Below, one piece after another: positions 1-36,126 of a stretch of 36,126 nt of DNA. The stretch's first letter is position 1; each line of letters begins with the position of its first letter. The DNA lies in contig JAITGU010000149.1 in the NCBI GenBank assembly GCA_031280375.1, positions 1 to 36,126 of the forward strand, written 5' to 3'. The notes under the pieces were generated by a model. It was not told where the DNA came from. It saw only the letters and a list, made by a program, of their open reading frames with translations, and searched no databases. The position numbers were made by a program, and so were the translations under genes. This stretch comes from Candidatus Methanovirga procula. Lineage in GTDB: Archaea > Methanobacteriota > Methanobacteria > Methanobacteriales > Methanobacteriaceae.

Positions 1-21
1 GACTTATCATACTCAAAATGC

Positions 22-153
22 TTATCTTCCAACATTAGCATTATTATCAGGAATAATACCCTTTCTTCTACTGATTAAAGCATTTTCCAACACTTCACCC
101 AAACCAGGCTGACCATCCGCTAAATCCGTTAATTTAGCTAAGACATGACACAT
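22..153 (-). other. Small open reading frame, 43 codons, unrecognised
   Basis: An ATG-to-TAA frame on the minus strand encodes about 43 residues, including LADGQPGLGEVLENAL and an RRKG stretch. The local base composition (CCAGGCTGACCATCCGC on the plus strand) is richer in GC than the surrounding DNA, which favours a coding origin. I do not recognise a family. It may be a remnant of a longer gene, because no good ribosome binding site is visible in front of it and the upstream DNA is non-coding. Confidence 0.3.
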
Positions 154-278
154 TATTTTTTTATTGTTTTTAAAGATATTAATGTCATGATTAATAATAT
201 ATAGTTTTTAATATATAAATTTAACGGTTTTTGATTCGTGAATTATGGTAAGTTACATTTCAAGTGTAAATTATCAGA

Positions 279-359
279 ATTGTGAAATTATGAAACCTTT
301 ATATTGTGAAATATGTCTTCTCCCAGCGGATCGTGAAATTGGTGATGAAAATTGTGAAA
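279..359 (+). repeat. Four ATTGTGAAA-like direct repeats
   Basis: The nonamer ATTGTGAAA occurs at 279-287, 303-311 and 351-359, with a one-base variant ATCGTGAAA at 330-338. Spacings are 24, 27 and 21 bases. The stretch is non-coding. It resembles an iteron or operator array, but no replication or regulator gene adjoins it, so its role is unknown. Confidence 0.4.
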
Positions 360-372
360 ACCTCCACACTTT
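345..372 (-). repeat. Inverted repeat arm, left side of the PIN region
   Basis: Read on the minus strand this segment contains AAAAAGTGTGGAGGTTTTCA. A near-identical sequence lies in the opposite orientation at about 2199-2218, with one base missing. The two arms bracket the PIN/SocA-like gene pair and may be the ends of a lost or decayed mobile element. No transposase lies between them. Confidence 0.45.
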
Positions 373-626
373 TTGACAACTCAAAATTCCCAAAAACATA
401 CATAAAATAAGAAATAATAAAGATTCATAAAAATCCAAACAATTGGAAAAATATGGATCTTAAAAAACAGTTTTTCTCAGTCCTATTTTTTTAATAGCTA
501 AAAAAACATGAGATTAAATCTTACATATAATTACTTGTTTTTTCTAATATATAAATATTTGCCTTTAAATCCAAATTAAATTATGTGTGGATGATACAAT
601 CGATTACAATAAAAATAAGACTATAG

Positions 627-701
627 ATCAATGCTGTTAAGTTAATAAATTTTATTAAAAATTTGTTTGTTATTAATGCTTTAAATCTTTTAAATTATAA
701 A
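627..701 (+). repeat. Partial copy of a MITE-like repeat
   Basis: About 75 bases starting ATCAATGCTGTTAAG match 15952-16026 with about two mismatches. This copy keeps the left end but not the right terminal inverted repeat seen at 16066-16077, so it looks truncated. It lies in the non-coding stretch just downstream of the PIN gene. The remainder of 154-765 shows no convincing gene. Confidence 0.65.
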
Positions 702-765
702 GAAGATTCATAGTCAATTACGAGCATAATAGAAAAAATAATAAAAGGAGAAGACTAAAGCATAT

Positions 766-1299
766 TTATTCATATATTTTTAATGGTTTAACTCTTTCAC
801 CATCATCACAAAGTTTTTTGTTTAATTCACTAATTATACCCACACCAAAAGACTGAGCAATAGTATTATCTGATGAAAATATGCACACAGAATCTTTATC
901 AGATAAAGCTTGAGAAACAATCAAAGCATCAGTGGAATCAAAACGAGAATCCTTTGAAAGTATAGTATCAGCTAAATTATAACATTCCCTACTTGGAGGG
1001 ATTAAATCAACATGATCCTCCTTAAATAAGGAAAAAAGTTCATTATTCAAATAATCAAGGTTAATATTATTCAGAGTAGAATTATACTTATTTATATTGT
1101 TAAATAATTCCCAAAACACGATGAAAGGAACTTTAATATGAATTTCTTTACTCCTGTTGAATATTATTTTTTTAAGGTTCTCAGCACGAAGCTGTTCCTC
1201 ATGTATATTTCCTAAAACTTTTTTTAAATTAGGGTCTTTTAAAAAAATATATGAATGGAGGTGATCAGTGTCAATATAATAATTTTGCATATGAATCAT
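766..1299 (-). CDS. PIN-domain protein, probable toxin ribonuclease
   Basis: The 177-residue protein has the spacing of acidic residues expected for a PIN-fold nuclease: D10/D12 in YYIDTDHLH, E64 in FWELFNN, D121/D124 in RFDSTDALIVSQAL and D144 in IFSSDN. PIN proteins are Mg/Mn-dependent RNases, often VapC-type toxins that cut tRNA or rRNA. Its ATG overlaps the TGA of the frameshifted upstream gene (ATGA), which signals translational coupling and fits an antitoxin-toxin operon. A second in-frame ATG lies at 1290. The length is somewhat above a typical VapC of about 130 residues, with an extended middle. The target is unknown, and the toxin role is inferred from fold and context. Confidence 0.7.
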   Translation of the reverse strand: MIHMQNYYIDTDHLHSYIFLKDPNLKKVLGNIHEEQLRAENLKKIIFNRSKEIHIKVPFIVFWELFNNINKYNSTLNNINLDYLNNELFSLFKEDHVDLIPPSRECYNLADTILSKDSRFDSTDALIVSQALSDKDSVCIFSSDNTIAQSFGVGIISELNKKLCDDGERVKPLKIYE

Positions 1300-1768
1300 G
1301 CATTAAAGAGTGTATATTCATCTAAATCAGAGTAAACATCCTTAATTATATTAAGTTTGATTTTATGTTTGATAGTATGTGTACCATTAATCAATTTATC
1401 AGAATCTAAACCTTCTTTATTAATAAATTTGCTTTTATAATCATCGAATAATGATAGCATGGTGGAGGCTGATTCTAACCATTCAACACTTTTATTTTTA
1501 ATTAATTTGAAATAATCATTTTCATCTCTAATAATACAATATTATTTTCAGTGTTAAGTAGGTTGTAGTAATCATCTGCTAAGTCCGATGAGTAAGGACC
1601 ACGAATATATAGATTATAATTGTAGGCATGATTAAAACCAAAATATTTAGCTATGAAAACATATTTTTGAAGTTTCAAGCGATCATTAAAATTATTAGTA
1701 CTAAATGAAAAATCTAACTTTTCATTTAAAAGATTAATAAAACTATTTAATTTTCCTATGTCACCCAT
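1296..1768 (-). pseudogene. SocA/YwgA-like (Panacea-type) protein, frameshifted
   Basis: The intact first frame (1502-1768) has the hallmark core RLKLQKYVFIAKYFG followed by LYIRGPYSSDLADDYY, as in SocA/Panacea (DUF4065) and YwgA-like proteins, some of which act as antitoxins. That frame stops at 1502. A second minus-strand frame stays open from about 1540 to the TGA at 1296-1298 and reads DENDYFKLIKNKSVEWLESA, a plausible continuation. A single-base indel near 1530-1545 would join the two into one protein of about 155 residues. The joined frame ends in an ATGA overlap with the PIN gene. It is either a recently broken antitoxin or a sequencing error. The exact family is uncertain. Confidence 0.55.
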
Positions 1769-1981
1769 TTTTACATACTTCCAAAAAAAGTAATTATTTA
1801 TATTGATTTTAAGTTAATTATTTTTTAATAATAATATTTAACTACTTTTTATGTATTTCATTTATTATATAGTTATTCATTTTACATCATTACTATGATA
1901 AGTGAACAATGTTTAAAAAATCTATTAAAAAGCTTTAAATTCAGTTAAATTGGTTTTATTCATATAAGAACCCATAACCAC

Positions 1982-2131
1982 ATGCCATTAAATGAGAAAG
2001 ACTTGAAAACATTAGTTCCAACAGTTGAACTATCCTCATTAGCAAACAAACAACTAAGATTAATACAAACAACAAATAGTAATATGAGATTATATACCAA
2101 TTTAACTATTATCACACCAACTTTTAATTAA
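1982..2131 (+). other. Small open reading frame, 49 codons, possible gene fragment
   Basis: An ATG-to-TAA frame reads MPLNEKDLKTLVPTVELSSL and then LANKQLRLIQ-type sequence. The composition is protein-like, but no ribosome binding site is evident and no family is recognised. It lies in the otherwise empty 1769-2363 stretch, which also carries the right inverted-repeat arm at about 2199-2218. It is probably debris from a lost gene. Confidence 0.25.
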
Positions 2132-2198
2132 ATAATATTACATTATATTATTATTACTTACTAAATTATATAAATACAACTTTTTTTAAGAAGACTGT

Positions 2199-2228
2199 AA
2201 AAAAGTGTGGGGTTTTCATGAAAATTCA
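2199..2228 (+). repeat. Inverted repeat arm, right side of the PIN region
   Basis: AAAAAGTGTGGGGTTTTCA here is the partner of the minus-strand sequence at 345-372. It is followed by TGAAAATTCATG, which resembles the AATTTTCATC that follows the left arm. See the left arm for interpretation. Confidence 0.45.
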
Positions 2229-2363
2229 TGTTTTATATAAAGAAGATTAAGCAATATATAATATTAATAAAGTTAGACAAACAATTGATAACTTAATAGG
2301 ATAATATATGATCACAATTAATTTCATTCATTATTAATAAATAAAAAAATTGAGGAAGAAGAT

Positions 2364-3929
2364 TTGAGTTCTAAACTTGTTAAAGCAAACATTTTTATTT
2401 TAATGGGAAATCTCATATTCAAGGTTGGGGGATATGTATACAGCCTCTTAATGATGGCACTTCTACCTCCATACTACAACGGTATTCTAAATGTTTCTAT
2501 TTCTGTATTGGGAATTTTTCAGATATTATCTGCAGGAGGAATTCCTCCAGCTATTGCAAAATATCTATCAGAATATATAAGTTTAGGGGAAAATGCTCTT
2601 GCAAAACAGATTATATATTCTTCTTTAAAAGTAATGGGATTGTTTGGAATATTTTTTTCTTTTTTACTTGTTTTTATTATCTCACCATATTTAGCATTTA
2701 ATTATTACAAAAATCCAGATTATCTCATACCTTTATCTCTAATTAGCATTATAATTCCATTTAGTTTAATTGCAGGAGCTTTTAGGGGTGCATTTCAAGG
2801 ATTATATAAAACAGAGTACATAGTTACATCAAGAGGTGCCGAGCAAGGATTTATGATCATATTCTCAACAATTTTAGTTATTGTTGGTTTGTCTGTTGTT
2901 GGTGCAACCTTAGGTTCTGTTTTTGGTTATGTTGCTTCAGCCACTATATCTTTTTATTTATTTAAAAAATATATATTAAATATTATTCCACAACCAGATG
3001 AAGAAGTTAAATTTTCATTTAAAGATGAATTGAAGTTAATGAAGAAATTAATCTGGTTTGCTATTCCTGTTGCTATTAATGCATTGAATGAAATGGTATT
3101 GTTAACTATAACACTATCGATTATGGCAAGTATGATTTCACCAATACTTGTTGCTTACTATGGAATAGCTAACACAATTTCAAGAATTCCTTTAATGTTT
3201 CCAAATTCAATTGCAACCACAATACTACCTGCATCTGCCTCTGCTAAGGTTACTAAAAATACTGATCTATTGGATAAATATATTTCCGAGTCTTACAGAT
3301 ACATTGCAATGATAATAATTCCAATATGTGTAGGAATTGCTATACTTTCAAAGCCAATCATAATGACTCTTTGTTTTCCAAAACCTGAATATCTGGCTGG
3401 ATCTACTTCATTAAGTATCCTTATCATTGGTATGGGATTTTATTCAATTTTTTCAATATCATCAAGCATTGTTCAAGGTATTAAAAATCCAAGAATACCA
3501 ATGTATTTATTGATTTTAGGTTCTATTTTAATCATTATATTAACATACACCTTAGTTCCTATCTATGGAATGGATGGTGCTGCAATTGGAACCACAATTA
3601 CATATATAACAATTACAATTCCTATGGTATGGATTTCTCTAAAATTTAAAAAGACCAAAATAGCTATAACTCCTTACTTAAAAATGATAATTTCATCATT
3701 AGTAATGGGAATGTTTCTTTTAGGAGTAGTTTCTTTAACAGCCATTCCTCTATGGGGTCAAACAATAATTGGTTATGGGATCGGTGTTATTATATATTTT
3801 TTTGCTTTATTGTTTTTAAAAGGATTTACACATAGAGATATTCAAATATTAAAAGGATTCACCAGTAAAATTAGTTTTTTAACACCATTTTTTAATAAAA
3901 TATATAATCTAATGACAAAATACTCTTAA
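2364..3929 (+). CDS. Polysaccharide/lipid-linked oligosaccharide flippase (Wzx/SpoVB-like)
   Basis: This 521-residue, very hydrophobic protein has about 12-14 membrane segments and belongs to the MOP (MATE-like) exporter superfamily, polysaccharide biosynthesis branch. Typical features are the N-terminal GNLIFKVGGYVYSLLM helix, the SAGGIPPAIAKYLSEY segment after the second helix, and a C-terminal half repeating the fold around IPMYLLILGSILIIILT. Such proteins flip lipid-linked glycans, or in these archaea possibly pseudomurein precursors, across the membrane; the substrate is not shown here. The start is TTG at 2364, behind a GAGGAAG ribosome binding site. It stands alone, convergent with the DUF89 gene. 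Confidence 0.8.
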   Translation: MSSKLVKANIFILMGNLIFKVGGYVYSLLMMALLPPYYNGILNVSISVLGIFQILSAGGIPPAIAKYLSEYISLGENALAKQIIYSSLKVMGLFGIFFSFLLVFIISPYLAFNYYKNPDYLIPLSLISIIIPFSLIAGAFRGAFQGLYKTEYIVTSRGAEQGFMIIFSTILVIVGLSVVGATLGSVFGYVASATISFYLFKKYILNIIPQPDEEVKFSFKDELKLMKKLIWFAIPVAINALNEMVLLTITLSIMASMISPILVAYYGIANTISRIPLMFPNSIATTILPASASAKVTKNTDLLDKYISESYRYIAMIIIPICVGIAILSKPIIMTLCFPKPEYLAGSTSLSILIIGMGFYSIFSISSSIVQGIKNPRIPMYLLILGSILIIILTYTLVPIYGMDGAAIGTTITYITITIPMVWISLKFKKTKIAITPYLKMIISSLVMGMFLLGVVSLTAIPLWGQTIIGYGIGVIIYFFALLFLKGFTHRDIQILKGFTSKISFLTPFFNKIYNLMTKYS

Positions 3930-4117
3930 AGCAGACAATAAGAAATGATTAAACTATGCTAAATAATATCCATTGTTTAAATTTAATTCTGCAACTTCCA
4001 ATGTTATTATCTTCAATTTTTTTATAAAATATTTTACATTTTTTAATAAATTTGTTCATTAGTCTTTATTTTTATATTATAATAATTATAAATGATATTT
4101 TAAGAATGATTTTTGAT

Positions 4118-4138
4118 GAACCTTTTTTTAAAAGGTTC
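4118..4138. terminator. Hairpin between convergent genes
   Basis: GAACCTTTT, three bases, then AAAAGGTTC form a perfect 9-bp stem with T and A tracts. It lies in the 300-base gap between the flippase (plus) and DUF89 (minus) genes, so it could end transcripts from both sides. The rest of 3930-4232 holds nothing else visible. Confidence 0.45.
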
Positions 4139-4232
4139 TATGATATTTTTAGAAAATAAGAATTAAAATGCAATAAATTGAAATTTAATCAAATACTAAT
4201 ACTCAATTATTAAAAAATATGGGAACTACAAT

Positions 4233-5108
4233 TCAATCCACTTTAGAAAATAGTTTAAGCAAAACCATTGCTTTATTTTCAACTCCAATATCTTTAGCTA
4301 TTGCAGTACATTTAGCACATAAAAGACAGAAAACATCTTTATTTATGCTTAATTCAGTTAGACCTTCATAGTTTCCAAGTCCTTTAGAGATAATAAAATT
4401 ATGATTATTGAATATATTGAGAAATTCCTTTGATAAATCTTCATAAACTATTCCTACAGAATCTGTTCCAATACTAACAATATTCGTTATTTTATCTAAA
4501 CCAATAGCTATTGCATCTTCAATACAGGCATCATTTAATATTGGTTTATCTTTAACTGCAAAAGTAATTTCTAAGTCATAATCATTGATTAATTTCTCAA
4601 TTAAAAGCTTATCAAAAACTATCTCCCCAACATTGTCTGCTAAGTATAAAAGTTTATTATTTTTTATTAATAATCTCTCTAATTCATCAATTTGATTAAT
4701 TGATAACTCTTTATTAAGATGCGAAACCATCAATTCTTCAAGGTCAACACCTAAACCTAATGCTCCAGAATCTATAAGATTTCCAATAATAGCTATTTTA
4801 ACATAGGTTTCTAAAGTTTCATCATTGTTTATGATTTCCTTAGTTTTAGGAATTAAATTCTTAGCTATTTGATTTCCAAGAATTTTTTCTTTATAATAAG
4901 GGTCATTACATCCTGCTTTTTCTTTAATTAATCTATGAATATCTGTTCCTATTCTATTTGAAGATGCTCCTTTTTCATATTTTTTAGATATATGATCAAA
5001 AATTGATTTCATTAAATCTATTTTAAATTCATTATCTTCAGTTGCCAAATCCATTGCTTCATGAACTTGACGAAGAAAACAAGAACCACATTCATAGTAA
5101 ACTTTCAT
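4233..5108 (-). CDS. DUF89 / ARMT1-like metal-dependent phosphatase
   Basis: This 291-residue protein is of the archaeal DUF89 type. It starts with a CGSC pair (C7, C10), has the signature YLADNVGEIVFDKL (D158, N159, E162), then KDKPILNDA (186-194) and SKGLGNYEGL (241-250), and ends with a CLLCAKC cysteine cluster (261-267). DUF89 proteins are Ni/Mn/Co-dependent phosphatases thought to remove damaged or excess phosphometabolites; the D-N pair and the later acidic residues bind the metal. The cysteines at both ends suggest an extra metal site typical of the archaeal subfamily. The gene lies 90 bases downstream of a ThiS-like gene on the same strand and may share its transcript. The substrate is unknown. 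Confidence 0.8.
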   Translation of the reverse strand: MKVYYECGSCFLRQVHEAMDLATEDNEFKIDLMKSIFDHISKKYEKGASSNRIGTDIHRLIKEKAGCNDPYYKEKILGNQIAKNLIPKTKEIINNDETLETYVKIAIIGNLIDSGALGLGVDLEELMVSHLNKELSINQIDELERLLIKNNKLLYLADNVGEIVFDKLLIEKLINDYDLEITFAVKDKPILNDACIEDAIAIGLDKITNIVSIGTDSVGIVYEDLSKEFLNIFNNHNFIISKGLGNYEGLTELSINKDVFCLLCAKCTAIAKDIGVENKAMVLLKLFSKVD

Positions 5109-5198
5109 TTTAATCAGTTAAATGTCCAATTGTATTTTATGCCTCTAGGTTTACTTCTTTACGAGATTATTGAGGTATTAATTATTAGATCTTAATAG

Positions 5199-5402
5199 CT
5201 ATCCACCATATATAATTCTAATTAACTGAATTTCATCATTATCATTGATTATTTCATCTTCAACAACAATATTTCCATTTTTTTTAGTAACAACAGACTC
5301 TGAGGAGATATTTAATTTATCCAATAAATCTTTTATTGTTGTATTTGAGTTAATTAGTTCTTCATCTGTTACTTTAGTTCCGATTTTAAGTTTAAAAGTC
5401 AT
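5199..5402 (-). CDS. ThiS/MoaD-like sulfur carrier protein
   Basis: The 67-residue protein has the beta-grasp pattern and the C-terminal IIYGG tail of ubiquitin-like sulfur carriers. In these, the final Gly-Gly is adenylated by an E1-like enzyme and turned into a thiocarboxylate that donates sulfur for tRNA thiolation, molybdopterin or thiazole. A GGGAG ribosome binding site lies five bases before the ATG. No E1-like, ThiG or TtuA/NcsA gene is present in the window, so the pathway cannot be assigned. It is followed by the DUF89 gene on the same strand. Confidence 0.75.
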   Translation of the reverse strand: MTFKLKIGTKVTDEELINSNTTIKDLLDKLNISSESVVTKKNGNIVVEDEIINDNDEIQLIRIIYGG

Positions 5403-5499
5403 TTTAACTCCCTTTATCAGATTAAATATTATTTTAAATTAAATATGAGAATTTTAATTTATTAATAAATAATTAGAATATTTTTATTCATATAATTAA

Positions 5500-5509
5500 A
5501 GAAAAAAAA
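5500..5509 (-). terminator. T-tract after the SLC13 transporter gene
   Basis: Read on the minus strand, a run of T residues follows directly after the stop of the transporter gene. Archaeal transcription commonly stops at such tracts. No strong stem precedes it. Confidence 0.35.
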
Positions 5510-6919
5510 CTAAGCAGATAAGAAAGGTTTTCCTATGGTAAATAAAATAGCTAATGAAACCACTATTCCTAAAATAATAATCGGTAGTCCTGCTTTAAAG
5601 ATTTCTTTAATTTTAACATAACCTGTTCCATAAGCCATTGCAACTGTTGGATCGGCCATTGGTAACATGAATGATAATGAACAAGCTATTGCTATTGGAA
5701 CTGCATAAATTCCAGTAGCTAAATCCTGTTGTTGTGACATTATAACTGCCAATGGAACCAAAATAGCTGCAAGAGCAATATTAGACATTACCTGTGTTAT
5801 TAAAACTGCTACAACCATCAAAATGAGAACTATAATCATAGTATCTGGATTAGGACCTAATGCATTCATAACATCGTTTATTAACCAGTTTGCTGCACCA
5901 GTATTTAGTAATGCTGACCCAAGAGATAAAGCACCACCAAAGAATAAAACAAGACCCCAATCAATATTCTTCTGAGCATCTTTCCAATCTAAGATTTTAA
6001 ATATTAAAAATAAAACCGCTCCAATTAAAGCTATTGAATAGCTATTTAATCCAGTGAAGCTCGTTGTGACCCATAAGAATATTGTAAAAAGAAGTATTAC
6101 AACAGCTAACTTTTCATTTCGTGTTATTTTACCTAAACTTTCAACTTTAGCTTTAATTGTTTCTGATCCACCTTTAATTCCTTTAACTTCTGAAGGAAAA
6201 ACTATGCCTAAAAATTGCCATATTGCAAATAATAAAATTAAAGATATTGGAATTCCAAAAACCATCCAGTTTGCAAATGATATATGTGTATAAGCTGCTG
6301 CCATTAAGTTTGGAGCAGTTCCTATTTCAGTAGCTAAACCACCAGCAAGTGATGCAAAACACGCCCCTAAGATTAAAGATTTTGCATAGTTACTATTTCC
6401 TTCACAAGCCCCTTTACAACCCATCAAATCAATGATTTCAGCAATGATTGGTATGATTAATGCAAATGCAACAACATTCTCAATCCATGCCGATAGAATT
6501 CCAGTTGCGAAAACAGCTACAAAAAGACCTCTTTTAGCTGTTGTTCCAATTTTATCTAATAAAAAGTAAGTCAAACGCTGAACTAAACCACTTTGACTAA
6601 TTCCTTCAGCAATAATGAATCCACCAATCATTAAAAATAGAATTGGACTTGCAAATCCTATGACCGCATTATCAAAACTTGTAATCCCCAATATTGGTTG
6701 AATAAAAAGAATTATTAGCGATGTAGTAGCTAAATTAAGAGATTCAGAAACCCAGACAATTATTGAAAACACAAGCAGTGCAAGTGCCATTTGTCCAGCA
6801 TAAGAAAGATTCGAATGGCTTGGAGGGGTTATATCATTCAACGGCAGTAAACTTATTATTATTGCGAAAACAATTGCTAATGGCAATCCTATTTTTTTAA
6901 ATTCCATATTTATCATCAT
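5510..6919 (-). CDS. SLC13/DASS-family anion:sodium symporter
   Basis: This 469-residue integral membrane protein has 11-13 predicted helices. It shows the duplicated motifs of the divalent anion/sodium symporter family: [15 protein letters not shown] in the first half, [16 protein letters not shown] in the second, plus [12 protein letters not shown] and [15 protein letters not shown] near the re-entrant loops. Members import dicarboxylates, citrate, sulfate or phosphate with sodium. The substrate here is not decidable; succinate or another C4 acid for biosynthesis is one option. The start is ambiguous among ATGs at 6919, 6916 and 6907. The gene is transcribed divergently from arvA, and two evenly spaced palindromes overlap its start region. 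Confidence 0.8.
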
Positions 6920-6927
6920 ATTTAAAT

Positions 6928-6961
6928 TTTAATAGATTAAATCAAACTTTAATAGATTAAA
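6928..6961. promoter_or_regulatory. Twin palindromes spaced 20 bp, possible operator
   Basis: TTTAATAGATTAAA (arms TTTAAT/ATTAAA around AG) occurs twice, at 6928-6941 and 6948-6961, with start-to-start spacing of exactly 20 bases, close to two helical turns. A weaker related site, CTTAATGAATTAAA, follows at 6970-6983. They lie 9-60 bases before the first possible start of the SLC13 transporter gene, so a dimeric regulator could bind side by side. AT-richness makes chance palindromes common, but identity of both copies is notable. The rest of the 6920-7467 divergent spacer holds TATA-like AT stretches and no gene. Confidence 0.4.
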
Positions 6962-7467
6962 TTGAATTCCTTAATGAATTAAATATTTAATAAAATAAAT
7001 ACCTAATAAATTAAAACCATAATTAATAATATATCATTGATAAACTAATTTATATTCAATAAAAATAACTTATGTTTGATAAATAATTTAATTTTAACTA
7101 AATACTTTTTTAGCTATCAGTTAACATTTATTAATTTAATAATATATAACTTTATATTTATTTTTTATTATAAATTAATTAAAAATGTGTTTTTTATAAT
7201 AGTAAGATATATATAATAAATATTTAATAAATATGATTATATTATTCATTAAATTTTATGTAACTTTATCTTAATTTAATTATTTAACTTAATAAGATTA
7301 ATATAACCAATATTTTTAAAAAATAAGTATTATTTTAAAATATTGAATTATTCTAAATTATAAACATTAAAATAAAAAAAATGATACTTAATAAACTATT
7401 AAAAGATAATAAACTGAGTTATGTAAAATATAAAGTATGAAAAATGTGAATTATTTAAGTGATATAA

Positions 7468-8082
7468 ATGGGATTGTTCGATTTTATAAAAAAACTATTT
7501 GGAAAAAAAAATAAAATAAGTATTGGTCTTTATGGTAATCCTAACTCAGGAAAAACCACTTTAGCAAACAAAATAGCTAAAGATTGGATGGGAAAAGAAC
7601 TTGGTTCATCATCTAATGTTCCCCACGAGACAAGAACTGTTTTAAAAGAAGAAAAAGTCACGATTAAAGATGGAGATAAAGAACTTGGTTTTGATATAAT
7701 AGATACTCCAGGAATAGCCACAAAAGTTGATTACCAAAATTTCTTAGAATATGGTTTAGAGGAAAATGAAGCTAAAAGTAGAGCTAAAGAAGCTACAAAA
7801 GGAATTATAGAAGCTATTAAATGGTTAGATGATGTAACAGGCATTTTATTAGTTATTGACTCCACAACAGACCCTTTAATGGATACCAACATAACGATAA
7901 TTGGAAATCTTGAAGCAAGAAAAATCCCATTTATCATCGCAGCAAATAAAATTGATGATGAAAAATCAAATCCAGATAGAATTGTATCAGTTTTTCCACA
8001 ACATACAGTAATTCCTATTTCTGCTTTAAAAGGGAAGAATATAGAAAAGCTATATAAAGAAATGATTAAAAAATTTAAATAA
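7468..8082 (+). CDS. arvA: Era-like small GTPase ArvA (OapA), vesicle-forming GTPase
   Basis: The 204-residue protein has all G motifs: Walker A GNPNSGKT (23-30), DTPG (79-82), NKID (160-163) and SALKG (185-189). A short basic amphipathic N-terminus, [14 protein letters not shown], could touch membranes. It is followed at once by a DUF2073-type gene and then a zinc-ribbon gene, the conserved euryarchaeal trio called OapABC and later ArvABC in Haloferax, where the GTPase drives extracellular vesicle formation. The same role is inferred here from sequence pattern and gene order. The start ATG has a weak GTGAT site upstream. Transcription diverges from the SLC13 gene. Confidence 0.8.
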
Positions 8083-8093
8083 AGGTGTTTATT

Positions 8094-8456
8094 ATGGAAG
8101 AATTAAAAATGGATTTTATATCTTCAGATGCTCTTGAAAATGCAACAAGTATGGAAAAAATCTATATGATTATTGAAAGAGTGAAAAAAGGGAATGTTGT
8201 TGTAATGGACGGAGGTCTAACACCTGCTGAAAGAGCAGAACTTATAGAAACTACAATGAGAGAAATAGATATTGACAATTTTGTTGGTGTAGATGTTCAC
8301 ACATTGGAAAAGGATTCAAGTTCATTTTTTGGACTTTCAAAGAAAAAGACCATTGTTTTAACTATTGTAGGGCCTGCCAATGTAATGAAAACAGTTAAAA
8401 AACAATCTAATTTCTTATCTATGGTTGCAAGTCTTGAAAAATCATCTAATGTTTAA
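8094..8456 (+). CDS. arvB: ArvB (OapB), DUF2073 protein
   Basis: This protein of about 120 residues matches the DUF2073/OapB pattern: an N-terminal helix ([19 protein letters not shown]), then [18 protein letters not shown], a central [13 protein letters not shown] and a C-terminal [17 protein letters not shown]. It is small, has no membrane helix, and is known only as the conserved partner of the ArvA GTPase. I chose ATG at 8094 because AAAGGTG sits about seven bases before it; an in-frame GTG at 8085 would lie inside that site. The gene begins 11 bases after the arvA stop and is surely cotranscribed with it. Confidence 0.75.
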
Positions 8457-8587
8457 ATTTAAGATTAACTACTTTGAAATCGTTTATTCTAAACTTATTT
8501 ACTTTCATAATACTTAAAAATTAAAACACGAACATTATATATTAATATATATCAACTATTAATTCAATTGTCTAAGGATGAATTACT

Positions 8588-8914
8588 TTGAATGTATGTG
8601 CTAAATGTGGATTTGAATTAAAAGAAGAAGATATTCTAAATGGCTGCCCTAACTGTGGTGGTAAGAAATTCAAATTTGTAAATAAAAATCCTAAAAAAAA
8701 GAATGGAAAAAAAGAAGATAAATCAATAACCCCTAAAACAAGTATAACTAAAAATTCCATAGAACAAGTTAAAGTTGAGGATAGAGGAGTATATGAAGTT
8801 AATGTTTCTAAACTTTTAGATGGTGGATCTGATGTTTATTCAGATAAAGAAGGCAACTATGCAATAGATATTAACTCTCTCCTTAAAAAAGGGCGTGAAA
8901 AGAAAGAAAATTAG
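8588..8914 (+). CDS. arvC: ArvC (OapC), zinc-ribbon protein
   Basis: The 108-residue protein opens with a zinc ribbon, CAKCGFELKEED then GCPNCGGKKF, giving two CxxC knuckles that bind one zinc. A lysine-rich, probably disordered linker follows, and then a conserved tail with GVYEVNVSKLLDGG and YAIDINSLL. This arrangement is that of the archaeal Zn-ribbon family found next to Era-like GTPases (OapC/ArvC). The start is TTG at 8588 behind AAGGATG. It lies about 130 bases after arvB, a wider gap than arvA-arvB, so it may have its own promoter. The function is inferred from the trio. Confidence 0.72.
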   Translation: MNVCAKCGFELKEEDILNGCPNCGGKKFKFVNKNPKKKNGKKEDKSITPKTSITKNSIEQVKVEDRGVYEVNVSKLLDGGSDVYSDKEGNYAIDINSLLKKGREKKEN

Positions 8915-9121
8915 CTTAATTCTTAAGATCACCCTAAATTTATTGTTTTTTCTTTTTAAACATCTTTTATTTGGCATTTAAGGAAACTGATGTATTTTGT
9001 GATTATAGAAATGAAAATAATTGTAAAATAAGTTGGAGTTTTACAAAAGGAGATGCTGACGAGAAATTATCAAAACATTATACATGAAGAATTTATGCAG
9101 AAAAATATTTATATCATGACA

Positions 9122-10753
9122 CTAGTAGTTCCATTTTTTTATTTTGCATTTTACATCGGTTATGGTTCCATTTTTAATTGGTCTGTCTTTGAGTGCTAAT
9201 GCAATTAAAGAAACATTGCTGTCTTCATAAGGTATGTAGTATTCTTTGTCGTTGATTTGTTTAAAAGATTTTTTGATTAGTGAATCTAATGATGCTTTTG
9301 GGTCTTCACTGTATTTAATTTCAACGATTGCAACATGATCGTCGTCCTCTTCAATTACTGTGTCTATGATTCCATGTCCTATAACTTTTTCACCGTCTAT
9401 TCTCATGCCCATTTCATCCAACCAAGTTAGTAAGATTGTTGAATATAGTTTCCATTTTTCAGTGCTTTTTTTACTTAATCTAAGAGAGAAAGGTATTCTT
9501 GAAAGTTTTATTTTCAATTTTTTAGCTAACTTATCACAATCACCATCTCTAATCCAAGTCCACATATCATCTTTAATAATATTGAAATCATCAGCCACTT
9601 TCCCTAAATAAATATTAGTTAAATTATCCTTATAAGCCTGTTCCACCTCAAAGTTAGGAATCCTAAGAGAATAATAAATCTCATCATCTTCAATGAACTC
9701 TTCATCAACGGTCAAGTAACCAGCCTGAAAAAGCAAAGTTGTCTCGTTGATGTTATAAGGATCAATGGCATCCAAATCAGTTTCTTTTAATACCGTTGGC
9801 TTAAAATAATCCTCAGTTATCTTCCTTTTTTTGAATATTTCAGCAATAAAACTTGGTGTTCCTGTTGAAAACCAAAAACTTGAAAACCTCTTTTGTGATA
9901 AAGCTCTTAAAGTAGAGTTTGGATTGAAAACATTACTTATCCCATCCCAACTGTAACCGTCGTAGAAGTAGTCAATTCTTTCTAATGTTTCATCAAAACT
10001 GTAATTGTTTTCATCTGCTAATACTTGTATGTGATTACTGTAGTGTTTTTTCAGTTCCTCGTGTGTTATTCCGCAGATTGTGGAGTAGTCCTTATCTAAG
10101 GTGATTTCTGTTAGGTTGTTGAATGTTGAGAAAATAGAGACTTTTGTGAACTTACTAAGTCCTGTTATGAAAACAAATTTAATATACTTTTCACTTTCTT
10201 TTAAAACATTGTAGAACTCTTGCAGTACTTTACGGTTTTCATTAGCTAAAGTTATATCATTTAAATTGCTGAGAATGGGAGCATCGTATTCATCAATTAA
10301 AACAACGACCTTATTTTCTTTCTCTGATAATTTTTCAATTAATTCTCCAAATTTAAATGTATAAGATCCTTTTTCACTTATTTTAATTTTATTTTTATTA
10401 GCAATATTTTCAATTAGTATTGAAAGGTCTTCTTTCAGCACCTTAGAATTTTCATTAGAAACTTGTTTCATAGATATCCGTATTACTGGATATTCAGTCC
10501 AATCTTTCCAATTATTATGGATGTAGGTATCTTTAAATAACTCTTTTTTTCCATTGAAGAAATTTTCTAAACTTGATAAAAACAGTGTTTTCCCGAATCT
10601 TCTTGGACGAGAAAGAAAATAATATTTCTCACCATGATCCATCATCTTCTTTATGAATTTTGTCTTATCAACATAGATTTTACCTTGTTCAATTAAACTA
10701 CTAAAACTAGCAATTCTTAAAGACAATTTACCCCTAATATCTTCTTTTATCAT
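9122..10753 (-). CDS. AAA-ATPase-like / PD-(D/E)XK nuclease domain protein
   Basis: This 543-residue protein has an N-terminal AAA-ATPase-like domain: FSSLIEQGKIYVDKTKFI, a Walker A-like RPRRFGKTLFLS (about 49-60) and a Walker B VVVLIDEYDAPI. The C-terminus carries a PD-(D/E)XK-type domain, with GHGIIDTVIEEDDDHVAIVE leading into EIKYSEDP. Such proteins are numerous, often in many copies, in gut bacteria and methanogens. Their role is unknown; links to DNA processing or mobile elements are speculative. I prefer ATG at 10753, with GGGGAT upstream, over an in-frame TTG at 10768. It stands alone next to a transposon relic. Confidence 0.75.
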   Translation of the reverse strand: MIKEDIRGKLSLRIASFSSLIEQGKIYVDKTKFIKKMMDHGEKYYFLSRPRRFGKTLFLSSLENFFNGKKELFKDTYIHNNWKDWTEYPVIRISMKQVSNENSKVLKEDLSILIENIANKNKIKISEKGSYTFKFGELIEKLSEKENKVVVLIDEYDAPILSNLNDITLANENRKVLQEFYNVLKESEKYIKFVFITGLSKFTKVSIFSTFNNLTEITLDKDYSTICGITHEELKKHYSNHIQVLADENNYSFDETLERIDYFYDGYSWDGISNVFNPNSTLRALSQKRFSSFWFSTGTPSFIAEIFKKRKITEDYFKPTVLKETDLDAIDPYNINETTLLFQAGYLTVDEEFIEDDEIYYSLRIPNFEVEQAYKDNLTNIYLGKVADDFNIIKDDMWTWIRDGDCDKLAKKLKIKLSRIPFSLRLSKKSTEKWKLYSTILLTWLDEMGMRIDGEKVIGHGIIDTVIEEDDDHVAIVEIKYSEDPKASLDSLIKKSFKQINDKEYYIPYEDSNVSLIALALKDRPIKNGTITDVKCKIKKWNY

Positions 10754-10802
10754 AATATTAATCCCCAAACAGTTAATGTTTTCATTTCTCTTATTTTAAT
10801 TA

Positions 10803-12000
10803 ATAATCAGTAGTTCGTAAAGTGAAAGTTATATATGTGCGGGTTTGTTATTAATATGTATGACAAAAAAAACAACCCAGCATAGATTTTTATGTAATGA
10901 TGATGTATTAAATGTTTCGGCTGTTTTGGTTGAAGATGTTTTAAAGTTGGTTTCGGCTTCTAATGTGGTGTATACTGATAAAGAAATTGTTTATCACCTT
11001 CTTAATGCTTCTTTCCAAGACGAGTGTTAATCATGTTAGTGAGTTTTGCCATGATGCTCCTTGCGAAGGAACTGTTAGATATAGGCTTCGTAAACCTTGA
11101 GTTAGATACTCTATCAGCAAAATTTAAAACGATAACTTGAAAATTCATGCTGTTAAAACTGTGTCTAGGAAATTTAACGAGTTCGCTATTGACTTTGTAA
11201 AACATTCCATTTTATGGTGAGGAAAAAAACCCTGGTGGACACCATTTAGATACTAAACCTAAAAAATGGAACAAGCCATCTTCTCTGCTTTATGCCCTCC
11301 ATATACATGATACTGAGAAAAATAAACGATTACACAATTAGCAGTGAAATACATAAAAAAAAAGTGGATACTCTAAAAAGAAACAGTGAACTTTTTAATA
11401 AATGAAATCCAAAAAGTAAGGGTTTAAAATTAAATGTACTTTTACTTAGATAAAGAGTTTTTTTACTGCAGGAGTGATAAACCATCTTAAAATATAGAAA
11501 AATACCTTTTATTATATCCTGTGTAAAGAAAGGCAAAAGTGGAGGATATAAGAAACCTCTACATAGGTAGAAAAAGCTTACTCTACACAATACACAATGA
11601 AATCAAAAAAAGTGATGAGCCACTTATCCAAGTTAATGTTGTAGTAAAAATACTCTAAAAGACAATATACAAAGAAAAAGGAATAAAATACTTTGGGTAT
11701 GCAGTTATACAATGTAGAGGTACCTATTAAAAATACATTTAAAGAATACAGAAAACATTTTTGGATATAGAATACCAGTCACCGATTAATGAATCAAGCA
11801 AGAATACACACCAGCACAAAAAATCCAGTGCTTAAATTGTTATAATCTTGGTTTAGGTCTTCTTTTAGTTAATACTTGGATCTACATACAATGGTTCTAC
11901 CTCAGCATACCACGACAAGGTGGCAGACAAAAAGTAACATGAATATCAGTATATGTTTAAATTAATTTTATAGAAACACTCCATGAAAAAAATTATTTTC
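10803..12000 (+). mobile_element. Decayed DDE transposon, copy 1 (right end missing)
   Basis: The left terminal sequence AATCAGTAGTTCGTAAAGTG (10805-10824) precedes a broken transposase starting MTKKTTQHRFLCNDDVLNVS (10860-11030). Further pieces in shifting frames follow to about 11945, including a SSYRLMNQARIHT-like region read through errors, and they match copy 2 at 17026-18412. The part after 11945 matches only in pieces (AATTTTATA, CTCCATGAAAAA), and no right inverted repeat is present. The family looks like ISH3-type DDE transposases, judged by the EYRK..GIESSYRLMNQ block; this is recognition from memory. The element cannot move by its own enzyme. It fills the 1.27-kb gap between the AAA/PD-(D/E)XK gene and comE. 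Confidence 0.7.
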
Positions 12001-12036
12001 AATTAAAAAAAACTCTCTTAAATTTAAAACAAAGCA

Positions 12037-12576
12037 TTATATTGACTTCATAAACCTATTCTTTATTATTTTTGGACTTAAATCAATGATTCCAACATCT
12101 ACATTTCCAGGAGATACTCTATAATGAATAAATACACTATTTTCCTGATTTTTAGTTAAACTATCATTAAAATCAATCTCATTAAAATCATAGCTATTTT
12201 TAAAACCCATACTTTTAGCTATTTTTAATAAATCTGTGTTTCTACAATAAGTTGGTTGATTTCCTGTAGAACCATAAACACAATTATCAATAACAATTAA
12301 AATAAGATTATCAGGATTTTGATTTGCTATTGTAACCAAAGAACCTAAATTCATGAGAATGGATCCATCACCATCTAAAATTATAACCTTTTCTTTTTGA
12401 GATAATGCTAAACCTAAGCCAATAGAAGAGGCAAGTCCCATTGAACCCAACATATAAAAATTTCGATTCCTATCATTAATATCATAGAGTTCTCTTGAAG
12501 GAAAACCTATATTTGCAACTACTATCTCAGCAGTAATGTATTTCATAATATTTTTTATTCCATCATATCTTTTCAT
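12037..12576 (-). CDS. comE: Sulfopyruvate decarboxylase, beta (ThDP-binding) subunit
   Basis: This 179-residue protein matches the C-terminal thiamine diphosphate-binding half of ThDP decarboxylases. It has the signature GDGSILMNLGSLVTIANQNP ending in VIDN (the GDG...N motif that binds ThDP and Mg), with MLGSMGLASSIGLGLAL before it. ComE pairs with ComD to turn sulfopyruvate into sulfoacetaldehyde in coenzyme M synthesis. The length agrees with stand-alone ComE of about 180-190 residues. Unusually, no comD is adjacent: downstream is a transposon relic, upstream a 390-base spacer with hairpins. Another two-subunit ThDP decarboxylase, such as phosphonopyruvate decarboxylase-like, is a less likely alternative. 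Confidence 0.8.
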   Translation of the reverse strand: MKRYDGIKNIMKYITAEIVVANIGFPSRELYDINDRNRNFYMLGSMGLASSIGLGLALSQKEKVIILDGDGSILMNLGSLVTIANQNPDNLILIVIDNCVYGSTGNQPTYCRNTDLLKIAKSMGFKNSYDFNEIDFNDSLTKNQENSVFIHYRVSPGNVDVGIIDLSPKIIKNRFMKSI

Positions 12577-12659
12577 AAGTTACCACATACTTAGTTTAAC
12601 AGGCCATACAGTTTATCAATTTAGATCAATATAGTCATTTGGAAAATTTTATAAAATTA

Positions 12660-12820
12660 CTGAAAATCCTTTAGATTACTGAAAATCCTTTGGATTTTCA
12701 TAATTACAAAAATTAAAAATTTTTGGTAATTTTCATATTTATAAAATTTTTTATTTTATAAGTCTAGAAATCTCTGATTTTTAATAATTACAAAAATCTT
12801 TGATTTTTGGTAATTTTAAT
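12660..12820 (-). repeat. Tandem hairpin-forming repeats upstream of comE
   Basis: Two imperfect copies about 84 bases apart each hold a hairpin: ATTAC...GTAAT arms around AAAAATC/GATTTTT at 12787-12813, and a related one at 12703-12730. A perfect stem GAAAATCC/GGATTTTC with a three-base loop lies at 12681-12699, and CTGAAAATCCTTTRGATT is repeated directly at 12660 and 12680. The array lies between the valS stop and the comE start. It could be a structured leader, a processing or termination site for valS, or a small repeat element. The rest of 12577-12965 shows no gene. Confidence 0.5.
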
Positions 12821-12965
12821 GATTGATATACATTATTTAAATTTAATTTAAAGATATTTTATAAGATAATTATCACTAAATTAAACATAGATAACATTCT
12901 CTAAAATAACTTCAAAAAATAAATCTTCAAACTTTACACATGAACTTATACAACCCATTAGTTAA

Positions 12966-15668
12966 TTATCGGACAATTTCTACAATCAAATCCAAATCAT
13001 CTAAATTTAATAGATCAACCTTCTTACCACTTTCTCCTTGTAATTCTTTCTCTATATTAAGATGTTCATAAGTTATCACACTTCCTTCAATATCTATCTT
13101 CCCATAATCCTCAAGGGTTTTAGCTATTTCATCTGTAGTTACTGAACTTAGATATTGAATTATTTTTTTTGCATCACCTTTAAATTCTGGTCCTATTTTA
13201 TCCATTCTTGGTGTAACTTCAACAACTTTCTCTTTAATATCAGGTTTATCATTTTTAATATCTAAATTCACTATTTTTAGAGTTCCTTTAATATCTTCCT
13301 TAAACTGATTTAAAATATCTAAGAACCCATCCGTTCTTGTGTAGATATTAACTGTGTTTAATGAATGATTTAAAGGTATTTTAGAAGAAGACTTAAATCG
13401 TCTTATGTTGTCAATCAATTCAATAGCTTTATCTCCTTCATTTTCACATTTCAAATCAATGCGATTATTATCTACATTAGGCCAAGACCCATCTTGAACA
13501 ATATCTTTATCATCGAGTAAATAGCTATACACATCATGAGTAAAATGTGGAGTGATTGGAGTAAGTAGTCTCAAACTTGTATCCACAACTGTTTTTAATG
13601 TGTATCTAGCTGATAATTTAGATTGAATGCTTTTTTCATCCTGACTTTCATTATAAAGCCTATATTTAACAGATTCAATGTACTCATCACAAAAATCATG
13701 CCAAATAAATCTTTGAGTTGAGCTTATTGCACTTGAAAAGCTATATTCCTCAAATCCATTTGTAACTTCTAAAACAAGTTTATTTAATTTAGATAAAATC
13801 CATTTATCTAATGGTTCTAATATTGGTTTATCTTCAATAGTTCCATCAATATGAAGACTAATGAATCTGAAAGCATTCCAAAATTTCCTTAAGAATTTGT
13901 AAGCATATTTAATATCTTTCCAGTCAAATGGTAAGTCTGAGCCAGGTGAACTATTTGCAGCCCAAATTCTAAGTGAGTCTGCTCCATATTGGTTTATAAC
14001 TTCATCAGGAGCTATTACATTTCCACGAGATTTACTCATTTTATATCCATCTTCACCAAAAACCATTCCATTAATTTCAATATCTTTAAATGGTTTAAGA
14101 CCTGTTAAAGCCTTAGTTCTAAGGATTGTGTAAAATGTCCAGGTCCTAATTATATCATGACCCTGCGGGCGTAAATCAGCTGGAAAATAATCCTTATATG
14201 TTGGATCTGGCCAATTAGCATTCCAAAGTGGAGATATTGAACTATCCATCCAAGTATCTAAAACATCCTCTTCTCCTATAAAATTAGTGGAGCCACAATC
14301 ACAAATATAATCTATCTTATTTCCATTTTCATCAATAGTTATTGGATTTATTTGTGTTGGATCAACAGGCAACTCTTCCTCTACAGCAATATGAACTTTT
14401 CCACAATCCTCACAAAACCAAACTGGAATTGGTGTTGCAAATATTCTTTGTCGTGAAATACACCAATCCCATTGCATAGAATCAGCCCAATTTATCAATC
14501 GACTTTTCATATGTTCTGGAACCCAATTAATTTCATCTGCTGTTTGTTTAATATCATTGTTAAGTTTATTAACATTGATAAACCATTGTTTTTTAACCAA
14601 TATCTCAATTGGAGTTTTGCATCGCCAACACTTGCCAACATTCTGACTAACTCTTTCCTGCTTTTCAATAGAACTATTTTCTTTTAAATCATTGATGACG
14701 GCCAATTTAGATTCATTTAAACTCATACCTTCATATTTGCCAGCAGTTTCAGTCATTCGTCCCTTTTCATCAATTATTTCAATTGTATCTAAGTTATGTT
14801 TGTTAACCCATGAAACATCAGTTTTATCACCAAAAGTACATACCATAACGGCTCCAGTACCAAAATTAGGATCAACCTCATCATCAGCTATAACCCCAAC
14901 TTTTTGACCAGATAATGGAACTTCAACCTTTTCACCAATTAAATTAGAATATCTTTCATCTTCTGGATTTACAACAACACCAACACACGCAGACATTAAT
15001 TCTGGACGGGTGGTAGCTATTAAAACACCGTCTTCTGAATCTCCCTCTTTAACCAAACCTTTAAATCTAACATAATTTAAATTAGTTTCATTACTTTCAT
15101 ATTCAACCTCTGCAAATGCAATAGCTGTTTCACATCTTGGACACCAGTTAACAGGATGAACTCCTTGATAAATCAAATCTTCATCATACATCTTTAAAAA
15201 AGAATACTGTGTTTTTTTCATGTATTCAGGAGTCATAGTTATAAATTCTCTACTCCAATCTTGAGAAAAACCAATTGATTTCATCTGAGTTCTCATTAAA
15301 CCAATGTTTTCCTTTGTTAAATCAACACACATTTTTCTAAACTGTGATCTTGATACATTATTTTTTTTAATATTATGTGTTTCTTCGACCTTAACTTCAG
15401 TTGGTAGACCATGACAATCCCATCCTTGAGGAAATAAAACATCATAATCTTTTAATCGTTTATATCTTGCAATCATATCTATATAAACCCAATTTAAAAC
15501 ATGACCCATATGTATAGATCCTGTTGGATAAGGTGGAGGAGTGTCAATTATATAGCTTGGTCTTGTTCCATCACCAACGAATTTATGGACTTTAGTATCT
15601 TCCCATCTGTTTTGCCAATATTTTTCTTTTTTATAATCATATTCTTTTGGAACAGTCTTTTTAGTCAT
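12966..15668 (-). CDS. valS: Valyl-tRNA synthetase
   Basis: This 900-residue class I aminoacyl-tRNA synthetase charges tRNA-Val. It has the HIGH-type motif as HMGH (53-56, in [16 protein letters not shown]) and KMSKS at 543-547 ([10 protein letters not shown]). Between them are the CP1 editing domain with [14 protein letters not shown] and [15 protein letters not shown], and zinc-knuckle cysteines such as CWRCKTP and CEDCGKVH. The anticodon-binding helices follow ([12 protein letters not shown]). The [10 protein letters not shown] segment is typical of ValRS. The length is as expected for archaeal ValRS. The start ATG at 15668 has a GGAG-containing site about six bases upstream. It is transcribed alone, with comE 390 bases downstream. 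Confidence 0.97.
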
Positions 15669-15949
15669 TCAATTTCTCCAAATAATGAAATAACAATTAA
15701 TTAATAAATAATTATATGAATAGCAAATATAAACAATAATATACAATAAAATAATAATATATAACATAAAATAATTAAAACAATAATTTCAATATAAATA
15801 ACAATTTCTAAATAATGATTCAGTAAAAATAGTTTAAAATAAAATTAAGTTATTTAATAAGATTAATAAATTTAAATATCAAACACCCGATTGATCCTAT
15901 TCTTTAAAAAAATCATATTCTTTAAAATTTATTAAATAATTAAGTTTAA

Positions 15950-16078
15950 AAATCAATGCTGTTAAGTTAATAAACTTTATTAAAAATTTGTTTGTTATTA
16001 ATTCTTTAAATCTTTTAAATTATAAAAATATTCACTTAAATTTTTAAAATTTAAATCTTAAATTCACAGCATTGGTTT
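15950..16078. repeat. MITE-like element with terminal inverted repeats
   Basis: AATCAATGCTGT at 15951-15962 and ACAGCATTGGTT at 16066-16077 form a 12-base inverted repeat with one mismatch. They delimit about 128 bases of AT-rich, non-coding DNA. The first 75 bases are repeated at 627-701. Short length, inverted ends, no gene and a second copy fit a miniature transposable element. No full element with the same ends is present in the window. The rest of the 15669-16310 spacer is plain AT-rich sequence. Confidence 0.55.
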
Positions 16079-16310
16079 AAAAATATAGCTAATCAATGTT
16101 TTTTCAATTTAATCGAATTATCATATTTTATATTATATAAATTCCATCACTTTAATAAAATAAAATGATATATACAATAAGATATAAGAAGTTTTGATAT
16201 ATATAATTTATTACAAAATCTTATTTTATTTATTAAATTAAAGAACAATGAAACTGAACTATTTATTAGATCATATAAATTAAACTGTACAAAAGAAATA
16301 ATAATTATAA

Positions 16311-16360
16311 TAATCAGTAGTTCGTAAAGTGTTTTTCTATTTTTGTGTGTTTTGTATGTT
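16311..16360 (-). mobile_element. Isolated right end of the DDE transposon, inverted
   Basis: TAATCAGTAGTTCGTAAAGTG then TTTTTCTATTTTTGTGT matches the reverse complement of the right end of copy 2 (18372-18415) over roughly 45 bases. No transposase sequence follows. It is therefore a stray end from a lost copy in opposite orientation, lying beside the cysteine-rich protein gene. Confidence 0.6.
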
Positions 16361-16455
16361 TAAAACCTTGTGAAATGCCGTATTTTATGGTTGAGTAATG
16401 CTATTCTCCATAAAATCATGTTTTTTTTATTATTGGGAGTGGGTACATATTAAAT

Positions 16456-16481
16456 AAAAAAAAGAATAAAAAAAAAAAGAA
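16456..16481 (-). terminator. T-tracts after the cysteine-rich protein gene
   Basis: On the minus strand two runs of T (about 11 and 8) separated by ATTC begin directly after the stop codon at 16484. Such tracts are typical archaeal terminators. Confidence 0.5.
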
Positions 16482-16483
16482 TA

Positions 16484-16861
16484 TTAGACTGATCTAATAT
16501 CATATTCTGGTGGTTCATAAAAACATATTTCTGGTATTACTTTTACTTTAAGAATATAAAAATGCCAGTCAGGACGACAGATCATGAAATCAGCAGTAGT
16601 ACCTACACAAGTCGATCCGATACCAGTGAGTACACAACAATTACCGTATGAACAATTAGAAATACTAACATGTTTTAGTGCATTACCAATAGGAATCAAG
16701 CCATTACATATTTTGCAGGTTTCACCTACTCCGAGGGTTATGACACAACCATCATGTGGTTGGTATGAACCTCGGTCTGCTGCACTGATGTTGTTTAATC
16801 CAACGGCTGAACAACCAATAGCTAAAATAGCTAATATCATTAAACTCTTCAAATTCAACAT
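16484..16861 (-). CDS. Small secreted cysteine-rich protein, unknown function
   Basis: This protein of about 125 residues begins with a clear signal peptide (LNLKSLMILAILAIGCSAVG, then a likely cut after NISAA). The mature part holds about nine cysteines, including ETCKICNG, NCSYGNCCVL, STCVG and MICRP, suggesting a disulfide-bonded or metal-binding exported domain. I do not recognise a family. ATG at 16861 is chosen because a perfect GGAGGTGA lies eight bases before it; an in-frame TTG lies six bases upstream. T-tracts follow the stop. It sits between a stray transposon end and transposon copy 2, which suggests an acquired or rearranged locus. Confidence 0.65.
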   Translation of the reverse strand: MLNLKSLMILAILAIGCSAVGLNNISAADRGSYQPHDGCVITLGVGETCKICNGLIPIGNALKHVSISNCSYGNCCVLTGIGSTCVGTTADFMICRPDWHFYILKVKVIPEICFYEPPEYDIRSV

Positions 16862-17023
16862 TAACAATTCACCTCCATATAATATTATATTATTTAATTT
16901 ATATTATGTGTAACTAAAAAAAATATTAGTTACAATTATAACCTTATTCATTATCACTATATAAACATTACTATTTTAGATGATGTTTCACCCACCACCG
17001 AAGACTTTTATATAAATTACATT

Positions 17024-18415
17024 AATTAGTAGTTCGCAAAAAGTAAAAAATTATATGTTATAGTTGTATTATATTAGTTTATGCCAAAAAAAGCATCCAC
17101 ATAAAGTATTATTGAATGATGTATTAAACTTTTCGGTGCATCAGATTAAGAATTTGTTAAATTTGAATTCAGTTCCTAATTCAATGTATGGGGATAAAAC
17201 TATTATTTACATATCTTTTTAATGCTGCTGCTTCTCAAAATAGTATTAATCAGGTGAGTGACCTTTTGTTAATGCTCTTAGTGAAGGAACTGTTAGATAT
17301 AAGCTTTGTAAACTAATTTAAATCAACTTCAACAGCGTTTTAAATGATCAATCGAAAATTCATGCGAATAAAACCATACAGAGGAAAACTAATACTTTTG
17401 CTATTGATTTTGTCAACACCCCATTATTATGGTGAGGAAAAAAAATGATGGTGACACTATAAAAACTAAACCTAAGCAATGAACTAGTCGATTTTTTGCT
17501 TTATGCTTCCATATATATGATATTAAGGAATAAATGTTATACTTTAGCTGTGAAATATATTGGAAAAAGAGATAGTTTAAGAGAGACACTGTAGACTTCT
17601 TAATAAATGAAATTCAGAAATAATGGATTTAAAGTTAAGGGACTTTTACCTTGATAGGGAGTTTTACAGAGTAAAAGTTTATAGATTATCTTCAAAATAG
17701 AGAATATACCTTCATATTATGCCTTGTGTGAAAAAAGGATCATACTGGAGGATATACAAAAACTTTTCAAAGGTAGGAGAAGCTACACCTACCAACTACA
17801 CTATGTGTTCAAAAAAAAGAAGTTTACTTTTCAAGTTATATGATATTGGTTAAATATTCTAAGGGTAAATATGGTCGAAATGGAATAGAGTATTTTGCAT
17901 ATGCAGTTTATATATATGGATTATTCCAGTGAAAAATACATTTAAAGAATATAGAAAATGTTTTGGAATAGAATCCAGCTATCGATTAATGAACCAAGCA
18001 CGAATACACACAAACAAAAAATCCAGTGTTGAGATTATTATATATGGGATTAAGTCTTCTGTTAGTTAATATTTGGATTTATATCAAAATGGACCAATGT
18101 CTCAGCATACCACGACAAGGCGTCGCCAACCAGTAACATGGACATTCAAAACAATGTTAAAACAGATCAACCGAATAACAGAAGAAAAATTAGGATTTAG
18201 TAGCCATATAACAATTTTATAAAAGCAACAGCTCCATGAAAAATTTCGTAAAAAAATGCCTGTAAAATTATGGAAATTTCAAACTAACAAACTTAAAATA
18301 CACAACAATCTAAAACAATTACAAGCACAGAATAAAAATATTGATAAAAAAAGAATAAAACACAAAAAATATAAAAACACAAAAACACAAAAACACTTTA
18401 CGAACTACTGATAAT
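17024..18415 (+). mobile_element. Decayed DDE transposon, copy 2, both ends present
   Basis: The terminal inverted repeats are TAGTAGTTCGCAAAAAGT (left, 17027-17044) and CACTTTACGAACTACTGAT (right, 18394-18412), giving about 1.39 kb. The interior matches copy 1 and holds a transposase broken by many stops and frameshifts. Recognisable pieces are LDREFYRVKV (around 17650-17690), ending in the second catalytic-type Asp context, and IESSYRLMNQARIHT (around 17965-18015). The best guess is an ISH3-like DDE family, which fits the size. I could not define a target-site duplication. The right end lies about 65 bases before the next gene, so it may have altered that gene's promoter. Nothing else is visible in 16862-18479. 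Confidence 0.7.
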
Positions 18416-18479
18416 AATTACTAAAATAATAATAGAAATAATTAAAATATAAATAAGAAATATTTAATAAGGTGAAAAA

Positions 18480-18839
18480 ATGGAATTGCTCTGGTTCTAT
18501 ATAGCTATTGTATTAGCACTAAGCGATATACTTCATGGAAAATTAATGTGGAATGTATTCAGCGACTTCTATGTACTTTTCGCTGGATTTTTAAATGAAA
18601 TATTTCCTTCAACTCTTCATGTGTGGGTTATACATGAAATACTTGAATCTATTTTCAACTTTGTTGTATTATCCATACTGTTTTTATCTTTAGAAATAGG
18701 AATATTAGGAGGATTAATACATTTAATTATTGATATAAGTCATGCATTATTTATGAAAAATAAAAATCCTATCGTACACAGAGCATTACATTTTGTTATA
18801 GAGTCTTTATTCTTTATTATGATTTACGGTTATGGTTGA
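18480..18839 (+). CDS. Small integral membrane protein, unknown
   Basis: The 119-residue protein has three to four membrane helices and histidines clustered near the membrane faces: SDILHGKLMW, HVWVIHEILE, LIHLIIDISHALF and HRALHFVIESLFF. The paired H/D/E pattern slightly recalls membrane-bound metal-dependent enzymes, but no family is recognised. A good AAGGTGA site precedes the ATG. The gene begins about 65 bases after the right end of a transposon relic. A family 2 glycosyltransferase gene follows about 100 bases later on the same strand, so a shared role in the envelope is possible but unproven. Confidence 0.6.
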   Translation: MELLWFYIAIVLALSDILHGKLMWNVFSDFYVLFAGFLNEIFPSTLHVWVIHEILESIFNFVVLSILFLSLEIGILGGLIHLIIDISHALFMKNKNPIVHRALHFVIESLFFIMIYGYG

Positions 18840-18941
18840 TATCATGTTTTTAGACTAAATTTTCAGATATTTATAGTTTTTAGGAATATATGGCTTTATA
18901 TTATGTTTTCAGATTTTTACGATTTTTAGGTATTGGGTAAA

Positions 18942-19628
18942 ATGAATGTAGTAATTATTATTCCTGTATTTAACGAAGAGAAGTATATTAAAGATGTTGC
19001 AAAAAAATCATTGAAATATGGGGATGTTATTGTTGTTGATGATGGATCTTCAGATAAGACAAGTGAAAATGCAAGATTTTCTGGAGCAACAGTTATAGTT
19101 CATCAAAATAATAAAGGTAAAGGAGCAGCGATAAAAACTGGTATTAAACAAGCCTTAAACAATTCCTATGATACATTTATCTTCCTTGATGGTGATGGTC
19201 AGCACGACCCAAACCTAATCCCAATTTTTCTTGAAAAATTGGATAATGCAGATATTGTAATTGGTTCAAGATTTTTAAAAGGAGAATTAAAGAATATGCC
19301 TCCTCAAAGACGACTTTCTAATCAAATAACAACAAAATTAATATCTTTTATTTCCAAATATCCTTTAACAGATAGTCAATCTGGTTTTAGAGGAGTATCT
19401 AAAAAAATAGCTGAAAATTTCTTAAGCAGTCCCTATGATGATTATAGATTTGAATCAGATGTTTTAATCAACTCTTCAAACAAAGTAAACTTTGACGAAG
19501 TATCAATCCCAACAAGATACAGTGATGAAGTAAGTCATATAACAAAAACACATACAATAAAATATATCATCCTTTTTATTTCAAAAAGAACACTGAAACA
19601 TATTATTAATATAATTATTAAATTATAA
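18942..19628 (+). CDS. Family 2 glycosyltransferase (dolichyl-phosphate hexose synthase-like)
   Basis: This 228-residue GT-A enzyme has the N-terminal NVVIIIPVFNEEKYI, VIVVDDGSSDKT for nucleotide binding, NKGKGAAIKTGI, and the metal-binding DGDGQHDP. IGSRFLKGE and SQSGFRG follow. This pattern is that of dolichyl-phosphate mannose/glucose synthase-like proteins, which load a sugar onto a polyprenyl phosphate on the cytosolic side. Such a lipid-linked sugar would be the donor for GT39-type enzymes like those at 26657-29897. It lacks the C-terminal membrane helices found in some homologues. ATG at 18942 is preferred over TTG at 18933, which sits too close to the AGGT site. Confidence 0.8.
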   Translation: MNVVIIIPVFNEEKYIKDVAKKSLKYGDVIVVDDGSSDKTSENARFSGATVIVHQNNKGKGAAIKTGIKQALNNSYDTFIFLDGDGQHDPNLIPIFLEKLDNADIVIGSRFLKGELKNMPPQRRLSNQITTKLISFISKYPLTDSQSGFRGVSKKIAENFLSSPYDDYRFESDVLINSSNKVNFDEVSIPTRYSDEVSHITKTHTIKYIILFISKRTLKHIINIIIKL

Positions 19629-19635
19629 GTTAAAT

Positions 19636-19735
19636 GATAGTGTCATGACAACTTGATTCTTTCTATTTAAATATTGACAATTTTCATTAGCATCTATTAA
19701 TGAAGTTCTATATGGACAAATATCTACTAAATAAT
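19636..19735. repeat. Dispersed intergenic repeat, copy A
   Basis: TAGTGTCATGACAACTTGATT followed by CTTTCTAT is shared, with two mismatches, with 26189-26218. After a gap, AATTTTCATTAGCATC also recurs near 26248-26265. It lies in the non-coding 19629-20008 stretch. It may be a decayed small element or a relic of a duplicated gene end. The rest of the stretch is AT-rich with no gene seen. Confidence 0.45.
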
Positions 19736-20008
19736 TATCTATACAATAGTATTATTAATATTAAATATAATATTAAAAGTTATTAATAAAGCTATTTAAA
19801 ACTTATTAATAAAAGACATTATAGAGTTTATTTAATAAATATAACTTAATAAATTAATAATAATATTTAACATAATATATTAATGAATTAACAAAACTTA
19901 ATAAACTAATAACCATTAATCAACAAATTATTAGATTAAAGGGATGCAGAGTACTTATTTCTACACAAATATTAATAAAAATATCTTATTAATTTTTAGA
20001 GGATTAAA

Positions 20009-21133
20009 ATGAAAATAAACAAATATCTATTATTGTTAGGATTAATATCCATTACCATTGCAGTTTGTTTGTTTTTCAGTGACACATTAGACCAATATCT
20101 TCGATCTTACATGTGTCAGATACTAATGGGTTCTTCAAAAGGCAAAGACATTATATTTTTTGGGATAATTGCCTTATTCCTTATCTTACAAAGTCTTTTC
20201 TCAGATAAAATAGATAATTTTTCTAAGTCTGGAAATTACTATCTTAAAATAGCTATTTTTATAACGATAATAGCTATAATCATACCATTATCACTTGAAG
20301 TAATTATGAGATTAAACTTAGGATTAAACATCTTTACAACATTTATCATACCTGATCCAAATTTTACATCAACAAGCTTACTACATAGCCATATTTTTAA
20401 ATCTGTCATTGGAAACATTATAACATCAGTAATAACAAATATTCCTTCTGGAATCCATACTGCAAGTTCACTTACACATTTTGTTCCTTGGATAGCTAAT
20501 GTGATTGTAATTATTTTACCAGTTTTATTTTTAACATCCTTTTTATCTTTAAAAGATAGATTAACTCCATCAAAAATTTTGTTAGTATTTTCATTAACCT
20601 GTCTTTTAATTGGAATTGTAGATGGGAACTTATTTGCAAGCCCAACAATTATTGGAATTTACTTTGCTTTGTTGGTTTTCTTTGATGAAATGTATTTTGA
20701 TTATATTTTCTCAGCATTGTTTAAAAACAAGAAAATGTTGAATTGTTTTATTGAACGAAGGGAGAAGTATAGATTAAAGAAAAAAAAGTCTAAATTTAAA
20801 GCTATTTTTAAGAGAACTATTCCCCACATAGTTTTAATTTTAATAGTAATATCTGAAGTGGGCTTAGCTTTTGTAGGTTCAAATCAAAACTATGGGGCTG
20901 ATTATGAAGTTGATTTAATAGAACCTAATATTAACTCCTTGAATTTAAGTAATTTAAGCTTTAATTTAGATGATTTTGAAGTTAAATCATTTATTTATGA
21001 AGATAACAAACTAAAAATTAAATTAAATTCAAAATATCCTGACAAAATTTTAATTAGTGAGTTAGCCAAAGTTTTATCTAATAAAACCAAAGGATTCTCC
21101 TTATCTTGGAACATTTACTTATGGTTACATTAA
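20009..21133 (+). CDS. Large integral membrane protein, unknown
   Basis: The 374-residue protein has about eight or nine membrane helices. It begins with a short basic start and a helix (YLLLLGLISITIAVCLFF), then a loop SDTLDQYLRSYMCQILMGSS that resembles PAP2-like N-termini only loosely. A basic cytoplasmic segment rich in Lys (EKYRLKKKKSKFK) precedes the last helix, and an outside soluble tail of about 80 residues follows (YEVDLIEPN...), ending WNIYLWLH. I do not recognise a family. It is probably specific to Methanobacteriales. AGAGGATT precedes the ATG. It stands alone, convergent with cfbD. Confidence 0.6.
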   Translation: MKINKYLLLLGLISITIAVCLFFSDTLDQYLRSYMCQILMGSSKGKDIIFFGIIALFLILQSLFSDKIDNFSKSGNYYLKIAIFITIIAIIIPLSLEVIMRLNLGLNIFTTFIIPDPNFTSTSLLHSHIFKSVIGNIITSVITNIPSGIHTASSLTHFVPWIANVIVIILPVLFLTSFLSLKDRLTPSKILLVFSLTCLLIGIVDGNLFASPTIIGIYFALLVFFDEMYFDYIFSALFKNKKMLNCFIERREKYRLKKKKSKFKAIFKRTIPHIVLILIVISEVGLAFVGSNQNYGADYEVDLIEPNINSLNLSNLSFNLDDFEVKSFIYEDNKLKIKLNSKYPDKILISELAKVLSNKTKGFSLSWNIYLWLH

Positions 21134-21216
21134 TTAATCATTATCCATTATTAATTATCATTTACCACAAACATTAGGATTAATCCCAAAACCAGCATAA
21201 TTAATCATCATCATTA

Positions 21217-22302
21217 TTAATCATCATTTAACCAATCGATAACTGTTCTAATCATTGTTCCAAAATCAGAGTCAACTATTTCATCAACTCCTAAGGTTTT
21301 AGAATGAGCATCCAACTCAGCAACAACATGATTATAGCCTAAATTTCTAAGTGGTTCTACAAGTCTTGGTCCATCAGTAACAGCTATTGACTCTAAATCT
21401 AAATTTTCAATTTTAAGAGCATGAGGAACACCAGCAACCACAATTAAATCAAAATTTTTATTTTTCAAATATTCCTCTGCAATATCTGCTGTTACAGGAT
21501 ATTCATCCAAGCCACCAGTAATATAATCTATTTCTATTCCATTACTTTTTAATTGATTAACAATGTTTTTGGCATGATTTCTTATTCTTGGAAGACCAAT
21601 ATTCTCATCTAAGTTAGCAACAATCAAAGGTTTATTGTTAGGATTTATCATTTTATAATCAAAATTTAATATATCTGAAAATAGATATGATGTTTCTTTT
21701 TTAGAGTTTAAGAGGAAACCAACATTTTTATTATTTTTAATAGCCTCAACAATTATTTTAGCTATTTTTTCTTTATTATCTCCATAAGATGGTTTAATAT
21801 ATTCTCCTTGAGCCATGCCTCGAGTTTTTTCAATTTGTGTAGCTAACTTTAGCATTTTAATTTGGCGGCTGGATTCTTCCTCGTCAATAATACAATATTT
21901 AGTCGCTGATTCTAAAACAGCTATTGCTCCTTCAGTATTATCTCCTTCTCCAAAACCACCGTGAGATTCAACAGGCAAAACAGTAGCATTAATATCAACT
22001 TCTTCTATAACATCTTTTAAGTTTTCTCCTATGATCATACTGGCACAGGTTCCAACAACTCCAACTAATTCTGGATTAAACATCTCCTCTGCTTTTTTAA
22101 GAACCTTTTTAAGTTTTTCACTGGCTCCGAAAACAAAATCATTTTCAGCCATAGAGCTTGTTAAAACCCTAACACCATCTTCTTCCAATAGACGTCCTGT
22201 ACGAAAACAGCAACCATGGGGACCGTGAAGAATTATAACATCGGCATTAAGGTCTCTTAAAGTGTAAAGTGAAGCAGCAATAGGACTTGGTCTTGGGTGC
22301 AT
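21217..22302 (-). CDS. cfbD: Ni-sirohydrochlorin a,c-diamide reductive cyclase, NifD-like subunit
   Basis: This 361-residue protein is NifD/BchN-like and acts with the NifH-like CfbC to reduce and cyclise Ni-sirohydrochlorin a,c-diamide, a late step of coenzyme F430 synthesis for methyl-coenzyme M reductase. The N-terminal [18 protein letters not shown] and the cysteines in [11 protein letters not shown] (C31, C32) and [10 protein letters not shown] (C86) are the expected iron-sulfur ligands. [14 protein letters not shown] and the C-terminal [16 protein letters not shown] also fit. AGAGATGA lies just before the ATG. It is a single gene here with no cfbC in the window. The 22303-22625 spacer holds its promoter and an A-rich tract that reads as T on the minus strand. 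Confidence 0.92.
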
Positions 22303-22552
22303 ATTTCATCTCTTTATAATCCATATTAATAATTATTAAAACATTGATGATTATTAAATGTTAATATATTAAATATTATAAATTTAATATCATTTTATTA
22401 TATTTTATTCATTCTAATATTATTTTTTTAATATTATATAACTACGCTTATTAAAATAAAAAATAATGAAATTAGAGATATAAAACTAAATTAAAATAAA
22501 TTATTATGTTGAAAGATGTTTTTTAAGAATAAATAGAAATAACAATTGGATA

Positions 22553-22563
22553 ATAAAAAAAAG
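22553..22563 (-). terminator. T-tract after the UPF0104 gene
   Basis: A run of A residues on the plus strand reads as a T-tract about 60 bases after the stop of the UPF0104 membrane protein, on its coding strand. Confidence 0.3.
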
Positions 22564-22625
22564 GATTATATTTTTATTCTTAATTTGATCAATTCTTCTT
22601 ATTAAATCTATTATTTCTTAATTTC

Positions 22626-23723
22626 TTATTTTAATTTCTTATTATCAAAAATTTCTTCAAATTCTTCTTGTTTGTTAGCAAATTCTCCAATTATTTTAGA
22701 ATCAGCTCCTTCAATCTTATCTGATGAATATCCATAGTAAGGTAAGATAAGAAGACCTATGAATATTGGTAACCAAAAGGAAATACCTCTCTCGATTATA
22801 GTAACAGCTGCACTAACTTCGTTAGGTACTCCTACAGAAGCAAATAATCCCATCATCATAAGTTCAGTTGCACCTAAACCCCCAGGAAGTAAAGGCACCA
22901 TACTAACTAATGTAGAAATAATGAATATTTCTGCAATTACAAAGATATCAACACTATTCCCAAATGCAAGGAAAACAAGATACATTCTAAATATCTCAAA
23001 AAACCAAATAAAAAAAGATAAGGGTAAAGCTTTGTAAAGAATATCTTTATCTTTAAGCATTAATTTCATAGTGTCTTGAAAGCCAGTGATTGCTTCAATA
23101 ACCTTTTTCTCTAATGATCCATTATCTCTTTTAAACTTCCTAATTACTTTTAAAACAAAGGATATTATTCTTTCTGCAAACTTTTTATTCACTGACATAT
23201 ACATTATCATGCTAAATAAGACAGTTATTAATATTACAGCTAAAACCATAATTGCAGTATATTCCTCGTTTAAAGGAAAAAATAGAATTGATATAGTAAT
23301 GGTTAGAATAGCTAAAACTAAAAAAGGAATAGTATCTAACGCTCTATCAGCTATTGTAGTTGCAAAAGTAGACTCAAACGGCACATTCGTTTTCGAAGAT
23401 AGAATATAAGCTTTAACTGGTTCTCCACCACCACTACTACTTGGAGTAAGGTTATTTATTGCTATTCCAATAATAGTCATAGGAACGAGCTTAATAGATT
23501 TAATATTTATCTTAGCTATTTTATTAATTACATGCCATCTAATGGCAAAAAGGAAAAATGATATTATTTGAACTACAAGTGCGGCTAAAATGTATTTAAA
23601 ATCTGCCATCTCTAATTTTTCTATCAATTCATTAAATCCTGCAAAATAAACCATTATTCCTATTACTACTACTCCAAATAAGAAAAATAGTGGTGTTTTA
23701 TATTTCATAATCATCGAACACAT
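22626..23723 (-). CDS. UPF0104 / lysylphosphatidylglycerol synthase TM-like membrane protein
   Basis: This 365-residue protein has about eight membrane helices. It carries the family motifs LTPSSSGGGEPVKAYILS near residue 95 and LPGGLGATELMMMGL near residue 280. The family includes the membrane part of MprF and archaeal AglD-like proteins, and is often linked to lipid or lipid-linked sugar flipping. A charged cytosolic tail (FANKQEEFEEIFDNKKLK) closes the protein. The start is unclear: ATGs at 23723, 23714 and 23708 are in frame and no strong ribosome site is seen. Transcribed divergently from rnz across a 350-base AT-rich spacer that shows no other gene. Confidence 0.75.
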   Translation of the reverse strand: MCSMIMKYKTPLFFLFGVVVIGIMVYFAGFNELIEKLEMADFKYILAALVVQIISFFLFAIRWHVINKIAKINIKSIKLVPMTIIGIAINNLTPSSSGGGEPVKAYILSSKTNVPFESTFATTIADRALDTIPFLVLAILTITISILFFPLNEEYTAIMVLAVILITVLFSMIMYMSVNKKFAERIISFVLKVIRKFKRDNGSLEKKVIEAITGFQDTMKLMLKDKDILYKALPLSFFIWFFEIFRMYLVFLAFGNSVDIFVIAEIFIISTLVSMVPLLPGGLGATELMMMGLFASVGVPNEVSAAVTIIERGISFWLPIFIGLLILPYYGYSSDKIEGADSKIIGEFANKQEEFEEIFDNKKLK

Positions 23724-24075
23724 TTTGTTAAAATTAAGCTAAACACTAAAACAAGAATACTAAAAACCAAAATAATATTAAAAAATACACTAACAATTAT
23801 GTTTAATATTATAGATATAAAATTTATTTTATATAAACATTAACAATATTAAAAAAAAAATATGAATAATAAAATCATTAAATTGAACTACAATCAACTA
23901 ATATAATTTATATATATTTAATTATACTTATTATTTAATTAACTAACTTATTAAATAAAATTTATCATTAATATGAAATTTATAAAAAATTAACTCAACA
24001 TTAAAAACCATGAATAAATATTAGAATGTAATATAATAAATATCTTAACAATAAAAACTAAATAACTGTGATTTA

Positions 24076-24969
24076 ATGGAAATAACATTTTTAGGAACTT
24101 CATCTGCAGTACCTTCAAAACATCGAAATCACCCTTCAATAGGATTAAAAGCCTTTGGAGAGACAATATTATTCGATTGTGGGGAAGGAACACAAAGACA
24201 ATTAATCTTTGCTAAAATTAGTCCAATGAAAATTACAAAGATTTTCATAAGCCATCTACATGGAGACCATATATTAGGTTTGCCAGGTTTAATTGAATCA
24301 ATGGGATTTAGAGGAAGAACCGAACCATTGAATATCTACGGACCCCCTGGAATATCCAACATTGAAATAGCTATTCGTAGTTTAGGATGTAACAACAAAG
24401 CATTTACAACAATACTTCACGAAATAAAAGGAGGGACAATAATAGACAACGACGAATACACGATAAAAGCCATTAAAACCAAACATAACACATATAATTT
24501 ATCATACTCAATCATTGAAAAGAAAAAACCAAGATTTTTAAGAGAAAAAGCTATTGAACTTGGTGTTAAACCTGGACCTGATTTTGGAAAACTTCATAAT
24601 GGTGAAACTATAAAAGTAAACAATAAGATTATAAGTCCAGAGCAGGTTTTAGGAGAAGAGCGTGATGGAATTAAAATTATCTATTCTGGAGATACTAAAC
24701 CATCAGAAGAACTTATAGAATTCGCAAAAAACTCTGATTTACTTATCCATGAGTCCACATACGAACAATCAGATGAAGATAAAGCTAAAGAACATTATCA
24801 TTCAACAAGTTTACAAGCTGCAGAAATAGCTAAAAAAGCAAAGGTTAACAGATTAGTTCTCACACACATAAGTTCCAGATATAAAAAAGTTGATAAAATC
24901 AAGAAAGAAGCATGTGAAATTTTTAAAAACACAGAAATTGCTTATGACTTTTTAAAAATTGAATTATAA
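24076..24969 (+). CDS. rnz: Ribonuclease Z (tRNA 3' end processing)
   Basis: This 297-residue metallo-beta-lactamase fold enzyme cuts pre-tRNA 3' to the discriminator base. It begins [18 protein letters not shown] and has the zinc-binding SHLHGDH (H60, H62, D64, H65), the exosite segment with [30 protein letters not shown] with the bridging Asp, [18 protein letters not shown] and the final VLTHISSRY histidine. The length is normal for the short tRNase Z form. A MscS-type channel gene follows 27 bases later on the same strand and is probably cotranscribed. Confidence 0.95.
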
Positions 24970-24996
24970 TAATAAACAAGCTATTTAAGGTGAATA

Positions 24997-25764
24997 ATGT
25001 ATTCTCATTTTTTAAACATAATCAACGATTTAGAATCATCTAAACTTTACATTTACAGTTTTGTACTAATCATAGTATCCCTTTCACTGATAAAACTAAA
25101 TTCATTTACAATGAATAAAATTACGAAAAAATTCAATCTTGAACTAACAGTTAACTATTTAATAAGAGACACGATTAAATATCTAATTTATATTATAACC
25201 ATCACAGTCGAATTAGAAATTTTAGGTGTTGATGTTACAGGAATCGTATGGAGTTTAGGAATTATTGGTATGAGCATAGGTTTTGCTGGAAGAGATATGA
25301 TTTCAAACTTTATATCTGGAATGTTTATACTATCAGATAAAACAATTAAAGTAGGAGAAGTGGTTGAAGTAGATGATGTTCGTGGAAAGGTTCAAAAAGT
25401 CGGGTTTAGAACAACAACATTAGTAACCTCTGATAATTCCATTATCACCATACCTAACTCAGTATTTTCATCAAACCCCTATACAAATTACACCTACCTT
25501 AATGAACATAGGATAGATTTAGATATTTTAATTCCATACAAGTACGACCTGATAAAATGGAAAGATGAGCTAAACAGTGAAATTTCAGACATAACCTGGG
25601 TTCTCAATGACCCTAAACCAAAAATCTTTGCTAAAGAATTTGGTAAAGAAGGAATAAAAATAAAAGTAAGTGTATGGGCTAAAGATTTCTTTAAAGTAGA
25701 AGATTACAGATTAATTCTTGCAAATGAAATAAGAAAATTATTAAAAACCTTAGACAATGATTGA
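24997..25764 (+). CDS. MscS-family mechanosensitive ion channel
   Basis: The 255-residue protein has about three membrane helices and the MscS core: the pore-like VTGIVWSLGIIGMSIGFAGR (G/A-rich), then DMISNFISGMFILSDKTIKVG, the beta domain VEVDDVRGKVQKVGFRTTTL, and TIPNSVFSSNPYTNYT. A C-terminal alpha-beta domain follows. Such channels open under osmotic downshock. A clear AAGGTGA precedes the ATG. It is shorter than E. coli MscS by about 30 residues. It probably forms a two-gene operon with rnz, a pairing whose reason is not obvious. Confidence 0.88.
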   Translation: MYSHFLNIINDLESSKLYIYSFVLIIVSLSLIKLNSFTMNKITKKFNLELTVNYLIRDTIKYLIYIITITVELEILGVDVTGIVWSLGIIGMSIGFAGRDMISNFISGMFILSDKTIKVGEVVEVDDVRGKVQKVGFRTTTLVTSDNSIITIPNSVFSSNPYTNYTYLNEHRIDLDILIPYKYDLIKWKDELNSEISDITWVLNDPKPKIFAKEFGKEGIKIKVSVWAKDFFKVEDYRLILANEIRKLLKTLDND

Positions 25765-25931
25765 TTTAATTCTTATTTTGACAATAGTTCTAATATTTAT
25801 TTAATATAGTATAACTTATAAAAACAAACATTAATAATGATTTAATAATTTAATCATGCTCATAAAGTTTAATAAAATCAACATTTAATTATAAAGAAAA
25901 TGTGGAAAATTAAAAAAAGCTCCACAAAATT

Positions 25932-26111
25932 TTACAATTTTGCTAAAGTAGCAATTATATAAACAATAAACCCTATAAAACCGATTAAAAGTATTCCAGC
26001 ACCAGTGACTTTTGCAAAATTAATATATTCTTCTTTTCCTGGCTTTCTTGCAACTTTAATAACTCTTTTACATTGTCCTAAAAAATCTTTAAGGTCTTCT
26101 TTAACATTCAT
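25932..26111 (-). CDS. secE: Protein translocase SecE / Sec61 gamma subunit
   Basis: This protein of 59 residues is the single-helix gamma subunit of the SecY translocon. The amphipathic helix VKEDLKDFLGQCKRVIKVARKPG carries the conserved KP-EY (KPGKEEYINFAKVTGAG), followed by a transmembrane helix LLIGFIGFIVYIIATL. ATG at 26111 is preferred over an in-frame TTG at 26123 because it gives the usual archaeal length. In many archaea secE is followed by spt5 and ribosomal protein genes; here it stands alone, convergent with mscS, with a repeat-containing spacer upstream. Confidence 0.85.
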   Translation of the reverse strand: MNVKEDLKDFLGQCKRVIKVARKPGKEEYINFAKVTGAGILLIGFIGFIVYIIATLAKL

Positions 26112-26188
26112 AAAAATTTCCAACTATAAATAAATAAAAGTAAAATATCAATAATAAGCTATAAACTCAACAACATTATCAACTTATT

Positions 26189-26300
26189 AGTGTCATAACA
26201 AATTGATTCTTTCTATAAGTATTGGTTTCATATATTCTGATAATTTTTCATTAGTATCGTATTTTAGTAAATTCTACACAGATAAATTCTATTTCATGAA
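26189..26300. repeat. Dispersed intergenic repeat, copy B
   Basis: TAGTGTCATAACAAATTGATT then CTTTCTAT matches 19637-19665 with two mismatches, and AATTTTTCATTAGTATC repeats a second block. On the minus strand it reads as a short open tail (EKLSEYMKPILIERINLL then stop), so it may be a gene remnant. It lies upstream of secE. Confidence 0.45.
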
Positions 26301-26468
26301 AACTTATTTTTAAAATCTTACTAAATTATTTTGTCTTGACAACTATTTTGAAACCATTAATATTATTAATAAATAGTATAATAATTTTTAAAATTAATAG
26401 TATATAAATATTGTTAAAATAATCATTAACTTTTAAAAAAAAAAATAGGCTCTTATATTTAATAATAC

Positions 26469-26566
26469 AAAAATAATGTATTTGATTTAATTAGACATAA
26501 TATATTTTATCTTCTAAATTACAAAATCCATAAAAATATTCATTCACTATTTTTAAATTTAAACAA
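26469..26566. repeat. Island-flanking repeat, left copy
   Basis: About 52 bases (AAATTACAAAATCCATAAAA, then ATATTCATTCACTATTTTTA) match 35959-36014 with one mismatch plus a short indel. A weaker match (AATGTATTTGATTTAATTA) extends it leftwards. It lies just past the 3' end of the adhesin-glycosyltransferase island, with its partner at the other edge in the same orientation. The rest of 26112-26656 is AT-rich without a gene. Confidence 0.55.
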
Positions 26567-26609
26567 GTAATGGTCATGCACCATAAATTACACGAACCAA
26601 GCCCATCTT

Positions 26610-26620
26610 AAAAAAAAAGA
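26610..26620 (-). terminator. T-tract ending the surface-island transcript
   Basis: A run of about nine A on the plus strand reads as a T-tract roughly 40 bases past the last stop of the island on the minus strand. Confidence 0.35.
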
Positions 26621-26656
26621 AAATATTATCTATTTTTAAGAAAACTTTTGACTCGT

Positions 26657-27667
26657 TCACTTATGTAAAAGTTCATATATGTAAATTTCATTTCCTTTAT
26701 TAAGTCCCATTAAACCACCATCCTCATTTGACCTATGAACCATTATTAACTTCCTAAAAATAAAATCGCCATTAAACTCATCATCGAATAAAGAACTCAA
26801 ATAACTTTTTTGCAAAACAGGATAAATGCCTTTAAAAGAGGATACCCTTGATACAAAGTATTCCCTAAAACCAATAGACCCATTATAATCTTTTCTTGAG
26901 AAAATATAAATTTTCTTACCTCTTAAAAAAGAATCATTAACAATCCCACTCAATGCTTTCACTGTATCCTCAATATTATATTGAATAGACCCAGACCTAT
27001 AATTGCCCAAATCACTCAACTGTAAAAACCTGAATCTAAAATCAACAAAGTACACATTATTTCTTAATGTTGGTGATGCAAGAGTATAAACAAGACAAGA
27101 AGTATCTGCATCAATTGCAAAAGAAACAATCACTGACTGATTCTCATCAACATGTCCTAAAAAGTGTTTTATTTCATTAAGAGATATATGATTATCGTTT
27201 TCAACCCCAAAATATGTCACGGTATTGACACCACAAGATAGCAAAAATATTATAAATAAAGGTATGAAAACCTTCTTATCATCATACATTTTTTGTAGTA
27301 AAAAAGCAAAGGATAGCCAAATCACACCTAACATTAACCAAAAACTTTTATAACTCCACACAGGTTTAACAAGAGATATTAACAATGTTACTATAATACT
27401 GATTAGAAGTAAAATCAAACCACAAGATAAAAAGTTTGTTTTTAAGTTCTTTTTGTAAAAACAATAAATAGTTAAAACCACAAAAGAAGATAGTAATAAT
27501 AAAGCAAGCACAGTGAAAGATTTTGATGCAGAGAGCAAATAATAAAATAAATCATATAGATAGTTTATAGTAGGGAAACGAAACCAATCTGCATTCCCTA
27601 ACTTTATCTGGTTTAACAAAACAGGAACCCAAATAATAAATCCCAAAATTGAAATAGCCACTGACAT
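26657..27667 (-). CDS. GT39-like membrane glycosyltransferase, C-terminal part (split gene)
   Basis: This 336-residue piece carries the later membrane helices and the outside C-terminal domain of a dolichyl-phosphate-sugar-dependent glycosyltransferase. It continues the frame-broken N-terminal piece at 27667-28317: ILGFIIWVPVLLNQ aligns with VLFYVPWIVLLIYR in the intact neighbour at 28332-29897, and both share the block around PIFTFRYV/KPVWSYKS and the Asn/Ile-rich tail. The pieces overlap as TGATG, so re-initiation is possible, but a one-base indel near 27668-27690 would restore one protein of about 555 residues. A T-tract follows the stop. I favour a frameshifted gene over two real ones. 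Confidence 0.6.
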   Translation of the reverse strand: MSVAISILGFIIWVPVLLNQIKLGNADWFRFPTINYLYDLFYYLLSASKSFTVLALLLLSSFVVLTIYCFYKKNLKTNFLSCGLILLLISIIVTLLISLVKPVWSYKSFWLMLGVIWLSFAFLLQKMYDDKKVFIPLFIIFLLSCGVNTVTYFGVENDNHISLNEIKHFLGHVDENQSVIVSFAIDADTSCLVYTLASPTLRNNVYFVDFRFRFLQLSDLGNYRSGSIQYNIEDTVKALSGIVNDSFLRGKKIYIFSRKDYNGSIGFREYFVSRVSSFKGIYPVLQKSYLSSLFDDEFNGDFIFRKLIMVHRSNEDGGLMGLNKGNEIYIYELLHK

Positions 27668-28317
27668 CAGCCAAAGCTTAATATGCTCATACGTATAATA
27701 TTCTTATCATTTCTTAATAAGAAAATAAATAAGAGTAAATAAATAGAAAATACAGTGAAAAATGCCCCATAATGTGTGTATAGAGATAAAAGGGATAATA
27801 AAGACAAGATGATATAATTTTTTATTTTATTAGGTTTTTCACTGATTAGATAGGCAGTGAAAAAAGCTAATGTAAGGAATAGAATCCCCCAACAATAAGA
27901 ACGAATCTCTGTTGAGAAATGCATAATTCTTGGAGCTGAAATAATGGCTAATGAGAAAATCCCCGAAAATAACCAACCAAATCTTCTCCTAAGAACAGTT
28001 GAACCAAAAACCAATAAGAGTATTATGGGAATAATAGAAACTATTTTTAAGACGATAATTTCATTATATGTAATATTCAGAAGATTTAAAAGATTTAAAG
28101 TTATATATGAGATAAGATAGTATAATGGAGGATGAACATCAATAAGAATATTATGCCACATTAAACTAAAAGGCAAATCTAAAATAAAATGAAAAGTAAA
28201 AAACTCATCACTCCAAAAAGAAGCATCCAAAAAACAAAATACCAATACTAATAAAACAATGCTAACAATAAATAGACCAATCCCAAATAAATCCTCAAAT
28301 TCGTATTTAACTCTCAA
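27667..28317 (-). CDS. GT39-like membrane glycosyltransferase, N-terminal part (split gene)
   Basis: This piece of about 216 residues has the N-terminal helix LFGIGLFIVSIVLLVLVF followed by the first outside loop with the catalytic-type acidic pair in ASFWSDEFFTFHF and the VHPPLYYLISY motif. These are the marks of PMT/ArnT-like (GT-C) enzymes, which take a sugar from polyprenyl phosphate on the outer membrane face. It breaks off at RMSILSFG, where the intact neighbour continues. TTG at 28317 is chosen because AAGGTG lies seven bases upstream; a TTG at 28335 would overlap the preceding gene. It follows the intact paralogue by about 14 bases. Confidence 0.6.
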   Translation of the reverse strand: MRVKYEFEDLFGIGLFIVSIVLLVLVFCFLDASFWSDEFFTFHFILDLPFSLMWHNILIDVHPPLYYLISYITLNLLNLLNITYNEIIVLKIVSIIPIILLLVFGSTVLRRRFGWLFSGIFSLAIISAPRIMHFSTEIRSYCWGILFLTLAFFTAYLISEKPNKIKNYIILSLLSLLSLYTHYGAFFTVFSIYLLLFIFLLRNDKNIIRMSILSFG

Positions 28318-28331
28318 AACATGACACCTTA

Positions 28332-29897
28332 TCAATTTTCAATTAAATAGACACGATGTGGATAGTTAAATGAAGGATCAATTTCTCCTACTTCAACCAA
28401 TCTTAAATCGTTTTCTAAAAGTAAATTATTAAAATCATATAAATAATCACCCATATCAAAAATCCAAATCTTACCATTTCTCAATCCTGCACTTATATTT
28501 TTAATTATTGAAGATTTGTTATTCCAAACAATCATCAAATTATTAGGAAAATAAATTTCAAACCCATAACCTCTCCAACAAGGTTGACCTACAAATATTA
28601 TCATATCATTTTCATTTATTTGATTTGTATAACTATTGAATTCAAAAGAAGCAATTCCCCTATAATTTTCAAAATCAACAAAAGTAATCGTGTTTGTGAG
28701 ACCAACTAATAGAATTATTACTATAGTTGGAGTGAAAACTAATTTTTTCAAATAAAGCTTAGCTAATAAAACTGAAAATGAAAGCCAAAAACAGCCTAAT
28801 AAGGGAGTAACATACCTAAAAGTAAATATAGGTTTAACAAAAAAAGAAAACAACAACACAAAAAACATTGAAATAAGTAAAAGAAAAACACCCCCTTCAA
28901 TAAGAAAACTATTGAAACCTTTCTCTGTTTTTCTTATTCTAAATATATAGTGTCTGTCATGACAATAGATTAATAATGAGAATATAATAGAAGTGAACAA
29001 TAACAAGCTCAATATTGTTAAGCCATAATATTCACCTGTAAGTTGGATACCACTATAATCAAGTTTAATGGGAGAAAAAATAAACGAAAATAATTGAGAT
29101 ACAGTTTGAAAACCAGGACGAACCCATAACTGATCATTAGATGTTGAAAACATCGTTGATCTATAAATCAAAAGAACAATCCATGGAACATAAAATAATA
29201 CCATGATCACTACTGATAATATCCAATTTCTCAATAAAAGCTTATTTTTTAAAATCAAATATGCTAATATTAACAGATAAAGAAAACCAACAAAAATCAC
29301 ACAATAATAATGAGTATAAACTGCAAATAGATTGAATAAAGTGAAAATAATCCAATTTTTCTTATTAAACTCCCTAATAATTAAATAACCATAATAAAAA
29401 CTCAAAGTTATAAAAAACATTGCCCAGCTATACATTCGAATATCTGTAGCATAAAAGATTAATTTTGGCATTGTAGTGATGCAGAATGAAAAAATACCGA
29501 AACTCAACCATCCAAAATCTTTTCTAATTCTCACGAAACCAAAAATATATAGTAAAATAATTGGAATTAACGAAAACAACTTTAACCATAGAATACTAAA
29601 AACTACATTATGTGTGAAAATACGAAAAAATTCAAGCCAAATCTTCAATAATAAATAATATAATGGATGATGAGTATCACAGAATGTGAAACCATCAATC
29701 ACCATAGTAGGATTAAGCAAATTTAAAAAAGAAAAATCATTAATCCTATAAATAGAAAAAAATGCATCATCCCATAATGTCGCACTCAAACCAAACAACA
29801 ACATGAACAGTAGTAATAATATGCCTAAAATAAACAGACAAAAACCTAAACATTCACCAAAGTTTCTACTACAGATATTTTTACTAAAAAAATACAT
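28332..29897 (-). CDS. GT39-like (PMT/ArnT-type) membrane glycosyltransferase
   Basis: This protein of about 521 residues has roughly ten membrane helices and GT-C fold marks: the acidic pair in ATLWDDAFFSIYR in the first outside loop and CDTHHPLYYLLL shortly after. A soluble C-terminal part follows (about the last 110 residues, with IIFVGQPCWRGYG). Members transfer sugars from polyprenyl phosphate to protein or lipid on the outer face. ATG at 29897 sits seven bases past the adhesin stop behind AGTGAT; ATG at 29915 or TTG at 29921 would overlap the adhesin end. Either way it is tightly coupled to the adhesin, pointing to it as the likely substrate. Acceptor and sugar are unproven. Confidence 0.72.
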   Translation of the reverse strand: MYFFSKNICSRNFGECLGFCLFILGILLLLFMLLFGLSATLWDDAFFSIYRINDFSFLNLLNPTMVIDGFTFCDTHHPLYYLLLKIWLEFFRIFTHNVVFSILWLKLFSLIPIILLYIFGFVRIRKDFGWLSFGIFSFCITTMPKLIFYATDIRMYSWAMFFITLSFYYGYLIIREFNKKNWIIFTLFNLFAVYTHYYCVIFVGFLYLLILAYLILKNKLLLRNWILSVVIMVLFYVPWIVLLIYRSTMFSTSNDQLWVRPGFQTVSQLFSFIFSPIKLDYSGIQLTGEYYGLTILSLLLFTSIIFSLLIYCHDRHYIFRIRKTEKGFNSFLIEGGVFLLLISMFFVLLFSFFVKPIFTFRYVTPLLGCFWLSFSVLLAKLYLKKLVFTPTIVIILLVGLTNTITFVDFENYRGIASFEFNSYTNQINENDMIIFVGQPCWRGYGFEIYFPNNLMIVWNNKSSIIKNISAGLRNGKIWIFDMGDYLYDFNNLLLENDLRLVEVGEIDPSFNYPHRVYLIEN

Positions 29898-29904
29898 AAT
29901 ATCA

Positions 29905-31389
29905 CTAAGCAGCATTTTCAAGTGGTATAAATCCTAAATTTTCAGGTTTGTTATTAATAAAAATACATCCACTTCTGGCAGGATCAATAAGATAAGTGTA
30001 GTCTTCGCTTGACCAAAGAGCTACACCTCCACCACTACCAAGTGATGCTATGTTATCTTGAACTATTAATCCATGAATATTTCCAAACCGTCCTAAATTA
30101 CAAATACCTCCACCATTTAAGGCTTTATTCCCAACAAACATTGGATTATAAAAAGTATTGTTTATTGTAGTATTCAGCAAAGTTAAATTAGTTTCATAAC
30201 CATAATTATAAATACCTCCACCATAACCATTTGCAGTATTATTAAATATATCACAGGCATATATTTCACAACGATCATTATTTTTAATGCCTCCACCATT
30301 ATTACTTGCAATATTATATTTTATTTTAGGATAAGTAAATATTCCTGTACCATTAAATATACTAACTCCACCACCGTCATATTCAGCATTATTAGAATTT
30401 ATACTGCAAGTAGTGAACCTGCTTAATCCTTCATTTATGTTAACTCCGCCACCATCATTTGCACTATTGTCACTTATGTTGCAGTTTGTGAAGTTTCCAA
30501 AACCAAGATTCACATAGACGCCACCACCATACATTCTCGCAGTATTATTAGAAATACTACAATTAAAAATTGGAGGATTATTATCCTGTCCTAAATGTAT
30601 ACCACCACCACTATTAGCATTATTGTTTGTGAAGTTACAATTACTAATATAACATCTTGTATTGGTCTTAGTTATACTGATCCCACCGCCTCTATTTGAT
30701 GCTTCATTATTTGTGAAACTACAATTAATTATATGATTAGTTCCACCACCTGTTATAAAAACTCCTCCACCATCTTCTTCTGTCTTGCTTGAATCTATAA
30801 TGCAATCATACAAGTTCAAATTACTACCATTATTGAGTATTGCCCCACCACTTGTCATTGCATATCCATCTGTTAAATTAAGATCTTTTATAGTAACATT
30901 AACTTTAACATTAGGATCCATATTAAATATTTGATATCCATGACCATACACAGTCTTTTTACCGTTTTCACTTCTTATTGTAACATTTTTAGAAACATTA
31001 GATGTCTCATGCCATGCATTAAGATCACTTAGAACAACTATTGTTCCACCATCATTAACAAGTTCCACAGCCCTTTTTAAATTTTGAACAGGATCATCCA
31101 TTGTACCACTATTGTTATCATCACCACTATTACTAACATAAATCTGACCAAAATTGGAATTACTATAGTTTAATACTCTATTATTTTTAACATGAACTGG
31201 GACTCTTGCTAAATCAAGATAGCGATCTTCATTAAAAATTCCATTAATAGAAGTTCCGCAGGGTGAAAGTGAACTAGTTAATGATTCTCCAGTTTGAGTA
31301 AAATATGTTGCATTCACAGAAAATAAAAGAATAACAATTATCATCACATTTGTCAAAGATAAAAGAAATTTTAAATTTTTTTTTAACAT
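29905..31389 (-). CDS. Adhesin-like protein, beta-helix, no C-terminal anchor
   Basis: This 494-residue exported protein has a signal peptide (FLLSLTNVMIIVILLFSVNA) and a short linker. An entry segment follows with YVSNSGDDNNSGTMDDPVQN, then about ten turns of a right-handed beta-helix, each with a GGG(I/V/A) core such as NSGGGIHLGQ and YGGGVYVNLG, flanked by Asn/Ser-rich NNTA and SNNN. These repeats are typical of methanogen adhesin-like proteins. Unlike many, it has no Ig-like tail, membrane helix or wall-binding repeat and ends at LGFIPLENAA. It is either truncated or held otherwise. GGAGGTTAA precedes the ATG. The next gene, a GT39-like enzyme, begins within eight bases or overlaps. Confidence 0.8.
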   Translation of the reverse strand: MLKKNLKFLLSLTNVMIIVILLFSVNATYFTQTGESLTSSLSPCGTSINGIFNEDRYLDLARVPVHVKNNRVLNYSNSNFGQIYVSNSGDDNNSGTMDDPVQNLKRAVELVNDGGTIVVLSDLNAWHETSNVSKNVTIRSENGKKTVYGHGYQIFNMDPNVKVNVTIKDLNLTDGYAMTSGGAILNNGSNLNLYDCIIDSSKTEEDGGGVFITGGGTNHIINCSFTNNEASNRGGGISITKTNTRCYISNCNFTNNNANSGGGIHLGQDNNPPIFNCSISNNTARMYGGGVYVNLGFGNFTNCNISDNSANDGGGVNINEGLSRFTTCSINSNNAEYDGGGVSIFNGTGIFTYPKIKYNIASNNGGGIKNNDRCEIYACDIFNNTANGYGGGIYNYGYETNLTLLNTTINNTFYNPMFVGNKALNGGGICNLGRFGNIHGLIVQDNIASLGSGGGVALWSSEDYTYLIDPARSGCIFINNKPENLGFIPLENAA

Positions 31390-31430
31390 TATATTAACCT
31401 CCGTCTTTTAAAAAAGGATATTTATTTACA

Positions 31431-31441
31431 ACTTATAAAAT
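31431..31441 (-). promoter_or_regulatory. TATA-like box shared by both adhesin genes
   Basis: ACTTATAAAAT on the plus strand (ATTTTATAAGT on the coding strand) lies about 42 bases before the adhesin start at 31389. The same 11 bases recur about 67 bases before the other adhesin start. It fits an archaeal TATA box in sequence; the transcription start is not known. Confidence 0.45.
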
Positions 31442-31527
31442 TCAAATTTTTATTTGAGTAAAAAGTTTAAAAATCAAAACATGATTTCTTTAATAACATA
31501 GTTCAAGTATTATTAATAAGTTATTTA

Positions 31528-32172
31528 TTAATGGATTCTTACAAAATTTTTTATTATTGAAGTATAAGACCTCCTCGCAAAAAAAGAATAATTATATTTA
31601 TTAAATAATCCATCTAAACTCATATCAAAGTCAATCATGAAATAAGACCCTGATCCAAAATACATATCAGAGTCACTGAAAATACAGTCTACTCTCAATG
31701 GGTACCACCCCCAATTTCGAGTTTTAATATTATAATTACAATAGCCCACTCCATTCACGAAATTAATATTACGGTATTCATAATTATTCTGAGTATACTC
31801 TTTTACACCAACAACATAATTTCCATTAACTGGAATATCAGCAGATGTTATAAATTTGATATTGATTGTATCATTATATCTACAACTACTCGCATTTGAT
31901 GATGCTTCCATTGTTGTATTAAACTTATTATAATGAACATGTGGTTCATAACGACTATAATCATAATAATACTTTCTGGATTCTACCTGCCTATATTGAT
32001 TTTTTAGGAATTCAACTACAAAATTATTCGTAAGTCTATTTATAGTATAATCAACATTAGCTTCACCATTTTCAAAGTGCAGTATCTTTTCGTCATTATT
32101 GATTTTCACTTTATAGTTCCCATCTTTTATATTATTACCATCAGTCGTTGTGACCTTAATTCTAATATTAAT
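31528..32172 (-). pseudogene. Adhesin C-terminal fragment, Ig-like domains, no start
   Basis: An open frame without a good start codon follows directly, in the same frame, after the stop of the adhesin at 32176. It reads IRIKVTTTDGNNIKDGNYKV and then NGEANVDYTINRLTNN, with later VPVNGNYVVGVKEYTQNN-like sequence, the pattern of Ig-like beta repeats from the stalk of methanogen adhesins. The tail becomes unusual (YSFFARRSYTSIIKNFVRIH). A GTG at 32109 is the first possible start, but no ribosome site supports it. It is best read as debris of another adhesin, left by recombination or a nonsense change. Confidence 0.55.
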
Positions 32173-32175
32173 AGT

Positions 32176-33225
32176 TTATCCTATGTATACATTTTCTGGC
32201 ATTTCAACATAAGTAACTGTAGATACTGACTCTTCTCCTGTGAATTTGTCCTTAACAAGCCATGTTACTAATGACCCCACACCAGCTGAAAATATGCTCA
32301 TTAGAATACTAGATATAAGTTTATGTGATTTCACCCAATTAGAAATGCTATCATACTTACAATACAAAAGAATACAACCCATTATAATCAAAGCTGAAGT
32401 CAAACCAACTCCAGTCCACAGATATGGATTATGTTCAGTAGGAATATCTAATTTAACTTCAACTTCGTCTTGTGATGTTAGGAGTACTAAATCTCCTGCA
32501 GTAGCATCATCATCAAGATTATAGCACTTCATGTAATGCCCATTATCGCCAATATGTGCTTTAAAATACCCATCCTTTTTATATTCATTAATACTTTTTT
32601 GACTAGGGCGAACAAAGCCTTGTATAAAATACCTTGCTTTACTTAATGTAGAATCCAACAAAATTAAATTCGTATTAACATATAGTCTATCATCTTCGTT
32701 TATATTATCCAAACTATTTTCAAGCATATCACAATCAGTAATATTAAATTTTTTATTAATACCAACTATTACTTCTGTATTTTGTGATAGTGAATTATTA
32801 GTAAAATTAGAATAAGACATATTAAATTCTGGAGACATACTTAAAATTGCACTGCCTTTATAAGCATTGTTTTTTATAAAAGATGAATTACTAATAGTTA
32901 AATAATTTTCTTGGGTAGGATGAGTGGTGCTTAATTTTCTTCCATAATCTGAAAATCTGAAATTAAATTGATTAGAATGAGATTTAGAGCTGAATTGGTT
33001 AGTAAAGATCTGATTAGATGTACTTTTATTATAATCATATAAACTAACGATTGCTCCTCCAAATCCACTAACATTATTATTCTCAAAAACACATTCATTA
33101 ACATTTAAATTTGATTCATTATTCGTTATACCAGCACCATCTAAACCAAAACCGTTTATAAAGTGTAAAGATTCAATATTCACAGTTAATCCAGGCACTA
33201 TATTCATTATTTTAGTTTTATTCAA
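32176..33225 (-). CDS. Adhesin-like protein, C-terminal part (frameshifted gene)
   Basis: This 349-residue piece begins in the middle of a beta-helix (IVPGLTVNIESLHFINGFGL, then SGFGGAIVSLYD) and ends with two membrane helices (about 268-289 and 305-324) separated by a basic loop, plus a short tail ENVYIG. It has no signal peptide and its first codon is a TTG without a ribosome site. Read one frame over, the preceding gene ends NVTKNVKIKSDKG just before KLKLNGLNKTKIMNI here, a normal adhesin sequence. One missing base in GGAAATT (33238-33246) explains the split. Together they form an adhesin of about 1120 residues anchored by its C-terminus. Confidence 0.7.
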   Translation of the reverse strand: MNKTKIMNIVPGLTVNIESLHFINGFGLDGAGITNNESNLNVNECVFENNNVSGFGGAIVSLYDYNKSTSNQIFTNQFSSKSHSNQFNFRFSDYGRKLSTTHPTQENYLTISNSSFIKNNAYKGSAILSMSPEFNMSYSNFTNNSLSQNTEVIVGINKKFNITDCDMLENSLDNINEDDRLYVNTNLILLDSTLSKARYFIQGFVRPSQKSINEYKKDGYFKAHIGDNGHYMKCYNLDDDATAGDLVLLTSQDEVEVKLDIPTEHNPYLWTGVGLTSALIIMGCILLYCKYDSISNWVKSHKLISSILMSIFSAGVGSLVTWLVKDKFTGEESVSTVTYVEMPENVYIG

Positions 33226-33236
33226 GCCATTTAACT

Positions 33237-35528
33237 TTAATTTCCTTTATCACTTTTTATCTTAACATTCTTAGTCACATTAATAGTTTCAGTAATACTG
33301 AGATCAGTTAATAGATGAATTGTCCCATTAGGTTTAACAATATTCATCGCATAATTGACATTAGCCACAGGATTATTAATACCACCCAAATTATCATTAC
33401 TTCCATTAAAAGCAACATAAATATCACTTAAAGATTCAAAAGGATCAGTATAATTATATTCATAATTATCAACTTTTATAGATACTTTATCCCTTTGATG
33501 TAAATCAAAAATTTGATTATTTCGAGCATCAAAACTGAAATTTTTATCACTCAAAATACAAAATCCATCAAAATAAGGAAGTAACGACTTATTATTAGGG
33601 TAATTATCATTAGTGTTGAAAACATAATTAAGTGTATTATTAGATTTATTAGTAGATGAGTTCACAATGAAATAATGCTCTGGAATGTGATTAGTTTGTT
33701 TTGTTGTGAGATCATTAGCCCCCCACCAGTTGAAATCTAAATTAATTAATCCTTCTCCATAAAAATCTTCGCCTTCTTCAAACCAGCTATTTTTATTATT
33801 TAATATTCTATTATAATTAACATTACTAACATTATTTGAACTAATAAAAAAACCACCACCTCTGTATGCAGAGTTATTTATAATATTAGATCTTGCAATA
33901 TTTACAAATGCAGAAAAAAATAAGCATATTCCTCCTCCAAAATCCGTTGCTTTATTATTTAAGACATTAGAATTTGTAATAACATTGTTTATACCACCCC
34001 CCATCATATGAATCCCAGCACCATTAACTGCTGCGTTATTTACAACAGTGCAATTATCAATAGTAGCATTGTTACCACTAAGTATAGCAATTCCACCCCC
34101 ATCACCCAGAACTTTATTATTAACAAGTGTACAATTTTTAATGATGGTATTATCAGCTCCAAGCGAAAGAATTGCACCACCATCACCATTAAAATTCGCA
34201 CCTTTAATTGTCAAGCCTTCAAGTCTCACATTATCGGATAAAATCTTAAATCCATTATCATTTTTGCCTGTTAAGTCTATGACAGGATGACCATCATCCT
34301 TAGATTTTATCGTTAATGGTTTTGTGATTATAAGATTACAATCTCTTATAGAATCATCTTTACTACCTTTATTATATATTCCATCAGGCAGTTCTATCAC
34401 AGTGTTAGGTTCCGCTTCGTCAATTAACTCTTTTATAGAGTCAACAGTATTTGAAAAAATTATTATCTTCAAACATTGATTATCAACAACACTCTCAAAA
34501 CTCTGATTAAATAAGTACTTAGCTTCACACTGAAAATTATAAGGTTCTCTCCCATCCTTAATTATAGATTCATTAATAAAATTATGTTTAACTGAGAAAT
34601 AAGGTAATAAATTATTATTATCTGTTCTATTAGTTGTGTTAAGAACCAAATCATATCCAATGTTTACATTACTACCATCAATAAAACCAACAGAAGTATT
34701 ATCTGTAGTAATATTATTATTCAAGTATAAAACTGTTGAGTAATGATCATTCGGAACAACATTGGTTTGTGTGCTATTCACGGTATTAGATCCCCACCAA
34801 TTATGATCCAAATTAATTGAATCTTTAAGGGAGTTACCATCCATATCATGAAGTTCCTTAACAAAAACATCATCATAACTATCAAAGTTATTATTAGATG
34901 CTTTATTATTGTAAAACCTACAATGATTTATACTAACATTATAAACATTTCTACCATCGTAATTATCTATATAAACTCCAGCACCATTATCACTAACTTT
35001 ATTATCTACAATGTTACAGCCAGAAATATTAACATTACTATTACTTACATATACACCCCCACCCATGGAATTTGTAGCATTAGTAATATTACAATTGTTT
35101 ATGGTTGCATTAGCCTGGTTTCGTATCAGAATTCCATTACTAACATTACATCCATTAATTGTTAATCCTTCAAGTTTAAAATTAGCTCCATTTAGAGTAA
35201 TAATAGTGCCTTTATTAGTAGGTCTTTTTGATAGGATAGGATTTCCACCAACTCCTGATGCTTTTAATGTTATACTTTTAGCAATAATACCTGATGATGT
35301 TTTATAATCACCACCATCTAATAAAATAGTATCTCCATCCTTTGCATTATCAACAGCCTCTTCAATAGAATCTCCAGGATGAAGATTAATAATCTTACCA
35401 TCACGATTTTCATATAATGCATCATGCCCTAAAACATTCATTGGAATCAGACTAAACAATAGTAAATAAATAATCCAACAACCAAGTATACATTTACCTC
35501 TTAAATGACTTAATTTCTTCTTCAACAT
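33237..35528 (-). CDS. Adhesin-like protein, N-terminal part (frameshifted gene)
   Basis: This piece of about 763 residues starts with a signal peptide (CILGCWIIYLLLFSLIPMNV then LGHDA) and contains two pectin-lyase-like beta-helix blocks. Each block is introduced by an entry motif (DSIEEAVDNAKDGDTILLDG near 50-70; KELIDEAEPNTVIELPDG near 370) and closed by an NLDHNWWGSN or NLDFNWWGAND element. Turns carry GGGVYV, GGGIAI and GGGFFI with Asn-rich flanks, which would offer many N-glycosylation sequons. A third entry motif, VAFNGSNDNLGGINNPVANV, starts just before the frameshift. ATG at 35528 is chosen because GAGGT lies about eight bases upstream. It probably is a surface adhesin, but whether it is still made whole is doubtful. 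Confidence 0.75.
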   Translation of the reverse strand: MLKKKLSHLRGKCILGCWIIYLLLFSLIPMNVLGHDALYENRDGKIINLHPGDSIEEAVDNAKDGDTILLDGGDYKTSSGIIAKSITLKASGVGGNPILSKRPTNKGTIITLNGANFKLEGLTINGCNVSNGILIRNQANATINNCNITNATNSMGGGVYVSNSNVNISGCNIVDNKVSDNGAGVYIDNYDGRNVYNVSINHCRFYNNKASNNNFDSYDDVFVKELHDMDGNSLKDSINLDHNWWGSNTVNSTQTNVVPNDHYSTVLYLNNNITTDNTSVGFIDGSNVNIGYDLVLNTTNRTDNNNLLPYFSVKHNFINESIIKDGREPYNFQCEAKYLFNQSFESVVDNQCLKIIIFSNTVDSIKELIDEAEPNTVIELPDGIYNKGSKDDSIRDCNLIITKPLTIKSKDDGHPVIDLTGKNDNGFKILSDNVRLEGLTIKGANFNGDGGAILSLGADNTIIKNCTLVNNKVLGDGGGIAILSGNNATIDNCTVVNNAAVNGAGIHMMGGGINNVITNSNVLNNKATDFGGGICLFFSAFVNIARSNIINNSAYRGGGFFISSNNVSNVNYNRILNNKNSWFEEGEDFYGEGLINLDFNWWGANDLTTKQTNHIPEHYFIVNSSTNKSNNTLNYVFNTNDNYPNNKSLLPYFDGFCILSDKNFSFDARNNQIFDLHQRDKVSIKVDNYEYNYTDPFESLSDIYVAFNGSNDNLGGINNPVANVNYAMNIVKPNGTIHLLTDLSITETINVTKNVKIKSDKGN

Positions 35529-35594
35529 TATTTCAACCTCGGACAATTATCGAGAATTTTTATTAACCTACCAAAAATAGCATATTTTGATAAG

Positions 35595-35605
35595 ACTTAT
35601 AAAAT
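35595..35605 (-). promoter_or_regulatory. TATA-like box upstream of the first adhesin
   Basis: ACTTATAAAAT here is identical to 31431-31441 and stands about 67 bases before the ATG at 35528 on the coding strand. The shared 11-mer suggests a common promoter type for both adhesins. Confidence 0.45.
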
Positions 35606-35913
35606 ATTGAAACTTTCATATTAACCTAATGTTGTGGTAGTATATAAAGGTGCCGATTATTCACACTCTCCTCTATGGTTTTAATTTTAGTATTATAGAC
35701 TTTTATAGATTATATAGTGTAAATTACGATTATAAACAATATAATTAATCTATTCAGCTGAAAAAATGTATGAATTATTGTTAAAAAGCACGGTGACAAA
35801 TTAAATAGAATTGACCAAATAATAGAATATAATAAATATTTTAAATTATGAAATATAAATATAGTTTTTTAATATTAATTTTTTGTAAAAGACTCTTGGA
35901 TACTATAATGACA

Positions 35914-36014
35914 AAAAAAATGTATTGATTTAATTAAATGTGGACATGATATATGTTTAAATTACAAAATCCATGAAAATATTCATTCACTATTTTTAAA
36001 TTTAAATAAACAAG
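35914..36014. repeat. Island-flanking repeat, right copy
   Basis: AAATTACAAAATCCATGAAA then ATATTCATTCACTATTTTTA matches 26516-26566, in the same orientation. It lies in the 598-base stretch upstream of the first adhesin, which otherwise holds the promoter and no visible gene. By analogy with the left copy, it may lie just past the 3' end of another surface gene beyond the window. Confidence 0.55.
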
Positions 36015-36126
36015 GTGTCTGAAAATTCAAAAAAATTGAAGGTGGTTAGAGTATTATTTTGCATATATTAAGCTCAATAAAAAGTTGTCTTATAAAAGTA
36101 CAATCCATATAAACTTTTAAGTCAAA

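Follow-up and report, generated by a model that had tools for sequence, protein, structure and literature searches.

Adhesin-like genes beside two GT-C glycosyltransferase genes in a termite-gut Methanovirga: probably a partly decayed surface-gene neighbourhood

Described systems and the Methanovirga locus

Linkage of an adhesin gene to a glycosyltransferase gene is known from bacteria, for instance in TibA/TibC and HMW1A/HMW1C, where soluble cytoplasmic enzymes work with nucleotide sugars. The protein O-mannosyltransferases (PMT_2, CAZy GT39) transfer mannose from polyprenyl-phosphate-mannose to Ser/Thr of proteins. We know of no established enzyme for protein O-glycosylation in methanogens and, to our knowledge, archaea have no lipid A, the acceptor of the aminoarabinose transferase ArnT (GT83). 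Gtr-type transmembrane glycosylation involves three components, namely the flippase GtrA, the polyprenyl-phosphate-sugar synthase GtrB and a GT-C transferase, and its acceptors are known mostly to be cell-wall or O-antigen glycans (PMC8035078, PMC11127046). In the gut methanogen Methanobrevibacter smithii, ArnT/POMT-like GT-C proteins were predicted from structure, and no adhesin linkage is described for them in the accessible part of that report (PMC10939349).

The locus considered here lies in a window of 36,126 nucleotides (the whole stretch of DNA analysed), which is contig C10 of G000, a draft MAG of a termite-gut Candidatus Methanovirga (2.25 Mb, 197 contigs, 85% complete). Members of this genus live inside gut flagellates of lower termites and are rich in pseudogenes and poorer in adhesin-like proteins than their relatives, which has been interpreted as a possible adaptation to living inside flagellates (PMC13135261, PMC11287868). 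Four genes succeed each other on the minus strand: the adhesins A1 (35528 to 31528) and A2 (31389-29905), then the glycosyltransferases GT1 (29921-28332) and GT2 (28317-26657). The nearest named relative of the window glycosyltransferase is Candidatus Methanovirga basalitermitum. The analysis covered six draft Methanovirga genomes, G000 among them (63-93% complete, with many contigs broken off at repeats), G002 being the closest relative of G000. All readings come from genome sequence.

The arrangement of A2 and GT1 resembles TibA/TibC and HMW1A/HMW1C in that an adhesin gene stands next to a glycosyltransferase gene, but GT1 is a membrane GT-C protein without a conserved adhesin partner. With Gtr systems, GT1 shares the GT-C fold, and its family members in relatives adjoin GtrA and/or GtrB-like genes, whereas neither a GtrA nor a GtrB gene is present in the window cluster. 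The only family-2 glycosyltransferase gene is that at 18942-19628, which the earlier note had proposed as a possible source of lipid-linked sugar. This gene does exist, with best matches, both sub-threshold, to PpgS and AglJ, but it lies about 7 kb beyond the near end of the cluster, on the opposite strand, and is separately conserved, with orthologs in four other species (70-87% identity). It could supply a lipid-linked sugar; nothing was found that links it to the adhesin-glycosyltransferase cluster.

Gene content and breaks of the cluster

Both adhesins carry a Pfam Beta_helix match and an N-terminal hydrophobic segment, and they share beta-helix repeats, Asn richness and a signal-like N-terminus with the beta-helix/Ig-like adhesin-like proteins of gut methanogens, from which they differ in that A1 is broken and A2 has no membrane anchor (PMC13135261). 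The two beta-helix adhesins announced by the earlier note are thus recognizable on the same strand, but A1 is not a single gene product. Its 5' part (33237..35528, minus strand) starts at ATG 35528, the listed ORF beginning at TTG 35546, and comprises the hydrophobic segment and beta-helix (Beta_helix 1.4e-11) up to a frameshift between 33246 and 33225, near 33237. The 3' part (31528..33225, minus strand) carries in a different frame the remaining beta-helix, two hydrophobic segments and Ig-like C-terminal domains, and is itself interrupted by an in-frame TAA at 32178-32176; homologous sequence goes on beyond both lesions. A2 (29905..31389, minus strand) is intact, with 494 aa, a Beta_helix match of 9.4e-10 and an N-terminal signal-like segment. 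Hydropathy and alignment revealed no C-terminal membrane anchor in A2 or its nearest paralogs, on C53 and C121.

The richness in Asn-Ser/Thr sites remarked on by the earlier note shows as a mild enrichment in A2 (19 N-x-S/T sequons vs 12 in shuffles) and in the 5' part of A1 (27 vs 16), but not in its 3' part, where 13 vs 11 is not significant. In such Asn-rich proteins the excess is only mild and partly reflects composition. Sequon richness was also considered as a sign of GT39-type modification and rejected, since sequons concern the N-glycan oligosaccharyltransferase AglB/STT3, whose gene sits outside the cluster, on C63, and not GT39-type enzymes.

GT1 (28332..29921, minus strand) is an intact polytopic membrane protein of 529 aa when read from TTG 29921. 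This codon and ATG 29915 both lie within A2, and a third candidate start, ATG 29897, is found 7 nt past the A2 stop (29907-29905), so that the two ORFs overlap by 17 nt or leave a 7-nt gap, depending on the start chosen. The placement of the GT1 start within eight bases of the A2 stop, or overlapping it, was therefore correct, and the junction appears close enough to allow translational coupling.

With 20 aligned relatives as input, AlphaFold predicts for GT1 a GT-C fold (pLDDT 84, pTM 0.87), the fold of PMT_2/GT39 enzymes as well, and Foldseek gave ArnT, ALG12 and STT3 as the nearest solved folds (E 2e-7 to 5e-5). The previous assignment to a PMT/ArnT-like class agrees with this fold and with the GtrA and GtrB-like genes next to relatives. 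ArnT (5ezm, 5f15) is of similar length, but its identity to GT1 is 11-12%. GT1 itself matches no Pfam (even at E 10), NCBIfam or PHROGs family and stays below the PMT_2/GT39 cut-off (PF13231 or PF02366), whereas some of its paralogs exceed that of PF13231. At the acidic (DE-type) motif of the first extracytoplasmic loop, GT1 has DDAFF instead of the family DExxT, and DTHHPLYY where the family has DVHPPLYY; because of these changes, the activity of GT1 is less certain than its fold.

Given the GT-C fold, a polyprenyl-phosphate sugar donor is reasonable for GT1. Together with the GtrA/GtrB neighbours seen in relatives, the fold suggests that GT1 would most likely transfer a sugar from such a carrier to an acceptor on the outward side of the membrane, as ArnT or the final, GT-C component of a Gtr system does. 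The acceptor is likelier to be a cell-surface glycan or general surface material than this adhesin specifically. Since linkage to secreted proteins is seen for other GT-C copies, a surface protein is a further possible acceptor.

The presence of two membrane glycosyltransferases downstream of the adhesins, on the same strand, is correct as to order and strand, but a frameshift near 27667 divides GT2 into two listed ORFs (27667-28335 and 26657-27667). Its ortholog in a related species, G004:C90, is a single intact ORF of 554 aa (53-63% identity); in tblastn this protein and the paralogs align over both ORFs in two different frames, which delimits an N-terminal half at 27667..28317 (minus strand, likely TTG start 28317) and a C-terminal half at 26657..27667 (minus strand). 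For GT2, there is no support for a programmed frameshift or a split gene: in G004 the gene is uninterrupted, and homology continues through the break. On either side of the frameshift dN/dS amounts to about 0.25, so either the loss is recent or the break is an assembly error.

The GT-C family and recurrence of the adhesin pairing

The family of GT1 is represented by about 6-13 matches per genome in the six Methanovirga genomes (10 in G000, 7-13 in its relatives); the same query gave 0-2 in the majority of the other genomes sampled from the organism's family. A second query found up to 5 matches outside Methanovirga, and the contrast is therefore partly due to query distance. Many Methanovirga copies are broken, and both this and the multi-copy state differ from the M. 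smithii proteins, as far as the accessible part of their description goes. The data point to an expanded, fast-turnover GT-C family in a genus dwelling inside termite gut flagellates. In the tree, GT1 falls within a 21-member Methanovirga radiation, on a long terminal branch (0.9), and GT2 clusters with G004:C90 and copies from another genus in a separate clade, which rejects a tandem duplication as the origin of the two genes. A PMT_2 match was obtained for 2/20 family members, and other GT1 relatives match GtrII.

Neighbours of the family vary. Members from other methanogens and from Diplocloster adjoin GtrA and/or GtrB-like family-2 genes; within Methanovirga, GtrA stands beside one member, G002:C140. 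Most Methanovirga paralogs adjoin housekeeping genes or other secreted proteins. For instance, an rrp42-GT-L37Ae locus is conserved in five Methanovirga genomes, and purine genes, S24e, glmS and PheT are found next to further copies (gene names read by eye from translations). One fully supported clade is preceded by p150, a single-TM protein of ~150 aa, at 7/7 of the p150 loci found, in five genomes; its GT paralogs score 26.7-29.7 bits against the PF13231 (PMT_2) cut-off of 26.1. We consider p150 and its GT-C clade a better candidate protein-enzyme pair than A2 and GT1.

The survey of relatives that the earlier note had itself proposed as a test largely fails to show the pairing again. Among roughly 35 GT loci of the six Methanovirga genomes, just two have an adhesin immediately upstream, that of the window and G004:C90, where an eroded C-terminal remnant precedes the GT2 ortholog. 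Between the two lies an inserted element of 354 bp whose ends form 12-bp inverted repeats and which has an 11-bp target duplication; with it set aside, they are about 25 nt apart. If adhesins make up about 70 of roughly 9,300 genes (our own estimate, partly from genome sizes), ~0.26 adhesin neighbours are expected among 35 GT loci; the one observed outside the discovery locus is thus about what chance gives. The remnant was tried as an ortholog of A1, which was not borne out, its Ig-like domain being nearer to G002:C109 and G000:C53.

In G000, 13 other adhesin genes were inspected, and in no case does a glycosyltransferase follow within the available sequence, which for some ends at a contig edge. 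The adhesin cassette itself occurs elsewhere: at G000:C53, an A1-type and A2-type pair is followed by a secreted protein of 106-110 aa and no glycosyltransferase, and the same is true of the A2-type gene at G002:C121 in the sister species. Outside Methanovirga, an intact adhesin-like gene precedes a related GT-C gene, by 195 bp, at a single locus (G128:C28, another genus) of the about two dozen inspected.

Readings of the cluster and its flanks

The cluster is probably a partly decayed surface-gene neighbourhood, in which an adhesin pair stands beside two unrelated members of the expanded GT-C family and GT1 acts on surface glycan or surface material generally rather than on A2. Only A2 and GT1 are intact; since each pair has thus kept a single unbroken gene and the pairing hardly recurs elsewhere, decay is preferred to a dedicated unit. 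The tight A2-GT1 junction, the adhesin remnant before the G004 ortholog, the constraint on GT2 until recently and the linkage of GT-C genes to secreted proteins elsewhere speak against this reading. The first two, together with the common strand and the G128:C28 locus, favour the self-contained unit of the earlier note, in which GT1, and formerly also GT2, would glycosylate a co-transcribed adhesin after secretion. Such a unit, if true, would give a direct handle on methanogen protein O-glycosylation, but the data argue against it: half of it is broken, GT1 and GT2 belong to different clades, the cassette occurs elsewhere without a glycosyltransferase, and further pairing is absent from the GT loci and G000 adhesins surveyed. 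We regard it as unlikely.

That the whole cluster is a relic, with GT1 also drifting and non-functional, seems rather unlikely. The two broken genes, the long branch of GT1 and its substitutions at near-invariant positions would fit such an end state, but GT1 remains open over 529 codons, retains 63/69 near-invariant family positions and gives a confident model, and the DD of its acidic motif recurs in another family member, G004:C181. It is very improbable that the frameshifts and the stop arose in assembly and that the organism itself carries four intact genes. Small indels in a draft MAG of many contigs and the constraint on both GT2 halves are compatible with this, whereas three independent lesions affect two genes, that of GT2 lies outside any long homopolymer, and pseudogenes, other GT copies included, are common in Methanovirga (PMC11287868).

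The cluster is bracketed by a dispersed intergenic repeat of ~150 bp in direct orientation, with one copy just past GT2 (26440..26600, minus strand) and the other upstream of A1 (35887..36009, minus strand), 9443 bp apart. In G003, another genome of the genus, the left flank finds similar sequence only up to about 26408, just before the repeat, and other genes follow; the cluster is therefore probably absent there. Synteny with G002 can be followed up to 141 bp past the MscS gene, where its contig ends.

A promoter-like or leader element of about 300 bp precedes A1 (35531..35828, minus strand), with a conserved TATA-like TTTATATA. Further copies, about 74-79% identical, stand ahead of the adhesins on C53 and C109 and of p150-GT and p517-p244-GT-GT modules; in the sequence examined, none turned up outside G000 and G002, the nearest relative of G000. 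No Rfam family matches this leader; a conserved RNA hairpin was considered for it and rejected, since, although its arms can pair in most copies, covariation is no better than in shuffles (frac 0.10-0.12). It is conceivable, if unlikely, that these copies mark a Methanovirga surface-glycosylation regulon used in contact with the flagellate host, in which secreted or membrane-anchored proteins (adhesins, p150, p517/p244) would each have their own GT-C and share the promoter-leader, the window being a partly decayed member. The p150/GT-C clade and this element are more interesting by-products than the adhesin-glycosyltransferase cluster. Among contigs totalling 0.75 Mb and chosen by number regardless of content, 9 copies have a gene within 700 nt, and 5/9 of these genes are secreted-like, a crude class based on hydropathy only, vs a background of 9.4% (binomial P 7e-4). 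Some copies precede non-secreted genes; the element is a candidate surface-gene promoter.

Repeats and leader-like sequences around the adhesin-glycosyltransferase cluster

The whole cluster of adhesin and glycosyltransferase genes is bracketed by direct copies of a dispersed intergenic repeat of about 150 bp (26440-26600 and 35887-36009), further copies of which occur in G000:C162, G000:C138, where the copy lies upstream of an adhesin, and G002:C53. A second element, of about 300 bp and promoter- or leader-like, is found in the G000 genome and its closest relative G002, repeatedly 5' of secreted-protein genes and of modules combining secreted proteins with glycosyltransferases. It carries a conserved TATA and a repeated TAGGTTAATA motif, and possibly a GAGTTTC/GAAACTC stem. 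Its copies include those at 35531-35828 in the window and, in the extracted loci, at L089 8022-8369, L156 15601-15894, L098 2348-2677 and L245 3316-3501, among others.

Counterpart loci in G003 and G004

At G003:C281 (L197 2001-2378), the match to the window's left flank stops around window position 26408 and unrelated genes lie beyond, where the adhesin-glycosyltransferase cluster seems to be absent. The MscS gene is also broken there. At G004:C90, a 354-bp MITE-like insert (L094 760-1113) separates a glycosyltransferase gene from an adhesin remnant; its terminal inverted repeats CAGGGTGTCTCA are 12 bp long, and an 11-bp duplication TTTTTAGATAG accompanies it.

Other GT-C neighbourhoods

In G002:C129 (L097 2309-8165) and G000:C46 (L156 9724-15575), secreted or membrane proteins of 517 and 244 aa are followed by two GT-C genes; the cluster is intact in G002, and both GT-C genes are broken in G000. 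One GT-C ortholog keeps its position in five of the six genomes, adjoining the rrp42 (exosome) and/or ribosomal L37Ae genes (L059, L066, L068, L070 and L071, several with one side cut by a contig end). Finally, members of one monophyletic GT-C clade are preceded by a single-TM protein of about 150 aa at all seven loci (L061, L092, L095, L096, L098, L099 and L104; contigs G000:C165, G001:C184, G004:C238, G002:C173, G002:C208, G002:C140 and G005:C24), spanning five Methanovirga genomes, and distant relatives of this small protein are also present in other genera.
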